Assembly (NCBI RefSeq): GCF_000382265.1
Contig: NZ_KB907976.1
Location: forward strand, 1-64,000
DNA length: 64,000 nt
Origin: Yoonia vestfoldensis DSM 16212
GTDB lineage: Bacteria; Pseudomonadota; Alphaproteobacteria; Rhodobacterales; Rhodobacteraceae
Reading direction: 5' to 3'
The position numbers and the translations under genes were made by a program. Below are positions 1 through 64,000 of this stretch, one piece after another. How positions within the stretch are numbered: the first letter of the stretch is position 1; each line of letters starts with the position of its first letter. The notes under the pieces are model-generated. The model did no database searches, had not been told where the DNA came from, and worked only from the letters and a program-made list of their open reading frames with translations.

Positions 1-200
1 TCATCGATCAACGGCGCTTTGCGGCTGCCGCGCTCAAAAACGCCCGATGCGCCATCCAGCAGCGCACGTTTCCATTGGTTGATCATTGTTGGATGCACGC
101 CGAACCGGCTCGCCAACTCCGACACGGTCGCCTCGCCTTTCAGCGCTTCCAGCGCCACCTTCGCTTTGAACTCAGGGGCATGCTGCTTTCGTTTCGACAT
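1..200 (-). CDS. IS3-family transposase OrfA, partial (3' end outside window)
   Basis: The first 66 codons are visible. They encode a basic helix-turn-helix protein that begins MSKRKQHAPEFKAKVALEAL and continues through VSELASRFGVHPTMINQWK, the typical IS3 OrfA (HTH_Tnp_1) pattern. OrfA binds the terminal repeats and is normally fused to OrfB by programmed frameshifting to give the active transposase. The start codon ATG at 198-200 is preceded by AAGGAG at a suitable distance. Nothing visible shows inactivation, but the catalytic DDE part is not in the window. Confidence 0.85.
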   Translation of the reverse strand, partial: MSKRKQHAPEFKAKVALEALKGEATVSELASRFGVHPTMINQWKRALLDGASGVFERGSRKAPLID

Positions 201-280
201 CTTCGATCTCCTTCGTGGTGAAGATCAGCAGACAGCAAATCCGAGCTTACGTCATTGTCCAGTTTTCGGGGACCACCTCA
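1..280 (-). mobile_element. IS3-family insertion sequence, left-truncated by window edge
   Basis: The stretch holds the start of an IS3-type orfA on the minus strand and, outside it, a terminal sequence. Read on the minus strand this begins TGAGGTGGTCCCCGAAAA at base 280, the TG...CA type of end usual for IS3-family elements. About 80 bases lie between this end and the orfA start. The rest of the element, including orfB and the other inverted repeat, lies outside the window. I place the element boundary at 280 because of the terminal TGAGG motif; the target-site duplication cannot be checked. Confidence 0.75.
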
Positions 281-351
281 GGACGACGGCGACCACTGTC
301 AATGTCTGGAATTGGGTCGGTTTGGTCGACGGAACGGTGCGGGGTGCAATG

Positions 352-825
352 TCAGTCCAAGACATGGTGCTGTCCTTTCATCAAGAAAAATGGCGGCTTT
401 TGAGTAAAAATGCGCAGCCCGAGTTCAGTCAGCGCAGCGATCAAAAAGCCAAGCGGCCCGAGCATGAAGATGGCCCCAAGGATCGGTGCCTGTACCAGAC
501 GCCCCACTGCCGCGCGATCCATCCGTGCGGCCATGATCGCACCCACGAACAGATCAAAGGCAAGAAAATGGACCCAGCCCGCCAACAGAACCCAGTCATC
601 CGCCATCAGCAGCGCGACTGACTCAAGGCTGTCAAAGCCGCCGCCCGTGCCGGAAAACCGGCTGAAGACCAACGCCGCATAGATCGCCGACAAGGCCGAT
701 GGGATGATCCAGAGCGGAATGGCGCTGAACCAGCCAAATCGCCGGGGACCAAGGATCAACAAGGCCCATCCAAGCATGGCGGCGCTGCTGGCCTGAGAGA
801 ACAAGTATTCGGCTGTCATCGCCAA
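352..825 (-). CDS. ABA4-like (DUF4281) integral membrane protein
   Basis: A 157-residue, very hydrophobic protein with about four membrane segments (around residues 12-25, 33-52, 73-98 and 112-132). The pattern with LGWALLILGPRR near the N-terminus, FLAFDLFVGAIMAARM in the middle and LGPLGFLIAALTE near the end matches the ABA4-like family. The plant member takes part in neoxanthin formation; the bacterial role is not established. The gene is divergent from a TetR regulator, which may control it. Its 3' end lies about 70 bases from the IS end at 280, and the length is normal for the family, so it looks intact. Confidence 0.75.
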   Translation of the reverse strand: MAMTAEYLFSQASSAAMLGWALLILGPRRFGWFSAIPLWIIPSALSAIYAALVFSRFSGTGGGFDSLESVALLMADDWVLLAGWVHFLAFDLFVGAIMAARMDRAAVGRLVQAPILGAIFMLGPLGFLIAALTELGLRIFTQKPPFFLMKGQHHVLD

Positions 826-852
826 TATCTCCGCTGTATATTTCCAGTGTCT

Positions 853-897
853 ATTTTACTCCTGAATGCTGGCACTTGAATAGTCAACAGGTAAAAT
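853..897. promoter_or_regulatory. Inverted repeat in the divergent ABA4-like / TetR promoter region
   Basis: ATTTTAC at 853-859 and its exact reverse complement GTAAAAT at 891-897 flank the centre of the intergenic region between the membrane-protein gene and the TetR gene. TetR-family regulators commonly bind inverted repeats between themselves and a divergent target. The 31-base spacing is wide for a single dimer, so the arms may instead be two half-sites or parts of two promoters. Confidence 0.3.
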
Positions 898-929
898 TTA
901 CGCTGGTAAGATGAAGGGGGTGGGTTCTA

Positions 930-1535
930 GTGAAAAATCAAAAGAAAAGTTACCATTACGGCGACCTGAAGCCGGCCTTGATCAAAGCAGGACTTGATAT
1001 TCTGGAACAGGACGGACTTGAAAACCTGTCATTGCGGGCGATTGCCGCGCGCGTCGGCGTCAGCCACACCGCACCGAAGAATCACTTTGACAGCTTCGAC
1101 GGGCTTCTCGCCGCAATTGCGACCGAAGGCTTCCGGCGGCACGCGGCCGAAATGCAGCGCGGCGTCGAAGGTTTACCCCCCGGAAGGGACCGGATGCGCG
1201 CGGCTGCCGCAGGCTACGTCCGGTTTGCCCAACAGAACCCGGCGTTGTTTCGGCTGATGTTTTCACCAAAACTTCGGGATCAGGCCGATCCCGATCTCGC
1301 GGCCGCAGGTGCGCAGAGCTATGGCGTCTTGCGCAGCGTCGCGGCCGGTCTTGAGTGGCCGCGCCCGGCGCCGGGCTTTGGCCCGGAGATGGAAAACCTG
1401 CGCACCGAGATGATGCTCTGGACCATCGTGCATGGCTACGCCTGGCTGCTGATCGAAGGGCGCGGTCCGCGCAAGGCGGATGGTACGCCGATACTTGATA
1501 TTCTTGACGTGATGCCCGATTTTGATGTGCCCTAA
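930..1535 (+). CDS. TetR/AcrR-family transcriptional regulator
   Basis: A 201-residue protein with an N-terminal TetR DNA-binding domain: LSLRAIAARVGVSHTAPKNHF (split here as LSLRAIAARVGVSHT then APKNHF) forms the helix-turn-helix at about residues 31-52. The C-terminal half carries the WxxVHGYAWLLIEG type of ligand-binding segment (WHG-type C-terminal domain) near residue 170. The start is GTG at 930 with AAGGGGG a few bases upstream. It is divergent from the ABA4-like gene, its most likely target. Its stop codon overlaps the stop of the convergent SnoaL gene in the tetranucleotide CTAA. Confidence 0.85.
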   Translation: MKNQKKSYHYGDLKPALIKAGLDILEQDGLENLSLRAIAARVGVSHTAPKNHFDSFDGLLAAIATEGFRRHAAEMQRGVEGLPPGRDRMRAAAAGYVRFAQQNPALFRLMFSPKLRDQADPDLAAAGAQSYGVLRSVAAGLEWPRPAPGFGPEMENLRTEMMLWTIVHGYAWLLIEGRGPRKADGTPILDILDVMPDFDVP

Positions 1536-2518
1536 CCGGAAATGCCGGCCAATACGTCGATCCCCTGCATCTTGAGGAAATGCAGCATGTCGATGAAAAT
1601 CCAGTTCTCGGCCAGTTTGTCGCCATCGCGCCGATAGATATCGACCACGCGCATATCCGCCCTTGGCCCCGCAGGCAGGCCCATAAACCCACCCGTGGGC
1701 GTCAGCGACAGATTGGGCCACCCGAAAAAGCCGCCCAGAGTGCCTTCGGCCAGACGGGCGACGTGCCCGTTGAAGGCCCTGTCCTTCAGCAGAGTGCGAA
1801 ACGGGCGCTGATGCTGTTCGATATAACGCGCGATCGTATAGGTCGCGCCGATCCCCTCAGGTCCCCACCAGAGCATGTCGTCGTGCCAGCATTCGGCCAT
1901 CTCGGCCTCGGGGGACGGATAGGTCTTGCTTGCGTTGATCGCGCCGATCATCCGGCAGATCAGGTCGAGCGTCTGCGCCCCCTCGGAAACGGGCTGGTCG
2001 GCATAGAGCAAACCGTCATGCGTCATCGGGCCGGGCTGCACCAGATGCGCGGCGGTCTGGTTCGGAAAGACCGTATGCCCGGCCTGCCGCAGCAGATGCA
2101 GCAGATCGCAGAAAAACGCGGTTTCGACAATCCGCCCGTCTTGGACACGGTGAAACTCGGCATAGCGTAGCATGACGATCCGCCGGGTTGGCTGGATGCC
2201 CAGAAACGGCGCGTCGAACAGTGCCATCAAATGCCCCATCGACACGACCCAGACCGAGGTGAAATCGTCGATCTGGTTGCGCCCGGCAAAGAAGACGTCC
2301 TCACGCCGCTGCACATGGGCCATGGCCCGCAGGAACGGTTGCCAGAACGTCTGCGCCACAGCCTCTGCCGCGGTCTGCTCGTGGAACGGATGCATTCCGC
2401 GCCAATGCCAGTCCGGCGCGGTGTGCTGTGCCAGTGCCGCGCCGATCGTATCGACGGTCGCGGCAGATTGGCTGGCGTGATGGGCCCGTACAACGGCCTT
2501 TTCGGTCCCGAAAGTCAT
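1532..2518 (-). CDS. Two-domain SnoaL/NTF2-like protein (ester cyclase-like)
   Basis: A 328-residue protein made of two NTF2-fold halves, roughly residues 25-165 and 180-320. Each half ends in the pattern RxxDG(R/D)(I/K)xExxxFxDxLHxL, seen as VQDGRIVETAFFCDLLHLL and RDGDKLAENWIFIDMLHFL. The family includes polyketide cyclases, hydrolases, dehydratases and small isomerases, so the reaction cannot be named. It is the last gene of the minus-strand ABC importer operon, 7 bases after the permease gene, with AAGGA before the ATG. Two more SnoaL-type proteins are coded on the opposite strand at 8357 and 10640, which ties this gene to the same pathway. Confidence 0.75.
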   Translation of the reverse strand: MTFGTEKAVVRAHHASQSAATVDTIGAALAQHTAPDWHWRGMHPFHEQTAAEAVAQTFWQPFLRAMAHVQRREDVFFAGRNQIDDFTSVWVVSMGHLMALFDAPFLGIQPTRRIVMLRYAEFHRVQDGRIVETAFFCDLLHLLRQAGHTVFPNQTAAHLVQPGPMTHDGLLYADQPVSEGAQTLDLICRMIGAINASKTYPSPEAEMAECWHDDMLWWGPEGIGATYTIARYIEQHQRPFRTLLKDRAFNGHVARLAEGTLGGFFGWPNLSLTPTGGFMGLPAGPRADMRVVDIYRRDGDKLAENWIFIDMLHFLKMQGIDVLAGISG

Positions 2519-2525
2519 GTTTGTC

Positions 2526-3404
2526 TTATCCTTTGACTGCGCCCGACGTCAGCCCCGACACGATCTGACGCTGAAAGAACAGGATGAGCACGAACAAGGG
2601 TGCAGTCGCCGACACGACCGCTGCGACCGCGAACATGACATTGCCTTCCTGTTGCGTCGATCCAAGGAACGACGCGATCTTCGGGATCATCGTCTGGTTT
2701 TGCTGGGACAGCAGCATCGCCGTGACCGCAAAATCGTTGTAGGCCAACAGAAAGCTGAACAGCCCTGTCGTGATGACGCCCGGCCACATCACAGGCACGA
2801 TCACATGCCGGAATGCCTGAAACCGGGTGCAGCCATCGACCATCGCGCTTTCGTCCAGGTCTTTGGGAATGTTGAGAAAGAAGGAATGCAACATCCAGAG
2901 CGTGAACGGCTGGTTGATGGCCACCAACACGATGATCGCCGTCGGCAGATGCCCCCAGACGTTCCATTCGAAGAACGGCAGCAGATACCCCGACACCAGC
3001 GTGATATGTGGCATGGCCCGAAACACCAGCGCAATCATCAAGAGCCAGAACGTATAGCGGAACCCCGACCGCGCGAGCGCGTAACCGCCCAGCGTTCCCA
3101 AGGTCAGTGAAATGACCACGACACTGACGACCACGATCATTGTGTTCAATGCCGCCCGCCAGAATTCCTCTTGTATCCATGCGCCTTCATACCCCTGGCC
3201 GGTAAATGCCGCACCGGTTTGCTCGGTGGTGAACGTCCCCGTCCATGCGTTGCGCCAATCTGCGAGGCTGAAGAAATCAGCCTGCACCTTGAACGACCCC
3301 CAGAGCGTCCAGAGGAATGGAAACGCCGCGACCACGACCCATAGCAGGACCAGCGCCGTCGAGATGCCGACAAGCAAAGGCGAACGTCTTTGTGCTGCGG
3401 CCAT
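2526..3404 (-). CDS. Carbohydrate-type ABC transporter permease (MalG/UgpE-like)
   Basis: A 292-residue inner-membrane protein with six predicted membrane segments. The cytoplasmic EAA loop is visible as ESAMVDGCTRFQAFRHVIVP around residues 195-215, followed by P(V)xxPG; this loop contacts the ATPase. Size and layout fit the CUT1 family, which imports oligosaccharides, polyols or glycerophosphodiesters. It follows the partner permease by 3 bases and is followed by a SnoaL-like gene. The transported compound is unknown; context suggests the substrate of the catabolic operon that runs rightward from 5960. Confidence 0.9.
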   Translation of the reverse strand: MAAAQRRSPLLVGISTALVLLWVVVAAFPFLWTLWGSFKVQADFFSLADWRNAWTGTFTTEQTGAAFTGQGYEGAWIQEEFWRAALNTMIVVVSVVVISLTLGTLGGYALARSGFRYTFWLLMIALVFRAMPHITLVSGYLLPFFEWNVWGHLPTAIIVLVAINQPFTLWMLHSFFLNIPKDLDESAMVDGCTRFQAFRHVIVPVMWPGVITTGLFSFLLAYNDFAVTAMLLSQQNQTMIPKIASFLGSTQQEGNVMFAVAAVVSATAPLFVLILFFQRQIVSGLTSGAVKG

Positions 3405-3407
3405 GGA

Positions 3408-4436
3408 TCAGGTCCTTTTGCGGTTGAAATCGCGCCATGTGCGGATCAGCACCGGCGTCAGCAGCACCACGATACCAAAGATCGTCAGCATCGACGTCGT
3501 CGCTGCCGCGCCGAACTGTGCCGCATCACCACGCAGATAGTTGTAGATATTGTAGCTGAGTGACGTAGCATTGGCCTGCGCCTGAAAGCCGACGATCGGT
3601 TCGAAAACCCGGAAATTGTCCATCAGCTGCATCAACGTGATAAAGACGGCCAGCGGCATCAGATGCGGAATGACAACATAGCGGACGCGCTGCCAGCGGC
3701 TTGCACCATCGATCATCGCGGCTTCCATGGGTTCTTCGGGGACAGTTTGCAGACCCGCGTAAAAGACGATGAACGCGAAAGGTGCCGATGACCACACGCC
3801 GTAGACCATCAGCATGATCCACGTCAGCACCGGCGACGCCTTGAGAGACAGGTCAGGATCACCCATCAGAATTTGCAGGCTCGACCCCAGCACGCCGCGA
3901 CTGTCGACCATCCAGAACAGGATCAGCGACCCGATCAATGGCGTCACGATCATGGGCAGGAGCGAGACAAAGATCGTCGGCCCCCGAAACAGGCGCGGAA
4001 GGGAATTGACGCCCAGCGCGATCGCCAGACCCAGCACGATCACCAGCGGCGTCACGACAAAAGTGAAGGTCAGCGTGAAAGCCAGCGCGCGCCAGAATGG
4101 CAGGGTCATCGCGCGGCGTGCAAAATCGGCAAAGCTATCTGACCGCTCCCACATGCTGCGCAATTCGGCCACAGCAAGATGGTTGCGGTCAAGATAGTTG
4201 CTGACACCGGCAAATCGCCCCAGAGGCTGGTTTTCGCGTAACTCTGCCGTGGCTTCGCGATCGACGATGGTTTCTTCGGCACAGCCGAACGGGCCGCAGT
4301 TTTCGACCACACGCAGCACCTGTTCGTGTTCGACGTGCAGCGACTGGATGAACACCGACCCCACCGGCAAGGCGATGAAGAGGATCATCGCCGACAGCGA
4401 CGGCAGGATGAACCAAAAGAATGTGCGGTGTTTCAT
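3408..4436 (-). CDS. Carbohydrate-type ABC transporter permease (MalF/UgpA-like)
   Basis: A 342-residue permease with an N-terminal membrane segment, a periplasmic stretch of about 90 residues that contains CGPFGC (two cysteines), then five more membrane segments. The EAA motif is EAAMIDGASRWQRVRYVVIP near residue 245. I choose ATG at 4434-4436, which has GGAG 8 bases upstream, over a TTG one codon earlier. It pairs with the MalG-like permease just downstream. The enlarged periplasmic loop between the first two membrane segments is also seen in MalF-type subunits. Confidence 0.9.
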   Translation of the reverse strand: MKHRTFFWFILPSLSAMILFIALPVGSVFIQSLHVEHEQVLRVVENCGPFGCAEETIVDREATAELRENQPLGRFAGVSNYLDRNHLAVAELRSMWERSDSFADFARRAMTLPFWRALAFTLTFTFVVTPLVIVLGLAIALGVNSLPRLFRGPTIFVSLLPMIVTPLIGSLILFWMVDSRGVLGSSLQILMGDPDLSLKASPVLTWIMLMVYGVWSSAPFAFIVFYAGLQTVPEEPMEAAMIDGASRWQRVRYVVIPHLMPLAVFITLMQLMDNFRVFEPIVGFQAQANATSLSYNIYNYLRGDAAQFGAAATTSMLTIFGIVVLLTPVLIRTWRDFNRKRT

Positions 4437-4463
4437 CAATCATGCTCCTGCGGCTGAAAAGGT

Positions 4464-4491
4464 GCCGGGCGGGCGATCTTGACCGCCCGGC
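4464..4491 (-). promoter_or_regulatory. Intercistronic stem-loop after the solute-binding-protein gene
   Basis: GCCGGGCGG at 4464-4472 pairs perfectly with CCGCCCGGC at 4483-4491 across a 10-base loop. It lies between the binding-protein stop and the first permease start. In many binding-protein-dependent operons such hairpins protect the upstream message and lower expression of the permeases. No T-run follows, so full termination is unlikely. Confidence 0.55.
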
Positions 4492-4499
4492 GCGCAGGA

Positions 4500-5729
4500 T
4501 CAGTTCAGAAAGCCCTGTGTGCGTGCAGCGGTTTCATAGGCCGCTTCGATGGTTTCAAGAGTTTCTTGCGCGCTTGCAGAGCCTTGCAGGTAGGCCGCAA
4601 GATTTTCACCCAGCGCCGTATGCATCAGCCCCATGTAGGGTTGCATCGGATAAGGCGCCGCGCCGGCCTGAGCACTGGCCACCACACCGGCCGATGCCGG
4701 GGTGGGTTCATAGCCATCAGCCAGCCACACGGCCAGCGCGGAATTCGCTGCGATACGTTCCGGGGTGAGGCCGTTGAGCATGGCGAGGAAACTGGCCTCG
4801 GCATCCTCGTCAGACGTATTCGCGGCAATGGTGAAACCGTCCCACCACAATGTCGTTGCAGGGCGCGTCTGCCCTTCGACATAGGGCGCTGCAGCCAGCA
4901 CGGTGGATTCGACAATCTCGGGGGTCGAATTCTCGCCTGCGAGGATACCCGCACCGCGCGATCCCCACAGCATCATGATACCCACCTCGCCCGCTTCCCA
5001 AAGCGCCTGTACGGAGTTCGATCCGAAGGTCAGGTAGTCGGGATTGGAATAGGATGTCAGCGCCTTCAGCGTCTCGAGCGTAGCGATACCCGCGTCGTTG
5101 TTGATGGCAGGTGCCGCTGATCCGGGTTCGAAGAAAGCACGGCCATGACCCAGGTAAAGGTTCACGAATTCCTGCGCCAGATCCCAGCCCGCGCCGGACA
5201 CGATGGCGACGGGATATTCCATGATACCCTGTGACCGGATCGCCTCTGCGGCGGCCAGCACATCGGCTGTCGTCTGGGGCGCATCGACACCGGCCTGTTC
5301 AAGAATGTCGGACCGATAGAACATGTGCTGGGCGTTCGCCATGAAGGCCACGGCCATGATCTGCCCCTCGATACGGACCAGCTGGGTCGGATCAAGGCTT
5401 GCGCCATGTTCCGCGACAAGATCATCCAGCGGCCGGATCAGACCCTCGTTCAAAAGCGGGACGATCGACCCGTTTGCAACGACTGCAACACTGTATTGCG
5501 ACGGATTGGCGGTCAGCGCGGCCACCTGAAGGTCCCGGTGGTCGCTGGTCAGGTTGGCGGTCACGTTCGGACCCTCACAGGCACTTGCACCTGCGACAAC
5601 GGCTTGCAGAGCCGGAAAGTCGTTGCCGAGGATCGACACATTGCCTGTCCCGCAATCGGCCAATGCCGCGCCCGCCCCGCCGACAGCGAGAACGGAGGCA
5701 CAAATCGTCGTTCTGAAAGCTTTGGTCAT
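4500..5729 (-). CDS. Extracellular solute-binding protein, CUT1 ABC importer
   Basis: A 409-residue periplasmic protein with a signal peptide (MTKAFRTTICASVLAVGGAG then ALA, cleavage near residue 24). The body shows family 1 binding-protein features: VAFMANAQHMFYRSDILEQAG, a tryptophan-rich hinge near LWWDGFTIAANT and repeated surface alpha helices. The start ATG at 5727-5729 has GGGAG 7 bases upstream; an upstream in-frame codon would place a non-signal leader before the signal peptide. It is the first gene of the minus-strand importer operon and is divergent from the ATPase gene. The ligand cannot be named from sequence. Confidence 0.88.
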   Translation of the reverse strand: MTKAFRTTICASVLAVGGAGAALADCGTGNVSILGNDFPALQAVVAGASACEGPNVTANLTSDHRDLQVAALTANPSQYSVAVVANGSIVPLLNEGLIRPLDDLVAEHGASLDPTQLVRIEGQIMAVAFMANAQHMFYRSDILEQAGVDAPQTTADVLAAAEAIRSQGIMEYPVAIVSGAGWDLAQEFVNLYLGHGRAFFEPGSAAPAINNDAGIATLETLKALTSYSNPDYLTFGSNSVQALWEAGEVGIMMLWGSRGAGILAGENSTPEIVESTVLAAAPYVEGQTRPATTLWWDGFTIAANTSDEDAEASFLAMLNGLTPERIAANSALAVWLADGYEPTPASAGVVASAQAGAAPYPMQPYMGLMHTALGENLAAYLQGSASAQETLETIEAAYETAARTQGFLN

Positions 5730-5796
5730 TGTTTTCTCCCTGTTACCCGCTGCGGCGGGATTGGTTGCAAACAGGCAAATGACCGAGATTCGCTGC

Positions 5797-5810
5797 TGCA
5801 TACGAATTCA
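5797..5810. promoter_or_regulatory. Candidate regulator operator, copy A
   Basis: TGCATACGAATTCA at 5797-5810 recurs with two changes as TGCATACATATTCA at 5918-5931. Copy A lies 68 bases upstream of the binding-protein start, and an adjacent CGAAT-TC-ATTCG palindrome covers 5803-5814. The two copies sit near the two divergent promoters of the importer and catabolic operon, where the LacI-family regulator coded at 9621 would be expected to act. Confidence 0.4.
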
Positions 5811-5917
5811 TTCGATCACATAATCGCAGCAAAAAAAACAACTTTTATTGGCAAGAACGTTCACATGACGCCCATATTTTAATCTTGTATGGCGCGATAA
5901 TGACTGCCATCGTATGT

Positions 5918-5931
5918 TGCATACATATTCA
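5918..5931. promoter_or_regulatory. Candidate regulator operator, copy B
   Basis: TGCATACATATTCA, 12 of 14 bases identical to copy A at 5797. It overlaps a GTATG-TTG-CATAC inverted repeat at 5912-5924 and ends 28 bases before the ATPase start codon. This position would allow repression of the rightward operon. The assignment to the LacI regulator in this operon is inference. Confidence 0.4.
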
Positions 5932-5959
5932 CTTCACCGACTCAACCGGGAGGGATGCG

Positions 5960-7024
5960 ATGGCCCAGATCGAACTGCGCGATATCTCCAAACGGTGGGG
6001 CACCTTCGTCGGGGTCCATAAGTTCGACCTGACGATCGCGGATCGGGAGTTTCTGGTGCTGCTGGGTCCGTCAGGCTGCGGCAAGACGACGACGATGCGC
6101 ATGATCGCAGGACTCGAGGATATCTCGGAAGGCGAGGTTTTGATCGACGGACGCCGCGTCAACGATCTTGACCCCAAGGACCGCGACATCGCGATGGTGT
6201 TCCAGTCTTACGCGCTTTATCCGAACATGAATGTCTACGACAACATCCGCTTTCCGCTGAAGGTGCGCGGCGTGCCTGCTGCCGACCACGATGCCAAGGT
6301 GATGCGCGCCGCCGAGATGGTGGAACTTGTGCCGTTCCTCAAACGTCGCCCGGCGGAACTGTCAGGCGGGCAGCGGCAGCGGGTCGCGCTCGCCAGGGCG
6401 ATCGTGCGCGAACCCAACCTGTTCTTGATGGATGAACCGCTGTCCAATCTGGATGCCAAGCTGCGCGTGTCGACGCGCGCGCAGATCAAGCACCTGAGCC
6501 ATGAACTTGGTGTGACCACGATCTACGTCACCCACGACCAGATCGAGGCGATGACGCTTGCCGACCGCGTGGTCGTCATGAACGCAGGTGTCGTCCAGCA
6601 GGTCGGTACGCCCACGGATATCTACGACTGGCCCGCGAATACCTTTGTTGCCAGCTTTATCGGCACACCCGCGATGAACCTGATGGAAGGCCGCATCGAC
6701 GACGGCGTCTTTACCGGCGAGAACGTCACGATTGCTGGCATTGCGGCACCCGATGGGCCTGTCACGCTTGGTTTTCGGGCCGAGGATGCGCAGATGGTGC
6801 CCACCGGCGGCCAGATCAACGGACAGGTCTATTCGCTGGAACTTTTGGGCGACGCGACCATGGCGACGGTCCGCGCGGGCGGTGCGATCGTCTCGATCAA
6901 GTGCAGCAAGGATTTCCGTGCCGCGATAGGTGCGGATTTCGCAGCACAGATCCCGCTGTCGGCCGTGCATCTTTTCGACGCGGCAAGCGGCCTGCGGATC
7001 GGACATTCCAGCCCGTCGCATTGA
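5960..7024 (+). CDS. Sugar-type ABC transporter ATP-binding protein (MalK/UgpC-like)
   Basis: A 354-residue ATPase of the CUT1 importer. Walker [10 protein letters not shown] is at residues 36-44, the signature [14 protein letters not shown] starts at 134, Walker [13 protein letters not shown] is at 154-165 and the switch histidine is in YVTHD near 195. The C-terminal 120 residues form the TOBE/regulatory domain typical of MalK and UgpC. The start ATG at 5960 follows GGAGGGATGCG. It is divergent from the binding protein and permeases and opens the rightward catabolic operon, so the importer genes are split between two transcripts. Confidence 0.93.
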
Positions 7025-7049
7025 TAGCATCCCGCGAAAGAACCACAGA

Positions 7050-8360
7050 ATGACAGTCACTTACCTGAAAACCGCCAAGCCGGAAGCAGAACGCGCCGAA
7101 GATGACGCCGTTGTGCGACGCACAGTGGAACAGACGCTGACGGATATCGAGACGCGCGGCGATGCCGCCATCGCCGATCTAAGCCTGAAATTCGACCGTG
7201 TCAGCCGCCCGTCATTTCGCCTGACCCCGTCCGAGGTCGAAGCGGCGATCCAGCAGGTCGCGCCGCGCGACATGGAGGACATCCGCTTTGCGCAGACCCA
7301 GATCCGCCGGTTCGCGCAGGAACAACGCGCCTCCTTGCGCGACATCGAGGTCGAAACGCTGCCCGGCGTGATCCTTGGCCACAAGAACATCCCGGTGCAG
7401 TCTGTTGGCTGCTATGTGCCCGGCGGCAAGTTTCCCATGGTCGCCAGCGCGCATATGTCGGTGTTGACCGCGCAGGTCGCGGGCGTGCCGCGCATCGTGG
7501 CATCGGCACCCCCCGTCAACGGCGCGCCGCATCCTGCCATCGTTGCCGCCATGCATCTGGGTGGCGCGCATGAGATTTACCTGCTCGGAGGCATGCAGGC
7601 GGTGGGTGCCATGGCAATCGGCACACCGACAATCGACCCTGTCCATATGCTCGTCGGGCCGGGGAACGCCTTTGTTGCCGAAGCCAAGCGCCAGCTTTTC
7701 GGCAGGGTCGGGATCGATCTGTTTGCCGGCCCGACCGAAACGATGCTGATCGTCGACGACACCGTCGATGCAGAGCTTTGCGCCACCGACCTGCTGGGGC
7801 AGGCAGAGCATGGCTATAACAGTCCGGCCTGCCTGATCACGACATCACGCAAGCTGGCCGAATGGACCCTGATCGAAATCGACCGCCTGCTGAATATCCT
7901 GCCGACACGCGACACCGCCGCTGTCAGTTGGCGCGACTATGGCGAGGTGATCCTGTGTGATACGCATGACGAAATGCTGGCCGTCGCCAATGACATGGCC
8001 TACGAACATGTGCAGGTGATGACAGACCGTGACGATTGGTATCTCGAAAAGATGCACAGCTATGGCGCCCTGTTTCTTGGACCCCGCACGAATGTCGCAA
8101 ATGGCGACAAGGTGATCGGCACCAACCATACGCTGCCCACGCGCAAGGCGGGGCGGTATACAGGCGGGCTTTGGGTCGGCAAGTTTCTCAAGACACACAG
8201 CTATCAGCGGGTGACGACCGACGCCGCTGCAGCGATGATCGGCGAACATGGCAGCAGGCTTTGCATGCTCGAAGGCTTTGTCGGCCATGCCGAGCAATGC
8301 AACATCCGTGTCCGTCGCTATGGCGGACGCAACGTGCCATACGGGGTGGCCGCAGAGTGA
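7050..8360 (+). CDS. Histidinol dehydrogenase-like NAD-dependent alcohol dehydrogenase
   Basis: A 436-residue member of the histidinol dehydrogenase superfamily. Catalytic and zinc positions known from E. coli HisD appear kept: Q and H in [11 protein letters not shown], the Glu-His pair in AYEHVQV, Asp in [14 protein letters not shown] and His in FVGHAEQ. There is no histidine operon here; the gene stands in a catabolic cluster with a sugar-type importer. The closest characterised catabolic relative I can name is HpsN, sulfopropanediol 3-dehydrogenase of roseobacters, and databases often give that name to such proteins. The true substrate may be another polyol-like compound oxidised to a carboxylate. 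The stop overlaps the next gene's GTG start. Confidence 0.85.
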
Positions 8361-8860
8361 GCGAGGCAGAAGACCACAGGGCGCAAAGCCGCGCATCGCT
8401 CGCGGCGGTCCAGCGGATGGAAGACGCGCTGGGCCGTGGTGAAACCGACATGTCACCTTATTTCACGCCGGGTTTCCTGTGGCGCGGAAACCGTGGGTCA
8501 GGGACCAAGCGCGGGGTCGATGAATTCCGCCGGAACTGGCAGCGCCCGTTGCGCGCGGCGTTCAGCGACCGGACTTACCTGACCGAAAAGATGATCGCCG
8601 ACGGGGATTGGGCGGCCTGTTTCGGACATATCGAGGCGACGCATTCCGGCACGTTCATGGGAATCGCGGCGACCGGACAGCGCGTCCGTATCCCCTATAT
8701 GGACTTCTGGCGGATCGAAGACGGGCGCATCGCCGACAATCCTGTCTTTGTCGATCTTGCCGACGTCCTTTTCCAACTGGGCCAGGACGTTTTCGGCGGC
8801 CAAGGCTGGGAGGCTTTCGACGAAGGCCGCGCTGAGCCACCGTTATTGGCGGGCACATGA
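8357..8860 (+). CDS. SnoaL-like / NTF2-fold protein, single domain
   Basis: A 167-residue protein that starts at GTG 8357, overlapping the stop of the dehydrogenase gene (GTGA). The body has the NTF2-like pattern: [13 protein letters not shown], then [19 protein letters not shown], then [20 protein letters not shown]. The RxxDGRIxxNPxFxD strand is the family hallmark also seen in the proteins coded at 1532 and 10640. SnoaL-like enzymes act as cyclases, isomerases, hydrolases or dehydratases on small substrates. Its stop overlaps the ATG of the SDR gene (ATGA), which implies translational coupling. Exact function unknown. Confidence 0.75.
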
Positions 8861-9624
8861 CCGACCTGCCGCGCACTCCCTCTTTTAGGTTGGATGGCAA
8901 GGTTGCGCTTGTGACGGGCGCATCATCGGGAATCGGCTTTGGGGCTGCGGTGGCCCTCGCACAAGCCGGGGCAGAGGTCGTGATGATCGCCCGGAGCGCT
9001 GACCGCCTGACCGCCACCTGTGCCGATATCGTGAAGGCCGACGGCAAGGCGCGCGCCATCGCACATGACATCACCGACATTTCCGGACTGCAGGCGATGA
9101 TCGCGCAAGAAGGACCATTCGACGTTTTGGTGAATGCAGCGGGCATGGCCCGTCATACCCCCGCGCTCGACACGACAGAGGATGATTTCGACGCTGTCGC
9201 AACGGTCAACATCAAGGCCGCTTATTTTGCGGCCCAGTCCGTCGCACGGGGGTTGGTCCAGGCGGGCAAGACCGGGTCGATCATCCAGATTTCCAGCCAG
9301 ATGGGCCATGTCGGCGGCCCGGACCGCGCAGTCTATGCCGCGACGAAACACGCGCTGGAAGGCATGACCAAATCCATGGCGATCGAATGGGGCGCGGCGG
9401 GGATTCGTGTCAACACGATCTGCCCGACCTTCATTCTGACACCGCTGACGCAGGCGACATTCGCCGACCCCGTCCGCCGCGCATGGATCACCGACAAGAT
9501 CAAGCTGGGACGGCCGGGCGAGGTCGAGGACATCATGGGCGCCGTCGTCTATCTGGCCTCTGAGGCAAGCGCGCTTGTCACCGGCACCGCCTTGCGGATC
9601 GATGGCGGATGGACGGCGGAATGA
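8857..9624 (+). CDS. SDR-family NAD(P)-dependent oxidoreductase
   Basis: A 255-residue classical short-chain dehydrogenase. The cofactor motif TGASSGIG is at residues 20-27, NAAG near 95, catalytic Ser in QISSQMGHVGG and the YxxxK pair in VYAATKHALEG near residue 160. The C-terminal GTALRIDGGWTAE is typical of FabG-type members. It probably oxidises or reduces a hydroxyl group of the pathway intermediate in the cytoplasm. The gene overlaps both neighbours, so it is a fixed part of the operon. Many such proteins are gluconate 5-dehydrogenase-like, but the substrate cannot be deduced. Confidence 0.88.
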   Translation: MTDLPRTPSFRLDGKVALVTGASSGIGFGAAVALAQAGAEVVMIARSADRLTATCADIVKADGKARAIAHDITDISGLQAMIAQEGPFDVLVNAAGMARHTPALDTTEDDFDAVATVNIKAAYFAAQSVARGLVQAGKTGSIIQISSQMGHVGGPDRAVYAATKHALEGMTKSMAIEWGAAGIRVNTICPTFILTPLTQATFADPVRRAWITDKIKLGRPGEVEDIMGAVVYLASEASALVTGTALRIDGGWTAE

Positions 9625-10643
9625 GGAACGCGCAAAAGGTCACCTCGGTCGATGTCGCGCGCCGTGCGGGGGTCAGTCAATCCGCCGTCAGCCGCGTTTT
9701 CACGCCAGGGGCAAGCGTATCGGCCGACATGACTGAAAAGGTACGGCGCGCTGCGGCCGAGCTGGGCTATAGCCCCAATCCGCTGGCCCGCGCGATGATT
9801 ACCGGCAAAAGCCGCATCATCGGTCTCGTCGTCGCCTATCTGGACAACCAGTTCTATCCGCTTGCCATTGAACGCCTGAGCCATGCGTTGCAGGCCGAAG
9901 GCTACCACGTGTTGCTGTTCATGGCGTCAAATTCAGAAGGCGAGATCGAAAAAGTCGTGACCGACCTGCTGGCCTACCGCGTGGACGGGATCATCACGGC
10001 CTCGGTCGCCATCACCAACGACATGACCCGCCGCTGCGCAGATGCGGGCATTCCGGTCGTCCTGTTCAACCGTGGCCAGCCCGGGTCCGGGTTGTCATCG
10101 GTCACATCGGCGAATGTCGAAGGCGGGCGCAAGGTGGCCGCGTTCCTGCATCAGGGCGGGCACAAACAAATCGCGCATATCAGCGGCTGGCAAGGGTCGT
10201 TGACGGGACGCGAACGCCAGCAAGGGTTCGAGGAAGGGTTGGCAGCGCTGGACGCGGCACCCCTGATGATCATCGACGGCATGTATGACCGCGCCTCCGC
10301 CCTTGCCGCGACCGAGACGCTGCTGCGGTCGGCCGTCGTGCCGGATGCGATCTTCGTGGGCAACGACCATATGGCTTTCGTTGTAATCGACACGCTGCGT
10401 CAGAACGGCCTGCGCGTGCCGCAGGATATCTCGGTCGTCGGCTATGACGACGTGCCGATCTCGGCCTGGCCCGCCTATGACCTTACGACCGTCCGACAAC
10501 CGATGAACCGGATGGTCGAGGCAACCGTGGACACGTTGCTGGCCCAGATCGCCGACCCGGACCGCCCGGCCCAGAAGATCGAGATCGGCGCACCGCTGAT
10601 GGTGCGTGGGTCGGCAAGACTCCCACAAGGACAAGCGACGTGA
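9621..10643 (+). CDS. LacI-family transcriptional regulator
   Basis: A 340-residue regulator. The N-terminal helix-turn-helix reads TSVDVARRAGVSQSAVSRVF, followed by the hinge helix segment NPLARAMITGKSRIIG. The rest is a periplasmic-binding-protein-like sensor domain ending VVGYDDVPISAWPAYDLTTVRQP. I choose ATG 9621, which overlaps the SDR stop as ATGA; an in-frame ATG at 9609 is also possible. It lies inside the operon it most likely controls, so it would autoregulate if it binds the repeated motif at 5797 and 5918. The inducer is expected to be the transported compound or an intermediate. Confidence 0.9.
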   Translation: MRNAQKVTSVDVARRAGVSQSAVSRVFTPGASVSADMTEKVRRAAAELGYSPNPLARAMITGKSRIIGLVVAYLDNQFYPLAIERLSHALQAEGYHVLLFMASNSEGEIEKVVTDLLAYRVDGIITASVAITNDMTRRCADAGIPVVLFNRGQPGSGLSSVTSANVEGGRKVAAFLHQGGHKQIAHISGWQGSLTGRERQQGFEEGLAALDAAPLMIIDGMYDRASALAATETLLRSAVVPDAIFVGNDHMAFVVIDTLRQNGLRVPQDISVVGYDDVPISAWPAYDLTTVRQPMNRMVEATVDTLLAQIADPDRPAQKIEIGAPLMVRGSARLPQGQAT

Positions 10644-11617
10644 CACAGACAAGCAACCGCTGGCGCGATTTTCCTGACTACATCATCGGAATCACGCAGG
10701 AAATCTGGGAAGGACGCGGCATCGCGACCCTTCACGATCATTACAGCGCCGACATTCCGGTGCGGACGCCGATGGGCGTGGCGCGCGGCAACGCGGGCGT
10801 GATCGCGGCGACGATGGCGACATTGCAGGAATTTCCCGACCGCGAATTGCTGGCCGAGGATGTGATCTGGTCCGGCAGCGCGCAGACAGGCTATCTGTCG
10901 TCGCACCGGATCATCTCGACCGGGACGCATACGGGCGACGGGTACTTCGGCCCCGCCACCGGACGACGGTTCCAGATCCGGGTCATCGCCGATTGTGCGG
11001 CAAGAAACCACGTCATCGATGACGAATGGCTGGTGCGCGACAATGGCGGGCTGGTGCGGCAGCTGGGCCAGGAGCCGCGCGGTTTCGCACGTGGACTGAT
11101 CGCGCGGGCGGGCGCAAACCCGCCGTTCACGCCCGCCGGCGACATCGCGGGGCCCTATACGGGGCACGGCAACGATGATCCATGGGGTGCCCGCTATGCC
11201 GACACGCTCGGGCGCCTGATGCGGGCGGATTTCGCCCATGTCACGACGGCCTATGACCGCGCGGTGATCGCGGAACATGCAGGCGCGCGCAGCCTGACGG
11301 GGCATCGCGCGGTGGGCGATGCGTGGCTGGGACTGCGCGCCGCTTTTCCATCGGCGGAATTCAAGCTGCATCATGTGATCGGGCGCGAAGACCCGTTGAT
11401 GCCACCTCGCGCCGCGGTGCGCTGGTCGCTGGACGGCATGCATGACGGATGGGGCATGTTCGGCGCACCCACCGGCGCGCCGGTCCATGTCATGGGGATC
11501 GCGCACGCCGATTACGGACCCTTCGGCAAGGAAGGTTCGAGCATCCGCCGCGAATACGTGCTTTTCGATGAAATCGCGATCTGGCAACAGATTCTGCTTC
11601 ACACAGGTGACATATGA
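10640..11617 (+). CDS. Two-domain SnoaL/NTF2-like protein
   Basis: A 325-residue protein that begins with GTG 10640 overlapping the LacI stop. Two NTF2-fold halves are visible. The first has the GxARGNAGVIAATMATLQEFPDREL pattern near residues 45-70 and HVIDDEWLVRDNGG around 130. The second has the analogous TGHRAVGDAWLGLRAAFPSAEF near residue 225 and a strand with WSLDGMHDGWGMFGAPTGAPV. Size and layout match the 328-residue protein coded at 1532, so the two are probably distant paralogs. It may act on a carbonyl or lactone intermediate, but no reaction is supported by the sequence alone. Confidence 0.7.
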   Translation: MTQTSNRWRDFPDYIIGITQEIWEGRGIATLHDHYSADIPVRTPMGVARGNAGVIAATMATLQEFPDRELLAEDVIWSGSAQTGYLSSHRIISTGTHTGDGYFGPATGRRFQIRVIADCAARNHVIDDEWLVRDNGGLVRQLGQEPRGFARGLIARAGANPPFTPAGDIAGPYTGHGNDDPWGARYADTLGRLMRADFAHVTTAYDRAVIAEHAGARSLTGHRAVGDAWLGLRAAFPSAEFKLHHVIGREDPLMPPRAAVRWSLDGMHDGWGMFGAPTGAPVHVMGIAHADYGPFGKEGSSIRREYVLFDEIAIWQQILLHTGDI

Positions 11618-12579
11618 CCCCCCAGGAAATGGACGCGCGGATTGTGCGTTATGGCGATCTGCGCCCATGCAAGACCGCCTTTATCGACGCTCACACGCCA
11701 GGCAGCGACCAGAAGGAGAATTTCACCATCATCGGTGGCGGCGTGTCGGAAAGCCCCGATCAGCATGTGCATCTGACGGAAACACCGGGTTTCAACATTG
11801 GCGCTGCCGGACAGCCGCCCAAATGCCGCAACTCGCTGCACAGTCATCGCACCGCCGAGGTTTTCTTTGTTCTCAAAGGCCGCTGGCGGTTTTTCTGGGG
11901 ACGTTGGGGCACGGCGGGCGAAGTCGTTGTGGAAGAAGGCGACATCTTCAACATCCCGACCGGCATCTTTCGCGGATTCGAGAATATCGGCACCGACTAT
12001 GGCATGATCATGGCGATCCTTGGCGGCGACGATGCCGGCGGCGGCGTGATCTGGGCACCCCAGGTGATCGAGGACGCAAGCGCGCATGGGCTGGTGCTGG
12101 GACGCAACGGTCGGCTTTACGACAGCAAGAAAGGCGAAACACTGCCCGACGGGATGACGCCCATGCCGCTGCTGGATGCAGCCGAGCTGGCCCGTTTCCC
12201 CGAACCGACGACGGCGGATGTCGTCCCGCGCCATGTTGCGCGCTATTGGGATCTTGTGGCGCTTGCCGACAGGCAGCCCGCCAAGGTCATCGGCGCCGAT
12301 GCCCGCCTGCGGGACCGTCCAGGTTTCGAGGTGGAGCTGCTGACGCGCGGGTCGCTGCCGGATGCCGATTACATGCTTGACCGCCACGAGGTGCTGATGC
12401 CGATGCGCGGGCATTGGCGGCTGACATGGGCAGGCGGCACGACGGTGCTGAACCCCGGCGATACGGCTGCGATCCCGCCGGGACTGGCCCATCGCCTGGC
12501 GCCGTCGATGGCAGGTGAAGCGAGCCTTTACCGTGTCATCGCGACAGATGATCCGGCCGGTCCAACCAAGGCCGCGTGA
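11614..12579 (+). CDS. Bicupin domain protein
   Basis: A 321-residue protein with two cupin domains. In the first (about residues 65-140) the metal motif NSLHSHRTAEVFFVLKG gives two His and one Glu, but the second cupin motif reads GDIFNIPTGIFRGF and lacks the usual final histidine. The second domain (about 235-310) has DRHEVLMPMRGHW and GDTAAIPPGLAHRL. Bicupins include dioxygenases such as gentisate 1,2-dioxygenase, isomerases and non-catalytic binding proteins. Its ATG overlaps the previous stop as ATGA and its stop overlaps the next start, so it is part of one translationally coupled operon. The incomplete metal site makes dioxygenase activity uncertain. Confidence 0.75.
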   Translation: MTPQEMDARIVRYGDLRPCKTAFIDAHTPGSDQKENFTIIGGGVSESPDQHVHLTETPGFNIGAAGQPPKCRNSLHSHRTAEVFFVLKGRWRFFWGRWGTAGEVVVEEGDIFNIPTGIFRGFENIGTDYGMIMAILGGDDAGGGVIWAPQVIEDASAHGLVLGRNGRLYDSKKGETLPDGMTPMPLLDAAELARFPEPTTADVVPRHVARYWDLVALADRQPAKVIGADARLRDRPGFEVELLTRGSLPDADYMLDRHEVLMPMRGHWRLTWAGGTTVLNPGDTAAIPPGLAHRLAPSMAGEASLYRVIATDDPAGPTKAA

Positions 12580-13259
12580 TGACCCCGCTGGTCCTGATCC
12601 CCGGCATGATGTGCGACGCCCGCATGTGGGGCGCTGTGCCCGATGGCCTGGCGGTGCCGGTGCATCACGCATGCCCGGTCGGCGCGGATACGATCGCCGA
12701 TCTGGCGGCATTGTTGCTGCGCGATCTGCCCGATCGCTTTGCGCTGGCCGGATTGTCGATGGGCGGGATCGTCGCCATGGCGATGGCGGCATTGGCCCCC
12801 GAACGCGTGCTGCGGCTGGCCTTGCTGGACACCAATCCACGGGCCGAAACGCCGCAGGTGCAGGCCCGTCGTCAGCCACAGATTGATCGCGCCGCGCGTG
12901 GCGATTTGGCAGGCGTGCTGCGCGACGACATGATCCCTCATTACCTAGCAGCACCCGACCCCGCGATCGAAGCGCTTTGCCTCGACATGGCGCTCGATGC
13001 AGGCCCGCAGGTGTTTCGTGACCAGTCCATCGCGTTGCGGGACCGCCCTGATCAGCAAGACGCGCTCCGCGGCTTTACCGGCCCTGCCTTGGTGTTGACC
13101 GGCGCGCAAGACCGGCTCTGCCCACGCGACCGGCACGATCTGATGCATGCGCTGATGCCGCAATCCGATCTGGTCATCATCGACGGCGCAGGCCATGTGC
13201 CGCCGCTGGAGCAACCCGTTGCAACCGCCGCTGCCCTGCGGCGCTGGCTGGAGACTTGA
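12579..13259 (+). CDS. Alpha/beta-fold hydrolase
   Basis: A 226-residue hydrolase. The nucleophile elbow is GLSMGG near residue 65, the acid is likely Asp in TGAQDRLCP near 175 and the histidine is in GAGHVPPLEQP near 205, so the catalytic triad is complete. Such enzymes cleave esters, lactones or C-C bonds of beta-diketones. I choose ATG 12579, which overlaps the bicupin stop as TGATG; a GTG one codon earlier is equally in frame. The next gene starts directly after its stop. In this pathway it may open a lactone or ester made by upstream steps; that is inference. Confidence 0.85.
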   Translation: MTPLVLIPGMMCDARMWGAVPDGLAVPVHHACPVGADTIADLAALLLRDLPDRFALAGLSMGGIVAMAMAALAPERVLRLALLDTNPRAETPQVQARRQPQIDRAARGDLAGVLRDDMIPHYLAAPDPAIEALCLDMALDAGPQVFRDQSIALRDRPDQQDALRGFTGPALVLTGAQDRLCPRDRHDLMHALMPQSDLVIIDGAGHVPPLEQPVATAAALRRWLET

Positions 13260-13952
13260 ATGGACAAGGAGCTTTTGACCCTGTTGCATGCCGTCGACAC
13301 ACCGACCGTGTGCAACGCCATCGAAACCGTTCAGGGGCGGCGGGGGTTCGACGCCTTCACGCGCGGGACGATGATCTGTACGGAACCGGGGCGCGCCGTT
13401 GTCGGCTATGCCGTGACGGCGCAGATCTCCGCACTTGCCCCACCAACAGAACCCCCGTCGGTGATCCGCACCCGGCGCATGGACTATTACCGCGCGATGC
13501 ATGACGCCCAGAAACCTTCGGTCGCTGTGGTCGAGGACATGGATTTTCCCGGATGTATCGGCGCCTATTGGGGCGAAATCAACACGTCGATCCACAAGGG
13601 TTTCGGGCTGTCGGGCGCGTTGACCAACGGTGTCGTCCGCGATCTGGGCGATCTGCCATCCGGGTTTCCGGTTATTGCAGGCAGTATCGGCCCCAGCCAC
13701 GGTTTCGTGCATGTCGTGTCGATCAACGAACCTGTCCGTATTTTCGGGATGAAGGTCTGTCAGGGCGATCTGGTTCATGCTGACAGGCATGGCGCGCTGG
13801 TCGTCCCGCGTGACGTGATCCCGTCACTGGCCACAGCGATAGCAACACTGCAACAGACAGAACGGTTGATCCTTGACCCCGCACGCAGCCCCGGCTTTGA
13901 CTTTGCGACGTTCGAAACCGCATGGGCCGCGTTTGAAAAGGCGCGGACCTAG
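13260..13952 (+). CDS. RraA-family protein (class II pyruvate aldolase-like)
   Basis: A 230-residue member of the RraA/HMG-aldolase family. The conserved strand is GFGLSGALTNGVVRDLGDL near residues 118-135, where the Arg and Asp of the active-site RD pair are present. The second landmark is GDLVHADRHGALVVP near 170. Family enzymes with this pattern cleave 4-hydroxy-4-methyl-2-oxoglutarate-type substrates to pyruvate or decarboxylate oxaloacetate; others bind RNase E. The metabolic setting favours an aldolase that yields central metabolites. It is the last gene of the operon and its stop overlaps the stop of the convergent ugd gene in a CTAG tetranucleotide. Confidence 0.82.
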   Translation: MDKELLTLLHAVDTPTVCNAIETVQGRRGFDAFTRGTMICTEPGRAVVGYAVTAQISALAPPTEPPSVIRTRRMDYYRAMHDAQKPSVAVVEDMDFPGCIGAYWGEINTSIHKGFGLSGALTNGVVRDLGDLPSGFPVIAGSIGPSHGFVHVVSINEPVRIFGMKVCQGDLVHADRHGALVVPRDVIPSLATAIATLQQTERLILDPARSPGFDFATFETAWAAFEKART

Positions 13953-15274
13953 GCAGGCGGCATCACGCTCTTGCGTCCGACGCCGGTGTAATAAGCAAAG
14001 CCTGCGCCCAGCGCGTCGTCACAGCCATAGACGTTGCGCAGGTCAGCCATGCGCGGTTCCGCCATACTCCCCGCCAGTCGGCGCAAATCGAGCGTTCGGA
14101 AATCGTCCCATTCCGTCAGGATCACGACCAGATGCGCGTCCTGCACGGCAGAATACGCATCATCATGCCATGTGACCCCCGGCAACACTTGCTCTGCTTC
14201 GCGGAAACCCTGCGGGTCCACCACGCGCACATCGGCACCCTGGCCGACAAGCGCGGGCACAATGGTCAATGAAGGCGCGTCGCGCATGTCATCGGTGCCG
14301 GGCTTGAAGGTCAGCCCCAACACCGCAATCGACTTTTTGCGCAGATGGCCGTCGCAAAGATCAATGATCTTGTCGATCATCACGCGCTTGACCTCTTCAT
14401 TCACCTTGATGACCGTTTCCACGATCTGCAAAGGCGAGGCATGGTCCTGCCCGATCCGCGCCAGCGCGCGCGTATCCTTGGGAAAACACGACCCGCCATA
14501 GCCGGGCCCGGCTTGCAGGAATTTCGGCCCGATGCGTTGATCAAAGCCCATGCCATTGGCGACGGCCCTGACATCGGCCCCTGTTCTTTCACACAACAGC
14601 GCCATTTCATTGATGAACGTCACCTTGGTCGCAAGAAAGGCGTTGGCGGCGTATTTCACCATCTCGGCGGTTTCAAGATCGGCAACCAGCACAGGATAGC
14701 CCCGGTCGGTCAGCGGCTTGTAGATGGCTTGCATGATCGCGGTGGCGCGGTCCGACTGCGTGCCGACCACAACGCGGTCCGGATGCATGAAATCGTCAAT
14801 CGCTGCACCTTCGCGCAGGAATTCAGGGTTCGAGACCACGTCGAAATCCAGCGTCGGATTAACGCCCTTGATCAGATCTGCCACCTTGCGGCTGGTGCCG
14901 ACAGGCACAGTGGATTTGGTGACGATGACGACATGATCTGTCAGCGCGAGGGCAAGCTCCTGAACCGCGGCGAACACATAACTAAGGTCCGCATGGCCAT
15001 CGCCGCGCCTGCTTGGCGTGCCGACGGCGATGAAAACCGCCTGCGCTCCGCTGATCGCGGCGTGAAGATCACTACGAAAGGTCAGACGACCCGCTGCCAT
15101 GTTCCCAGCCAGCAAGGCATCGAGTCCCGGTTCGAAAATCGGCGTCTTGCCGTCGCGCAACAGCGCAAGCTTGGCTTCGTCCTTGTCGATGCAAACCACC
15201 TCATGCCCGAACTCCGCAAGGCAGACCCCCGACACCAGCCCGACATATCCTGTGCCGATCATGGCAATCTTCAT
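13949..15274 (-). CDS. ugd: UDP-glucose 6-dehydrogenase
   Basis: A 441-residue enzyme that oxidises UDP-glucose twice with NAD to UDP-glucuronate, a precursor for surface polysaccharides. The N-terminal Rossmann motif is MIGTGYVGLVSG, the substrate-domain helix contains FLREGAAIDDFMHPDR, and the catalytic cysteine is in GPGYGGSCFPKDT near residue 260. The start ATG at 15272-15274 directly precedes the Rossmann strand. The gene is monocistronic here, divergent from the YeeE/YedE transporter. UDP-glucose would come from GalU coded at 56167. Confidence 0.95.
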   Translation of the reverse strand: MKIAMIGTGYVGLVSGVCLAEFGHEVVCIDKDEAKLALLRDGKTPIFEPGLDALLAGNMAAGRLTFRSDLHAAISGAQAVFIAVGTPSRRGDGHADLSYVFAAVQELALALTDHVVIVTKSTVPVGTSRKVADLIKGVNPTLDFDVVSNPEFLREGAAIDDFMHPDRVVVGTQSDRATAIMQAIYKPLTDRGYPVLVADLETAEMVKYAANAFLATKVTFINEMALLCERTGADVRAVANGMGFDQRIGPKFLQAGPGYGGSCFPKDTRALARIGQDHASPLQIVETVIKVNEEVKRVMIDKIIDLCDGHLRKKSIAVLGLTFKPGTDDMRDAPSLTIVPALVGQGADVRVVDPQGFREAEQVLPGVTWHDDAYSAVQDAHLVVILTEWDDFRTLDLRRLAGSMAEPRMADLRNVYGCDDALGAGFAYYTGVGRKSVMPPA

Positions 15275-15458
15275 CGCAATCACGCCTTTCCTGACGGTGT
15301 CAGAACTCTGTACCTCCTTTCCATATTGCGGCACGCCCCGCAGGTCTAGACAGCGTCGTCAACACACGGCGCTTATGCTGGCGCAGGGTCCTTTCGTTCT
15401 TGATGGGTCGGGGCCCAGCCGATATCAAAGTCGCATTGCAAAACAGGGAAATAGCAGG

Positions 15459-16658
15459 ATGCAGGACCGCACCACGGGACTTTTTCTTTCACATGGCGCA
15501 CAGCGTCCGGTCTTCATGCTTGCCGTTGCGGCGCTGCTGATCGGTGCGGTGTATGTGGTCGTGAACGGATCAGGGCGGCTGGCGGCCTTGTGGCTGGTGG
15601 GTGCAGGCCTGGGGTTCGCGCTTTATCATGCGGCTTTCGGTTTCACGGGAGCCTATCGGACCTGCATCGTTTCGGGACGCAGCGGCGCGGTCCGGGCGCA
15701 AATGTTGATGCTGGCAGTAGCCGTGCTGCTGTTTTTTCCGGCCTTGGCGGCCGGCAGCGTCTTTGGCCAGCCGGTCCGCGGTTTCGTCTTTCCTGCTGGC
15801 TGGGAGGTCGTGATCGGCGCCTTCCTGTTCGGCATCGGGATGCAGTTGGGCGGCGGATGCGCATCGGGGACTTTGTACACAACCGGCGGCGGTGACACAC
15901 GCTCTGTCATTACACTGGTGTTTTTCGTGACCGGCATGACACTGGGCGCATGGGATATCGAACGCTGGGAAACGCTGCCGGCGCTACCCCCGATATCATT
16001 GCCCGGGACGTTGGGATTGTGGCCTGCACTGGCATTGAACCTTGCGGTTCTTGCCGGGATTGCGTGGCTGTTGACACAGCGAGAAAAGCGCCGCACCGGA
16101 CAGGTAGAGCCATTGTTCCGCAGGCCAAAGGCGTCTTTCCTGTCGGGTCCGTGGCCATTGGCATGGGCCGCGCTGGCGCTGGCGCTCCTCAACTTCGCGA
16201 CATTGCTGATCGCTGGAAGGCCTTGGGGCATTACACAGGCGTTTGCAACCTGGGGGTCGCGGTTCGCGGAATCAGTCGGCTGGGCTGATCCGGTTTTCTG
16301 GATCTATTGGGAAGACCCGACGCGCATTGATCTGTTGCACCGATCCTTGGCACAGGATGCGACACATCTGATGAACGTCGGTCTGGTTCTGGGCGCTTTT
16401 CTGGCCGCAGGTCTGGCCGGACGATTTGCCCCTGACTGGCGCGTCGGGCTGCGGCCCCTGCTTGCGGCCGTGATCGGAGGATTGCTGCTTGGCTATGGCG
16501 CGCGCATGGCATTTGGCTGCAATATCAGTGCCTTCTTTTCAGGAGTCGCATCGGGAAGCGTGCATGGCTGGGTCTGGATCGCAGCGGCCATTCCGGGAAA
16601 CATCGTCGGAATATGGTTGCGCCCGCTCTTTGCACTGCAAACCAAGGTTGCGTCGTAG
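15459..16658 (+). CDS. YeeE/YedE-family sulfur-compound transporter (TsuA-like)
   Basis: A 399-residue membrane protein with about ten segments and the two-fold repeat typical of the family. Each half has a cysteine-bearing signature: GIGMQLGGGCASGTLYTTGGG near residue 135 (written here as GIGMQLGGGCASGTL) and GARMAFGCNISAFFSGVASG near 350. Another single cysteine lies in GAYRTCIVSGR near residue 69. Characterised YeeE (TsuA) carries thiosulfate inward through cysteine contacts. The next genes downstream encode a cytochrome c, an FccB-type flavoprotein, SoxY and SoxZ, which supports a role in sulfur-compound uptake or export for oxidation. Confidence 0.85.
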   Translation: MQDRTTGLFLSHGAQRPVFMLAVAALLIGAVYVVVNGSGRLAALWLVGAGLGFALYHAAFGFTGAYRTCIVSGRSGAVRAQMLMLAVAVLLFFPALAAGSVFGQPVRGFVFPAGWEVVIGAFLFGIGMQLGGGCASGTLYTTGGGDTRSVITLVFFVTGMTLGAWDIERWETLPALPPISLPGTLGLWPALALNLAVLAGIAWLLTQREKRRTGQVEPLFRRPKASFLSGPWPLAWAALALALLNFATLLIAGRPWGITQAFATWGSRFAESVGWADPVFWIYWEDPTRIDLLHRSLAQDATHLMNVGLVLGAFLAAGLAGRFAPDWRVGLRPLLAAVIGGLLLGYGARMAFGCNISAFFSGVASGSVHGWVWIAAAIPGNIVGIWLRPLFALQTKVAS

Positions 16659-16671
16659 ATCAAGATTCTCG

Positions 16672-16686
16672 TTAATCTCGCGTTAA
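16672..16686. promoter_or_regulatory. CtrA-type TTAA-N7-TTAA motif
   Basis: TTAA at 16672-16675 and TTAA at 16683-16686 are separated by exactly seven bases, matching the full CtrA recognition site of alphaproteobacteria. It lies in the 98-base gap between the transporter gene and the cytochrome c gene, 71 bases upstream of the latter. In this GC-rich genome chance occurrence is lower than average, but I have no binding evidence. Confidence 0.35.
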
Positions 16687-16756
16687 GAAAATTGCAAAAA
16701 AAGAAAGGAGCCTTTATCAATCTTCGTATTGACCTGCAAATCGGTGGAGCACGCAT

Positions 16757-17053
16757 ATGAAATTGATGAGACCAATGACATTCCTGCTATTCGCGGGGAT
16801 GATATCGAGTACCGCGTTTGCGCAAGAAGGCGCGCCACAAGTGGCGCTAAGCTGTGCAGGTTGCCACGGGCAAGCCGGCGAAGGTGCGGGGTCCATCGCA
16901 CGGATTGCGGGCTATGACCGCGATGCGTTCATCACCGTCTGGGAAGAATTCCGCAACAATGAACGCCCTGCCACGATCATGAACCGCATCGCGCCCGGCT
17001 ATACCCCCGAAGACGTCGCGATTCTCGCCGATTATTTTGCATCGATCGAATAG
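16757..17053 (+). CDS. Monohaem c-type cytochrome, sulfide dehydrogenase partner
   Basis: A 98-residue exported protein: signal peptide to about residue 22 (ending TAFA), then a single haem site CAGCH near residue 34-38 and a likely methionine ligand in TIMNRIAPGYT near 76. The length and the C-terminal DVAILADYFASIE match small class I cytochromes such as the cytochrome subunit of flavocytochrome c. It lies 9 bases before the fccB-type gene, so it probably accepts electrons from that flavoprotein in the periplasm. GGAG stands upstream of the ATG. Confidence 0.85.
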   Translation: MKLMRPMTFLLFAGMISSTAFAQEGAPQVALSCAGCHGQAGEGAGSIARIAGYDRDAFITVWEEFRNNERPATIMNRIAPGYTPEDVAILADYFASIE

Positions 17054-17062
17054 GAGCCTGCC

Positions 17063-18346
17063 ATGACAACATTCACACGTCGCAGTTTTGGCGCCCTGAT
17101 CGGCGCAACCCTTGCCGCACCGGGCCTTGTCCGCGCCCAGACCGCCGGGCGTCTTGTCATCGTCGGGGGTGGTTTTGGCGGGGCATCCGCCACGCGTTTC
17201 GCCCGCATCAACTACCCCGAGGTCGAGGTAACGCTGGTCGAACCCTGGCCCACCTTCGTCACCTGCCCCTATGGCAACCTGATCCTTGGGGGCAACCGCA
17301 CCCTGCCGGAGATCACCCATTCCTATGACGGCCTGCGCGCGCGCGGCGTCAACGTCGTGCAGGATCGCGCTGCCGATATCGACCCGGTGGCCAAGACTGT
17401 GTCTCTCGAATCGGGGACGGTTCTGGACTACGACAAGCTGATCGTATCGCCGGGCATCGGGTTCCGCTGGGACGCGATCGAAGGCTATGACGAAGCCGCA
17501 TCGCAAGTGTTCCCGCATGCCTGGATGGGTGGCGACGGATCGCAGATCACGCTGCTGCGCCAGCAACTCGAAGCGATGCCCCAAGGCGGCGTGTTCGGCA
17601 TTTCGATCCCCGGCAACCCGTTCCGCTGCCCCCCCGGACCATACGAGCGGATTTCGATGGTCGCGCAGTATCTCAAGCAGAACAACCCGACGGCAAAGAT
17701 CCTCGCTTTCGATGCCAAGGACGGTTTTTCCAAACAAGGCCTGTTTCAGGATGCCTGGGGCGAGTTGTACGGCGACATGATCGAATGGATCCCACTCAGC
17801 GCGGACGGCCAGATCGTGCGCGTCGATGTCGAAAACAAGCTGTTCATCAGCGATTTCGGCGAAGAACACCGCGTCGATGTCGGCAATGTCGTGCCACCGC
17901 AATATGCGGCGTCCATCGTGCGCGACACCGGGCTTGCGAATGAAACCGGCTGGGTACCCGTCAATGCGCGGACGTTCGAATCCGCTGCCGCCGCTGACGT
18001 GCATGTGATCGGGGATGCGAATATTGCCTCGCCTTTGCCGAAATCGGGCTATGTCGCAAATTCGACGTCAAAGACGGCCGTTGCGGCGGCCTTGGCCGAT
18101 GTCACCGGGCCTGAGGCACCCAGCGATCCGGTCTATTTCAACACCTGCTACAGTCACGGCGGGGAAGATTACAGTTTCTCGGTCGTGGGCATCTACCGCA
18201 CCACGGACGAGGGTTTCGTCGAAACGCCTGACTCGGGCGGGATATCGCCGCGCGGTCCGTTGTCGGAACTGGCAGAAAACCGCAGGCTCGAATCGGGCTA
18301 TGCAGATGCATGGTATGAAAGCATCACACGGGACATGTTCTCCTGA
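17063..18346 (+). CDS. fccB: FccB-type flavocytochrome c sulfide dehydrogenase / SoxF
   Basis: A 427-residue periplasmic flavoprotein that oxidises sulfide to sulfur or polysulfide. A Tat-type signal TRRSFGALIGATLAAPGLVR covers the first 25 residues. The FAD Rossmann motif is VIVGGGFGGASATRF. Three cysteines match the family: the likely covalent-FAD cysteine in FVTCPYGN near residue 72, and the redox pair in FRCPPGPYER near 192 and FNTCYSHGGED near 363. It follows the cytochrome gene by 9 bases and precedes soxY and soxZ. The same protein is called SoxF in some sox clusters. Confidence 0.92.
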   Translation: MTTFTRRSFGALIGATLAAPGLVRAQTAGRLVIVGGGFGGASATRFARINYPEVEVTLVEPWPTFVTCPYGNLILGGNRTLPEITHSYDGLRARGVNVVQDRAADIDPVAKTVSLESGTVLDYDKLIVSPGIGFRWDAIEGYDEAASQVFPHAWMGGDGSQITLLRQQLEAMPQGGVFGISIPGNPFRCPPGPYERISMVAQYLKQNNPTAKILAFDAKDGFSKQGLFQDAWGELYGDMIEWIPLSADGQIVRVDVENKLFISDFGEEHRVDVGNVVPPQYAASIVRDTGLANETGWVPVNARTFESAAAADVHVIGDANIASPLPKSGYVANSTSKTAVAAALADVTGPEAPSDPVYFNTCYSHGGEDYSFSVVGIYRTTDEGFVETPDSGGISPRGPLSELAENRRLESGYADAWYESITRDMFS

Positions 18347-18365
18347 TGCCAAAGAAAGGACGCTA

Positions 18366-18818
18366 ATGACTGTTGAACGGCGTACATTGATCAAGGGCGC
18401 GGCAGCATCTGCCGCGCTCGTTCTGGTCGGCGGGGCACCCCTGCGGGCGGACAATCACAACGGCTGGCAAGGCTGGCGCGACCAGCTTTTGGCGGGGCGC
18501 GAGCTATCCGAAGGGACGATCACGCTTGACCTGCCCGCTGTCGCAGAGAACGGCGCGCAGGTACCGCTGACGGTGCAGATCGACAGCCCGATGACGGCGG
18601 ATGATCATGTCAGCGCGATCCACATCATCGCGACCCGCAACCCCGCACCGCAGATCGGGACGTTCCGGCTGACGCCGCAAATGACCCGTGCCGAGGTCAT
18701 GACGCGCATCCGCGTTGCCGAGGAACAGGAAATCCTTGTTCTGGCCGAACTGTCGGACGGTCGTGTGTTCCAGCAGACCGCCAGCATCATCGTATCCGTC
18801 GGCGGCTGCGCGACATAA
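18366..18818 (+). CDS. soxY: SoxY sulfur-carrier subunit with variant C-terminus
   Basis: A 150-residue protein with a Tat-like leader (MTVERRTLIKGAAASAALVL, cleavage near residue 32) and the SoxY beta-sandwich domain, including HIIATRNPAPQIGTFRLTPQ and VLAELSDGRVFQQT. SoxY carries sulfur intermediates on a cysteine at the end of a flexible GGC arm. Here the chain ends VGGCAT, whereas the classical form ends GGCGG, so the carrier cysteine is present but the terminal two residues differ. The start ATG at 18366 has AAAGGA upstream. It forms a heterodimer with SoxZ coded next. Confidence 0.88.
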   Translation: MTVERRTLIKGAAASAALVLVGGAPLRADNHNGWQGWRDQLLAGRELSEGTITLDLPAVAENGAQVPLTVQIDSPMTADDHVSAIHIIATRNPAPQIGTFRLTPQMTRAEVMTRIRVAEEQEILVLAELSDGRVFQQTASIIVSVGGCAT

Positions 18819-18830
18819 GGGAGAAAGATC

Positions 18831-19136
18831 ATGGCTACACCCCGTATCCGCCTGCCCCGTTCCGCCAGTGAAGGCGAAGAAATCGAGGTCCGCACGCTGA
18901 TCGACCATCCGATGATCACGGCTGTATCGACGTCCGATCCGCGCGACATGCTGGCGACATTCGCTGTCACGATGAACGGCGAAACCGTTTTTACCTATGA
19001 TTTCGGGAATGGCAGCGCCGCCAACCCGACGTTTACCTTTTACGTGCGTGCGGCGGCTCCGGGCGATTTCAGCTTTGTCTGGACGCATGAGGATGGCACC
19101 GAATACCTCGCCGACGAAAGCGTCGCGATCTCCTGA
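18831..19136 (+). CDS. soxZ: SoxZ thiosulfate-oxidation carrier partner
   Basis: A 101-residue protein without signal peptide that pairs with SoxY and is exported with it. The sequence shows the SoxZ strands IEVRTLIDHPM near residue 20 and FTFYVRAAAPGDFSFVWTHEDG near 65-86 (split here as FTFYVRAAAPGDF and SFVWTHEDG). The gap after soxY is 12 bases and GGGAGAAAG precedes the ATG. No soxXA, soxB or soxCD genes are in the window, so a sulfide-linked role with FccB is as likely here as full thiosulfate oxidation. Confidence 0.9.
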   Translation: MATPRIRLPRSASEGEEIEVRTLIDHPMITAVSTSDPRDMLATFAVTMNGETVFTYDFGNGSAANPTFTFYVRAAAPGDFSFVWTHEDGTEYLADESVAIS

Positions 19137-19147
19137 TCCATGCGATG

Positions 19148-19169
19148 TCTGCCCCGTGCGCGGGGCAGA
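19148..19169 (+). terminator. Rho-independent terminator after soxZ
   Basis: TCTGCCCCG at 19148-19156 and CGGGGCAGA at 19161-19169 form a perfect 9-base stem with a TGCG loop, 11 bases after the soxZ stop. The sequence that follows, ATGCCGTGTTTT, includes a short T-run. Confidence 0.75.
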
Positions 19170-19206
19170 TGCCGTGTTTTGTGCGACGTGGGAATCACGT
19201 TTTCCC

Positions 19207-19245
19207 ACAACATGCGCGCGATGTTCCTACAACCTGCGCGCGATG
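19207..19245. repeat. Short tandem direct repeat (17-base unit, two copies)
   Basis: ACAACATGCGCGCGATG at 19207-19223 is repeated with one change at 19229-19245, a period of 22 bases. The repeat lies between the sox terminator and the end of the convergent BCCT gene and has no obvious coding role. It may be a slippage product or a protein-binding pair. Confidence 0.6.
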
Positions 19246-19344
19246 CCCCCATTTAACGGGGATTGGACCAGTCCAGACGGTCACCCTGGAACGCGCTGAC
19301 AGACAGATCGCGTTGCAGGCATGGCTGCCAAGCGGCAGGCGACC

Positions 19345-21003
19345 TTAGGTGTGCCGATGTTGCCCCTCGCCCGGTGTCGCAGGGTCTTCCGTTTCGAACT
19401 CGCTCAGTTCTGGCCGTTTGCCGATGCTGATATGGGCGATATCTTCGGCGGCAAAGCCTTTGATCAGCGCAGGGATCATCATGCAGACCAGCACAAAGAT
19501 CGGCAGCCCGACCACGGTAATCACCTGTTGCAACGCGACCAGCCCCGCCTCTCCCGCGAGCAGGATCAGCGTCGCGGCAATCGCACCTTCGGCCAGCCCC
19601 CAGAACACGCGCTGGCGCACGGGGCCGGGCTTTTGCGTGCCCGTGCACAGCATGTCGACGACCAGTGACGCGGAATCCGACGAGGTCGCGAAAAAGATCG
19701 CGACGACGAGCACGGCAAGCCCCTGCATGAACGTGGCCCAAGGCAGTTCTGCGAAAAAAGCAAACATGGCAAGCGGGACCGAATCCGCGACCGCCTGACT
19801 GATCATCCCCGCCTCTGCGCCCATGGCAAGGCGCTGCGCCTGACCCAAACCGTCAAGTGCGATGGCCTGCCAGCCGAAGATCGCGAACCAGATGATCGTG
19901 AACAGCGACGGGGCCAGCAGCACGCCGAAAACAAATTCGCGGACCGTCCGCCCCCGCGAAATCCGCGCGACGAACAGCCCGATGAACGGTGACCACGTCA
20001 CGGTCCAGGCCCAGTAGAACACCGTCCAGTCGCCCTGCCATCCCCAGTCGCCGGTGCCCATCTCGCTGCCGTGCAGCATGTCGTTCCAGAACGCCAGTCG
20101 GGGCAGGTTCGATAGATACAGGCCGAATGTTTCCACGATGCCGCGCAGCAGGAACAGGGTCGATCCGGTGACAAGCACAAAGATCATCAGCCCGACCGCC
20201 ATGCCGATATTGATGTTGGACAGGACCCGCACGCCTTTATCCAGACCCGCGACAATCGAAATCGTGGCGACGATGGTCAGCGTGCCAAGAATGGCAAGCC
20301 GCAGGCCCGTGTCGTTCGACCAGCCGAACAGGGCCGACAGCCCCGCCGCCACCTGCGACGACCCCAGCCCCAGCGATACCGCCACGCCGAACAGCGTCCC
20401 GATGATCGCGGCAATGTCGATGGCCTTGCCGATGGGGCCATAAATGCGGTCGCGCAACAACGGATAGAACACCGAACTGACCCGCACCGGCAGGTCATAG
20501 CGGTTGATGAAATAGGCGAATGCCAGTCCGGGCAGCGCAAAGATCGTCCATGTGTGCAGTGCAAGGTGGTAAAGCGAGATCGACACCGCGTCCTGCGCCG
20601 CCTCCAGCGTGAAGGGATCGACGCCGGGCAGGGGCGGATTGCTGTAATGGCTGATCGGTTCGGCGACCCCCCAGAACATCAGCACCGTGCCGATCCCGCC
20701 CGCGAACAGCATCGTGAACCACGACATGTTGGAGTATTCAGGCCGCGAATCCTTAGCCCCCAGCCGGATATGCCCGTGGCGCGACATCGCGGCATAGATC
20801 AGGAACCCCAACCAGACATTCACCCCAAGAATGAAGAACCAGCCAAGGTTGGTGACGATCCAAGCCCGCCCCTGCGCAAAGGCATCCCCGATGGTCTGGG
20901 GCGCGGCGGTCAGGGCCACGACGAAAACAAGGCTCAGCCCTGCCGAGAAGAAAAAGATTGTGGGATCGACCCGCAGGCCGAGTCTGTCAGCAAGATTTTT
21001 CAA
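19345..21003 (-). CDS. BCCT-family transporter with altered substrate site
   Basis: A 552-residue carrier with 12 expected membrane segments and the BCCT landmarks GGIGTVLMFWGVAEPISHY near residue 110 and DWTVFYWAWTVTWSPFIGLF near 325. By eye-alignment with BetP, the aromatic box residues W189, Y197 and W374 are replaced by Leu, Phe and Thr (HLALHTWTIF and WAWTVTW), and only W194 remains. Classical members carry betaine, choline or carnitine with sodium or protons; this one probably carries something else. It lies downstream of, and on the same strand as, the amine-oxidase operon at 21081-23637, with a 77-base gap. Confidence 0.88.
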   Translation of the reverse strand: MKNLADRLGLRVDPTIFFFSAGLSLVFVVALTAAPQTIGDAFAQGRAWIVTNLGWFFILGVNVWLGFLIYAAMSRHGHIRLGAKDSRPEYSNMSWFTMLFAGGIGTVLMFWGVAEPISHYSNPPLPGVDPFTLEAAQDAVSISLYHLALHTWTIFALPGLAFAYFINRYDLPVRVSSVFYPLLRDRIYGPIGKAIDIAAIIGTLFGVAVSLGLGSSQVAAGLSALFGWSNDTGLRLAILGTLTIVATISIVAGLDKGVRVLSNINIGMAVGLMIFVLVTGSTLFLLRGIVETFGLYLSNLPRLAFWNDMLHGSEMGTGDWGWQGDWTVFYWAWTVTWSPFIGLFVARISRGRTVREFVFGVLLAPSLFTIIWFAIFGWQAIALDGLGQAQRLAMGAEAGMISQAVADSVPLAMFAFFAELPWATFMQGLAVLVVAIFFATSSDSASLVVDMLCTGTQKPGPVRQRVFWGLAEGAIAATLILLAGEAGLVALQQVITVVGLPIFVLVCMMIPALIKGFAAEDIAHISIGKRPELSEFETEDPATPGEGQHRHT

Positions 21004-21080
21004 TGAATGACCTCTTAATCACGTTGTGGCCGCATGGGCGCGCCATGCAGCCGGAACCGGCGGATGCCGGCGATAATACG

Positions 21081-21584
21081 TTATTCCGGGGGTCTGACGG
21101 CCGTGACCTCGATCTCGACCAGCCATGCCGGGCTGACCAGCCCCGCAACCTCGAACACCGACCGCACCGGCAGGTTCGGCTGGTCCTCAGTCCCGAAGAA
21201 CCGGGTGTAACCATCCATGAAACCCGCGAAATCCATGCCCTCTGCGCCGTCCGGCGCGACAAGATAGACCTGCATCTTGAACACATCGCCCATCGTCAGG
21301 CCCAGATCGGCCAGCGTGGTTCCGATAGATTGCAGCACCGACACTGTCTGTGCTTCCGTATTGCCATAGGCGTCGGGTGATCCCTGTTCGGCGGTTTCGT
21401 CGATCACCGATGGCACGGCACCGCTGAGATAGACGACCGTCGCATCAGGCGGGATTTCAACCGCCCGCGCGATGGGAAAGCTGGACCCAGGGATGGCGTG
21501 GCGCACCACCTCTTGCGCCTGCGCGCCCAAGGCTAGGGCCATCAGGCCCGCGACCATGCCGTATGTTGCGACCCCGCGCATCAT
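21081..21584 (-). CDS. Secreted RidA/YjgF-family protein
   Basis: A 167-residue protein with a signal peptide (MMRGVATYGMVAGLMALALG then AQAQ) and a RidA domain: VVYLSGAVPSVIDE, DVFKMQVYLVAPDG and LPVRSVFEVAGLVSPAWLVEIEVTAV. RidA proteins hydrolyse enamines and imines, usually in the cytoplasm; the arginine that binds the substrate carboxylate in true RidA is probably the Arg of PVRSVFEV. Export to the periplasm is unusual. The ATG at 21582-21584 overlaps the stop of the cytochrome gene as ATGA, so expression is coupled to the cytochrome and amine oxidase. It likely releases ammonia from the imine made by the oxidase. Confidence 0.82.
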   Translation of the reverse strand: MMRGVATYGMVAGLMALALGAQAQEVVRHAIPGSSFPIARAVEIPPDATVVYLSGAVPSVIDETAEQGSPDAYGNTEAQTVSVLQSIGTTLADLGLTMGDVFKMQVYLVAPDGAEGMDFAGFMDGYTRFFGTEDQPNLPVRSVFEVAGLVSPAWLVEIEVTAVRPPE

Positions 21585-22042
21585 TGGCGGGTCTCCCCGA
21601 CATCCTCGGCTGTGGCTTCGCCCCATTCACCGTTGAAATCATTGCCGAAACTGGACCGGATATAGTTGACCACATCCGCGACCTGCTGGTCGTCCATGAT
21701 CCCGCCCAAGGGCGGCATGGCGCCCTGACCTTCGAGGATCAGATAGATCGGATAGGACGGCGCCGCGAGAAGGTCGTTTTCCACCAACGACGGATAGACA
21801 CCCGCGCCCTGCGCGCCTGCACCATCCGGCATGTGGCAGCCAGCGCAGACGGCACCGTAAACCGCTTCGCCACCCGTCTGCGCAAGGTCGCCGGAACCTG
21901 CAAAGTTCAACAGCTCACCCGCGACAGGGTCGAATGTGCGGAATTCGGATGTGCCATCCTGATCTGGCTCTTGCGCGATTGCGGCAAGACCCGTCATGGC
22001 GATGGCCACACCGGCCACCAATGTTGTCGTTTTGCTGATCAT
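21581..22042 (-). CDS. Monohaem c-type cytochrome of amine-oxidase operon
   Basis: A 153-residue exported cytochrome: signal peptide ending AAIAQ near residue 24, haem site CAGCH near residue 66-70 and a methionine ligand probably in GQGAMPPLGG near residue 108. The C-terminal DDQQVADVVNYIRSSFGNDF is the usual last helix of class I cytochromes. I choose ATG 22040-22042, which has AGGAG seven bases upstream, rather than the ATG two codons earlier that would overlap the Shine-Dalgarno. It lies 2 bases after the flavin oxidase gene and overlaps the RidA gene, so it is the natural electron acceptor of the oxidase. Confidence 0.88.
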   Translation of the reverse strand: MISKTTTLVAGVAIAMTGLAAIAQEPDQDGTSEFRTFDPVAGELLNFAGSGDLAQTGGEAVYGAVCAGCHMPDGAGAQGAGVYPSLVENDLLAAPSYPIYLILEGQGAMPPLGGIMDDQQVADVVNYIRSSFGNDFNGEWGEATAEDVGETRQ

Positions 22043-22044
22043 GG

Positions 22045-23637
22045 TCATTCTCCTGCTCCGCTGTCGGTCGCGCGGACGTGCAATTGTGCGATGGCGTCAA
22101 GCGAGGACAGGATCGCGCCTTCCATCCATGCGGGCAGATAGGACAAGTGTTCGCCCGCCAGCACGATCCGGTCGTCGGGGCCCATTTCGACCACACCGGC
22201 ATAGTCACGTTCCTTGTCCTGCCAGATGCCGTAGCAGCCCAAAGTCCACGGCACCTTGTGCCAGCTGACGCAGACGCCACTGGAAAATTCTTCCGGGTAT
22301 TGCGGGTGGATGCGCGATCCGTATTCGACGGCCCAGCGCACCGCCTCGTCGGGCTGCATCGCGTTGAACTGATAGGCGTTGGCGCCCCAGACATAGCCGC
22401 CCAGCAGCACGCCCTTGCCGTCCGAAAAGTAATCCGTCGACGGATAGCTGATCAACGAAATCGGCAGATCGGTATAGGTGATGCCGCCATAGATGCTGTC
22501 ATCCTCTTCCCAGAACCGACGGTTGAATTCGAGCCCGAACTTGATCGCGCCCTCGTAATACATCGTATCGACGACCTGCGCCTTTGCGGACGGCAGGTTG
22601 TGGTCCATCTGGCCAAGGATCGAGAACGGGATCGTGCAGACGCACCAATCGGCGGTCATTTCCACAGGATCGCCGCCGTTTTCGCGGTCCTCGTATTGCA
22701 CCGTCACGGTATCCCCGTTCTGGATCATCGAAATGACACGGGCGTTGTAGGTGATCAGATCATCAACTTCACGCGCAAAGGCCTGCGCGATCATGTCCAT
22801 CCCGCCGACAGGCTGGAAAATGGCGTTCTGATGGCTGGTGGTTTCAGCCTCGCTCAGCCAGCGCCACAGATCGGATTGCAGCAGCGTCTCGAAATCCATC
22901 GGCTCGGATGGAACAGGCGCGCCGTCGCGGCCGCCGCCAGCCTCGCGCGCATAGCCGCGATACTGGCTGGTGCGGTCGCTTTCGACATAGGCGTTGTCGT
23001 CGTTCAGATGGCCGAAAGTGCGCAGCGAATTGATCAGAGTCTCGCGGTCGGCTTCGGTGACTTCGGCGTCCAGCATCCCCTGGTTGGTGGCCTTGGCCAG
23101 CAATTCGGCAACATGACCGCGGTAGTCGGTGGCAACATGGCGAAAGCGCTGTGGTTCACCGCCAAAAGCATCCGACCGGTGCAGATAGGCATTGTGGTTC
23201 TTCTGGATGAAAGGTTCGAGCCTGACGCCCAACCGCTTGCAATAATCCAGAACACCATGGTGGTTATACGGAATCCGCCACGGGCCGGGGTTGATGTAAT
23301 TGCCATCCTCGAAATCGACGTTCTGGGTTACACCGTCGATGTCGGTATAGGTATCGCCGCTGCGCAGGGTCCAGCACCGGCCCCCAGCCTTTTCGCGATA
23401 TTCCAGCACCTGCACGTCATAGCCGGCATCGCGCAGTTCCAGCGCGGCGGTCATGCCCGCAAGCCCCGCCCCCAGCACCAGCACGCGGCGACCGTTGGTC
23501 GGTTCACCTGTCAGCGAGATGCGGCCCTGATAGGTGGAGTCCTGCGCATGGCCCAAGCTCGCCATCGCGTAATACATCGCTGCGGATCCGGCCGTCATAC
23601 CGACCGCTCCCAGCAGCTCTCTTCGTGTCATTGTCAT
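22045..23637 (-). CDS. Tat-exported flavin monoamine oxidase-family protein (probable amine dehydrogenase)
   Basis: A 530-residue flavoenzyme. The leader TRRELLGAVGMTAGSAAMYY has the twin arginine of Tat export. The FAD motif is VLVLGAGLAGMTAALELRDAGYDVQVLE (split as VLVLGAGLAGMTAALEL and DAGYDVQVLE) and GGRCW follows, as in monoamine oxidases; the C-terminal flavin motif is IVLAGEHLSYLPAWMEGAI. The family oxidises primary or secondary amines. Transcription order oxidase, cytochrome c, RidA suggests a periplasmic dehydrogenase using cytochrome c instead of oxygen, as known for nicotine oxidoreductase NicA2 with its cytochrome. The substrate is unknown. Confidence 0.88.
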   Translation of the reverse strand: MTMTRRELLGAVGMTAGSAAMYYAMASLGHAQDSTYQGRISLTGEPTNGRRVLVLGAGLAGMTAALELRDAGYDVQVLEYREKAGGRCWTLRSGDTYTDIDGVTQNVDFEDGNYINPGPWRIPYNHHGVLDYCKRLGVRLEPFIQKNHNAYLHRSDAFGGEPQRFRHVATDYRGHVAELLAKATNQGMLDAEVTEADRETLINSLRTFGHLNDDNAYVESDRTSQYRGYAREAGGGRDGAPVPSEPMDFETLLQSDLWRWLSEAETTSHQNAIFQPVGGMDMIAQAFAREVDDLITYNARVISMIQNGDTVTVQYEDRENGGDPVEMTADWCVCTIPFSILGQMDHNLPSAKAQVVDTMYYEGAIKFGLEFNRRFWEEDDSIYGGITYTDLPISLISYPSTDYFSDGKGVLLGGYVWGANAYQFNAMQPDEAVRWAVEYGSRIHPQYPEEFSSGVCVSWHKVPWTLGCYGIWQDKERDYAGVVEMGPDDRIVLAGEHLSYLPAWMEGAILSSLDAIAQLHVRATDSGAGE

Positions 23638-23777
23638 TGTCCCGCCTTTTTGCTGCAAAATTGCCGCACATACGGAAGGTCAATTCGACGTGAGCGGAAT
23701 TGTTCCAGGAAACTTCATGCAAGACGTGCAAGCACTTGATGTTGAACACGCATCTGCTGGCGTCAACATTGGGTGAT

Positions 23778-23801
23778 CAGGCCGCGTCAACGCGCGGCCT
23801 G
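23778..23801 (-). terminator. Stem-loop after the outer-membrane barrel gene
   Basis: CAGGCCGCG at 23778-23786 pairs perfectly with CGCGGCCTG at 23793-23801 across a six-base loop, 11 bases past the stop of the barrel gene. It lies between the ends of one minus-strand operon and the start region of the next, so termination is plausible although the T-run is weak. Confidence 0.55.
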
Positions 23802-23811
23802 CACCCCATTT

Positions 23812-26800
23812 TCAGAATTTTCCGACAAGGTTCAGGAAAACCCCCTGGCCGTCATAGTCCAGATCCGTCTCTTCGGCGGACACTGCACCCCATTCATACC
23901 CCACACCGACTTTGACGTTGTCGTTGATGTGGCGGTAGACGCCCAGCAAGGCCCCGGTTTCGGCGATGTCGGTTTCGGCGGTAAAGGACACGCGGCCTTC
24001 GGCCATGATGTCCCACTGATCCACGACATGCCAATCGGCGCGCAGGATCGCGAGGCTGGCGGTATTGGCCGTGAAATCATCCGACCCGCGGTCTGCGATT
24101 TCGCTGACGCGATGCGCGAACTTGCCGCCAAGGGTCAGGTGCCGGTTCAGGTCATAGCTGCCCGACACGGCCAGCACGGCGCTGCGCTGCTGCGGCCCTT
24201 CGCTGTTGCCATTTGCATCGACCTGATCCTCGCCGGGTAGATCGTTCAGCGCGGTGACGCGGACCAGCAGGTTCAGCCGTTCGTTGTCGATCGGCCGGTA
24301 GGCATAGCCCAGCGAGGCGCGCAGATATTCGCCATCGCGGAAATCGCCTGTCGCGCTGTCGGAATAAAGCGCGTCAAGATTGGCCAGAACGCGCCAGTCC
24401 TGCGCGACCTTGTTGCTGTAGCCTGCCGTCAGGCCGATCGTCTCACGGTCCTGCGCATCGCCGGCCCCGTCTTCGGTGCGGTATTCCAGACGACCACGGA
24501 TCGACAGATCCTCGTCGCGAGAATAGGCCGCGCCGATAGAAAACGCGGTGCGGTCGAAATCGCCTGTCGCGCTGTCGCGGATCGTGCCGGTTTCCATGCC
24601 AAGACTGTAGGTCAGCACGTCAGTCGGGCTGTAGGTCACGCCGTAGGCCTGCGTCAGCGACCGCTGGTTGCCGGGCATGTCATAGATGTTTTCGGCATAG
24701 GTGGAAACGGTATCGGACTGCCGGAACCGACCACCCAGCACCACGCGGCCATGATCGGACAGCGCATCGCCCGCATTCGCGCGCGTCGGGTCCAGCGTGT
24801 AGCCCAGATAGATCTCGTTATCGGCGCTTGGCGTATAGGACAGTTGCAGCTTGCCCGCGACACCTGTGTCGCCGTCCGAGATTTCGCCCGCCATCGTGAG
24901 ATTGTCGGTGACCCGCAGATCAGCGCCAAAGCCAAGGCGGTTGTTGTCGGACAGCCCGCCACCCACATCGACAGTCGCCTGCCCAAAGACATAGACCGAC
25001 AGGTCGTCGGACGGGCTATAGGACAGTTTCAGCCCCAGATCGGTCCGGTCGCCAGTTTCAGCCGGATCGCCGGGGGTCGCCTTGTCAGTGACCTGCACGC
25101 CTGCTTCGACGGTCCAGACATCGGTCAATGCATAACCGACCGAGACTTCGGCTTCGGTCTTTTCCTCGCCGCCGTCTTTTGTGAAGTGGGTCGTATCAAG
25201 CGCCAGCGAAAGCCGGTCGGTCACATCGACACGCGCGTCCAGGCCAAGAAGGGTCTGATCCTCGGTGATGTCTTCGTTCAGCGTGCTAAAGCCTGCGTCT
25301 TTTTGTTCATAGCGCAGGCCGATCGCGCCGTCGCGGTCCATCCCAAGTTCGCGCAGGTCAAGCAGCGAAGTGAACCGCACCGCCTGCGCTGCATCATTCG
25401 TGGCACCGCCCGTCGAGGCGATGGTCAGGCCGCCATCCTGCGACACCGACCGCGTGAAGCCCGGACCGTCAGTGCGGGCGATCTCCAGTTCCGCATGGCT
25501 GGTCTCGCCCAGCCGATAGCGCAGGTCGATCGCGGCAACGCGCTGATCCGCGCCACCCGAGGCGGTTTCGGACATCACGCTGCCACCAAGGCGCAGATCG
25601 TCGGTGACCCAGACCTCGGCACGGCCGCCAAAGGCGTTGGCATCGCTCAGACCGTCCGTTGGGGTGTATTCGTACTGGACCACCAGATTGACATTGTTGT
25701 CGCCTGCGCCGCTATTGACCAGACCGCCATCGCCTGCGCTGCCTGTCAGGGGGGCCGTCAGGATGATCACGCCCTGAATGTGGTCGACACGGTAATCCGT
25801 GCCTTCGGTCAACAGGCGGGTGCCAATGACAAAGCCTGTGTCGGGGTCGATTTCCTGCACCGTCACCGTCGTCGAACCGCCGGTGATATCCTGCCGCGTC
25901 AGGAAATAGACCGACCCGCCGGTGCCGCGCAGGATATCCCGCTGTGCGGCAGTTTCGAGCTGGGCGGCATAGGCCATCGCGCTGAGACGCGGCTCTCCGT
26001 GGCTGGTCACGTCGGGCGAGCGGTACTGCGCCTCGACGCCGTAAAGATCACGCGCGTTGTTGATCAGGCCGGGCCCGGCGATGCCGGTGCGGAAATTGCC
26101 CAGCGTGAACCGCGAGGTTTCGTTTTCGGCGCGCAGATAGATCGCGCCCGATGTGGGCGTGTCGTCGTAATAGCTGCTGTCGTCGCCATAGGTCGGGAAC
26201 AGGTCGGTGCCATCGGACCGGATCCGGTCGATCACGCGGCGCGGGTCCTTGTCATTCAGCCGCGAGAACATGTCCTCGATCGGGCCGTTGCGGGTATCGG
26301 CCGAAGAGGTGATCGTCCAGCCGCGTTCGGTCGTGCCCTTGGCATAGAAGGCAAGGCGGCCGTTGGTATAGCTTTGCCAATCCTCGTCATTGGCCCCGCC
26401 TTCGCGCAGGCCAAGTGTCAGATCGGCGATGCCGACATAGAACCATTCGGACCGCGGAATTTCCACGTCGCGCACGTAATCGCGGCCGTTGACGTTCACC
26501 GTCACGATCTGGTCGCCCGGCGGCACGACGCGGCTGACGACAAAGCGGCCGTTCGGATCGACCGGCACGGCTTCGCCCATCACGGTCACGCGGCTGCCGG
26601 GTGTGGCGGTGCCCGACGTCGTGATCACGCCGCCCCGCACGGGGATGCCGCGCCGTCCGGTGTTGTCGTCGCCTTCGCCGATCGCGGGAAACGGCGCAGC
26701 ACCCGTTGTGTCGGCGATCACGCTGCTTTCAGTGCGGGACAGGATCAAGGGGCGGGTTTCGTCGAACCGGCCCGCTGCATCATAGACGCGCAGCGCATAG

Positions 26801-27399
26801 GTCAGGTCGCTGCCGGTGTCAGCAGGCATGACGAAATCCGCCGTACCATTGGGTGCTACCGGCAGCTGCGCCACGACCGGCGCGCCGCTGCGGCTGCGGT
26901 CGCGGACCACGATTTCGGCACGGGTGATATAGCCGGGATAATTGGTCGAGGACCGGAACGTCACCGTCTCGCCCGCGCGGAAGGTGCTACGGCCGTCGGG
27001 GATGCCGAGGTTCAGCAGACGGCGGGTATCGAGCCCGTCGAACCTGACGTCGATATCGGCCAGCGTATTGACCAGATCACTGGTGCGTTGGGGCACGTTG
27101 ATCACCGGCGCACCTGCGATGGTGCGGTTGTCGATCGAGATCGAGAACCCTTCGGCACCGAACCCGCCCACAGGCACATTGCGCAGGATTTCGGTATTCG
27201 CCTGCACCGGCACGGCGACCGACACACCGGCATTCGGTGCGACACATCCGGCGGCAAGCGGGACAATTGTAGGGTCGCAAACCTGTGCCGCAACCGGCAA
27301 AGCACCCAGAGCAAGCGACGCGAATCCGGCAAGCGCAGTCGTCTGCAGCAACCCGGGACGGCGCGAAAGACCGTTCACCATTGAAAAATACGCCTTCAT
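23812..27399 (-). CDS. Large outer-membrane beta-barrel protein with N-terminal Ig-like region
   Basis: A 1195-residue protein. A signal peptide ends near ALPVAAQ (residue 39). Residues 40-320 look like a periplasmic or surface region with a carboxypeptidase-regulatory or Ig-like fold (VRGGVITTSGTATPGSRVTVMGEAVPVDPNGRF, split as TSGTATPGSRVTVMGEAV and DPNGRFVVSRVV). From about residue 325 to the end the chain alternates in short amphipathic strands with many Asp-Gly turns, and it ends in Val-Gly-Lys-Phe, the C-terminal aromatic signal for outer-membrane insertion. The start ATG at 27397-27399 has AAGGA upstream and follows the DUF11 protein gene by 11 bases. Function unknown; it probably anchors or exports its partner. 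Confidence 0.75.
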   Translation of the reverse strand: MKAYFSMVNGLSRRPGLLQTTALAGFASLALGALPVAAQVCDPTIVPLAAGCVAPNAGVSVAVPVQANTEILRNVPVGGFGAEGFSISIDNRTIAGAPVINVPQRTSDLVNTLADIDVRFDGLDTRRLLNLGIPDGRSTFRAGETVTFRSSTNYPGYITRAEIVVRDRSRSGAPVVAQLPVAPNGTADFVMPADTGSDLTYALRVYDAAGRFDETRPLILSRTESSVIADTTGAAPFPAIGEGDDNTGRRGIPVRGGVITTSGTATPGSRVTVMGEAVPVDPNGRFVVSRVVPPGDQIVTVNVNGRDYVRDVEIPRSEWFYVGIADLTLGLREGGANDEDWQSYTNGRLAFYAKGTTERGWTITSSADTRNGPIEDMFSRLNDKDPRRVIDRIRSDGTDLFPTYGDDSSYYDDTPTSGAIYLRAENETSRFTLGNFRTGIAGPGLINNARDLYGVEAQYRSPDVTSHGEPRLSAMAYAAQLETAAQRDILRGTGGSVYFLTRQDITGGSTTVTVQEIDPDTGFVIGTRLLTEGTDYRVDHIQGVIILTAPLTGSAGDGGLVNSGAGDNNVNLVVQYEYTPTDGLSDANAFGGRAEVWVTDDLRLGGSVMSETASGGADQRVAAIDLRYRLGETSHAELEIARTDGPGFTRSVSQDGGLTIASTGGATNDAAQAVRFTSLLDLRELGMDRDGAIGLRYEQKDAGFSTLNEDITEDQTLLGLDARVDVTDRLSLALDTTHFTKDGGEEKTEAEVSVGYALTDVWTVEAGVQVTDKATPGDPAETGDRTDLGLKLSYSPSDDLSVYVFGQATVDVGGGLSDNNRLGFGADLRVTDNLTMAGEISDGDTGVAGKLQLSYTPSADNEIYLGYTLDPTRANAGDALSDHGRVVLGGRFRQSDTVSTYAENIYDMPGNQRSLTQAYGVTYSPTDVLTYSLGMETGTIRDSATGDFDRTAFSIGAAYSRDEDLSIRGRLEYRTEDGAGDAQDRETIGLTAGYSNKVAQDWRVLANLDALYSDSATGDFRDGEYLRASLGYAYRPIDNERLNLLVRVTALNDLPGEDQVDANGNSEGPQQRSAVLAVSGSYDLNRHLTLGGKFAHRVSEIADRGSDDFTANTASLAILRADWHVVDQWDIMAEGRVSFTAETDIAETGALLGVYRHINDNVKVGVGYEWGAVSAEETDLDYDGQGVFLNLVGKF

Positions 27400-27410
27400 C
27401 TAAAGGTTCC

Positions 27411-30400
27411 TTACTCGCCCGCGCGCACGATTGTCTGTTCGATCCGCAAGCGGACCTGTCCGATCTCGCGCCAGTCGCGCGTGACCTGTTCCTCGACAAG
27501 GTCTGACAGGTCGCGCGCCAGCGCCACGTCTGCGGATTGCGCCGATTGCGGCAGATGGAAGGCCAGCACCATCGTGCTTGGCGTGCCGGCAATCTGTTGC
27601 AGGGCCGCGCGCAGACCGTCACGGAGCGGTATCGACATCGTCATCCCCTCGGCGCCCTGCACAAAGGACGCGGTGGTCAGATCGACACGCACGACCGGCA
27701 AGGTGGCGGTGGCGCCAAAGTTCATTTCTGTCATCATGCCGGGGGTGACACGCATGACACGGGGATTTTCCGTGGTCATCCGGTAGCCCGCAGGCAAGGA
27801 CCGGTCATCCACCTTGAGAATGAAATTCTCGCCGCCGTTTGCGGGCAGGGCTGCGCAAGGCACGGAATAAAGCCCGTTTTCATCGGTCGTGATGATCGTG
27901 CCGTCGACGGTCGCCAGACGCACGCCGGGGATACCGGCCTCGGGGCGGATCTCGGCGGCGATCGTATCCACCTTGCCCTTGCCGCCGTTATAGGTCTGGT
28001 CGGTGATGGCGATCCGGTCCACCTCGCTTGGTGCCTCCTGATAGCCGTTGCCGTTCACGTCATCGAAAACCTTTCCGATGATGTCGACGCATTGGAACAG
28101 GGCATCCACCGGCACGGTCACGGTCGCCGTGGCATCAGGGACGATAGCGCGGCCCGTTTCGGGGTCGATCAAGGAAACGCGGTTCACGAATTCCCCGCCG
28201 CTGGCACTGTTGAGGATGCGCGCGGACAAGGTGACTTCGGTCGTGCCAAGTGCCGGCACGATGACATCCGACCAGGTGACGCGCCCTGCGGTAAAGATCA
28301 CATCCACCGCCTCGCCGTCGATCGTGGCGCTGCCGGGGATAAAGACCAGCCCGCTGGGCAGGGTGTCGACGATATCGACCGGCCCGACGGTAAAGATGTT
28401 GTCGTTCGTGACGGTGATCGTGTAGGGCACCGCGCTACCGCGCTGCACGACCGCATTCGGTGTCGTCTTGGTCAGCGTCACGCCCTCAAGTCCGATAGCC
28501 GGATCAAGGATCAGGACCGTCGGATCATCACCAAGCGGATTCGCGCTGTCGGAGATGTCCGATACCTCACGCGGTGTGCCGTTCGGGCCGGACCCGGACA
28601 GTCCGGTCCCGAAAGCGATGGCGGTGTTGGAAACGCCACCCGCGTTCACGGCCTGCACGTCGATCACGAAAGTCGCCGTATAGGTGGCGATTTCACCGAC
28701 CAAAAGACGGCCCTCGGGCGAGGATTGGTCCGCCGATACGAAATCGGGGCCTGTTGTCAGGGTCAGCGGCGCGCCGTTCAGGTCGGTCAGCGTATCGACC
28801 ACGCGCACCTCGGTCAGGGGTACGTTGCCGGTGTTTTCGACGGTGATCGTATAGACCACCTCTTCGCCGATGCTGTCAGGGGTGTCGGGATTGTTGACGA
28901 ATTCCAGTGTCTTGACCGTGCGGATCGCAGGTGCGCGTTCAAGCTCGGTCACGGTTTCGTCGTCCGTGGTGCCGGTCGTGCCGCTGGTGTCGGTGACGAC
29001 CGTATCATTCGGGTCGGTCCCGGTCACCAGTGCGGTGTTGCGCACTTCGCCCACGACGATGTCATCGCCGGTGATGACATAGCTGGCCGAATAGGCATCG
29101 GTGTTGATGGCACCGGGTTCCATCACGGCAATCGGATCGCCGACAAGAACGACCCCGGCCACATCGTCCGTCAGGGTCACATCGCGCAGCGTCACGTTGC
29201 CGGTGTTCTGGATGGTAAAGCTGTACCGGATCGTGTCACCGATCTGGGTCGGGGATTGGACCTCTGTCAGATCAGCCGTCTTGATCAAGGTAATGGCGGG
29301 TTCCGGCACCAGAGCAGTCTGCGTCGGCGTATCGTTGTTGAAAGCCGTCCCGCTGAGGTCGGTCACAACCTCCCCGAACGGATCGGTGCCGGTGACGCGG
29401 GCGCTGTTTTCCACCTCGCCTGCGTCCACATCCCCAAGGGTCAGCGGATAGGTGGCGGTGATGTCGGTGCTGTTCTCTTGGCCGGGGTCAAGCGAGGCGA
29501 TGCTGCCGGCAACGGTCGCGCCGATCAGCAATTCCTCGACCGTGATGTTGGTCAGGGTCACATCGCCCGTGTTGCGCACGGTAAAGCGGTAGGTGACGAC
29601 ATCGTCCGTCTCGACGGGGGTATCAAGGGCCGACAGGTCGGCAATCTTGATCAGCGCGATGCCAGGGGCCACCATCGGATTGAGCGGGGTCGGATCGTTC
29701 TCGCGCGCATCGTCGGCGCGGTCGTTGCCATTCGGATCAGGGTTCACGCCGTTGTCGGACAGATCACGCAAGAGCGCATTGTCGACCGAGGTCTGGCCAG
29801 AGATCTCGCCCACGCCGATCACGGTCGCCTGATTCTCGAACCCGCCCGCTTGCTGCGCCGTGGTCGGATAGACCCGCAGCCCGAACGACACAGTGCAGGT
29901 CGCCCCGATCGCCAGCGTGCCACCCGAGGTCAGCGTCAGGTCGCCGCTGCCGTTGAAGACGCTATTGAGCGTGCCACAAGAGCCGGAAGGCACGGCCGTG
30001 ATCGTGTATTGCCCCTGCTGCATGGGATCGGTCAGCGGATTGGCAAGCGCGACGTAGGTGCCGAACAAAGGTGCGCCCCCTGCAAGTGGGTCGGTCACAG
30101 TGACGCTGTTCAGCGGCTCAAGGCTGAAATTCTCGACCACCATGTCGAAGGTCGCATTGAAGGTGCCGTCGATGTTCTGGCTGGTGATCGCCCCCGATTT
30201 GGCGATGCCGATGCGCGCCTGCGGGATCACGGGAAACAGGTTGTCTACGTTGTCGGTGTTGCCGGGAAGGCTGATGGCGCTGATCGCATTGCCGGGGCCG
30301 GTCGTGCCGGTCTGCACGCCGCCATTGTTGCCGGGCGTGATCGTGCCATCAACAAGATAGGCTTCATTCACCGCCCCGCGCGTCAGGGCATAGGTGCCAG

Positions 30401-33400
30401 CAGGCAGGAACGGGAACAGAAAATCGCCATTTGTATTGGTGTTGAAAGTGCGGTCAAAGGTCTGCAACCCATCGGTCGAAGCCCCCGTCAACCTGACGGG
30501 CACCCCAGCGATCGGCGTGTCACCGGTTGTGGGCTGGCTATCGTCCTCGAAATCGCGGAACACATTGCCCGAGATGGACGAGGACAGAACGTCGACGGTC
30601 GCAGTGTTCTGGTTATTGCCCGATACGGAATCGAACGATGTCGTCCTCACCTGCGCCGTATTTGCGAACCTCTGGGGCTCGGACGTGACACTGTTCACAC
30701 GGACAGGAATCGTGATGTCCACCGCACTCCCCGGCTGCATCGTGCCAAAGTCGCAGGCGATGGCGCGCGTGCCCGGCGCACCTGTGCAGGAATTGAGCCC
30801 AGGCGCCGCACCGAGGGCTGATGCAGCGACAGGCGTGGACACGAGTTCCATGCCGACAGGCAGTGTATCGGTAAAGCGGACGCCGTCAGCCTCCGAGACC
30901 TGTGGCGATGCGGGTGCGACCCCGACCCGGACGATCCAGTTGAACACATCGCGCACGTTGACGACAGCCGGCTCTGCCCGCTTGGATACGAAGACATCCG
31001 TGCGGGTGCGGACCGTCGTTCCGTCTTCGGTGGCGTTGTTGGCGGCAAGACGGTCGTAACCGTTGTCAATCTCGAACGACCGGATCGACACGCCGTTGCG
31101 AACCGTGCCCTTGGCTGTGCCCGTCCCTGTATAAAGGATGTCAAAGCTCTGCCCTGCCGGCAAATTTGGGAAACGGCAAATGATGGTTGCGCCGAATGAC
31201 CGTGGATCCGTGTCCGCAACCTGAATACCCGGCACCGGATCGCAGGTGCCGCCGGCAGGTGGCGTGACGGCGCGCAGGCTGATCAGGCTGGCGGGCCAGG
31301 TATCGGTGACGACGATATTTTCGGATGCCGATGGGCCATCATTGGTGACTGTGACTCTATAGACGACATTGTCGCCGACGGTCAGCGGATCACGATCATC
31401 CGACTTGTTGACAAGCAGATCGACGTCAGGAATGCGGACATTCGTCGCCACCTGCGCGGCATTGTTGTCAAGATTTGTCTCGATCGTTGTTGTTGCGACC
31501 GTGACCGCATTGACCAACGTTTGTCCAATCGCTGCGTTGGTCGGTTGCACGACGATATTCACGTTGCGCTGGGCATTGGGCTGAATTGTGCCAAGGTTGC
31601 AGACGATCTCGGTGGTGCTTGGATCGGACGTCACCGTGCCAGGCTGCGGCGTGGTGCAGGACCCGCCGTTGACAGCGGTCGCCGAGACAAAACGGACATT
31701 CGGCGGCAGACGGTCAGTGATGGTGACGTTCTCTGCCCGGCTCAGCCCGACGTTGGCGTTGCGCGCCGACACGGTATACTGCAGATTTTGCCCTGCCGCG
31801 ACGGTGCCCACGGCCGTCTTGGTGACGGTGACATCGGCGCGGCGTTCCATCGTGTAATTGACGGTGCTGTCGTTGTTCACAAGGTTGGGGTCGGGCGTGG
31901 TTTGCGAAATCGCGCGTGCCGTGTTGCTGCGGGCGATCGGATTCGTATTTGCGCCGTCGCGCCCGGGCACGATGGTCAGTCCGATGACCGGACAAGCAAC
32001 CGATGGATTTCCCGTTGGCCCACAAGGTGGCACCGAGACAACGTTACATGTCAGCGTCCGCGAAGACCCGCTGCCCGATTGGGTGCAGGTGCCGGATGGC
32101 GTGTTTGCATAGGTGACCACAAAGGCATTCGCGCCGTTTTGCAGGTTGTCGACAACGTCGGTCACGCGCACGTCACCCGCAGCTTGCGGGCCGTTATTGC
32201 GGATTTCGATATTGAAGCTAAAAGGCTGCCCGGCAATCGCCTCTGACCCTGCGGCAAGCGACTTGATGGCCTGAATATCCGCAGAATCACCATTGGCGAC
32301 AGCCGTTACCGTCACACTTGCAGTGTTGTTGGGAACCTCGGTATCGTCGATTTCCGGAACGCCGGACGACACCACAACCGTGTTCCTCGGGCTACCTGCG
32401 GCGGTCACGAGGGTGTTGAAGCTGATGTTCGGCGTATTTGTCGCCGCTGCCAGAGGCGTTGTCGCATAATTGAAAACGCAGACGAAAACGGCTGGACCTG
32501 CAACGGGAAATGCCGGGCTCGCACCGTTGACGGTGCAAACGGCACCCCGCGTGTTCAGGCTGGTGACCGTCAGGCCAGCAGGGATCGTGTCGGTGAGGGT
32601 CAACGCACCTGTGAATGCCGCGTTCCCGCCGTTTCGTGCGCTGATGTTGAACTGATAGGTGTTGCCAACCACCGCAAGCGCGGGGCTCGGTCCGGTCTTG
32701 CGCGCCTGCAGATCGACGACAGGTGCCTGCGCAGTCAGTGCGGTGTCGCTGCTGGTATTGTTGGCGAGGTTGATGTCCTGACCGCTCGTCGCAATCGTTG
32801 CAGTGTTCCGGATGTTCGACCCCGGTGCCACAAGCCGCGCGACGATGCTGATATTGCCGAGACTTTGCGCCTGTGAGTCGTCGTTGGTGCCTCCGCCCGG
32901 CTGTGTACATGTCACGGTCTGGGTGGTGAAAGGTGCATCGGTACAGCCATAGGTCGCGCTGCTGACCGAGATGATTTCATAATTGGCAGGCAGCGTGTCG
33001 GTGACGACGATATCCGTGGGCGGATTGCCCACAAACCCCGTCGCAAGGGTGAATGTGACGGTGTCACCAACCAGCAATGTCGCTGTCTGAGGGCTGCGCG
33101 ATTTGGTGATGAACGTATCCGTTCCCGCCGTCACCACGATGTTCAGCAGATCGTCGTCATTGTCGGCGTTTGGATCCAGAGGTGACGTACCCGACACCTG
33201 CCCGCTAATGGTGATCTCGGACGGACCACTGACGGCAACCTGGCCACGAAACGTCAATCGGGTCGCCGCGCCTTGCGACGGGATCGGTGTGTTGATCTGG
33301 CAAATATAATTGCCCCCGGACAGGTTGCATCCTGCAGGGGCAGCGATATTGATGACGCCCGCCGGTGCGGGAAGTGTCACCGTATAGCTGGTTGCGGTGT

Positions 33401-34034
33401 TCGGGCCGATGTTCCGTATATCCACGAACCAGTCAAAGGTCGCGCCTGCCGAAACACTGGGCGAGGGTGTCGACACATCAATCTCAAGATCGATCCCTTG
33501 ATTGATCGTCAGGGTTTCCGTCAGTGAATTGTTGTCGTCATTGGCGTCACCCTGATCGTTCGGCACTGTCGGTTCCAATATCAGGACAGTCGCAGCCCGT
33601 GTCTGAAAGTCGAAAATGACCTGTGCGGAATTTGCCGGGCTTTCAAACGTCTCCCTGCCGGGAATAGCAGGAACATCACAGGAAATGACCGTGCCGCCCG
33701 CGACCGGAAACGATGAAGGTTGGCAGTTTGTGATCGTGCCACTTGCCCCGACAAGGGACACAGACCCGATCGCATCCACGGGCACAGTCGGATTTGGCAC
33801 GACGATCGAGAGGGTCGTCCCCGGCGCGTCGAGTGTGCTGTCGTTGGACACTGTCACCGCGATACGCACGACTGACCCGGCGGGCGATGGGTCATACGCG
33901 ACCCCATCGACGACCTCGTCGATATCGACCAGCCAATCCCATTGGGTTTCTTGAGCTTGCGCGTTTTCGGCGGATGTCGTGACAGCAAAAATGGACAGCA
34001 GAGAAGCTGCAACCAGACGGCGCAAAATCAGCAT
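27411..34034 (-). CDS. Giant DUF11-repeat surface protein (2207 residues)
   Basis: A signal peptide covers about residues 1-28. Residues 35-1150 contain at least eight DUF11/conserved-repeat modules, recognised by the pattern DxxxxK...VGDxVxYxVTVxNxGPSxAxxVxVTDxLP (for example DLLVNKSDDRDPLTVGDNVV). A SdrD-B-like module follows near 1150-1230 (SISGNVFRDFEDD). Three close repeats of about 120 residues start near 1455, 1575 and 1700 with LIKTADL or VKTLEF. A second SdrD-B-like domain lies near 1980 (IIGKVFDDVNGNGYQ), and a C-terminal 90-residue domain follows. The protein is predicted to be secreted and adhesive or structural. The barrel gene 11 bases downstream is its likely partner. Confidence 0.8.
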   Translation of the reverse strand: MLILRRLVAASLLSIFAVTTSAENAQAQETQWDWLVDIDEVVDGVAYDPSPAGSVVRIAVTVSNDSTLDAPGTTLSIVVPNPTVPVDAIGSVSLVGASGTITNCQPSSFPVAGGTVISCDVPAIPGRETFESPANSAQVIFDFQTRAATVLILEPTVPNDQGDANDDNNSLTETLTINQGIDLEIDVSTPSPSVSAGATFDWFVDIRNIGPNTATSYTVTLPAPAGVINIAAPAGCNLSGGNYICQINTPIPSQGAATRLTFRGQVAVSGPSEITISGQVSGTSPLDPNADNDDDLLNIVVTAGTDTFITKSRSPQTATLLVGDTVTFTLATGFVGNPPTDIVVTDTLPANYEIISVSSATYGCTDAPFTTQTVTCTQPGGGTNDDSQAQSLGNISIVARLVAPGSNIRNTATIATSGQDINLANNTSSDTALTAQAPVVDLQARKTGPSPALAVVGNTYQFNISARNGGNAAFTGALTLTDTIPAGLTVTSLNTRGAVCTVNGASPAFPVAGPAVFVCVFNYATTPLAAATNTPNISFNTLVTAAGSPRNTVVVSSGVPEIDDTEVPNNTASVTVTAVANGDSADIQAIKSLAAGSEAIAGQPFSFNIEIRNNGPQAAGDVRVTDVVDNLQNGANAFVVTYANTPSGTCTQSGSGSSRTLTCNVVSVPPCGPTGNPSVACPVIGLTIVPGRDGANTNPIARSNTARAISQTTPDPNLVNNDSTVNYTMERRADVTVTKTAVGTVAAGQNLQYTVSARNANVGLSRAENVTITDRLPPNVRFVSATAVNGGSCTTPQPGTVTSDPSTTEIVCNLGTIQPNAQRNVNIVVQPTNAAIGQTLVNAVTVATTTIETNLDNNAAQVATNVRIPDVDLLVNKSDDRDPLTVGDNVVYRVTVTNDGPSASENIVVTDTWPASLISLRAVTPPAGGTCDPVPGIQVADTDPRSFGATIICRFPNLPAGQSFDILYTGTGTAKGTVRNGVSIRSFEIDNGYDRLAANNATEDGTTVRTRTDVFVSKRAEPAVVNVRDVFNWIVRVGVAPASPQVSEADGVRFTDTLPVGMELVSTPVAASALGAAPGLNSCTGAPGTRAIACDFGTMQPGSAVDITIPVRVNSVTSEPQRFANTAQVRTTSFDSVSGNNQNTATVDVLSSSISGNVFRDFEDDSQPTTGDTPIAGVPVRLTGASTDGLQTFDRTFNTNTNGDFLFPFLPAGTYALTRGAVNEAYLVDGTITPGNNGGVQTGTTGPGNAISAISLPGNTDNVDNLFPVIPQARIGIAKSGAITSQNIDGTFNATFDMVVENFSLEPLNSVTVTDPLAGGAPLFGTYVALANPLTDPMQQGQYTITAVPSGSCGTLNSVFNGSGDLTLTSGGTLAIGATCTVSFGLRVYPTTAQQAGGFENQATVIGVGEISGQTSVDNALLRDLSDNGVNPDPNGNDRADDARENDPTPLNPMVAPGIALIKIADLSALDTPVETDDVVTYRFTVRNTGDVTLTNITVEELLIGATVAGSIASLDPGQENSTDITATYPLTLGDVDAGEVENSARVTGTDPFGEVVTDLSGTAFNNDTPTQTALVPEPAITLIKTADLTEVQSPTQIGDTIRYSFTIQNTGNVTLRDVTLTDDVAGVVLVGDPIAVMEPGAINTDAYSASYVITGDDIVVGEVRNTALVTGTDPNDTVVTDTSGTTGTTDDETVTELERAPAIRTVKTLEFVNNPDTPDSIGEEVVYTITVENTGNVPLTEVRVVDTLTDLNGAPLTLTTGPDFVSADQSSPEGRLLVGEIATYTATFVIDVQAVNAGGVSNTAIAFGTGLSGSGPNGTPREVSDISDSANPLGDDPTVLILDPAIGLEGVTLTKTTPNAVVQRGSAVPYTITVTNDNIFTVGPVDIVDTLPSGLVFIPGSATIDGEAVDVIFTAGRVTWSDVIVPALGTTEVTLSARILNSASGGEFVNRVSLIDPETGRAIVPDATATVTVPVDALFQCVDIIGKVFDDVNGNGYQEAPSEVDRIAITDQTYNGGKGKVDTIAAEIRPEAGIPGVRLATVDGTIITTDENGLYSVPCAALPANGGENFILKVDDRSLPAGYRMTTENPRVMRVTPGMMTEMNFGATATLPVVRVDLTTASFVQGAEGMTMSIPLRDGLRAALQQIAGTPSTMVLAFHLPQSAQSADVALARDLSDLVEEQVTRDWREIGQVRLRIEQTIVRAGE

Positions 34035-34489
34035 ACTCGTTACTCACACAAAACGCCATCATCCGGGATGGCGTACAACTTCAGTCAAGTTGAGTGAGTA
34101 GTGGTTTCGAAGTCAGCAGTAAACCTGTCCTTTTAGGTAGTGATAAATTATTGGAACAAATAAAAGTCATTATTCTGCCTTGGATTGAAAAAAGCCACGT
34201 CTTGCGGAATGTCGCCCCGCGATATGCGCAAAAAATCGACGCAACCATATGAAAACAAACTTCTTTCTGGCCCAAAACGACCTGTTCTGCGACACACCGC
34301 ACGGTAGCATCAACCGATGCGTTTCGCGCAATCAGGAAAAGACTAGGTGAGTCTTGATCAATCAAAACGCCAAAACGATCCGATTGCAGCGCTGACGTCA
34401 ACAATGACCATTTTGTGAAAATGACGACCCGGCGCGATTAGCCATTCGGCAATGCGATCGCATCGCTGCGCCTTTCGGGATAGTCGAAG
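34035..34489. other. AT-richer 455-base intergenic region
   Basis: This gap between the giant surface-protein gene and the tRNA is clearly less GC-rich than its surroundings, with several A and T runs. It should hold the promoter of the minus-strand surface-protein operon. I see two small inverted repeats next to the start codon, a TTGAT-CA-ATCAA palindrome at 34354-34365, and one 107-codon open frame on the minus strand that has no recognisable features. Nothing else is supported. Confidence 0.5.
34053..34074 (-). promoter_or_regulatory. Stem-loop in the 5' leader of the giant surface-protein gene
   Basis: ACGCCATC at 34053-34060 and GATGGCGT at 34067-34074 form a perfect 8-base stem with a six-base loop, ending 19 bases before the start codon on the minus strand. 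No clear Shine-Dalgarno is visible for this gene, so the hairpin may affect translation initiation. A second smaller inverted repeat (CAACTT / AAGTTG) follows at 34076-34092. Confidence 0.4.
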
Positions 34490-34565
34490 TGGTGCCGCTG
34501 AAGGGACTCGAACCCCCGACCCCATCATTACGAATGACGTGCTCTACCAGCTGAGCTACAGCGGC
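34490..34565 (-). tRNA. tRNA-Thr (anticodon CGT)
   Basis: The minus strand folds into a full cloverleaf: acceptor GCCGCTG pairs with CAGCGGC, D arm GCTCAGCTGGTAGAGC, anticodon stem CGTCA / TGATG with loop TTCGTAA (anticodon CGT, reads ACG), and T loop TTCGAGT. The CCA end is encoded (TGG at 34490-34492 on the plus strand). Confidence 0.97.
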
Positions 34566-34609
34566 GTACCGGGGCGGGTGATAGCATCCTGTTCCGGCGC
34601 CGAAAAGCG

Positions 34610-36046
34610 CTATTTTGTGTCGTCGATGATTGTCTCGGCATCGTCGGGCAGGGCGTCTGCCGGCGCGGGTTGCGCACCGACGATCAGCGGCAGCATCTCG
34701 GTGCCGGCAGGCATCGAGACTTCACCCGCAGGCGGACGCTTCCAGGACATCGTATCGAACGCGCCGCAATTCTGGCACACCGGACCCCATTGTGGATGGA
34801 TGTGCTGGCATTTGTCGCAAATCCATTGCGGGCCGCGGGGGGCCGTCAGCGCCCGGGTCAGCCAACCACGCACCACAAAGTCGTCAGCGCCGACACCCCG
34901 TTCGATCGCCGCCATCAAGGCCAGACTGCGCGCCGTCGGATCAGTGTCGACCAGATCGGCAATGTCGCGCCTTGCGGATGGAAAATCCTCTGCTGCGATA
35001 TGCAATTCGGCCATCAACATCTTTGTTTCGGGATGATCGGACGTGGCTTTCGTCAGCGTCTTGAACCGTTTCAGCCGGGCCTCGGGCGTTTCGTCAGGCA
35101 CGATTTCGGCAAATGCGGTTGCGATATCGGGGTGCGGCTGCGCCGTCCATGTCTTGACAAGGACACGTGACGCGTAACGCGGGCTGCCCTGCGCGATATA
35201 GCTGCGCGCGGCCATCACGGCGGCAGGGATCAGGTCGGGCGACAGGCGGTTCGCCTCGATCGCGGCTTCACGCGCCTCGATGGAATTGCCGTCGTCCAGA
35301 ATGTCGCGCGCCTCTGACAGGGCCAGCACGGCGTCGCGGCGTTTATGCACATCGCGCGGCAAGGTGCCGGATCTCAGCTTGGCGCCCAGCGTCTCGCGCG
35401 CGCCTTTCCAATCGGCCTTGTCCGCCTGCAACTGCAACAGCACATCCTGCGTTTCGGGATGTTTCGGCTTCAGGGCAAACGCCTTTTTCGCGAGTTTGAG
35501 CGCAAGGTCCGTGTCACCCTCTGCCAGTTTCTGTTTCATGATGCCGCGCACCCCGACAAAGCGGGTGCGGTCATCGGCCAGCAGTTTCTTATAGGTCTCT
35601 TCCGCCTTGCGCCGGTCGCCTGTCATTTCGGCAGCCTGCGCCGTCAGAAGGTTGGTCAGCTGCGGCTGGTTCAGATATTTTTCGGCACGCGCGGCTTTGG
35701 TCATCGCCAGGTGCCCCTCGCCCGAGGCCAGCGCCATCATGCCTTCGGACAGCGCCTCGTATCCCTTGCGTTCGCGGTTACGGTCGAAATAGCGTGAAAT
35801 CGCGGTCTCGTCCCCGTTGAGGAAATGATAGGTCGCCACCAGAAACGCCAGCAATCGCAGGCCAAGCCAGACAAGCGCGACAAGCGCCACCAGAAGGAAC
35901 ACCATTTCCAGGGTCGTCAGTCTGAATTCGATGCCCGCGACGGCAATGGTCGCCCCACCATCAACCTCGTACAGCATCGTCGCGCCATAGGTCAGCGCAG
36001 TGACGATCAGAATGAAAGCGGTGATTTTAATCAATGACCAGAGCAT
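34610..36046 (-). CDS. hemY: HemY-like TPR membrane protein with C-terminal zinc ribbon
   Basis: A 478-residue inner-membrane protein. Two membrane segments lie in the first 65 residues (LIKITAFILIVTALTYGA and MVFLLVALVALVWLGLRLLA), followed by TPR-like helices to about residue 400. The C-terminus holds a Cys4 metal site, CDKC...CQNCGAFD. In alphaproteobacteria this gene follows hemD and a mitofilin-like gene, as here, and is annotated heme-biosynthesis HemY; its enzyme role is unproven. The architecture also resembles LapB. The start ATG at 36044-36046 is preferred over a TTG five codons earlier. A tRNA-Thr follows downstream. Confidence 0.85.
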   Translation of the reverse strand: MLWSLIKITAFILIVTALTYGATMLYEVDGGATIAVAGIEFRLTTLEMVFLLVALVALVWLGLRLLAFLVATYHFLNGDETAISRYFDRNRERKGYEALSEGMMALASGEGHLAMTKAARAEKYLNQPQLTNLLTAQAAEMTGDRRKAEETYKKLLADDRTRFVGVRGIMKQKLAEGDTDLALKLAKKAFALKPKHPETQDVLLQLQADKADWKGARETLGAKLRSGTLPRDVHKRRDAVLALSEARDILDDGNSIEAREAAIEANRLSPDLIPAAVMAARSYIAQGSPRYASRVLVKTWTAQPHPDIATAFAEIVPDETPEARLKRFKTLTKATSDHPETKMLMAELHIAAEDFPSARRDIADLVDTDPTARSLALMAAIERGVGADDFVVRGWLTRALTAPRGPQWICDKCQHIHPQWGPVCQNCGAFDTMSWKRPPAGEVSMPAGTEMLPLIVGAQPAPADALPDDAETIIDDTK

Positions 36047-36057
36047 ATGTGTCGCTT

Positions 36058-37251
36058 TCAATTATCACTCAGGGATGTGGCAAGCCCGTCAATGGCTGCA
36101 ATGGAATCGGCGCGCGCTTCGGCAAGGGCAAGCCAGTCGGACAATTCCGCGCGTGCCACCTCTGGCAATTGCGCGATTTCAGCCAGCGTGTCGTTCAGCA
36201 GGCCGCCCCGCAATGCGGCTTGTGCGCGCGACAGGATCGCGTCGACATCGTCGCCGTCGCGCGGATTGACGGACCGGACCTGAAACTGGTTGCGCAGGAA
36301 GGCCCCGACACCGGACACATCCTCGCCCGCCACACCTTCGGCGCGCGCGGTCGTCAGCGCGGCGCGGGCATAATCGGGGAAACTGTCCTGCAAGGCGGCC
36401 AGGGTCGGCACGCCGTCCTGCGCGGCCAGCAGGGCATCGGGCGCAGGTTCACCCAGCACCTGTTCCAGATCGCCAAGCGCTGCCCCCAAGGGCGCCCCGC
36501 TTTCGATCGCGGTCTGCAATCGCGCCAATGCCGCACGCCCGGCGGCGGCACGGGCCGCAGCGGCGGCGTTTTCTTCAATCGCGGCAGCTTCGGCGCGGGC
36601 CGTATCGAGTTCGGTGCGCGCCATATCCGTAAGTTCAGTCAGTTCCGCCCGTAACGCGGCGACTTCGGACTCGAATTCCGCAGTAACAGTGGCGGAAGTA
36701 CCACCAGCGCCATCTGCAACCGGCCGGTTTTCGAGGGTGGCGATCCGTCCTTCAAGCGCTTCGACAGTCGCAGACAGATCATCTTGCAGGCGGGTGATCT
36801 GCGTAGCGAGATCCGCCTGACCGGATTCCAGCGGGGCAAGATCGATATTCGCCTGCCCACCAACCTGTTGTTGCAAGGCGTCGATACGCGCGTTTTGCGC
36901 GGCCAGCGTATCCTGAAGGTCCGTCTGGGCGGAAGGCGTGGTCAAGCTGGCGACAGCAAACCCGATGGCCCCGGCGACCACCCCGCCCAGCAGCATCGGC
37001 ACAAACCCGCTGCCGGAACGCGCGACCGTTGCGGGTTCCGGGGCCGGCGCCGGTGCTTTCACTGCCGCAGACGATGGTTCGGCGGCCGTTTCCGGTTCCG
37101 ACGGCATCACGGTTCGGGGGTAAACTTCGGGCGGGATCGTGTCGGCGACCGGCGCTGCGGCGCGATGCGATTCGTCGTCCGATGGCTTGCCCGTTGGGAT
37201 ATTTTTCGGTTTGGCGGTGGCTCTGGGCCTTTTGGCAGGTTGTTTGACCAT
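36058..37251 (-). CDS. Mitofilin (Mic60)-like inner-membrane protein
   Basis: A 397-residue protein: a proline- and alanine-rich cytoplasmic N-terminus (about 75 residues), one membrane helix FVPMLLGGVVAGAIGFAVAS near 85-105, a coiled coil from about 110 to 255 (NARIDALQQQVGG, LQDDLSATVEALEGRIATLE), and a C-terminal helical domain that ends EARADSIAAIDGLATSLSDN. This matches alphaproteobacterial Mic60 homologues, which shape intracytoplasmic or inner membranes. It lies between hemD and hemY, the conserved order for this family, and its stop is 11 bases before the hemY start. Confidence 0.85.
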   Translation of the reverse strand: MVKQPAKRPRATAKPKNIPTGKPSDDESHRAAAPVADTIPPEVYPRTVMPSEPETAAEPSSAAVKAPAPAPEPATVARSGSGFVPMLLGGVVAGAIGFAVASLTTPSAQTDLQDTLAAQNARIDALQQQVGGQANIDLAPLESGQADLATQITRLQDDLSATVEALEGRIATLENRPVADGAGGTSATVTAEFESEVAALRAELTELTDMARTELDTARAEAAAIEENAAAAARAAAGRAALARLQTAIESGAPLGAALGDLEQVLGEPAPDALLAAQDGVPTLAALQDSFPDYARAALTTARAEGVAGEDVSGVGAFLRNQFQVRSVNPRDGDDVDAILSRAQAALRGGLLNDTLAEIAQLPEVARAELSDWLALAEARADSIAAIDGLATSLSDN

Positions 37252-37336
37252 TTAACGCCCTTTTCCATTACCTTGCGCACGCGTGGCGGTTGCAGCCAGA
37301 CTAGCTGACCTCTCACCCATCCTCAAGCAAGGGTCC

Positions 37337-38053
37337 CTAGGCCGCCGGTTCGGCCACCGCACTGAGCCGCTTCAGCGTTGCTGCAACCACGGCGTCGGCA
37401 TCGGGCGTGGCCGCGACGGTCAGGCTTCGGACGCCGATCGCCGCAGCGGCGCTTTGCACGGCCGTGCTCATCACGATCAGATGCACCGGCGCTGAGAACG
37501 GGCTCTGGCCTTCGAGAATGGTGGCGGTCCGCGGGGAAAACAAGGGCAATATCACCGGCGCATCACCGCGGAGCGCCTCAAAAGCGTCAGCCGTCAGCGC
37601 TTGGGCAATCTGATCATAGGCGATCACGTCGATGCAGGCGATTCCGGCGCTCGTCAGCTTTTCAGACAGCCCGCCACGGGTGTGAAAGCCGTGCAGATGG
37701 ACAAGTGGGCCAGTTGGACGACGGTTGATGATCTTGTCGGCAAGACGCGCCGCATCGCCGGGCCCTGCGATAGCGTCGAAACCGGCGTCGGCGGCCAGCT
37801 GTGCGGTTTTTTCGCCCACGCACCATGCGGGCAGACCGCGCGGCAGGTCTGCAGTCCGTGACGCCGCGACACCATGCGCAGAGGTAAAGACAACCCCTTT
37901 GGCCCCCGCCAGATCAGCGTTGATCGGCACAGGAATGATCTGCAAAAGCGGCGACAGGATGATCCGCACGGCCCCTGCCCAGCGCGCCGAAATATCGGCA
38001 GCGAAGGCCTCGGCCTGCGGGGCCGGGCGGGTCAGGATCAGCACAGGTGTCAT
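37337..38053 (-). CDS. hemD: Uroporphyrinogen-III synthase
   Basis: A 238-residue protein that cyclises hydroxymethylbilane to uroporphyrinogen III in haem and cobalamin synthesis. HemD sequences diverge strongly; the support is [15 protein letters not shown] at the N-terminus, [11 protein letters not shown] near residue 55, [17 protein letters not shown] near 75, [17 protein letters not shown] near 120 and the C-terminal [25 protein letters not shown]. The start ATG at 38051-38053 directly precedes the first strand. The gene is divergent from tsaD and starts the hemD - mitofilin - hemY block. Confidence 0.88.
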
Positions 38054-38122
38054 CGGGATCCCATTGTTTGCAGCCTGCCGCGATGTTACCTGCGTTTGAC
38101 GAACACGCAACAGGATCAATGC

Positions 38123-39205
38123 ATGGCGCGCGCGCTGACCGTTCTTGGCATCGAAAGCAGCTGCGACGATACCGCCGCTGCCGTGGTGCGCGGGCATGAC
38201 GTGCTGTCCTCGGTCGTCTACGGCCAGACCGCGCTGCACGCCGATTTCGGCGGTGTCGTGCCAGAGGTCGCAGCCCGCGCCCATGCCGAAAAGCTGGATT
38301 TCTGCATCGAGGAGGCTTTGGCCGTCGCGGGTCTAGGCCTTGCCGATCTGGACGCCATCTCCGTCACGGCAGGCCCCGGCCTGATCGGCGGGGTGCTGTC
38401 CGGTGTCATGTGCGCCAAGGGCTTGGCCGCGGCAACTGGCCTGCCGCTGATCGGCGTCAACCATCTGGCGGGCCATGCCCTGACGCCGCGCCTGACGGAC
38501 CGCGTCGCCTATCCTTATCTGATGCTGCTGGTGTCGGGTGGGCATTGCCAGTTTCTGATCGTCGCGGGACCGGATGACTACCACCGCCTTGGCGGCACCA
38601 TCGACGACGCCCCAGGCGAGGCATTCGACAAGACCGCGCGTATCCTTGGGCTGCCGCAGCCTGGTGGGCCTGCGGTTGAAACCGCCGGAGCGGATGGCGA
38701 TCCGCGCGCGTTCGATCTGCCGCGCCCCTTGCTGAACCAACCGGGCTGCGACATGTCGTTTTCCGGCCTGAAGACCGCGATGCTGCGCGCGCGCGACGGG
38801 GTTGTCGCCGCCAAGGGCGGGCTGACGCGGCAGGATCAGGCGGATCTGAGCGCGTCTTTCCAAGCGGCCATCGCCGATGTGCTGGTCGAAAAAACGCGCC
38901 GTGCGCTGGCGGTCTATCTGGCGATGAACCCCGCACACCCTTTCTTTGCCATCGCAGGCGGGGTCGCCGCGAACCAGACGATCAGAGGCAAGCTGATGCA
39001 GCTTTGCGCCAGATTAGACACTGATTTCGTGGCACCGCCCCTGGCGCTATGCACCGACAATGCCGCGATGATCGCCTATGCGGGGGCGGAATTGCTGGCC
39101 CTTGGGCGGCGCGATGATCTGACCTTGTCGGCCCGTCCGCGCTGGCCTTTGGACAAAACAGCCGCCCCGATGCTGGGGTCCGGCAAGAAAGGGGCCAAGG
39201 CATGA
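38123..39205 (+). CDS. tsaD: tRNA threonylcarbamoyladenosine transferase TsaD
   Basis: A 360-residue ASKHA-fold enzyme that transfers threonylcarbamoyl to A37 of ANN-reading tRNAs. Landmarks are [15 protein letters not shown] at the N-terminus, the metal-binding HLAGH near residue 113, [13 protein letters not shown] near 135 and the C-terminal [10 protein letters not shown] and [12 protein letters not shown]. The ATG at 38123 has AGGA upstream. Its stop overlaps the gpsA start (ATGA). A tRNA-Thr, one of its substrates, is encoded nearby, though that is probably chance. Confidence 0.95.
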
Positions 39206-40164
39206 CCATCGGGATCGCAGGCGCCGGGGCTTTTGGAACGGCCTTGGCGGTGGCTTTGACACGCGACGGGCGCGATGTACAGCTTTGGGCGCGGGACGCG
39301 GCGGCGGTGACACAGATGCAAGATAGCCGCAAGAACGCCCGATTGCCGGGCGTCCCGCTTCCGGACACTATCGCGATTTCCGCAGCGTTAGAGCCGCTTT
39401 TTGCCTGCGACACGCTGCTGTTGGCGATCCCCGCACAGGCGCTGACGACGTTTCTGCAAGCGCATGGCGCGCGGTTGTCGGGCAAGGCGCTGGTCGCCTG
39501 CTGCAAAGGCATCGACCTTGGCCGTATGACAGGCCCGGCCAGCACGATCCGCGATCTGGTGCCCGACGCAACGGCCGCGATCCTGACCGGACCCAGCTTT
39601 GCCGCCGACATCGCGCGCGGCTTGCCCACGGCGCTGACCATCGCCTGTGCGGATGACGTCACGGGTGCCGCGCTGCAACATCTGCTGTCGACCCCGACCT
39701 TGCGACTGTACCGCACGACCGACGTGACCGCCGCGGAACTGGGCGGCGCGTTAAAGAACGTGATGGCCATTGCAGCAGGCGTCACGATCGGCGCGGGGCT
39801 TGGTGACAGTGCGCGTGCCGCCCTCATCACGCGGGGGTTCGCGGAAATGCAGCGGCTGGTCACGCAACTGGGCGGACAGGCCGAGACGCTGGGCGGATTG
39901 TCCGGCCTTGGTGATCTGGTGCTGACCTGCACATCCGACCAGTCGCGCAATTACCGTTACGGGATGGCGCTGGGGTCTGGGCAGGATTTCGACGCCGGCA
40001 CCACCGTCGAAGGCGCCGCAACCGCCCGCGCGCTGCGGCAACTGGCGCTTGATCTGGACATCGACCTACCAATATGCACGGTGGTCGCTGACCTTACGAC
40101 AGGTCGGACCGATGTGAAAACCGCGCTGCACGCCCTGCTGTCGCGCCCTTTGAAAGAAGAATAG
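39202..40164 (+). CDS. gpsA: Glycerol-3-phosphate dehydrogenase [NAD(P)+]
   Basis: A 320-residue cytosolic enzyme that reduces dihydroxyacetone phosphate to glycerol 3-phosphate for phospholipid synthesis. The dinucleotide motif is [13 protein letters not shown], the conserved [15 protein letters not shown] segment is near residue 130, the catalytic lysine is in [14 protein letters not shown] near 180 and [20 protein letters not shown] near 235 is diagnostic. The start overlaps the tsaD stop, and the next gene starts directly after its own stop. Confidence 0.95.
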
Positions 40165-40437
40165 ATGCGTTTCGCCCTGCTTGCCAAAGACAAACCCGGT
40201 GCCCTGCAAACCAGGATGGACAACCGCGACGCGCATCTGGCCTATGTCGCCGAAACCGGCGTCGTCGAAATCGCGGGGCCGATCCTGGATGCGGACGGGC
40301 AGATGTGCGGGTCGCTGATCATTCTGGAATTGCCGGATCTTACCGCAGCGCAGGATTGGGCCGCCAACGACCCCTATGCCAAGGCGGGACTGTTTGGGGA
40401 TGTCACGCTGAGCGCGTGGAAAAAGGTGATCGGCTGA
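40165..40437 (+). CDS. YciI-family protein
   Basis: A 90-residue protein of the YCII fold. Characteristic elements are RMDNRDAHLAYV near residue 20, where the histidine and preceding Arg/Asp sit in the expected places, DADGQMCGSLIILE near 47 and AQDWAANDPYAKAGLF near 70. The family is linked to muconolactone isomerase-like and dehydrochlorinase folds; the bacterial role is not known. It starts directly at the gpsA stop and overlaps the EVE gene, so it belongs to the tsaD operon. Confidence 0.88.
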   Translation: MRFALLAKDKPGALQTRMDNRDAHLAYVAETGVVEIAGPILDADGQMCGSLIILELPDLTAAQDWAANDPYAKAGLFGDVTLSAWKKVIG

Positions 40438-40856
40438 TGGCCTATTGGCTGTTCAAATCCGAACCCGATGTCTGGGGCTGGGATCAGCAGACAGCCAAAG
40501 GTGCCGTGGGCGAAGAATGGGGCGGCGTGCGCAACTATCAGGCACGCAACAACATGCGTGCGATGAAAAACGGGGATCTGGGGTTCTTTTACCATTCCCG
40601 CAGCGGGTTGGAGATTGTCGGCATCGTCGAGGTCTGCGCCGAAAGCCACCCCGACAGTACCACGGATGATCCGCGCTGGGATTGCGTCGACATCCGGGCG
40701 GTGCGGCCATTCGGCAAAGCTGTCACGCTGGAACAGATCAAGGCGGACGCGCGGCTGAAAGACATGGTTCTGGTGAACAATTCGCGTCTGTCGGTGCAGC
40801 CTGTCACGGATAAAGAATGGAAAATCATCTGTGCCTTGGGCGAAACTCAGCCCTGA
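40437..40856 (+). CDS. EVE domain protein
   Basis: A 139-residue protein that begins MAYWLFKSEPDVWGWDQQ, the standard opening of EVE proteins, and contains VRNYQARNNMRAMKNGDLGFFYHS near residue 30-55 (split as VRNYQARNNMRAMKNGDLG and FFYHS). EVE domains are PUA-like folds that bind modified bases in nucleic acids. The ATG overlaps the YciI stop as TGATG. A strong terminator follows, so this is the last gene of the tsaD operon. Confidence 0.9.
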   Translation: MAYWLFKSEPDVWGWDQQTAKGAVGEEWGGVRNYQARNNMRAMKNGDLGFFYHSRSGLEIVGIVEVCAESHPDSTTDDPRWDCVDIRAVRPFGKAVTLEQIKADARLKDMVLVNNSRLSVQPVTDKEWKIICALGETQP

Positions 40857-40862
40857 GCCACG

Positions 40863-40898
40863 AAAAAGAGGGCCCGGCATGCGCCGAACCCTCTTTCA
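40863..40898 (+). terminator. Rho-independent terminator after the tsaD-gpsA operon
   Basis: AAAGAGGG at 40865-40872 pairs with CCCTCTTT at 40889-40896, and an inner CGGC / GCCG stem closes on an ATGC loop. The A-run before and T-run after make it suitable for both directions. Confidence 0.85.
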
Positions 40899-41023
40899 CC
40901 CCGCGTGCTCCCAAGCCACCACACGCAATTGAATATCAGGTCCGGGCCATACTGGCCTGGGCTTGCTATACCATGGCTTGCCAATCGGACCAAACGCGAT
41001 GCGCTGACTTTTCGAGTCAAATT

Positions 41024-41365
41024 TTAGCCGTACACGGCCTCTTTGCCGAAATGCTTGGTCAGCATGTAATAGACGACTGCGCGGTACTTGTTGCGTTCCG
41101 ATTGGCCATAGGTCGTCAGGACAGCATTGATCGCGGTGTCGAGTTCGGGGCTGTCTTTCAAGCCCAGCTTCTTGATCAGGAAATTGTTTTTGACGGTTTC
41201 AATCTCTGCGGCCTGAGACCCGGCAACCGTGGACGAATCCGCGTTATAGATCGCAGGACCACAGCCGATCGTGACTTTCGTCAGCAAGGCCATGTCGGGC
41301 GTCATGCCGCATTTGTTCTTGAGATCTTCCGCATACTTCGCAATCAAATCGTCTCTTTTACCCAT
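41024..41365 (-). CDS. DUF2853-family protein
   Basis: A 113-residue soluble helical protein. The sequence MGKRDDLIAKYAEDLKNKCG, then LTKVTIGCGPAIYNADSSTV, then NNFLIKKLGL and YRAVVYYMLTKHFGKEAVYG matches the DUF2853 family, which has a known small helical fold but no assigned function. No signal peptide or membrane segment is visible. It is monocistronic and divergent from the porin-like gene at 41635. Confidence 0.85.
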   Translation of the reverse strand: MGKRDDLIAKYAEDLKNKCGMTPDMALLTKVTIGCGPAIYNADSSTVAGSQAAEIETVKNNFLIKKLGLKDSPELDTAINAVLTTYGQSERNKYRAVVYYMLTKHFGKEAVYG

Positions 41366-41634
41366 GAGATTGTCCCCCGTGTTTGTTTACTTGTTAAAAC
41401 GCAATGGCCCACCGCCACGCTGGACGCAGGTTAAGGTGGGCTGTCGCTATCGGTAAAGAAAAAAGCGGCAAGGCGGGGATATTCTACAATCCGTTGCATT
41501 CCGTCTGCGGCTCGGTCGAAACAAGTTCCACGGGCGGGGATCACAAAAACGTCATCCCGTGCAACTCGGTTGGCCGCGCCCGCGTGTCTGCTGCCTCGGC
41601 GCATGTCGCGCCAGGTGCAACACGAGGATTTAAC

Positions 41635-42201
41635 ATGACAGTGAAAAAACTACTGACCGTCGCAGCCGTCGCCCTGACCCCCGCCGCAGCCATGGCACAG
41701 GACTGGACCGGCGCTTATGGTGGGATCAGCTTTGGCGGCTCGGACATCGAGGCGACAGTCAAGCCGTTGGACAACACCAAACTGCCCGGCGACGGAAACT
41801 CGACAGGTATCTTTGCAGGGTACAACTATCAGGTCGGCGGGATCGTCTATGGTGCGGAATTCGACTTTGATGCAACGAACTATAACGTTTCTGACCTTGT
41901 GCTTGTGGAATCGACAGCACGGCTGAAGGCGCGGATTGGCGCGCCCGTCGGCAACGGGCTGATCTATGGTGTCGCGGGTGTCGTCGGGGCGTCGACCAAT
42001 TCTGTCCTGCCTGACGGGCTGGGCCCGGTCAGCAATTTCGCTGTCGAGGACGGTGTGGGTTATCTTGTCGGTGCGGGCTATGACATGAAGTTCGGCGACA
42101 ATCTGATTGCCGGTGCAGAGGTTCTGTATCACGAATTCGACGATGACGCGCTGAACGTCGAAGTCACGACCCTGCGTCTGCGCGTGGGCTACACGTTCTG
42201 A
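41635..42201 (+). CDS. Small outer-membrane beta-barrel protein
   Basis: A 188-residue protein with signal peptide MTVKKLLTVAAVALTPAAAMA and a mature chain of about eight amphipathic strands (DWTGAYGGISFGGSDIEA, GIFAGYNYQVGGIVYGAEFD, ARLKARIGAPVGNGLIYGVAG). It ends TTLRLRVGYTF; the last Phe is the barrel-assembly signal. It resembles the OmpA-like/Omp25 porin family of alphaproteobacteria. Start ATG at 41635 has GAGGA upstream. A strong terminator follows. Confidence 0.85.
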   Translation: MTVKKLLTVAAVALTPAAAMAQDWTGAYGGISFGGSDIEATVKPLDNTKLPGDGNSTGIFAGYNYQVGGIVYGAEFDFDATNYNVSDLVLVESTARLKARIGAPVGNGLIYGVAGVVGASTNSVLPDGLGPVSNFAVEDGVGYLVGAGYDMKFGDNLIAGAEVLYHEFDDDALNVEVTTLRLRVGYTF

Positions 42202-42229
42202 ACCAGCGATTGGCGCAATGCCATCGCGG

Positions 42230-42263
42230 AAAGCCGCCACCCCACGCGGGCTGGCGGCTTTTT
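42230..42263 (+). terminator. Bidirectional terminator between the porin-like gene and ahcY
   Basis: AAAGCCGCCA at 42230-42239 and TGGCGGCTTT at 42252-42261 form a perfect 10-base stem with extra T residues after it. It lies between two convergent genes and could serve both. Confidence 0.85.
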
Positions 42264-42274
42264 CATGATTGCGC

Positions 42275-43663
42275 TTAGTAGCGGTAATGTTCCGGCTTGA
42301 ACGGCCCGTCGACCGTGACGCCGATATAGTCCGCCTGATCCTTGCGCAGTTCGGTCAGCTTCACGCCGATCCGCTTCAGGTGCAGGCGCGCGACCTTTTC
42401 ATCCAGCGCCTTGGGCAGGATATAAACGCCGGGCTGATAATCTTCACCTTTGGTCCAAAGCTCGATCTGCGCCAGCACCTGATTGGTGAAGGATGCGGAC
42501 ATCACGAAGGACGGGTGACCAGTCGCGTTGCCAAGGTTCAGCAGACGACCTTCGGACAACAGGATCAAGCGGTTGCCGGACGGCATCTCGATCATGTCGA
42601 CCTGTTCCTTGATGTTCGTCCACTTGTGGTTTTTCAACGCGGCGACCTGAATTTCGTTATCGAAATGGCCAATATTGCCCACAATTGCCATATCCTTCAT
42701 CTCGCGCATGTGCTCGATGCGAATGACGTCGCGGTTGCCGGTGGTGGTGATAAAGATGTCGGCTGTGTCCAGAACATCCTCCAGCAACACGACCTCGAAC
42801 CCGTCCATCGCGGCTTGCAACGCGCAGATCGGATCGACCTCGGTCACCTTCACGCGGGCACCGGCCCCTTGCAGCGATGCGGCGGACCCTTTGCCGACAT
42901 CGCCGTACCCGCAGACCACGGCGACCTTGCCCGCCATCATCGTGTCGGTCGCGCGACGGATACCGTCGACCAGCGATTCCTTGCAGCCGTATTTGTTGTC
43001 GAACTTCGACTTGGTGACGCTGTCGTTCACGTTGATCGCGGGGAAGGGCAAGAGCCCCTTCTTGTGCAAATCATACAGGCGATGCACGCCGGTCGTCGTT
43101 TCCTCGGACACGCCCTTGATGGCGTCGCGGGTCTTTGTGAACCAGCCGGGGCTTTGCGCCATGCGCTTCTTGATCTGGGCCTTGATCACGACTTCTTCTT
43201 CGGATTCAGGGACCGGGATGATTTCCTCGCCCGCTTCGGCGCGCGCACCCAGCAGGACGTAAAGCGTCGCATCGCCACCATCGTCGAGAATCATGTTCGC
43301 GCCGTCGGGAAACTGGAAGGATTTATCCAGATAATCCCAATGCTCTTCCAGCGTCTGGCCCTTGATCGCGAACACCGGCGTGCCACCGGCGGCAATCGCC
43401 GCAGCGGCGTGATCTTGTGTGGAAAAGATATTGCACGACGCCCAGCGCACATCGGCACCCAGCGCGGTCAGCGTTTCGATCAGCACGGCGGTCTGGATCG
43501 TCATGTGCAGCGAACCGACGATCCGCGCACCGGCCAGCGGTTTGGCCGCGCCATATTCCTCGCGCAGCGCCATCAGGCCGGGCATTTCGGTTTCGGCGAT
43601 GTCCAGTTCCTTGCGGCCATAGGCGGCCAGCGCGATATCCTTGACGATGTAATCCAGCGACAT
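42275..43663 (-). CDS. ahcY: Adenosylhomocysteinase
   Basis: A 462-residue NAD-dependent enzyme that splits S-adenosylhomocysteine into adenosine and homocysteine, part of methyl-cycle recycling. It has the N-terminal [21 protein letters not shown], the substrate region [18 protein letters not shown], the NAD motif [20 protein letters not shown] near residue 260 and the C-terminal KPEHYRY that completes the neighbouring NAD site. The length includes the roughly 40-residue insert common in bacterial forms. No riboswitch is recognisable in its short leader. Confidence 0.97.
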
Positions 43664-43778
43664 GTGGTTTCTCTTTCAGCAAAAAAGGTTGGCGGTCCAT
43701 AGCATCGCGACCGGGTTGCCACAATCCAAAGTCGCGTATTATGCAGAACGCTCAACAACCAATTAAGGCGCAGCGGCG

Positions 43779-44369
43779 ATGAAGCAACCAAGAGCATGGC
43801 AACGGATGCTGTCGGGGCGCAGGCTGGACCTGCTGGACCCCACGCCAATGGACATCGAGATCGGCGACATCGCGCATGGCCTTGCCTTCGTTGCGCGCTG
43901 GAACGGACAGACCAAAGGCGATTTCGCCTATACCGTGGCCGAACATTCGCTGCTGGTGACGGATATCTTTATCCAGCAGAACCCAAAGACGGATGTGCGC
44001 TGGCATCTGGCGGCCCTGCTGCATGACGCGCCCGAATATGTGATCGGCGACATGATCAGCCCGGTCAAGGCAGCGGTTGGCCCTGGCTATGGCGCGCTGG
44101 ATGAACGCCTGACCGCCGCGATCCACCTGCGGTTCGGCCTGCCCGCGCAATTGCCGGTGCAGATCAAGCGCCAGATCAAGAAGGCCGACAAACTGTCCGC
44201 ATGGCTGGAGGCAGTGCAGATCGCCGGTTTCACCCGCACCGAGGCGGACAGGTTTTTCGGCAAGCAGGATCCGGATTTGCTGACAGCCTTTTCGATCCGC
44301 CTCAGACCGCCGATGGAGGTGCGCGACGAGTATACCAACCGTTGCCACGATCTGATGCAGGCGATGTGA
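43779..44369 (+). CDS. YfbR-like HD-domain phosphohydrolase
   Basis: A 196-residue HD-superfamily protein. Metal ligands are His in TVAEHSLLV near residue 56, the His-Asp pair in LAALLHDAPEYVIGD near 80 and Asp in KKADKLSAW near 135. The HDAPE motif and overall length match YfbR-type 5'-deoxynucleotidases and related hydrolases, which act on deoxynucleoside monophosphates. The gene stands alone between ahcY (divergent) and the c-di-GMP gene, with 80 bases to the next start. Specificity is not proven. Confidence 0.8.
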   Translation: MKQPRAWQRMLSGRRLDLLDPTPMDIEIGDIAHGLAFVARWNGQTKGDFAYTVAEHSLLVTDIFIQQNPKTDVRWHLAALLHDAPEYVIGDMISPVKAAVGPGYGALDERLTAAIHLRFGLPAQLPVQIKRQIKKADKLSAWLEAVQIAGFTRTEADRFFGKQDPDLLTAFSIRLRPPMEVRDEYTNRCHDLMQAM

Positions 44370-44450
44370 TCCCGGTCATGTGACCGCGCTAAACGCAAAC
44401 TTAATCAATCTGGACCAAGTTCACCCGACCAGACCCGCGGGATTCGTCGG

Positions 44451-46139
44451 ATGATCATGTTGCAGCAGCTAACGGACCGCGTGAAAGCGCGCCTGATCCG
44501 CGTCAGCCCGGACCGGCTCTGGATGCATTACATCGTTGCGCTGACCATCATTCTTGGTCTGCTGGTGATCATGCACAGCGTCAATCAGCAGATATTCACG
44601 CGCAGCGGGCTGGCCGCCACGCCGGACGACATGGCCTATCTGCGGCGGGTGCAATGGGTCATCCTTGGTGCGGCGGTGCTTGTCTTGTTGGCCGAGGCGG
44701 CTGTCATCTTTTATCCTGCGCATCTGGCCGTTCAGGCCCATATCCGCGCTTTGCGCGAACAGGCGGCCTGCCTGCTGGACTCCAAAGCCGAACTGGAACG
44801 GGCGAACGCCCAGTTGTTGCATTTGACCAACCACGACGTGCTGACCGGATTGCCGAACCGTGGCCACCTGATCGCGGTGATGGCAGATGCAATGGCGCGC
44901 AGAAAAACGGCGGAACAGACTTTTCTTTTCATCGGTTTGGACGGTTTCAAGTCGATCAATGATTCCGCCGGACATGATTGCGGCGACGCAGTTCTGATCG
45001 CCATCGGTCAGGCGCTGCGCAGTTGTGTCGACGACGACCAGATCGTCGCACGGATCGGCGGCGACGAATTCGTCATCATGACGGATGAACCCGCCGCACA
45101 GATGCTGCGCCGGGTGATGGCCGCGCTGGCGGACCCAGTCGACGTACGCGGCAGACGGCTCAAAGTCCGGGCAAGCATCGGCTTTCTGGTCATGGATCAC
45201 AGCCAGACCGATCCTCTGGCCGTGCTTGCCGATGGGGCCATGGCCTTGCAGATTGCCAAGAACGACGGTGGCAACCGGGCGCAACAATTCACACCGGCGC
45301 TGCGCGAAAATGCCGGGCAGATACAACGGCTCCAGATGGAAGTGCACGATGCGATCCACAATGGCGAACTCGAGCCTTGGTTTCAGCCGCAGATACGTTT
45401 GATCGACGGGGCGCTGCATGGCGTCGAAGTACTGGCAAGATGGCGTCATCCCACACGCGGGCTGTTGAACCCCGACCGGTTTTTTCCCGCCGTCGAAAGG
45501 GCCGGTATGATTGTCGAGATGGATCACGCCATATGGCAGGCCGCCATGGCGCACGCGATGCACTGGCAGACGGCGGGTCTTTGGCATCCGGTCCTGTCGC
45601 TTAACGCCGCGCCGGAAACGATTGCCGATCCATATCTGATCGAACGCTTTCTTCTGGGGCTGCGCAATTCGGGGCTGAGCCCGGATCAGGTGATCGTCGA
45701 GGTTCTGGAAACCACGTTGATCGACGGCGCAGGCGATATGGCTGCGATCAATATCGACAGCCTGTCGGAATGCGGAATCGCGCTGGAGCTTGATGATTTC
45801 GGCACCGGCTATGCATCGCTGTGCAGGCTGACGCAATTGCCGCTGTCCGGGATCAAGCTGGACAAGTCGCTGGTTGCGCCCTTGCCGGATCAGGGTGCCG
45901 ACAGTGTCGTGCGCGCCATCCTGGCGCTGACGGCCGAACTGGGGCTGCATGTCGTGGCGGAGGGCATCGAAGAGACTGGCCAGGCGCAGCACCTGCTGGA
46001 CCGGGGCTGTGCGGTGGGGCAGGGCTACGGCTTTGCGCGGCCCATGCCCCCCAAGGAGTTCGAGAGATGGCTTTTCCTGCATGCCAAAAGCCCGGTCCGG
46101 ATCATCGACGAAGGGCTGGCTTTCGCCAACGAAGCTTGA
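44451..46139 (+). CDS. Membrane GGDEF-EAL (c-di-GMP) bifunctional protein
   Basis: A 562-residue inner-membrane signalling protein. Two membrane helices (about residues 27-44 and 68-90) flank a short periplasmic stretch. The diguanylate cyclase domain covers about 130-290 and has intact RIGGDEF. The phosphodiesterase domain covers about 305-545: the signature reads EVL in place of EAL, but the other metal and catalytic residues seem kept (NAAPE, VEVLETT, DDFGTGYASL, IKLDKS, VVAEGIE, GQGYGFARP). So it could make and degrade c-di-GMP. The start may be ATG 44451 or the ATG two codons later. Confidence 0.9.
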   Translation: MIMLQQLTDRVKARLIRVSPDRLWMHYIVALTIILGLLVIMHSVNQQIFTRSGLAATPDDMAYLRRVQWVILGAAVLVLLAEAAVIFYPAHLAVQAHIRALREQAACLLDSKAELERANAQLLHLTNHDVLTGLPNRGHLIAVMADAMARRKTAEQTFLFIGLDGFKSINDSAGHDCGDAVLIAIGQALRSCVDDDQIVARIGGDEFVIMTDEPAAQMLRRVMAALADPVDVRGRRLKVRASIGFLVMDHSQTDPLAVLADGAMALQIAKNDGGNRAQQFTPALRENAGQIQRLQMEVHDAIHNGELEPWFQPQIRLIDGALHGVEVLARWRHPTRGLLNPDRFFPAVERAGMIVEMDHAIWQAAMAHAMHWQTAGLWHPVLSLNAAPETIADPYLIERFLLGLRNSGLSPDQVIVEVLETTLIDGAGDMAAINIDSLSECGIALELDDFGTGYASLCRLTQLPLSGIKLDKSLVAPLPDQGADSVVRAILALTAELGLHVVAEGIEETGQAQHLLDRGCAVGQGYGFARPMPPKEFERWLFLHAKSPVRIIDEGLAFANEA

Positions 46140-46194
46140 GCATTGCTGACTTACCTCGTATCTGGAACGACGAAACCCGCTGATTGGAAGACAG

Positions 46195-46806
46195 ATGGCG
46201 AACTTTCTTTACCACAACGATCTGCCGGACGGGCTGGATCTTGGGCCGGTCGTGGCCATCGATTGCGAAACGATGGGGCTGAACCCGCATCGTGACCGGC
46301 TGTGCCTGATCCAGATGTCCGGCGGCGACGGCGATTGCCATCTCGTGCAGGTCAGCAAGGGACAAGCAGGTGCCCCGAACCTTTGCGCGATGCTCACCAA
46401 TCCCGATGTTCTCAAACTGTTTCATTTCGGCCGGTTCGACATTGCGGCGCTCTTGAACGCTTTCGGTGTGGTCACAGCCCCCGTTTATTGCACGAAAATC
46501 GCGTCCAAGCTGGTGCGCACCTACACCGACCGTCACGGGCTCAAGGTTCTGTTACAGGACATGTTGGGCATCGACATTTCCAAACACCAACAGCAAAGCG
46601 ACTGGGGCGCACCCAAGCTGACCGCGGCCCAACTGGATTACGCCGCATCGGACGTTTTGTATCTGCATCAACTCAAGGCCGCCTTTGATCTGCTGCTGGC
46701 GCGTGAAGACCGCACAGCGCTGGCGCAGGCTTGTTTCGATTTTCTTCCCACGCGTGCGGCACTTGATCTGAACGGCTGGCCCGAAACCGACGTGTTTGCG
46801 CATTGA
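46195..46806 (+). CDS. rnd: Ribonuclease D (short, 3'-5' exonuclease domain only)
   Basis: A 203-residue DEDD-family exonuclease. Exo I is VAIDCETMGL near residue 20, exo II is LFHFGRFDIAALL near 82 and exo III is AAQLDYAASDVLYLHQL near 150, with the Tyr of the DEDDy group. It lacks the HRDC domains of E. coli RNase D, as is common in alphaproteobacteria. It probably trims the 3' ends of structured RNAs. Its stop overlaps the kdsD start (TGATG). Confidence 0.9.
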   Translation: MANFLYHNDLPDGLDLGPVVAIDCETMGLNPHRDRLCLIQMSGGDGDCHLVQVSKGQAGAPNLCAMLTNPDVLKLFHFGRFDIAALLNAFGVVTAPVYCTKIASKLVRTYTDRHGLKVLLQDMLGIDISKHQQQSDWGAPKLTAAQLDYAASDVLYLHQLKAAFDLLLAREDRTALAQACFDFLPTRAALDLNGWPETDVFAH

Positions 46807-47774
46807 TGGCTGATCCTGTTCCCTTTCTCGCCACCGCCCGGCGCGTGATCCTGCAAGAGGCGGACGCGCTGCGGGACTTGTCCGCCAGCCTCGATGATGC
46901 CTTTGCCGACGCCGTCGCGCTTTTGCTGAATGCCAAGGGCCGCGTGATCGTATCCGGCATGGGCAAATCCGGCCATATCGCGCGCAAGATCGCCGCGACA
47001 TTCGCCAGCACCGGCACACCTGCGCATTTCGTGCACCCGGCCGAGGCGAGCCATGGTGATCTGGGCATGATGACGCGCGGCGATGTCGTGCTCGTCCTTT
47101 CGAATTCCGGCGAAACACCCGAACTGGCGGATCTTGTCGCCTATACCCGCCGCTTTGGCATCCCGATGATCGGCGTGGCCAGTCGCGCCGAAAGCACCCT
47201 CATCCAGCAGGCTGACGTCGGGATCATCATTCCCCAGCTGGGAGAGGCGTGCGGCACGGGGATCGTGCCGACGATCTCGACGACGATGACATTGGCGCTG
47301 GGCGATGCGCTGGCGATCGCGCTGATGGAACACCGCGCCTTTACGCCTGAAAACTTCCGCGACTTCCACCCCGGCGGCAAGCTGGGTGCGCAATTGTCCA
47401 AGGTCGCGGACCTGATGCACCGCGACAGCGCAATCCCGCTGGTACATGTCGATACCCCGATGTCAGAGGTGTTGCTGGTGATCAGCCAGAAAGGGTTCGG
47501 CGTCGCGGCCGTGCTTGGATCGGATGACACGCTTGTCGGCATCGTCACAGACGGCGACCTGCGCCGCCATATGAAAGGCCTGCTTGATCACACCGCAGGC
47601 GAAGTGATGACATCCGATCCGACAACGGTGTCGCCGCAGGCCCTTGCCGAAGAAGCCGTCAATCTCATGAACAACCGCAAGATCACCTGCCTTTTTGCGC
47701 TGGATCCCGCCAATCCCGGACAGGTCGCCGGTGTTTTGCATATCCACGACTGCCTGCGCGCTGGTATCGTATAG
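46806..47774 (+). CDS. kdsD: D-arabinose 5-phosphate isomerase (KpsF/GutQ family)
   Basis: A 322-residue enzyme that makes arabinose 5-phosphate for Kdo synthesis. The SIS domain (about residues 35-180) contains VIVSGMGKSGHIARKIAATF and TPAHFVHPAEASHGDLGM; a CBS pair covers about 205-320 (DLMHRDSAIPLVHVDT, EVMTSDPTTVSPQALAE). The start ATG overlaps the rnd stop. It is followed by lptC after 2 bases, tying Kdo supply to LPS transport. Confidence 0.93.
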   Translation: MADPVPFLATARRVILQEADALRDLSASLDDAFADAVALLLNAKGRVIVSGMGKSGHIARKIAATFASTGTPAHFVHPAEASHGDLGMMTRGDVVLVLSNSGETPELADLVAYTRRFGIPMIGVASRAESTLIQQADVGIIIPQLGEACGTGIVPTISTTMTLALGDALAIALMEHRAFTPENFRDFHPGGKLGAQLSKVADLMHRDSAIPLVHVDTPMSEVLLVISQKGFGVAAVLGSDDTLVGIVTDGDLRRHMKGLLDHTAGEVMTSDPTTVSPQALAEEAVNLMNNRKITCLFALDPANPGQVAGVLHIHDCLRAGIV

Positions 47775-47776
47775 GC

Positions 47777-48376
47777 ATGAGTGCCAACGATAATCTGTAT
47801 TCACAATGGGTCGGTTGGGCCAAGATCCTGCTGCCGCTGTTTGGGCTCGCTCTTTTGTCCACGTTGTTTCTGTTCGCGCGCAGCCCAAGTGACGGAACCG
47901 ACATTCCGATGGCGCAGGTGGTCGAGCTGGCGCGCGATCAACAATTGACCGCACCGGAATTTTCCGGCGTCACCGATACCGGCGCCGTTCTCGTGATTTC
48001 CGCGCGCAGCGCGCGGCCACTGCCCGACCGTCTCGACACCGCCGGGATCGAAGATCTTCGCCTGCGGATGGACAACCCCGGTGGCAGCACCCTCGTGGTC
48101 ACGGGCGTGACCGGCGAAATCGACGGGCGGTCGCGGACGGCCCTGTTTTCCGGGCTGGTGCGGCTCCAGACCTCGACCGGGTATACGATGGAAACGAATG
48201 GCCTGACCGTCACGCTGGACACCGGCATGGTCGTGTCGGATGGATCGCTTGAAATCCGCGCCCCGCTGGGAAATCTGACCGCAGGGCAGGTGACATTCCA
48301 GGTAGATGACAGCAATACTCGCCATCAGATGCTGTTCACTGACGGGGTGCGGCTGATATACATGCCCCAAGGCTAG
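47777..48376 (+). CDS. lptC: LPS export periplasmic/inner-membrane protein LptC
   Basis: A 199-residue bitopic protein with one N-terminal membrane helix (WAKILLPLFGLALLSTLFLFA, about residues 14-34, written in part) and a periplasmic beta-jellyroll with LQTSTGYTMETNGLTVTLDTG near 130. It passes LPS from the LptBFG extractor to LptA. The gene lies between kdsD and lptA in the usual order. Confidence 0.9.
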   Translation: MSANDNLYSQWVGWAKILLPLFGLALLSTLFLFARSPSDGTDIPMAQVVELARDQQLTAPEFSGVTDTGAVLVISARSARPLPDRLDTAGIEDLRLRMDNPGGSTLVVTGVTGEIDGRSRTALFSGLVRLQTSTGYTMETNGLTVTLDTGMVVSDGSLEIRAPLGNLTAGQVTFQVDDSNTRHQMLFTDGVRLIYMPQG

Positions 48377-48404
48377 GCGACCTGCCGCAAAAGGATACGA
48401 TCAC

Positions 48405-48890
48405 GTGTTTCGATTTCTTGCCCTCTGCACGGTGTTTCTGGCGATGATCGGCGGTGCCGCCAGCGCACAGACCAATATCAATCTGGGCGGCATCGCGGTC
48501 GATACCGCCGCCGCGATCGAGGTGACGTCGGATTCGCTGTCAGTCGATCAGGAAACCGGGATCGCCGTTTTCGAAGGCGACGTTCTGATCGCCCAGGGTG
48601 ACCTCCGCCTTGCTGCGGCAAGGGTGCAGGTGATCTACGGCACCGACACGAGCCAGATCGCACGGCTGATCGCCACGGGCGACGTGACGTTCGTGACCGC
48701 CGAGGAAGCAGCAGAAGCGGAAACCGCTGATTACGACATCACCACCGGCCTGCTGACGCTGACGGGAGATGTGTTGCTGACGCAGGGGGCCAGCGCGATT
48801 TCCGCTGAAAGCATGGTGGTGAACGTCACCGACGGCACCGCCACGATGCAGGGGCGCGTGCGGACAGTGCTGCAACAAGGCGGAAATTGA
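48405..48890 (+). CDS. lptA: LPS transport periplasmic protein LptA
   Basis: A 161-residue periplasmic OstA-type protein: signal peptide MFRFLALCTVFLAMIGGAASA, then beta strands with IEVTSDSLSVDQETGIAVFEGDV near 38-58 and LTGDVLLTQGASAISAESMVVNV near 118-140 (parts shown). It bridges the periplasm for LPS. The start is GTG 48405 with AAGGA upstream; its stop overlaps the lptB ATG. Confidence 0.92.
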   Translation: MFRFLALCTVFLAMIGGAASAQTNINLGGIAVDTAAAIEVTSDSLSVDQETGIAVFEGDVLIAQGDLRLAAARVQVIYGTDTSQIARLIATGDVTFVTAEEAAEAETADYDITTGLLTLTGDVLLTQGASAISAESMVVNVTDGTATMQGRVRTVLQQGGN

Positions 48891-49651
48891 TGGCCCCGCC
48901 ACCCACCCTCACGATCCAGCCGGGCGATGTCGGCTTGCAGATCATCAGCCTGCGCAAAAGCTATCGCAAACGCCCGGTGATCCGCGATGTCAGCATCACC
49001 TTGGGCCGGGGCGAGGTGGTGGCCCTTCTTGGGCCGAACGGGTCTGGAAAGACGACCTGTTTTTATGCAATCGCCGGCCTTGTGACCCCCGAAGGCGGCA
49101 AGGTCATCATCGACGGGCGCGATGTCACCACCCTGCCGATGTATCGCCGCGCACAGCTTGGCATCGGCTATCTGCCACAGGAAATGTCGATTTTCCGCGG
49201 TATGTCGGTCGAAGACAACATCATGTCGATCCTCGAAATCGCGCTGAAGGACCGACACCAACGCCGCGAACGCCTGGAAGAATTGCTATCCGAGTTTTCG
49301 ATCGAACACCTGCGCCGCGCATCCGCCATGGCCTTGTCAGGCGGTGAACGACGGCGGGTGGAAATAGCCCGCTGCCTTGCGGCCGGGCCGAAATACGTTC
49401 TTCTTGACGAACCTTTCGCAGGGGTCGATCCGATTGCCGTGGCTGAAATCCGGCACCTTGTCGCTGATCTCAAGAATCGTGGGATCGGCGTTCTGATCAC
49501 GGATCACAACGTACAGGAAACGCTCCAGATCGTGGACCGCGCCTATATCTTGCATGACGGCAAGGTCCTGATGAGCGGGACAACACAAGAGGTGGTGCAG
49601 GACGAAAACGTCCGGCGGGTCTATCTGGGAAACAACTTTCGGGTGAATTGA
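48890..49651 (+). CDS. lptB: LPS export ABC transporter ATPase LptB
   Basis: A 253-residue cytosolic ATPase of the LptBFG extractor. Walker A is GPNGSGKTT near residue 46, the family segment GIGYLPQEMSIFRGMSVEDNI is near 92 (split as GIGYLPQEMSIFRGM and SVEDNI), the signature is LSGGERRRVEIAR near 148 and Walker B is YVLLDEPFAGVDP near 170. The start ATG 48890 overlaps the lptA stop. In many relatives rpoN follows; here a 238-base gap precedes hpf. Confidence 0.95.
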   Translation: MAPPPTLTIQPGDVGLQIISLRKSYRKRPVIRDVSITLGRGEVVALLGPNGSGKTTCFYAIAGLVTPEGGKVIIDGRDVTTLPMYRRAQLGIGYLPQEMSIFRGMSVEDNIMSILEIALKDRHQRRERLEELLSEFSIEHLRRASAMALSGGERRRVEIARCLAAGPKYVLLDEPFAGVDPIAVAEIRHLVADLKNRGIGVLITDHNVQETLQIVDRAYILHDGKVLMSGTTQEVVQDENVRRVYLGNNFRVN

Positions 49652-49889
49652 TTCTTTTGGCACGGCACTGACAGGATCATTGACAAGCCGTCCGGTTTTG
49701 CCGCCAAATATAAGGGATGACTGGCCTTTGTTCATTCCCCGCAGACGTGCTGACACAGCGGTCAGCCTGCTGGAAAAAACTTTTTGCGCGCAAACGGTTA
49801 ACATCACTCACTGACACAGCGCGATCCGCTCACTGCGCCATCCGGCAGCCCTGCTGGACGGCATGCGAGCCCAGACCCTAGGAGAAACG
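49652..49889. promoter_or_regulatory. Intergenic region lptB-hpf, probable hpf promoter
   Basis: 238 bases without a gene. A TTGACA at 49680 and an ATATAAG further right are promoter-like, but their spacing is longer than the usual 17 bases, so I do not assign a start site. The position where many alphaproteobacteria carry rpoN is occupied by this gap. Confidence 0.35.
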
Positions 49890-50465
49890 ATGCGGTATCA
49901 AATCAGCGGAAAACAGATCGATATTGGCGAGGCCCTTCAGACGCATGTCCGCACCGAAATGGACGCCATCCTGAGCAAATACGCCGGTCGGCCCACCGAA
50001 GCCTATGTCGTTTTCTCCAAGTCGGGCCATGAATTTGTCTGCGAAGCGGTCGTGCATCTGTCCACTGGACTGACCGCGCAGGCGACAGGCAAAGCCAATG
50101 AAATTTATGCTGCTTTTGACAGCAGCGGCGAGAAAATGGACAAGCAATTGCGCCGTTACAAACGCCGTTTGAAGGACCATCATGCAGGCCGTTCAACGCC
50201 GGTTGAACTTTCGGATGCCGGGTCCTATATCCTCGCACCAAGTGACGAGTCTGAAGAAAGCGCGAACGATACCGTCAACGCGATGATCATCGCTGAGATG
50301 GAAACCAAAATCCCGTCCTTGTCGGTGGGAGAGGCGGTGATGCAGATGGAAATCGCGAATGCGCCCGTGCTGGTTTTCAGAAACGAGAAACATAGCGGCG
50401 TGAACGTCGTCTACCGAAGAGACGATGGCAACATCGGATGGATCGACCCGCGCGCTGCCGGTTGA
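49890..50465 (+). CDS. hpf: Ribosome hibernation-promoting factor, long form
   Basis: A 191-residue protein with an N-terminal RaiA/HPF domain (MRYQISGKQIDIGEALQTHV, residues 1-100, basic surface KMDKQLRRYKRRLKDHH) and a C-terminal dimerisation domain that ends NAPVLVFRNEKHSGVNVVYRRDDGNIGWIDP. Long HPF dimerises 70S ribosomes into 100S particles in stationary phase. The ATG at 49890 has AGGAG upstream, which decides it over an ATG nine codons earlier. ptsN follows. Confidence 0.93.
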   Translation: MRYQISGKQIDIGEALQTHVRTEMDAILSKYAGRPTEAYVVFSKSGHEFVCEAVVHLSTGLTAQATGKANEIYAAFDSSGEKMDKQLRRYKRRLKDHHAGRSTPVELSDAGSYILAPSDESEESANDTVNAMIIAEMETKIPSLSVGEAVMQMEIANAPVLVFRNEKHSGVNVVYRRDDGNIGWIDPRAAG

Positions 50466-50492
50466 TCTGAGGCAGAACAAGAAAGACGCAAT

Positions 50493-50957
50493 ATGCAACT
50501 CAGCCAGATCTTGCAGTCGAACGCCGTCAAGACGATTGCATCCTGCACCAGCAAGAAGCGGCTTTTTCACGATATCGGCGAGATGGCGGAAACCTGTTAC
50601 GGGTTGAAACCATCCGCCGTCATCGACGCGCTGATCGAACGCGAAAACCTTGGCCCCACGGGTGTCGGGCATGGCGTGGCCTTGCCGCATGCGCGGCTGG
50701 CCGGGGTGGATGAGGTCAAGGGGCTTTTCCTGCGGCTTGAAAAACCGCTCAACTTCGATGCCGTGGACCGGCAGCCAGTCGATCTTGTTTTTGCGCTGAT
50801 CGCGCCCGAAAGCGCCGGCGTGGAACATCTCAAGGCGCTGGCGCTGGTGTCGCGCACGTTCCGCAATGCGTCCGTCTGCGCGAAATTGCGTGCCAACAGT
50901 GATCCCGTGACCTTGTTCACGATCCTGACGGCAGTGGAATCCACGCAAGCTGCCTAG
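50493..50957 (+). CDS. ptsN: Nitrogen PTS EIIA component PtsN
   Basis: A 154-residue EIIA-type regulatory protein. The phosphorylated histidine is in GHGVALPHARL near residue 66; LVFALIAPESAGVEHLKALA follows. PtsN receives phosphate from EINtr/NPr and regulates potassium and nitrogen responses. The order hpf-ptsN is standard. Its stop overlaps the stop of the convergent sulfotransferase gene in a CTAG tetranucleotide. Confidence 0.93.
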   Translation: MQLSQILQSNAVKTIASCTSKKRLFHDIGEMAETCYGLKPSAVIDALIERENLGPTGVGHGVALPHARLAGVDEVKGLFLRLEKPLNFDAVDRQPVDLVFALIAPESAGVEHLKALALVSRTFRNASVCAKLRANSDPVTLFTILTAVESTQAA

Positions 50958-52378
50958 CGCCAGTTACCGAAACCGAAACTTTCATAGTCACGCGCATAGG
51001 CGTCGCGCGCCACCGCCTCGATCGTCGTGTCGTAGATCGCGGAGAGCCAGTCGGTATGCCGGTGCGGAACGGGCTGAGGCGCGGGCGCATCCGGCCTGCC
51101 AACCTGTGCTGCCAATATCGGTAGGTCGCGTCCCAGATGTTCTTCGCGCAGGATCACGTCAGGGAGGTTGAATTGCGCCATCCCCTGCAACAGGGTCAAC
51201 TGGCTTGCCCAGGCGGCATCGACGCGAATGCTAGTCTGACCAGCAAGGTTGTTGCGCAGAAAATGCAGAAATGCGGTAAAACCCGCGCGATGCGCTTCGA
51301 CACCATAATCGCCCGGATCGTCAAGATCAGGGGCCACGGCGGGAACAGGCAGTTTGTGTATCTTGCGCAGCGATTCGCGCAGGCGCGGGAAATGGCCGGG
51401 TCCCTTGGTCAAAATCCGATCGCAATACGCGACATGCGCACGCGCCACAGGATGCCGCAGGACTGTGAAACGCCGAAAGGGCGCATGATCTTCCTGCCAT
51501 TGGCGTAGTGTCTTCTGCGAAAAATCCCTGATGGGCGGCGCATCGTCCAATGCGGCAAGCCAGTCCGCCACATCTGCCTCTGGCCCCGAGCGCAAGGGCA
51601 TGTGGATCAGCCCGGTCCGCGCCGCCGCAACATAGGTCGGAATCGCGGGGCCCTTGCGCGGTTCAAAATTGGGCGTGCGTCCAAGATCCAGCAGGTCAAG
51701 GTTGCGCAGGGCGTTTTCCATCTCCACGGCGTTGCTGACTTTGTCCGCGAAAAGCGCGGGGTTTTGCCTTTTCAGCTTTTTGTCGAGATTGGCCAACCGC
51801 GCGGATGACCCCAGAAATGCCGCCAGTCCATTCAGAACCTCGATATCCTGCAGATCGTCATAGCCGACAAAGAACGCCGTTTGTCCGGTGGTCTGCAAGC
51901 GATGCAGCAGCAACCTCTGGAAATCCTGCATCGCCCGCAGATGCGCGGCGAATTCGTCCGGGTCAAAGGCAATCTGCTGCGTCTTGGCATGCGTGGCATT
52001 GGTCAGTTTCCACTGCCCGGTCGCATGGGCGATCTTGAGGCTGACATAGGCATCCAGCGGATTGCGGGTCAGGATGACCTTGGCGCAGCGCGGATCGGCA
52101 AGACAGATGTCCAGTGCCCGCGGATCATGGTTATGAAAAAAACGAAAGCCGCAGAGACCTTCCGCCGCCTTGATTGCGTCGATCAGGGCTTGGGGGTCGT
52201 TTTCCCGATCCTGCAGGGACATTCCGAAAAGGGGCTCGCGCTTTGGATAACCGACGAACGCGGGGTTGAATGCCTCTCCGAAACAGGACACGCCGTCGAG
52301 CGCCTCAAGGTTCGATTCCAGAAAATTCGACCCGGTCCGCATATCCGCCAGAATGATGAAATAATCGAACCGGGTCAT
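50954..52378 (-). CDS. Tandem-domain sulfotransferase
   Basis: A 474-residue protein. The N-terminal half has the PAPS-binding 5' loop RTGSNFLES at residues 14-22 and the 3'-phosphate segment KVILTRNPLDAYVSLKIA near 105, as in NodH/Stf0-like enzymes. The C-terminal half (about 235-474) looks like a second sulfotransferase domain with VLRHPVARAHVAYCDRIL near 312, but its loop reads IHMPLRSGPEA and seems degenerate. It would sulfate a carbohydrate. Its ATG overlaps the stop of the glycosyltransferase gene (ATGA), so both are coupled. CysQ coded at 57954 could remove the PAP by-product. Confidence 0.8.
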   Translation of the reverse strand: MTRFDYFIILADMRTGSNFLESNLEALDGVSCFGEAFNPAFVGYPKREPLFGMSLQDRENDPQALIDAIKAAEGLCGFRFFHNHDPRALDICLADPRCAKVILTRNPLDAYVSLKIAHATGQWKLTNATHAKTQQIAFDPDEFAAHLRAMQDFQRLLLHRLQTTGQTAFFVGYDDLQDIEVLNGLAAFLGSSARLANLDKKLKRQNPALFADKVSNAVEMENALRNLDLLDLGRTPNFEPRKGPAIPTYVAAARTGLIHMPLRSGPEADVADWLAALDDAPPIRDFSQKTLRQWQEDHAPFRRFTVLRHPVARAHVAYCDRILTKGPGHFPRLRESLRKIHKLPVPAVAPDLDDPGDYGVEAHRAGFTAFLHFLRNNLAGQTSIRVDAAWASQLTLLQGMAQFNLPDVILREEHLGRDLPILAAQVGRPDAPAPQPVPHRHTDWLSAIYDTTIEAVARDAYARDYESFGFGNWR

Positions 52379-54078
52379 TTCTTTGCGATCACATAAGGTT
52401 TGCGCGGACGGGGTCGGCTGGTCTGCATCGCGTCTCCGGCGGCAAATTCGCCGGCAAGATAGGGGTGCATCCCTTGATTCTTGAGATCCTGAAGGAATTG
52501 CGCAAATCCATCCAGATCGACCATGGCAGGCGGTTTTTTCAGGGTCGCGGCGCGATGCCCGACCATGTCATCCATGATGCCCTGCAAGACGTCAATCGGC
52601 GATTCCAGAAATTCCGCCAGCGTCATGATGTGCCGCCGTGACCGCGCCTCTGGCGACCGCAAAGCGTTGAGAAAGCGGTTTTCGACCTGTTGCAGGCGCG
52701 CGGCCTCTGACCTGACGTCGCTGGCGGACCGGCCCGATCGGAAAAGCGACACCGCCCATGCGCCCGTCACGACCCAGACGCTCGCTTGCGTGTCCTTGGT
52801 CAGCATCCACTTTATCGGCTGATTGTCGGACGGTCCGAACTGAAAACATTGATGCTGGTCGCGGGCGTTCCAGATCAGGTTGGTCAGAAACATCTTGGCA
52901 TTGTAGTCACGCAGACGGGCGTTATCCGACAGCCCCCCCTGATACGTCGTTCCACCGCCCGCAAAATAGACCCTGTCAGGGGCGAACAGGTGGCCATGGG
53001 CGATCACCCGGGTCTGCGCCGTCAACCAATCTGCCAAATCGGGAATGATATCGTCGAACCCCTGCAAGACGGAATACGGCATAGCGGTGAACCCGTTTTC
53101 GCGGTCCATGAAGGGAAATCGGCTTTGCATGTAAAGACCACGCCGACCGTTGGTACGACGATCCACCGCTTGTGCGAAGATGCGGTCGATTGTGCCTGTA
53201 TGCGGCTCTGGCTGCGCCTGATCTTCAACAGGGGGGCGGGGAAACCTCGCATAAAGCCCGTCCGCCCGTGGCCAGACCTTGCGCGCGACAAAGCAGGCGG
53301 ACCGCGCCAGAAGCTCTGCATGATCGTCATAGAAAATATGCGGTTTGCCCTGAAAATCGAATTTGGCCAGCGTCAGCGACCGGCTTTCGATATGCCGCGC
53401 GTGCAGGCGAACAAGTGTCTGATAATAGCATTCGTCGGGTATCCAGACCTGCCGAAAGTACCTGTCGAATTCAACACGGCGCGGGTCATCGAGGATCGCT
53501 GTCAGCGTTCTGCGCGTCAGGCACCACCATTGCGACCCCAAATGCGGCACGATCCCCTTGGGCAGCCGACGCCGGAGACGCAGCGTCTGCTGCAGCAGCA
53601 CAAAGACATCGAACAAACGACGCTGACGCTTCCATGAAAACGGAAACCGCAGTGTGAATCGTTCGCTGTCCAGCCCGCCGATTGTCCACTGTACATCCCC
53701 GGTGGTGACGCTTTCGATAAAGTCGGTGTCCGGCCTTGCATCAAGATAGGCCTGTAATTCAGCGACCGGACGCAGCGGCAGGCATGCCCCAGAGGCGAGA
53801 TAGACATGACGGATATCGGGAAACTGGGCCAGCAGTTGCCGGGACGCCGCCTGCGATGCGGCAATCAGACCCCACATCCCCCATTCCCCACGAAACCGGG
53901 GGCTGAAGCTGACAGTCGCAAGATCGGCGACCGCCGCGACAAAGGCATCGTATGTGGCCTGCCCCACGTTCCTGTCGACATGCACGACCACCGGACAGCC
54001 CGCATCAGACCAATGCCGGATCATCTGTTCGGCACGGTCAAACGCCGTATGCACCAGCATGACCACTCCCAGTGTCAT
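52375..54078 (-). CDS. Core-2/I-branching-type glycosyltransferase (GT14) with DUF5927
   Basis: A 567-residue protein. The N-terminal part (about residues 1-270) matches beta-1,6-N-acetylglucosaminyltransferase-like enzymes: VVMLVHTAFDRAEQMIRHW, VHVDRNVGQATYDAF, YLASGACLPLRPVAELQAYL and GSQWWCLTRRTL near 185. The C-terminal 280 residues correspond to the DUF5927 region found after such domains in Rhodobacterales. It probably adds a GlcNAc-type sugar to a surface glycan. I start at ATG 54076-54078, which overlaps the upstream gene's stop; the frame before it has no family match. Confidence 0.85.
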   Translation of the reverse strand: MTLGVVMLVHTAFDRAEQMIRHWSDAGCPVVVHVDRNVGQATYDAFVAAVADLATVSFSPRFRGEWGMWGLIAASQAASRQLLAQFPDIRHVYLASGACLPLRPVAELQAYLDARPDTDFIESVTTGDVQWTIGGLDSERFTLRFPFSWKRQRRLFDVFVLLQQTLRLRRRLPKGIVPHLGSQWWCLTRRTLTAILDDPRRVEFDRYFRQVWIPDECYYQTLVRLHARHIESRSLTLAKFDFQGKPHIFYDDHAELLARSACFVARKVWPRADGLYARFPRPPVEDQAQPEPHTGTIDRIFAQAVDRRTNGRRGLYMQSRFPFMDRENGFTAMPYSVLQGFDDIIPDLADWLTAQTRVIAHGHLFAPDRVYFAGGGTTYQGGLSDNARLRDYNAKMFLTNLIWNARDQHQCFQFGPSDNQPIKWMLTKDTQASVWVVTGAWAVSLFRSGRSASDVRSEAARLQQVENRFLNALRSPEARSRRHIMTLAEFLESPIDVLQGIMDDMVGHRAATLKKPPAMVDLDGFAQFLQDLKNQGMHPYLAGEFAAGDAMQTSRPRPRKPYVIAKK

Positions 54079-55085
54079 GCCCAGTTCCCCTTGGACATCA
54101 GCCCCAGACCTTCGAGCTGGCGCCAGTTGACGTAGCGCTCGCTCCATTCGCACCAGAAATCGGGGTCGGCACCGTGACGCGCCTCGTAGGATTTGTATTC
54201 TCGCCCGCTGGCATAATGCTCTGCGCGGGCGGCCTCTTGTGACGCGCGGGCGCTGAAGGTGTCGATGAATTTGGCATGCAGCAAGACGCCAGAGGTTTTT
54301 TCGCCACCATTCTGATCGTAGACAAGGTTCAGACCGCGCGGCAACATCATGTGTGTTGAACTGACATAGGCATAGGCGCGCTGCCATTTCACAAAGGGGA
54401 TCTTGTTCAAGGCCGGTGCCTGACGCGGTTTGTTGGCAAAAAACATGCGGGCACGCGGACCGCCCTGAATCCACAGGTTCCGCAACAGCCCGTTGCGGTT
54501 GATGACATAATTGCCGGTGTCGAACCATGCTGCGATCTTGAACGGATCATCGCCACGCAGATATGGCTGCGCGCTGACCGGACCTTTGGGGTACATATCC
54601 AGCAGCAATGCCCCGAACGACCGAACCTGCGACGCATCAAGCCAATCCGCCAGCGCCCGGATCGGACGGGTGTCGCAGAACGGGTAGACAAAGAATTCGT
54701 CGACATCGACCGTCAGGGCCCAATGATCATGAGCATACGTGTCTTGCAGATAGGTCAGCCAATCGACCCCGTATCGCGATGCGCCATAGCCCGCCTTGGT
54801 GTGCCACAAAGACACATCGGGCTGTCCGGCCGCAAAGTCCTGCCCGCCGTCATCACTGTCGTTGTCGACCATCAGGAAATGGTCAACGCCCAGATCGCGA
54901 TAATATTGCAGGAAATAGGGCAGCCGCTGGTCTTCGTTGCGAAAGGTGCAGAACAAAAGCACATCGTCTTGTCGGATTTTGCCGGTGCGATTCTGAACCG
55001 CCCGCAGTTCGCGCGCCTTCAACATGGCCCGCAGCTTCCATCGTTTGCGGTACAAACGCAGCCGGTATGATGTCAGAAATCCCAA
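54075..55085 (-). CDS. Glycosyltransferase family 2-type protein, paralog 1
   Basis: A 336-residue enzyme of the Glyco_tranf_2_4 / GT92-like group. Landmarks: LLFCTFRNEDQRLPYFLQYY near residue 44, FLMVDNDSDDGG near 70, the DxD-type motif LTVDVDEFFVYP near 124 and the end GLGLMSKGNWA. The start appears to be TTG at 55085, with AAAGG upstream; the N-terminal basic helix matches the paralog's, which supports this start. It shares layout and C-terminal motif with the protein coded at 55125 and is translationally coupled to the GT14 gene. Confidence 0.82.
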   Translation of the reverse strand: MGFLTSYRLRLYRKRWKLRAMLKARELRAVQNRTGKIRQDDVLLFCTFRNEDQRLPYFLQYYRDLGVDHFLMVDNDSDDGGQDFAAGQPDVSLWHTKAGYGASRYGVDWLTYLQDTYAHDHWALTVDVDEFFVYPFCDTRPIRALADWLDASQVRSFGALLLDMYPKGPVSAQPYLRGDDPFKIAAWFDTGNYVINRNGLLRNLWIQGGPRARMFFANKPRQAPALNKIPFVKWQRAYAYVSSTHMMLPRGLNLVYDQNGGEKTSGVLLHAKFIDTFSARASQEAARAEHYASGREYKSYEARHGADPDFWCEWSERYVNWRQLEGLGLMSKGNWA

Positions 55086-55124
55086 TCGGGTGATGCCTTT
55101 GGCTACTTTTCAAACAGGGTCATA

Positions 55125-56144
55125 TCAATCCCAGTCACCTTTGGACATGAGGCCAAGCGCCGTCAACTGCTCCCATCCGTCATAGTGGCGGGATTGCGGG
55201 CACCAAAGGTCCGGTCCCTGCGCCAGATGCTGATGGTACGTCGTGTAAAGGTCGCTGTTCTCGAAATGCTGGCGGCGGGTCAGTTCCTCTTGGGATTTGG
55301 GCATGATGTCGGGCAAGAATTTCGTGTGCAGCAACACGCCCGTAACCCGCCTGTCCTGCACGCGGTCGAAAACATGGTTCAACCTGCGCGGCAGCATCTG
55401 GTGGGTCGAGCTGACATAGACATGCCGCCAATGCCAGCGCACCAGCGGCACCTTGCTCAGCGTGGGGGCGCGTTCCGGCCTTGCGGCGAAAAACACACGG
55501 TCGCGCACGCCACCCTGTATCCAGAGGTTCTGATAGATGGGGTGAGTTTTCTCTCGGTAGTTGTCAGCGTCGAACCATGCCAGCGTTTCCAAAAGATCAG
55601 CCGCCGGATCGTGCAGCACATCCGCGATGGGCCCCTTCGGATACATCTCCAGCATGATCGCGCCAAAAGATGTGATCCCGCGCGCGTCCAGATGGCGCGT
55701 CAGGTCGCCCAGATCACGGCTGTCGGCATGGGGAAATGTCAGCAGTTCATCGGCATCGACCGTCAGGCACCAGTGCCGGTGGCCGTATTGCCATTGCAGC
55801 CAGCCCAGCCAATCCATCCCGAACCGCGCCAGCCGGTAGCTGTGCTGCGTCGACCAAAGGGACACGTCGGACTGGGCCGCCAGATAGGCGGCGGTGCCGT
55901 CGTCGCTGTGGTTGTCGACGATCAGGAAATGCCCGACCCCCAGTTTGCGGTAATGCTGCAGGAAATGCGGCAGGCGCGCCATTTCGTTGCGAACGGTCGC
56001 AAAGCACAGGATGGTATCGGGTCGGATCGCCGCCGTCCTGTCCTGCAACGGCGCGATCTGCCGCCGCTTGCGCCAGATGCGGAACAGAAACCGGCGCCGT
56101 TTCCAGCGCATCCGGTATGCCATCCACAAATCGCCAAGCGGCAT
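55125..56144 (-). CDS. Glycosyltransferase family 2-type protein, paralog 2
   Basis: A 339-residue paralog of the protein coded at 54075. It has ILCFATVRNEMARLPHFLQHY near residue 45, FLIVDNHSDDGTAAYL near 73, LTVDADELLTFP near 125, and ends ALGLMSKGDWD. The VDxDE metal motif suggests an active nucleotide-sugar transferase. The start ATG 56142-56144 lies 22 bases after the galU stop; an upstream frame extension overlaps galU and has no match. The donor sugar is unknown. Confidence 0.83.
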   Translation of the reverse strand: MPLGDLWMAYRMRWKRRRFLFRIWRKRRQIAPLQDRTAAIRPDTILCFATVRNEMARLPHFLQHYRKLGVGHFLIVDNHSDDGTAAYLAAQSDVSLWSTQHSYRLARFGMDWLGWLQWQYGHRHWCLTVDADELLTFPHADSRDLGDLTRHLDARGITSFGAIMLEMYPKGPIADVLHDPAADLLETLAWFDADNYREKTHPIYQNLWIQGGVRDRVFFAARPERAPTLSKVPLVRWHWRHVYVSSTHQMLPRRLNHVFDRVQDRRVTGVLLHTKFLPDIMPKSQEELTRRQHFENSDLYTTYHQHLAQGPDLWCPQSRHYDGWEQLTALGLMSKGDWD

Positions 56145-56166
56145 GAAGGTGATCCTGCGCCGCCGG

Positions 56167-57060
56167 TTATTGGGCCGCGTTGCGGCTGGCCTGCATATCG
56201 GCAAGGAAAGCAGACAATTCGTCGCGCAGGTCGCTGCGCGCCAGCGCAAAGGCAACGGTTGCCTGCAAAAAGCCTGCTTTAGACCCGCAATCGAAACGCT
56301 GCCCGTCGAATCGGTAGCCGAACACATCGCGGCCCGCGCTGATTTCCTTTGCGATCGCATCGGTCAGCTGGATTTCCCCGCCCGCGCCACGGTCGACGCT
56401 GTCCAGGCTTTGCATCACATCGGGTGTCAAGATGTAGCGCCCGATCACCGCAAGGTTGGACGGAGCCGTCCCTTGGGCGGGTTTTTCCACCATGCCCTTG
56501 ACCTGCACGATCTGGCCCTTCTGGCTGGCGATATCCAGCACGCCGTAAGACGACGTTTTCGCGGGCGGCACTTCCATCGTGGCGACCATCGACCCGCCGG
56601 TTTCCTGATACGCCTCGACCATCTGCTGCAGGCAGGGCTTGTCGGCGGCGATCACATCATCAGGCAGGATCACGGCGAAGGGTTCATCGCCGATCAGCTT
56701 GCTGGCGCAGGACACGGCATGGCCCAGCCCCAGCGGTTTGTGCTGGCGGATATAGGCGATGGCACCGCTTTCCATGTAGGTATTGCGCAGGATTTGCAGC
56801 AACTCATCCTTGCCGCCATCGCGCAGGGCGTTTTCCAGATCGGGCGCATGGTCGAAATAATCCTCAAGCGCGGATTTCCCCCGCGAGGTGACAAAGATGA
56901 AATCCTCGATCCCCGCGGCGCGGGCCTCGTCGATGGCGTATTGGATCAACGGCTGATCCACCAAAGTCATGATTTCCTTGGGAACCGATTTCGTCGCGGG
57001 CAGGAACCTTGTGCCCAGCCCTGCGACCGGAAAAATGGCTTTGGTAACTCTACGTTTCAT
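56167..57060 (-). CDS. galU: UTP-glucose-1-phosphate uridylyltransferase
   Basis: A 297-residue enzyme that makes UDP-glucose. The nucleotide-binding start is AIFPVAGLGTRFLPATKSVPKE (parts shown), followed by DQPLIQYAIDEARAAGI, the uridine region LGLGHAVSCASKLIGDEPFAVILPDD near 110 and FDCGSKAGFLQATVAF near 263. It heads the glycosyltransferase operon and would feed Ugd (13949) and glucosyl transfer. Confidence 0.95.
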   Translation of the reverse strand: MKRRVTKAIFPVAGLGTRFLPATKSVPKEIMTLVDQPLIQYAIDEARAAGIEDFIFVTSRGKSALEDYFDHAPDLENALRDGGKDELLQILRNTYMESGAIAYIRQHKPLGLGHAVSCASKLIGDEPFAVILPDDVIAADKPCLQQMVEAYQETGGSMVATMEVPPAKTSSYGVLDIASQKGQIVQVKGMVEKPAQGTAPSNLAVIGRYILTPDVMQSLDSVDRGAGGEIQLTDAIAKEISAGRDVFGYRFDGQRFDCGSKAGFLQATVAFALARSDLRDELSAFLADMQASRNAAQ

Positions 57061-57153
57061 CTTGGTGCCTTTGCTGACCCGCGAACGGGCCGAAGTTACC
57101 CCGTTTTCGGGGCTATAATAAGTCGAAATTGCAACAATCGAGTGCCTTTCCCC

Positions 57154-57954
57154 TCAGGGACGGGCCATTTGGCGCAACATTGTTTCTATTCGAACAACGT
57201 CTTCAGGGTTGTTGAGTTCCCAGAATTCGCGCCCTTTCGCCGCAACCTCGACGCAGAGCATCGACACACCGCGTTCAAGAAAACGCAGTTGTTCCAGCCC
57301 TTCCAGCTGTTCCAGCGGGCCTTGTGGCCAGCGGGCATAGTCGCGCAAAGCGTCCGGCCGATAAGCGTAAACACCCACATGGTGAAAAACGGGTGTTTGA
57401 TCGGTTGGCGCATAGCTGCGGCCGGTGAACGGGATCACCTCTTTCGAGAAATAAAGCGCGTTGTGATCCGCACCGAACACGGCCGTGGTGCCACCGACGC
57501 GCCCCTCGCGCCGGTCCTGTAGCAGAGCAGTCAGCATCTGCCCTTCGGTGCGCAGGACAGGCGTGGCCACATCGGCCTGTGGATTGGCGCGCAGGCCCGC
57601 GACCAGATCGCTGATGAACCAGGCGGGTGTCAGGGGCGCGTCGCCTTGCAGGTTAACGACAATGTCATAGCCGCCGCCCAGGGTTTCCACCGCTTCGGCG
57701 CAGCGTTCGGTGCCATTGGCGCAGGTTGCAGCGGTCATCACGACCTCTGCCCCGAAACCGCGCGCGGCATCGGCGATCCGGTCATCGTCGGTGGCGACGA
57801 CCACGCGGTCGATACCATCCACCGCCATTGCCGCATCCCATGACCGGCGGATCAGCGTCTTGGCGACACCGGTCGCACCGGTCAGCGCGACCAGCGGCTT
57901 GCCGGGGTAACGTGTCGAGGCATAGCGCGCAGGAATGACGATCAGGACGGGCAT
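57154..57954 (-). CDS. kdsB: 3-deoxy-manno-octulosonate cytidylyltransferase
   Basis: A 266-residue enzyme that activates Kdo as CMP-Kdo for LPS core or capsule. It begins VLIVIPARYASTRYPGKPLVAL, with VVATDDDRIADAARGFGAEVVMT near 50 (parts shown), NLQGDAPLTPAWFISDL near 105 and HHVGVYAYRPDALRDYA near 190. The ATG overlaps the cysQ stop (TGATG). A CCCCG-TTTT-CGGGG stem at 57099-57112 follows its end. Confidence 0.93.
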   Translation of the reverse strand: MPVLIVIPARYASTRYPGKPLVALTGATGVAKTLIRRSWDAAMAVDGIDRVVVATDDDRIADAARGFGAEVVMTAATCANGTERCAEAVETLGGGYDIVVNLQGDAPLTPAWFISDLVAGLRANPQADVATPVLRTEGQMLTALLQDRREGRVGGTTAVFGADHNALYFSKEVIPFTGRSYAPTDQTPVFHHVGVYAYRPDALRDYARWPQGPLEQLEGLEQLRFLERGVSMLCVEVAAKGREFWELNNPEDVVRIETMLRQMARP

Positions 57955-58751
57955 CAGGCAGTTTCCAGTTTCACGCCGGGGGCTGCGGCGATGAAGAACG
58001 GGTTATCAAAACCCGGTTTCCCATAGGTTAATGGCTGATGGTCGTCAAAGCGCACGACGAACCCGCCTGCACCCGACAGCACGGCATGACCCGCAGCCGT
58101 GTCCCATTCCATCGTGCGGCCAAGGCGGGGGTAAAGATCGGCCTCGCCCGTGGCGACAAGGCAGAATTTCAGCGACGATCCCGCGCTGGTCATGTCGCGG
58201 ACCCGATATTTGCCGATGTAATCATCCGTCGCCTGATCGCGGTGCGATTTCGACGCGACCACCATCAGCGCGGAATTGTCCGGTTTAGACACTGAAATCG
58301 GGCGCAGCTCCCCTGCGGAGTCCTTGGCAAAGGCCCCCGTCTCCTCGACCGATCGGCCAGAGGCGTCGGTATAGAACAAGCGGTCGCGCGCGGGGGCATA
58401 GACAATGCCACGCAAGGGCACGCCGTCCACGACATAGGCGATATTGACAGTGAAATCGCCACGCCGCTGGACGAATTCCTTGGTGCCGTCCAACGGATCG
58501 ACGATGAAGAACGTGCTTGCCTGTTCGGCATGGGTCGCGGCCTGTTCTTCCGTCACCAGAGCGACATCCGGAAAGGCGGCACGCAAAGCGCCGCTGATGA
58601 TCGCATCGGCAGCCTCGTCAGCGGCGGTCACAGGGCTGTCATCGCTTTTGGCGCGCACGTCGAAATCATCGGCGGCATAGACCTGCATGATCGCATCGCC
58701 CGCCTCCAGCGCTGCGCGGCGCATCACGGTGATCAGCAGTTCAAAATCCAT
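57954..58751 (-). CDS. cysQ: 3'(2'),5'-bisphosphate nucleotidase CysQ
   Basis: A 265-residue phosphatase that hydrolyses PAP to AMP and phosphate. Metal-binding motifs: VTEEQAA near residue 66 and FFIVDPLDGTKEFVQRRGDF near 82-101; the C-terminal WDTAAGHAVLSGAGG near 215 closes the site. It removes the PAP formed by sulfotransferases and sulfate assimilation. Position beside polysaccharide genes with a sulfotransferase suggests a link to glycan sulfation, although cysQ has general roles too. Confidence 0.92.
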   Translation of the reverse strand: MDFELLITVMRRAALEAGDAIMQVYAADDFDVRAKSDDSPVTAADEAADAIISGALRAAFPDVALVTEEQAATHAEQASTFFIVDPLDGTKEFVQRRGDFTVNIAYVVDGVPLRGIVYAPARDRLFYTDASGRSVEETGAFAKDSAGELRPISVSKPDNSALMVVASKSHRDQATDDYIGKYRVRDMTSAGSSLKFCLVATGEADLYPRLGRTMEWDTAAGHAVLSGAGGFVVRFDDHQPLTYGKPGFDNPFFIAAAPGVKLETA

Positions 58752-58853
58752 TGTCAGGCCTCTTGTTGAATTGGGAACATCACTGCCTTATGGTTCCACG
58801 TTAGGCAATGGGCTGTCTTGCGACAGTTTGCTGATCCTTTGTGAAAGTCCCGC

Positions 58854-59675
58854 ATGTTTCGCGCCCCCGATACAAAGTCAAACACCCGCACCATCTTTGC
58901 CATGGCAGAGGTGACGTATCATTCGATCGTGCGCAATCTGCGGTCGAGCCACCGGAATGCAGTCGTAGGGATGGTGCTGACCACCCTGCAAAGCCTTGTC
59001 ATGGTAGGGGTTTTCTTGCTTATGTTCACGCTGCTTGGCGTGCGTACCGCGCCGATCAGGGGCGATTTTCTGCTGTTCATCATGTCGGGCATCTTTATGT
59101 ACATGACCCACATCAAGACCGTCGCAGCGGTCGCAGGCGGGGGCAATCCGCTTGGTCCGATGATGTTGCACACGCCCATGAATACGCTGATCTCCATCGT
59201 CGCCTCGGCCTTGTCGACGCTGTATCAGCAGATCTTCGCGATGACGGTGATCCTGTCGTTTTATCATATCGTGATCACGCCCATTTCGATCCATGAACCG
59301 ATCGGCGCCTTGGGTATGCTGCTCCTGGCTTGGTTCTTTGGCATTGCGGTGGGCATGGTGTTTCTGGCGCTGAACCCGTGGATTCCCGATTTCGCCGGGC
59401 TTTTGCGGAACCTTTACATCCGGATGAACATGATCGCTTCGGGCAAGATGTTCGTCGTGAATACGCTGCCTGCGACCACTGTCGCGCTGTTCGACTGGAA
59501 CCCGTTGTTTCACATCATCGACCAGTCGCGCGGCCATGTGTTTCTGCATTACAATCCGCATGTGACATCCGTCACATATCCGATCTATGTGTCGCTGGCG
59601 CTGATCATGATCGGGCTGATGGGCGAATTCTACACCCGCAAAAGCGTGTCGATCAGCTGGTTCGCCGCACGCTAG
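58854..59675 (+). CDS. Polysaccharide-export ABC transporter permease (KpsM-like)
   Basis: A 273-residue ABC-2 type permease with six predicted membrane segments. The N-terminus MAEVTYHSIVRNLRSSHRNAVVG near residue 17-38 and the central MSGIFMYMTHIKTV resemble capsule and O-antigen exporters. No partner ATPase gene lies next to it in the window; the next gene is convergent. It is divergent from cysQ and separated from the glycosyltransferase operon by the kdsB-cysQ genes, so it likely exports the same polysaccharide, with an ATPase coded elsewhere. Confidence 0.8.
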   Translation: MFRAPDTKSNTRTIFAMAEVTYHSIVRNLRSSHRNAVVGMVLTTLQSLVMVGVFLLMFTLLGVRTAPIRGDFLLFIMSGIFMYMTHIKTVAAVAGGGNPLGPMMLHTPMNTLISIVASALSTLYQQIFAMTVILSFYHIVITPISIHEPIGALGMLLLAWFFGIAVGMVFLALNPWIPDFAGLLRNLYIRMNMIASGKMFVVNTLPATTVALFDWNPLFHIIDQSRGHVFLHYNPHVTSVTYPIYVSLALIMIGLMGEFYTRKSVSISWFAAR

Positions 59676-59684
59676 GATGATGGC

Positions 59685-59712
59685 CGACATGCCCCGGACG
59701 CGGGGCATGTCG
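59685..59712. terminator. Perfect hairpin between convergent genes
   Basis: CGACATGCCCCG at 59685-59696 and CGGGGCATGTCG at 59701-59712 form a perfect 12-base stem with a GACG loop. It lies between the stops of two convergent genes (59675 and 59722) and probably terminates both transcripts. Its core GCCCCG-nnCG-CGGGGC is shared with the hairpin at 19148. Confidence 0.7.
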
Positions 59713-59721
59713 AATCTTCGT

Positions 59722-60768
59722 TCACTGACCGGCGCTGATCAGAGATTGCAGGCAGGTCGAGCGCACCCGCGTCAGGTCGGACGGCGCGCGTCCCCGGACA
59801 AGGTCGGTCAGCGACGTGACTGCCCGATCGGATGCAAGATACACATCCGCAGGAACGGCGGCTTCGGCCGGGGATCGCACGGCCAACAGGGTCTCATAGC
59901 CGCCGATGATCTCGAAGGTCTGGATCTTGCACTGGTAATCGGCAGCCGCGTCGGGGCAGATATCGCACATGCGGTTGATGACGCCGACCCTTGGATCGAC
60001 CTCTCCCAGCCGGGTAAGGCTCGCGTCCAGCGTCACAAGGTCAGCAGTGGCAGGAAGCCTGTTGCCGCGTCCGCGAACAACCTCGATCAACTCGTTCAGG
60101 CCCACGGAAAAGTTGCCGCTCAGCCCCAGAACGCGTTCCAGCCGCTTCAAAGCCAGCAGACCCGGCACCTTTTCAGGGCTTTCGTCCGCCAGAAAGCGGC
60201 TCATGCTGATCGTGCGGTTTTCGCTGGCAAAGTAATCGGTCAGCCAGGTCATGAAACCGACCTGCGCCAGTTCCGCGTTCTCGGCAGGAAGCGACTGGAT
60301 CAGGTTGAAATACCCGTTGTTCAGCGTGCGCCACAAAATCCACTCGGCCTTCGACTTTTCGTCGACGGATTGCAGATCCGCTGCCGAATCGATCGGGTCG
60401 AGGTTGGCCTCGTACCAGAACAAGGCATCGCCCAGTGCCGCATTGGAAGTGCCTTCCAGCGTCAGCAACCAGTTGACGGTCGAGCCGTCATCACTGACGA
60501 AACGCAGCAGTTCGGCCCGTTCCTCGCGCGTCAGGCCCAGAAGGAAATCGGAATAGCCGCCGGGGATGGTGTCACGGTCCACCTGACCCAGGATCAACTG
60601 GGCCGTTGTGTCGCCATTGCGGGCCTCTACGGCAAGGGCGGGCAGGCCGTTGGCGTCATCACCGGACAGCCACAAGTTGACAGCATCCGAAAATCCGGTC
60701 TGCTGTGCCGCCGCTGGATGCATCATTGCAACCAAGATGGCTCCGGCCGCGATCAAGTTCTTTGTCAT
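59722..60768 (-). CDS. Exported protein of unknown function, partner of PstS-OmpA protein
   Basis: A 348-residue protein with signal peptide MTKNLIAAGAILVAMMHPAA and a helical mature chain. Residues 35-60 (GLPALAVEARNGDTTAQLILGQ) resemble a single Sel1-type repeat. Near the C-terminus a cysteine cluster CDICPDAAADYQC and a later STCLQ may form disulfides. I recognise no enzyme family. The start ATG has AGGAG upstream. It follows the PstS-OmpA gene by 31 bases on the same strand, so the two are probably cotranscribed and work together in the periplasm. Confidence 0.7.
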   Translation of the reverse strand: MTKNLIAAGAILVAMMHPAAAQQTGFSDAVNLWLSGDDANGLPALAVEARNGDTTAQLILGQVDRDTIPGGYSDFLLGLTREERAELLRFVSDDGSTVNWLLTLEGTSNAALGDALFWYEANLDPIDSAADLQSVDEKSKAEWILWRTLNNGYFNLIQSLPAENAELAQVGFMTWLTDYFASENRTISMSRFLADESPEKVPGLLALKRLERVLGLSGNFSVGLNELIEVVRGRGNRLPATADLVTLDASLTRLGEVDPRVGVINRMCDICPDAAADYQCKIQTFEIIGGYETLLAVRSPAEAAVPADVYLASDRAVTSLTDLVRGRAPSDLTRVRSTCLQSLISAGQ

Positions 60769-60799
60769 CGTCAAGCTCCTGTACGTTGTCTGGCCGGGT

Positions 60800-62395
60800 T
60801 CAGCGGGATTCGGTGACGACATCACGCAACCAGACTTCGACACGCCGGTTGATGCGGCGGCCATTGGCCGTTTCGTTGCAGCTGAGAGGAGAGATTTCCC
60901 CAAAGCCCACGGCGCGTACAGGCAGGTCATCGGACGCAAGCGACGGTGCAACAGCGAACAGTGCCTGACGGACCTCCTCGGCGCGCTGCTGGCTGAGAGC
61001 GAGGTTGGAGTCACCGTCACCGATGGAATCCGTGTAGCCGATCAACAAAAGCTCTTTGTTGGTGATGTCGCTGGTGGCAAGCAGGTTGGCAAGGCGCACG
61101 ATGTCATCCTGCGCACGCGCATCAAGCTGCGACGACCCCAACGCAAAGCGGAAAGTGATCGACGAACGGTCAGCCGCCGTCAGAGATTGTGTCATTTCGC
61201 GCAGCTGCGGCAGGGTGACTTCGACATCATCGGTCAGGATCGACGCAAGATACCGCAGGCCCTGTTCGTTGTTGGACTGGAACGAAATGCCCAGATCGAC
61301 ATATCCCGCATCGCTGACCACGGCTTGTGCGGCTGGCGTTTCAAGGAACTGCATCAACCGGGTCAATTGCGCCGGTGCCGTCGCGTTGTCGCTGTAGGCA
61401 TAAAGCCGGCGGCTCAACGGGTATTCTTCGGTCTTGATGGTGAACGGCGTGGCCTGCACCTGAATGCCGCAAACGCCGCGGACAGCCAGAATCTTGGCAT
61501 CACCGGCATCGGCAAGGCTGGTCACGCCGATGCCAAGCGGGTCGGACGCAACGGCCTCTGCGAGGGCAGCATCTGTTTCGGTGCGCAGGGTGGTATCAGA
61601 GACGCGCAGTCCGGCCGGTTCCATGACCAATTGATCGAAAACCACGCCCGTACCGCTTTCGGGGTCGCGGCCATAGACGTTGATCCGCGCGGACGGACCG
61701 CCGACATCGGCCCAATTCGTAACCTCACCGGCAAAGATACGGGCCAGGTCGGCCTCGGAAATGGCACGGACCGGGTTTGACTGCGATGTGATCGCGACCA
61801 GCGCATCCAGCGCGAAAATCGTCTGCTGTTCTTCTGTGGTCGGATCGCCCTTTCCGGCGCTCGCAAAAGCGCGTCCTTCCGCCTCTGATACGGCGCGGGT
61901 CGAAACGGCCAAAGCCGCATTGCCAGCAATGACATCGGCGATGCCTTGCGCCGACCCGACAGCCGCCAGCGTGATTGACGCGGCTTCTCTTTCGGCTTCG
62001 TCCAGCAGGCTGATCGTCGTTGTATTGCCTGACTGCCCGGTGACATTCGCAGCACCGCCAAAGTCTGCGCTGAACGCGGTGATCAGGTCGCTGAACACGC
62101 CAGAGATGAGCCCCGCCGAACCGGCGATCGCAAAGCTTTCGGCAGTGGTGTCGATCTCGGGGCAGGCTTCACCGTCGCAGGTCACCAGAAAGGCGTTCAC
62201 TTCAAGCGATCCGAAAACAGTGCCGAGAACGTAGACCGATCCGTCATACGACAACAATTCTCCGCGCAGGGTCAGTTCGCCGTCAAGACTGTTCAGCGTC
62301 ACGTCTTGTGCGGCAACGGCTGTCGCAAGTGACAGACAGACCCCCGTCCCGAGCGCGAGCGTCGCAGGCCAGCGAAATAGAGATTGCTTTGTCAT
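60800..62395 (-). CDS. PstS-like phosphate-binding domain fused to OmpA C-terminal domain
   Basis: A 531-residue periplasmic protein. A signal peptide ends near ATAVAAQ. About residues 35-380 form a PBP-like domain of the PstS type (FAIAGSAGLISGVFSDLITAF, EADLARIFAGEVTNWADVGG, INVYGRDPESGTGVVFDQLV). About residues 405-525 form an OmpA-like peptidoglycan-binding domain, with ELLLIGYTDSIGDGDSNLALSQQRAEEVR (parts) and NGRRINRRVEVWL. Such a fusion would hold a ligand-binding protein at the cell wall. Start ATG 62393-62395 has GGAG upstream. The bound ligand may be phosphate or a similar anion. Confidence 0.85.
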   Translation of the reverse strand: MTKQSLFRWPATLALGTGVCLSLATAVAAQDVTLNSLDGELTLRGELLSYDGSVYVLGTVFGSLEVNAFLVTCDGEACPEIDTTAESFAIAGSAGLISGVFSDLITAFSADFGGAANVTGQSGNTTTISLLDEAEREAASITLAAVGSAQGIADVIAGNAALAVSTRAVSEAEGRAFASAGKGDPTTEEQQTIFALDALVAITSQSNPVRAISEADLARIFAGEVTNWADVGGPSARINVYGRDPESGTGVVFDQLVMEPAGLRVSDTTLRTETDAALAEAVASDPLGIGVTSLADAGDAKILAVRGVCGIQVQATPFTIKTEEYPLSRRLYAYSDNATAPAQLTRLMQFLETPAAQAVVSDAGYVDLGISFQSNNEQGLRYLASILTDDVEVTLPQLREMTQSLTAADRSSITFRFALGSSQLDARAQDDIVRLANLLATSDITNKELLLIGYTDSIGDGDSNLALSQQRAEEVRQALFAVAPSLASDDLPVRAVGFGEISPLSCNETANGRRINRRVEVWLRDVVTESR

Positions 62396-62741
62396 ATGGT
62401 CGTACTCCTTGGAAAACTTTGTCTCTGATTGGGGCACGAAAAACGCCTCAATTGAGCCTAAAATCGTTCGTTTCTGCGGCAGCACGCTCTTTGTTTCCAA
62501 ATGGTGCACGAAGGCCACCGTTCCGCCGCTGCACCAGGACCACTGGATCGGGCCCTCGGGTCTTCGAAAGTATAGTTTTTACGCTTTTGCCGCGTCCGTT
62601 ACTGTTGCAGCCCCCATATGGCGCACCTATATACACGCCAACGTCGGGTCAGTGATCGACGCTGTGACACGCATGAAACTGGCGCGGGTGCCGAAATGGG
62701 TTCGCGCTGCTCAAACCGCCTAAAGTAGAGGGATTTGAAAA
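62396..62741. other. 346-base intergenic region upstream of dnaK
   Basis: Divergent promoter region between the PstS-OmpA gene and dnaK. It has T-rich stretches (GTTTTTACGCTTTTG near 62576) and the heat-shock promoter candidate listed at 62605. I see no gene with a convincing start and no other structured element. Confidence 0.5.
62605..62633 (+). promoter_or_regulatory. Candidate RpoH (heat-shock) promoter of dnaK
   Basis: TTGCAG at 62605-62610 followed after 15 bases by CCTATATA at 62626-62633 resembles the alphaproteobacterial sigma-32 consensus (CTTG region and CCTATAT). It lies 108 bases upstream of the dnaK start, a common distance. The match in the -35 part is partial. Confidence 0.5.
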
Positions 62742-64000
62742 ATGGCCAAAGTGATTGGTATCGACCTTGGGACGACCAACTCCTGTATCGCGATCATGGA
62801 CGGGTCTAAGCCCCGCGTGATCGAAAACGCCGAAGGCGCGCGCACGACGCCGTCGATCGTCGCCTTCACCGACGACGAACGCCTTGTCGGTCAGCCTGCG
62901 AAACGCCAGGCCGTAACCAACCCCGAAAACACGATTTTCGCCGTCAAGCGCCTGATCGGGCGCCGCTTTGACGACGCCGATCTTGCCAAGGACAAAAAGA
63001 ACATGCCATTCACCGTCGTTGACGGTGGCAATGGCGACGCTTGGGTGCAGGCGCGTGGCGAGAAATATTCGCCCAGCCAGATTTCCGCGTTCATCCTCGG
63101 CAAGATGAAAGAAACCGCCGAAAGCTATCTTGGCGAAGAAGTGACGCAAGCCGTCATCACCGTGCCCGCCTATTTCAACGACGCCCAGCGTCAGGCCACC
63201 AAGGACGCCGGTAAAATTGCCGGTCTGGAAGTGCTGCGCATCATCAACGAACCGACAGCTGCGGCGCTGGCCTATGGTCTCGACAAGAAAGAAAGCAAAA
63301 CCATCGCGGTCTATGACCTTGGCGGCGGTACTTTCGACGTGACCATTCTGGAAATCGACGACGGCCTGTTCGAAGTGAAATCCACCAACGGCGACACTTT
63401 CCTTGGCGGTGAAGATTTCGACATGCGGATCGTCAACTACCTTGCCGACGAGTTCAAGAAAGAGAACGCCGTCGATCTGACCAAGGACAAGATGGCCCTT
63501 CAGCGTCTGAAGGAAGCTGCTGAAAAAGCCAAGATCGAACTGTCCTCGTCGTCCAGCACCGAAATCAACCAGCCATTCATCTCGATGGGGTCGAACGGCC
63601 AGCCGCTGCATATGGTCATGAAACTGACCCGTGCCAAGCTGGAAAGCCTTGTCGGCGATCTGATCAAGGCGTCGCTGAAGCCTTGCCAGGCCGCGATCAA
63701 GGATGCGGGCCTGTCCACATCCGACATCGACGAGGTCGTTCTGGTCGGCGGCATGACCCGCATGCCCAAGGTCAAGGAAGAAGTGTCCAAGTTCTTTGGC
63801 AAGGAACCGCATCAGGGTGTGAACCCTGACGAAGTCGTCGCCATGGGTGCCGCCATTCAGGCCGGCGTTCTGCAAGGCGACGTCAAGGACGTGGTCCTGC
63901 TCGACGTGACGCCTTTGTCGCTCGGGATCGAAACGCTGGGTGGCGTGTTCACCCGCCTGATCGACCGTAACACGACGATCCCTACCAAAAAGTCTCAGGT
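62742..64000 (+). CDS. dnaK: Molecular chaperone DnaK, partial (3' end outside window)
   Basis: The first 419 codons of Hsp70 are present, covering the whole ATPase domain and the start of the substrate-binding domain. It begins [18 protein letters not shown]/phosphate motifs include [13 protein letters not shown] near residue 195 and [12 protein letters not shown] near 333, and the linker region [20 protein letters not shown] begins near 383. RBS AGAGGG lies before the ATG. A strongly conserved housekeeping gene that anchors this end of the window to the chromosome. Confidence 0.97.

Follow-up and report, generated by a model that had tools for sequence, protein, structure and literature searches.

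Which compound is taken up and degraded by the gene products of a Yoonia vestfoldensis locus that was noticed because it codes for several SnoaL-type proteins? In the window, by which we mean the whole stretch of 64,000 nt that was analysed, we found two divergent operons at 1532-13952. They carry every gene listed in an initial annotation and as described there, namely a CUT1 importer, a HisD-like dehydrogenase, an SDR, a LacI regulator, a bicupin, a hydrolase, an RraA-type protein and three SnoaL proteins (Table 1). The importer is complete, with a binding protein, two permeases and a UgpC/MalK-type ATPase, and the regulator has both expected parts, a LacI HTH and a periplasmic-binding-like domain. 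The count of five SnoaL/NTF2 domains in three proteins, two of them double-domain, also holds, with two PF07366 stretches in SnoA, one in SnoB and two in SnoC, and with two NTF2 domains in the SnoC structure model (pLDDT 89.8). The plus-strand genes from 8357 onward overlap by 4 bases or abut, as claimed, except that the LacI gene fits this pattern only with the ATG at 9621, since a start at 9609 gives an overlap of 16 bases. A GGGAG motif precedes the ATG at 5729 of the solute-binding protein, and this start would place one candidate operator (5796-5811) outside the gene. We found no sigma-70-like promoter between the divergent genes of this locus.

Table 1. Genes and candidate operators of the Y. 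vestfoldensis locus (positions in the window).
Feature	Position	Strand	Evidence
SnoA, double-domain SnoaL/NTF2, 328 aa	1532..2518	-	PF07366 two stretches, 51.3 bits (cut-off 28.4)
CUT1 permease (MalG/GlcU type)	2526..3404	-	PF00528; NCBIfam MalG/GlcU best, below cut-off
CUT1 permease (UgpA/GlcT type)	3408..4439	-	PF00528; NCBIfam below cut-off
Solute-binding protein	ORF 4500..5801, likelier ATG at 5729	-	PF01547; start judged from sequence
Candidate operator 1, degenerate (CTGCATACGAATTCAT)	5796..5811	.	3 mismatches
Candidate operator 2, degenerate (TTGCATACATATTCAC)	5917..5932	.	2 mismatches to TTGCATNNNNATGCAA
UgpC-type ABC ATPase	5960..7024	+	NF008653 444.1 bits, cut-off 432
HisD-like zinc dehydrogenase, 436 aa	7050..8360	+	PF00815 427 bits; best PDB matches are DHPS dehydrogenases
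SnoB, single-domain SnoaL, 167 aa	8357..8860	+	PF07366 81.9 bits; PDB SnoaL 1sjw E 1.4e-8
SDR dehydrogenase (KduD/glucose-dehydrogenase-like)	8857..9624	+	PF13561
LacI-family regulator	9621..10643 (ATG 9621 or 9609)	+	PF00356 46.6 bits, PF13377 104.7 bits
SnoC, double-domain SnoaL, 325 aa	10640..11617	+	PF07366; model; alignment; relatives
Bicupin	11614..12579	+	PF07883; alignment
Alpha/beta hydrolase (enol-lactonase/esterase-like)	12576..13259	+	PF00561
RraA/HMG-CHA-aldolase-like protein	13260..13952	+	PF03737 65.7 bits (gathering score 24.5); PDB 3k4i, 3noj

The initial annotation let its proposal of a single pathway depend on whether the genes travel together in related genomes, and they do, beyond what chance would give by both co-occurrence and synteny. 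Among 394 Rhodobacteraceae genomes, 157 have both SnoC and the HisD clade, 12 have SnoC alone, 35 HisD alone and 190 neither. SnoC, the best marker of the locus, has a strong match in 169 of the 394 (about two in five), so the substrate is probably common in the habitats of this family. HisD, SDR, LacI, SnoC and cupin genes occur together in 43 of 61 loci selected by SnoC, and in 42 of 59 after removal of two near-duplicates. A MetE-type (Meth_synt_2) gene is also present in 37 of the 61, the other 24 having none in the stretch seen, and where it was mapped together with cupin and hydrolase (24 loci) it lies between these two in 23; an extra SnoaL match lies between HisD and SDR in 32 of the 61. 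Roughly twelve genes make up the set, which is found again in many marine bacteria and in some that live with plants; related sets are present in Vibrio (15 of 118 genomes with SnoC), Pantoea, Priestia and Deinococcus. An HpcH/HpaI-family protein, under the specific cut-offs, takes the place of RraA in Vibrio, Pantoea, Priestia and Ensifer. Additionally, a second HisD clade (HisD2) and an amidase recur in distant versions of the locus, and some versions have TRAP, TAXI or sodium symporter genes, which suggest that some substrates are acids. The Y. vestfoldensis locus is a reduced version of the set found in relatives.

The loci of relatives have in common an operator, TTGCATwCGwATGCAA, that ties their scattered pieces together, even those lying apart. 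Co-occurrence, the conserved core and this link between dispersed pieces argue for one catabolic unit, in line with the original proposal, and we conclude that the genes very probably form a LacI-controlled regulon for uptake and degradation. In the window, matches with up to 3 mismatches number 21 against a chance mean of 29.3, i.e. below chance, and the two copies listed in Table 1 are candidates by virtue of their position and their 121-bp spacing, which is close to that of some relatives. We chose 13 off-locus operator regions among the sites listed. These include a cupin (L129), a cupin with a hydrolase (L128), a hydrolase (L125), SnoaL paralogues (L126), an amidase-HisD2-SnoC-like group (L124), importer-SnoaL groups (L130, L132, L133), a TAXI-type transporter (L127) and an alpha-amylase/ABC locus (L131); the sites L121-L123 lie in three genomes without SnoC or HisD. 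The alpha-amylase/ABC site suggests that the motif may also serve a different LacI protein. Off-locus sites were set aside as clues to the substrate.

The encoded enzymes narrow the chemistry to different degrees. For the SnoaL proteins, to which the initial annotation ascribed ring or double-bond steps, what is established is the fold alone, all three passing the PF07366 gathering score and SnoC being the one modelled with an NTF2 fold. Structure comparison of the SnoC model returned many NTF2 proteins at similar Z, so the matches select no particular reaction; among them are PhzA/B, which carry out imine chemistry on an aminocyclohexenone. Against the SnoaL/DnrD methyl ester cyclase model NF033407, SnoB scored 46.4, far under the cut-off of 200, and SnoA and SnoC had no match at E 0.001. 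The SDR reached 214.6 bits against KduD (TIGR01832, cut-off 338.85) and came closest to the glucose 1-dehydrogenase model (199.3 under 215), among 25 of 235 matches listed. The RraA-like protein and the hydrolase are far under every NCBIfam cut-off among the matches listed, the latter scoring 88.2 against the 3-oxoadipate enol-lactonase PcaD (TIGR02427, cut-off 255.85). In the bicupin, both His and the Glu of an HxHx3E motif at residues 76-82 are invariant (16 rows), and an invariant Arg120 sits where the second cupin motif usually has His. Its Foldseek matches are oxalate decarboxylase and quercetinase bicupins, including a quercetinase with kojic acid, and are only suggestive because the model is weak. 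The HisD-like enzyme is the best defined: Gln251, His254, Glu319, His320, Asp353 and His413 are invariant (48 of 48 alignment rows) and align with the zinc and catalytic residues of a four-electron DHPS dehydrogenase (PMC11382572). It scores 412.6 bits against histidinol dehydrogenase (TIGR00069) and so passes that cut-off (243.8); however, a second PF00815 match in the genome scores higher (555 versus 427 bits) and is presumably the histidine-pathway enzyme.

By elimination and ring bookkeeping, our best guess at the substrate is an amino-substituted C7 cyclohexenone, i.e. a mycosporine, a mycosporine-like amino acid (MAA) or gadusol. We hold this likeliest class tentatively, with an open-chain diol only slightly behind it. 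The guess follows from enzyme types that fit the structure, from the accessory genes in relatives and from the reported bacterial hydrolysis of MAAs. The ring of MAAs and gadusol carries a hydroxyl and a hydroxymethyl group at C5 and a methoxy group at C2. Gadusol is an enolated cyclohexane-1,3-dione (PMC4665425), and the hydrolysis of MAAs by bacteria has been reported (PMC3083659); our literature search found no genes for bacterial MAA breakdown in print. This class was absent from the candidates of the initial annotation.

With such a substrate, the CUT1 importer would take up the compound, and the SnoaL proteins, at least one for each substrate variant, would hydrolyse ring C-N bonds to release the amino acid. 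The HisD-like enzyme would use NAD in a four-electron oxidation of the ring hydroxymethyl group, which adjoins the hydroxyl, and so form a carboxylate, and the MetE-like protein, where present, would remove the O-methyl group. The SDR, bicupin and alpha/beta hydrolase would oxidise and open the ring, after which the RraA-type protein, or an HpcH/HpaI-family protein in other lineages, would split a 4-hydroxy-2-oxo acid (4-carboxy-4-hydroxy-2-oxoadipate on paper) into pyruvate and oxaloacetate. For the HisD2-amidase pair, mycosporine-glutaminol and other amino-alcohol amides would be fitting substrates. Precedents within the NTF2 superfamily are AtzH, inferred to be an amidohydrolase, and PhzA/B. 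What the computation shows is the families, conservation, co-occurrence, the common operator and the intact HisD catalytic residues, whereas the steps themselves are proposed. That the locus is the missing bacterial route for complete mycosporine and MAA breakdown, with SnoaL proteins as aminocyclohexenone C-N hydrolases and with HisD2 and amidase acting on the amino-alcohol amides of fungal mycosporines, is possible but still doubtful.

Most of the observations that bear on this reading speak against it, among them the signs of acid substrates in some versions and the low model scores of the RraA-like protein, the hydrolase and the SDR. A search run without a positive control gave no MetE-like match in the Y. 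vestfoldensis genome, which leaves O-demethylation there without an explanation. If the HisD substrate is a tertiary alcohol, the partner SDR could not act on the adjacent carbon, yet the two genes stay together even in loci without detected SnoaL. In favour of the reading, gadusol carbon that stays unoxidised would on paper give 3-oxo-tetronate, and an Ensifer locus (L105), which shows no HisD over the stretch seen, encodes a kinase for 3-oxo-tetronate that passes its cut-off and a near match to the corresponding decarboxylase model (240.8 versus 250). The expectation of OtnK under the gadusol reading failed outside Ensifer. Of the 12 family genomes that have SnoC without HisD, six were inspected; L108, L109 and L111 cannot count because contig ends cut them where HisD would lie, nor can L110, which has a HisD piece at its end, and the two Rhodobacteraceae loci that seem truly without HisD (L064, L107) have no kinase either. 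The ecology, with host names in the records and with coral and leaf habitats, Vibrio and Photobacterium species of coral origin included, fits other algal or plant compounds too.

We would also place on the doubtful side a substrate that is open-chain or sugar-like and ends in a vicinal diol, for instance a deoxy-polyol, a branched sugar or a glyceryl ether. HisD would then yield a 2-hydroxy acid and the SDR a 2-oxo acid, RraA or HpcH would cleave a 2-oxo-4-hydroxy acid, and SnoaL, cupin and hydrolase would prepare the substrate. Sugars and polyols are commonly handled by CUT1 importers and LacI regulators, and similarities that stay below cut-off link the SDR to KduD and the HpcH proteins to GarL and HpaI. 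HisD and SDR stay together where no SnoaL was detected (L112-L115, L118), in part beside TRAP or XDH genes (L112, L113, L115), and a plain R-CHOH-CH2OH substrate would account for this pairing better. However, an open-chain diol gives no role to the SnoaL-type proteins, the MetE-like gene or the HisD2-amidase pair.

Another ring compound, for instance a lactone or ascorbate-like reductone, kojic acid or one of the C7 aminocyclitols (valienamine, for example), appears rather unlikely. The dioxygenase-type fold matches of the weakly modelled bicupin and the lactonase-like hydrolase would agree with it, but ascorbate and kojic acid leave the amidase and SnoaL without explanation, and aminocyclitols do the same for two gene types of relatives, MetE-like and SAM methyltransferase. 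Less probable again is that the SnoaL proteins are binding or carrier proteins and that HisD, SDR, cupin, hydrolase and aldolase alone do the chemistry. Non-enzymatic roles are noted in the NTF2 superfamily (PMC6219798), and the same loci without detected SnoaL have the core enzymes without detected SnoC; however, both SnoC domains have many invariant polar residues (19 sequences from Alphaproteobacteria and Vibrionaceae), and loci selected by SnoC have from one to six SnoaL-type matches.

Least of all do we expect a sulfonate pathway that degrades 2,3-dihydroxypropane-1-sulfonate or a relative and in which the HisD-like enzyme acts as DHPS 3-dehydrogenase (HpsN). The best PDB matches of this enzyme are DHPS dehydrogenases, and the SDR neighbour and the TRAP transporters of some genomes resemble hps clusters, whose operons include TRAP transporters, but no sulfolyase was found among the selected proteins scanned and the position of HpsN His126 is Met (60) or Leu (9) in all 69 rows with data (at least 60% identity; 4 without data left out). 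His126 recognises the sulfonate in HpsN (PMC11382572), and DHPS or another sulfonate has become unlikely as the substrate; sulfonates were among the candidates at the outset.

Should the compound prove to be an MAA, the turnover of algal and coral sunscreens reported for bacteria would gain its genes, and the SnoaL fold a new reaction class. Experiments can start at once from the operator and the HisD motif.

Our literature search found no paper describing this gene set, consistent with the earlier statement that no described pathway has it, and the locus resembles known systems part by part. Among solved structures, the HisD-like enzyme is closest to HpsN (PDB 8v35, 8wwe), with catalytic and zinc residues in common; it differs in having no His126 and in having Lys127 (invariant) and His135 (68 of 69 rows). 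Unlike biosynthetic HisD, it is encoded in a catabolic context. The RraA-like protein shares its superfamily with the HMG/CHA aldolases (LigK/ProA) through weak matches, but scores 31.3 bits where LigK (TIGR02798), whose substrate is CHA, requires 304.5. The 3-oxo-tetronate pathway is approached in Ensifer L105, with OtnK and a protein resembling OtnC that narrowly misses its cut-off, whereas neither has a match in the other loci L033-L120, and we rejected OtnK/OtnC as the general fate in the absence of HisD. The SnoaL/SnoaL2 polyketide cyclases and IdmH match by sequence and structure and share the NTF2 fold, whereas SnoA and SnoC have two fused domains and a catabolic context. AtzH, an inferred amidohydrolase, is likewise an NTF2-superfamily protein from a catabolic operon for a nitrogen compound that includes an amidase; it belongs to another family, DUF3225, and is likened to SnoaL proteins by description (PMC6219798).

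The thirteen genes of the locus form two divergent groups that begin either side of an intergenic gap, matching the initial annotation. The locus is real and conserved, and it very probably represents a single LacI-linked catabolic unit. Its individual parts come from known families; the new part is the gene combination, together with the fact that SnoaL proteins have multiplied within a catabolic regulon. The initial annotation knew of no described pathway with this gene set, which indeed appears to be undescribed in the literature searched, and the locus is readily testable. Every locus protein was assigned by Pfam, and few pass specific NCBIfam cut-offs. A cut-off is exceeded by the ATPase with the UgpC subfamily model and by the HisD-like protein with the hisD domain model; the hydrolase and the RraA-like protein score far under those of the models matched, the SDR is under all cut-offs among the best 25 of its 235 matches (closest 199.3 vs 215), and no NCBIfam model matched SnoA, SnoC or the bicupin at E 0.001. 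The adjoining TetR-family and ABA4-like genes show no sign of belonging to the locus.

Coordinates of features in the window and in stretches taken from relatives (L handles)
Stretch	Position	Strand	Feature
Window	352-825		ABA4-like membrane protein gene, adjoins TetR-family gene
Window	930-1535		TetR-family regulator gene, convergent with SnoA gene, 4-base overlap of ends
Window	1532-13952	both	Thirteen-gene locus
Window	1532-2518	minus	SnoA, double-domain SnoaL protein
Window	5730-5959		Gap between divergent groups
Window	5796 and 5917		Two degenerate candidate operator copies, 121 bp apart, not significant on their own
Window	8357-8860	plus	SnoB, single-domain SnoaL protein
Window	10640-11617	plus	SnoC, double-domain SnoaL protein
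L043	9992-14608		SnoC, M19 membrane dipeptidase, MetE-like, RraA, weak below-cut-off PNPOx-like match
L094 (Phaeobacter inhibens plasmid)	7608-10978		Importer ATPase, SnoaL relative, SnoC
L114	9433-15145		HisD and SDR beside MetE-like, BKACE beta-keto acid cleavage enzyme, luciferase-like monooxygenase
L131	around 8172		16-bp palindrome before alpha-amylase/ABC sugar locus

Searches of 394 Rhodobacteraceae genomes matched SnoC in 179 at E 1e-10 or better, of which 169 were counted as strong and 10 weak matches (about E 1e-25 to 1e-45) were left out, and the HisD clade in 192 at E 1e-150 or better. SnoC and HisD occur together in 157 genomes, SnoC only in 12, HisD only in 35 and neither in 190. 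We mapped 61 loci selected for carrying SnoC (21 from a scan of named-species genomes and 40 hand-picked family matches) and found HisD in 55, LacI in 53, SDR in 50, cupin in 45, the importer genes PermF in 42, SBP in 41, ATPase in 38 and PermG in 38, MetE-like in 37, hydrolase in 31, RraA in 31 and SnoB in 29; these counts depend on identity thresholds, and some genes were missed where a contig or the stretch taken ended. HisD, SDR, LacI, SnoC and cupin all stand together in 43 of the 61, or 42 of 59 without two near-duplicates (L068 of L039, L051 of L050). Conserved synteny, for which a search had been proposed, and co-occurrence are present in related genomes. L043 is an odd minimal version without HisD. 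The plasmid locus L094, with no HisD, SDR or cupin match within 21 kb, looks like a remnant, and given these losses and nearby IS3 transposase genes it may be decaying. In L074, L082 and L084, one protein family (366, 368 and 325 aa) adjoins SnoC or cupin; Pfam gave no match at E 0.001 for the 366-aa protein of L074.

SnoA and SnoC each hold two SnoaL stretches and SnoB one, giving the five SnoaL-type domains first noted. Structure prediction, also suggested initially, yielded an NTF2 fold in both domains of SnoC (19 sequences, pLDDT 89.8): in the predicted model, SnoaL-type proteins superpose on residues 8-142 and 178-321 at Z up to 16.2 (top match 3kkg, Z 16.2, 135 residues, 2.2 Å). Loci carry 1 to 6 SnoaL-type matches, most commonly 3 (28 of 61 SnoC loci).

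A palindrome recurs upstream of importer and SnoaL genes, with exact TGCATNNNNATGCA in 11 loci (91 regions). The looser TTGCATNNNNATGCAA, whose matches include chance ones, occurs with ≤2 mismatches in 61 of 87 scanned loci. The stricter TTGCATNCGNATGCAA was scored on SnoC loci that also served in motif discovery: at ≤2 mismatches it is found in 38 of 61 (72 sites) vs 0 to 12 for twelve scrambled half-sites, and at ≤1 mismatch in 29 of 61 vs 0 or 1. A more independent test, although some genomes overlap the discovery loci, was the genome-wide search for exact TTGCAWWCGWWTGCAA, which is present in 63 of 295 family genomes (reversed control pattern, 0 of 295); SnoC, weak matches included, or HisD is found in 60 of these 63 vs 96 of the 232 without the site. 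Thirteen sites outside the main locus were chosen among the matches listed, of which 3 are unexplained. The other 10 adjoin importer-SnoaL groups, additional SnoaL genes, an amidase-HisD2-SnoC-like group, a cupin (alone or paired with a hydrolase), a hydrolase by itself, a TAXI-type transporter or an alpha-amylase locus. Since the palindrome also precedes the alpha-amylase locus of L131, the motif may also serve another LacI regulator. Operator pairs lie 114-126 bp apart in 11 loci (two of which are one and the same contig) and are spaced by 47-56 bp in ten.

A core of the locus can still be recognised in distant versions. HisD-like and SnoaL genes occur in Roseibium (L099), Priestia (L100), Pantoea (L101), Deinococcus (L102), Sinorhizobium (L103) and Novosphingobium (L104). 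Most of these have an SDR (none in L099 and L102 within the stretch taken) and a cupin, a hydrolase and either RraA or HpcH/HpaI as aldolase-family gene; L099 lacks cupin, hydrolase and aldolase-family gene alike. An amidase accompanies these genes, in Deinococcus a protein of nitrilase type. Two HisD-like genes each are found in L099, L101 and L102. The transporters are CUT1 in L099, L102 and L103 and MFS in L100, L101 and L104. In a phylum-wide sample the HisD clade was found in 31 of 398 genomes, among which 14 neighbourhoods were taken. Three (L155-L157) hold a nearly full set (HisD, SDR, hydrolase, HpcH, cupin, LacI, SnoC, second SnoaL, second HisD), L159 is Vibrio-like, L160 and L162 have most of the core, and the remaining 8 have HisD with fewer or no partners. 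SnoC is found in 15 of 118 genomes of the genus of Vibrio coralliilyticus (E 1e-40), and its relatives in 53 plasmid records.

A substrate must explain why importers in most of the family's loci are sugar-like and why SnoaL paralogues are numerous, and it must fit a bicupin, a hydrolase of lactonase-like type, an aldolase-family gene that is either RraA or HpcH/HpaI, and a probable oxidation of a hydroxymethyl group next to a coordinating hydroxyl. Among relatives' SnoC loci, 37 of 61 add the MetE-like gene and 8 of 61 a SAM methyltransferase; some distant versions have an amidase and second HisD, and Ensifer has 3-oxo-tetronate enzymes. The mycosporine/gadusol skeleton is a cyclohexenone with a methoxy group, a tertiary alcohol bearing a hydroxymethyl, and a ring amino acid or amino alcohol, and it meets most of these features at once. 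If the hydroxymethyl were oxidised to a carboxyl, the methyl group removed and the skeleton cleaved oxidatively beside C2, the product on paper would be 4-carboxy-4-hydroxy-2-oxoadipate. This is the aldolase substrate of LigK, an RraA superfamily member, and the LigK model name in NCBIfam agrees. Bacteria are reported to hydrolyse mycosporine-like amino acids (MAAs); no gene set for this appears in the literature searched. We regard a mycosporine, MAA or gadusol type substrate as a tentative and somewhat doubtful assignment, because a search of the window's genome, run without a positive control, gave no MetE-like match; the HisD-SDR pair lacks a detected SnoaL in several genomes, which counts against an MAA; the SDR is without a clear role if the oxidised alcohol is tertiary; the 3-oxo-tetronate kinase of Ensifer, predicted as a wider feature, did not generalise to other loci; and an open-chain diol or deoxy-sugar is nearly as likely a substrate.

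Another protein of the same genome matches PF00815 better than the HisD-like gene does and is presumably the histidine-pathway enzyme. L114, where no SnoaL was detected beside HisD and SDR, is another use of this pair. The solved structures nearest to the HisD-like enzyme are DHPS dehydrogenases, and PMC11382572 describes which residues bind zinc and which form the catalytic pair in one of them, the DHPS 3-dehydrogenase HpsN. The equivalents of these residues show no variation across 48 of 48 rows. Where HpsN has His126, the 69 rows with data (at least 60% identity) all have Met or Leu, and another His (135) is found in 68 of 69. The Met/Leu replacement makes a DHPS dehydrogenase identity unlikely; with its catalytic and zinc residues kept, the enzyme appears to be a zinc alcohol dehydrogenase of the four-electron type.
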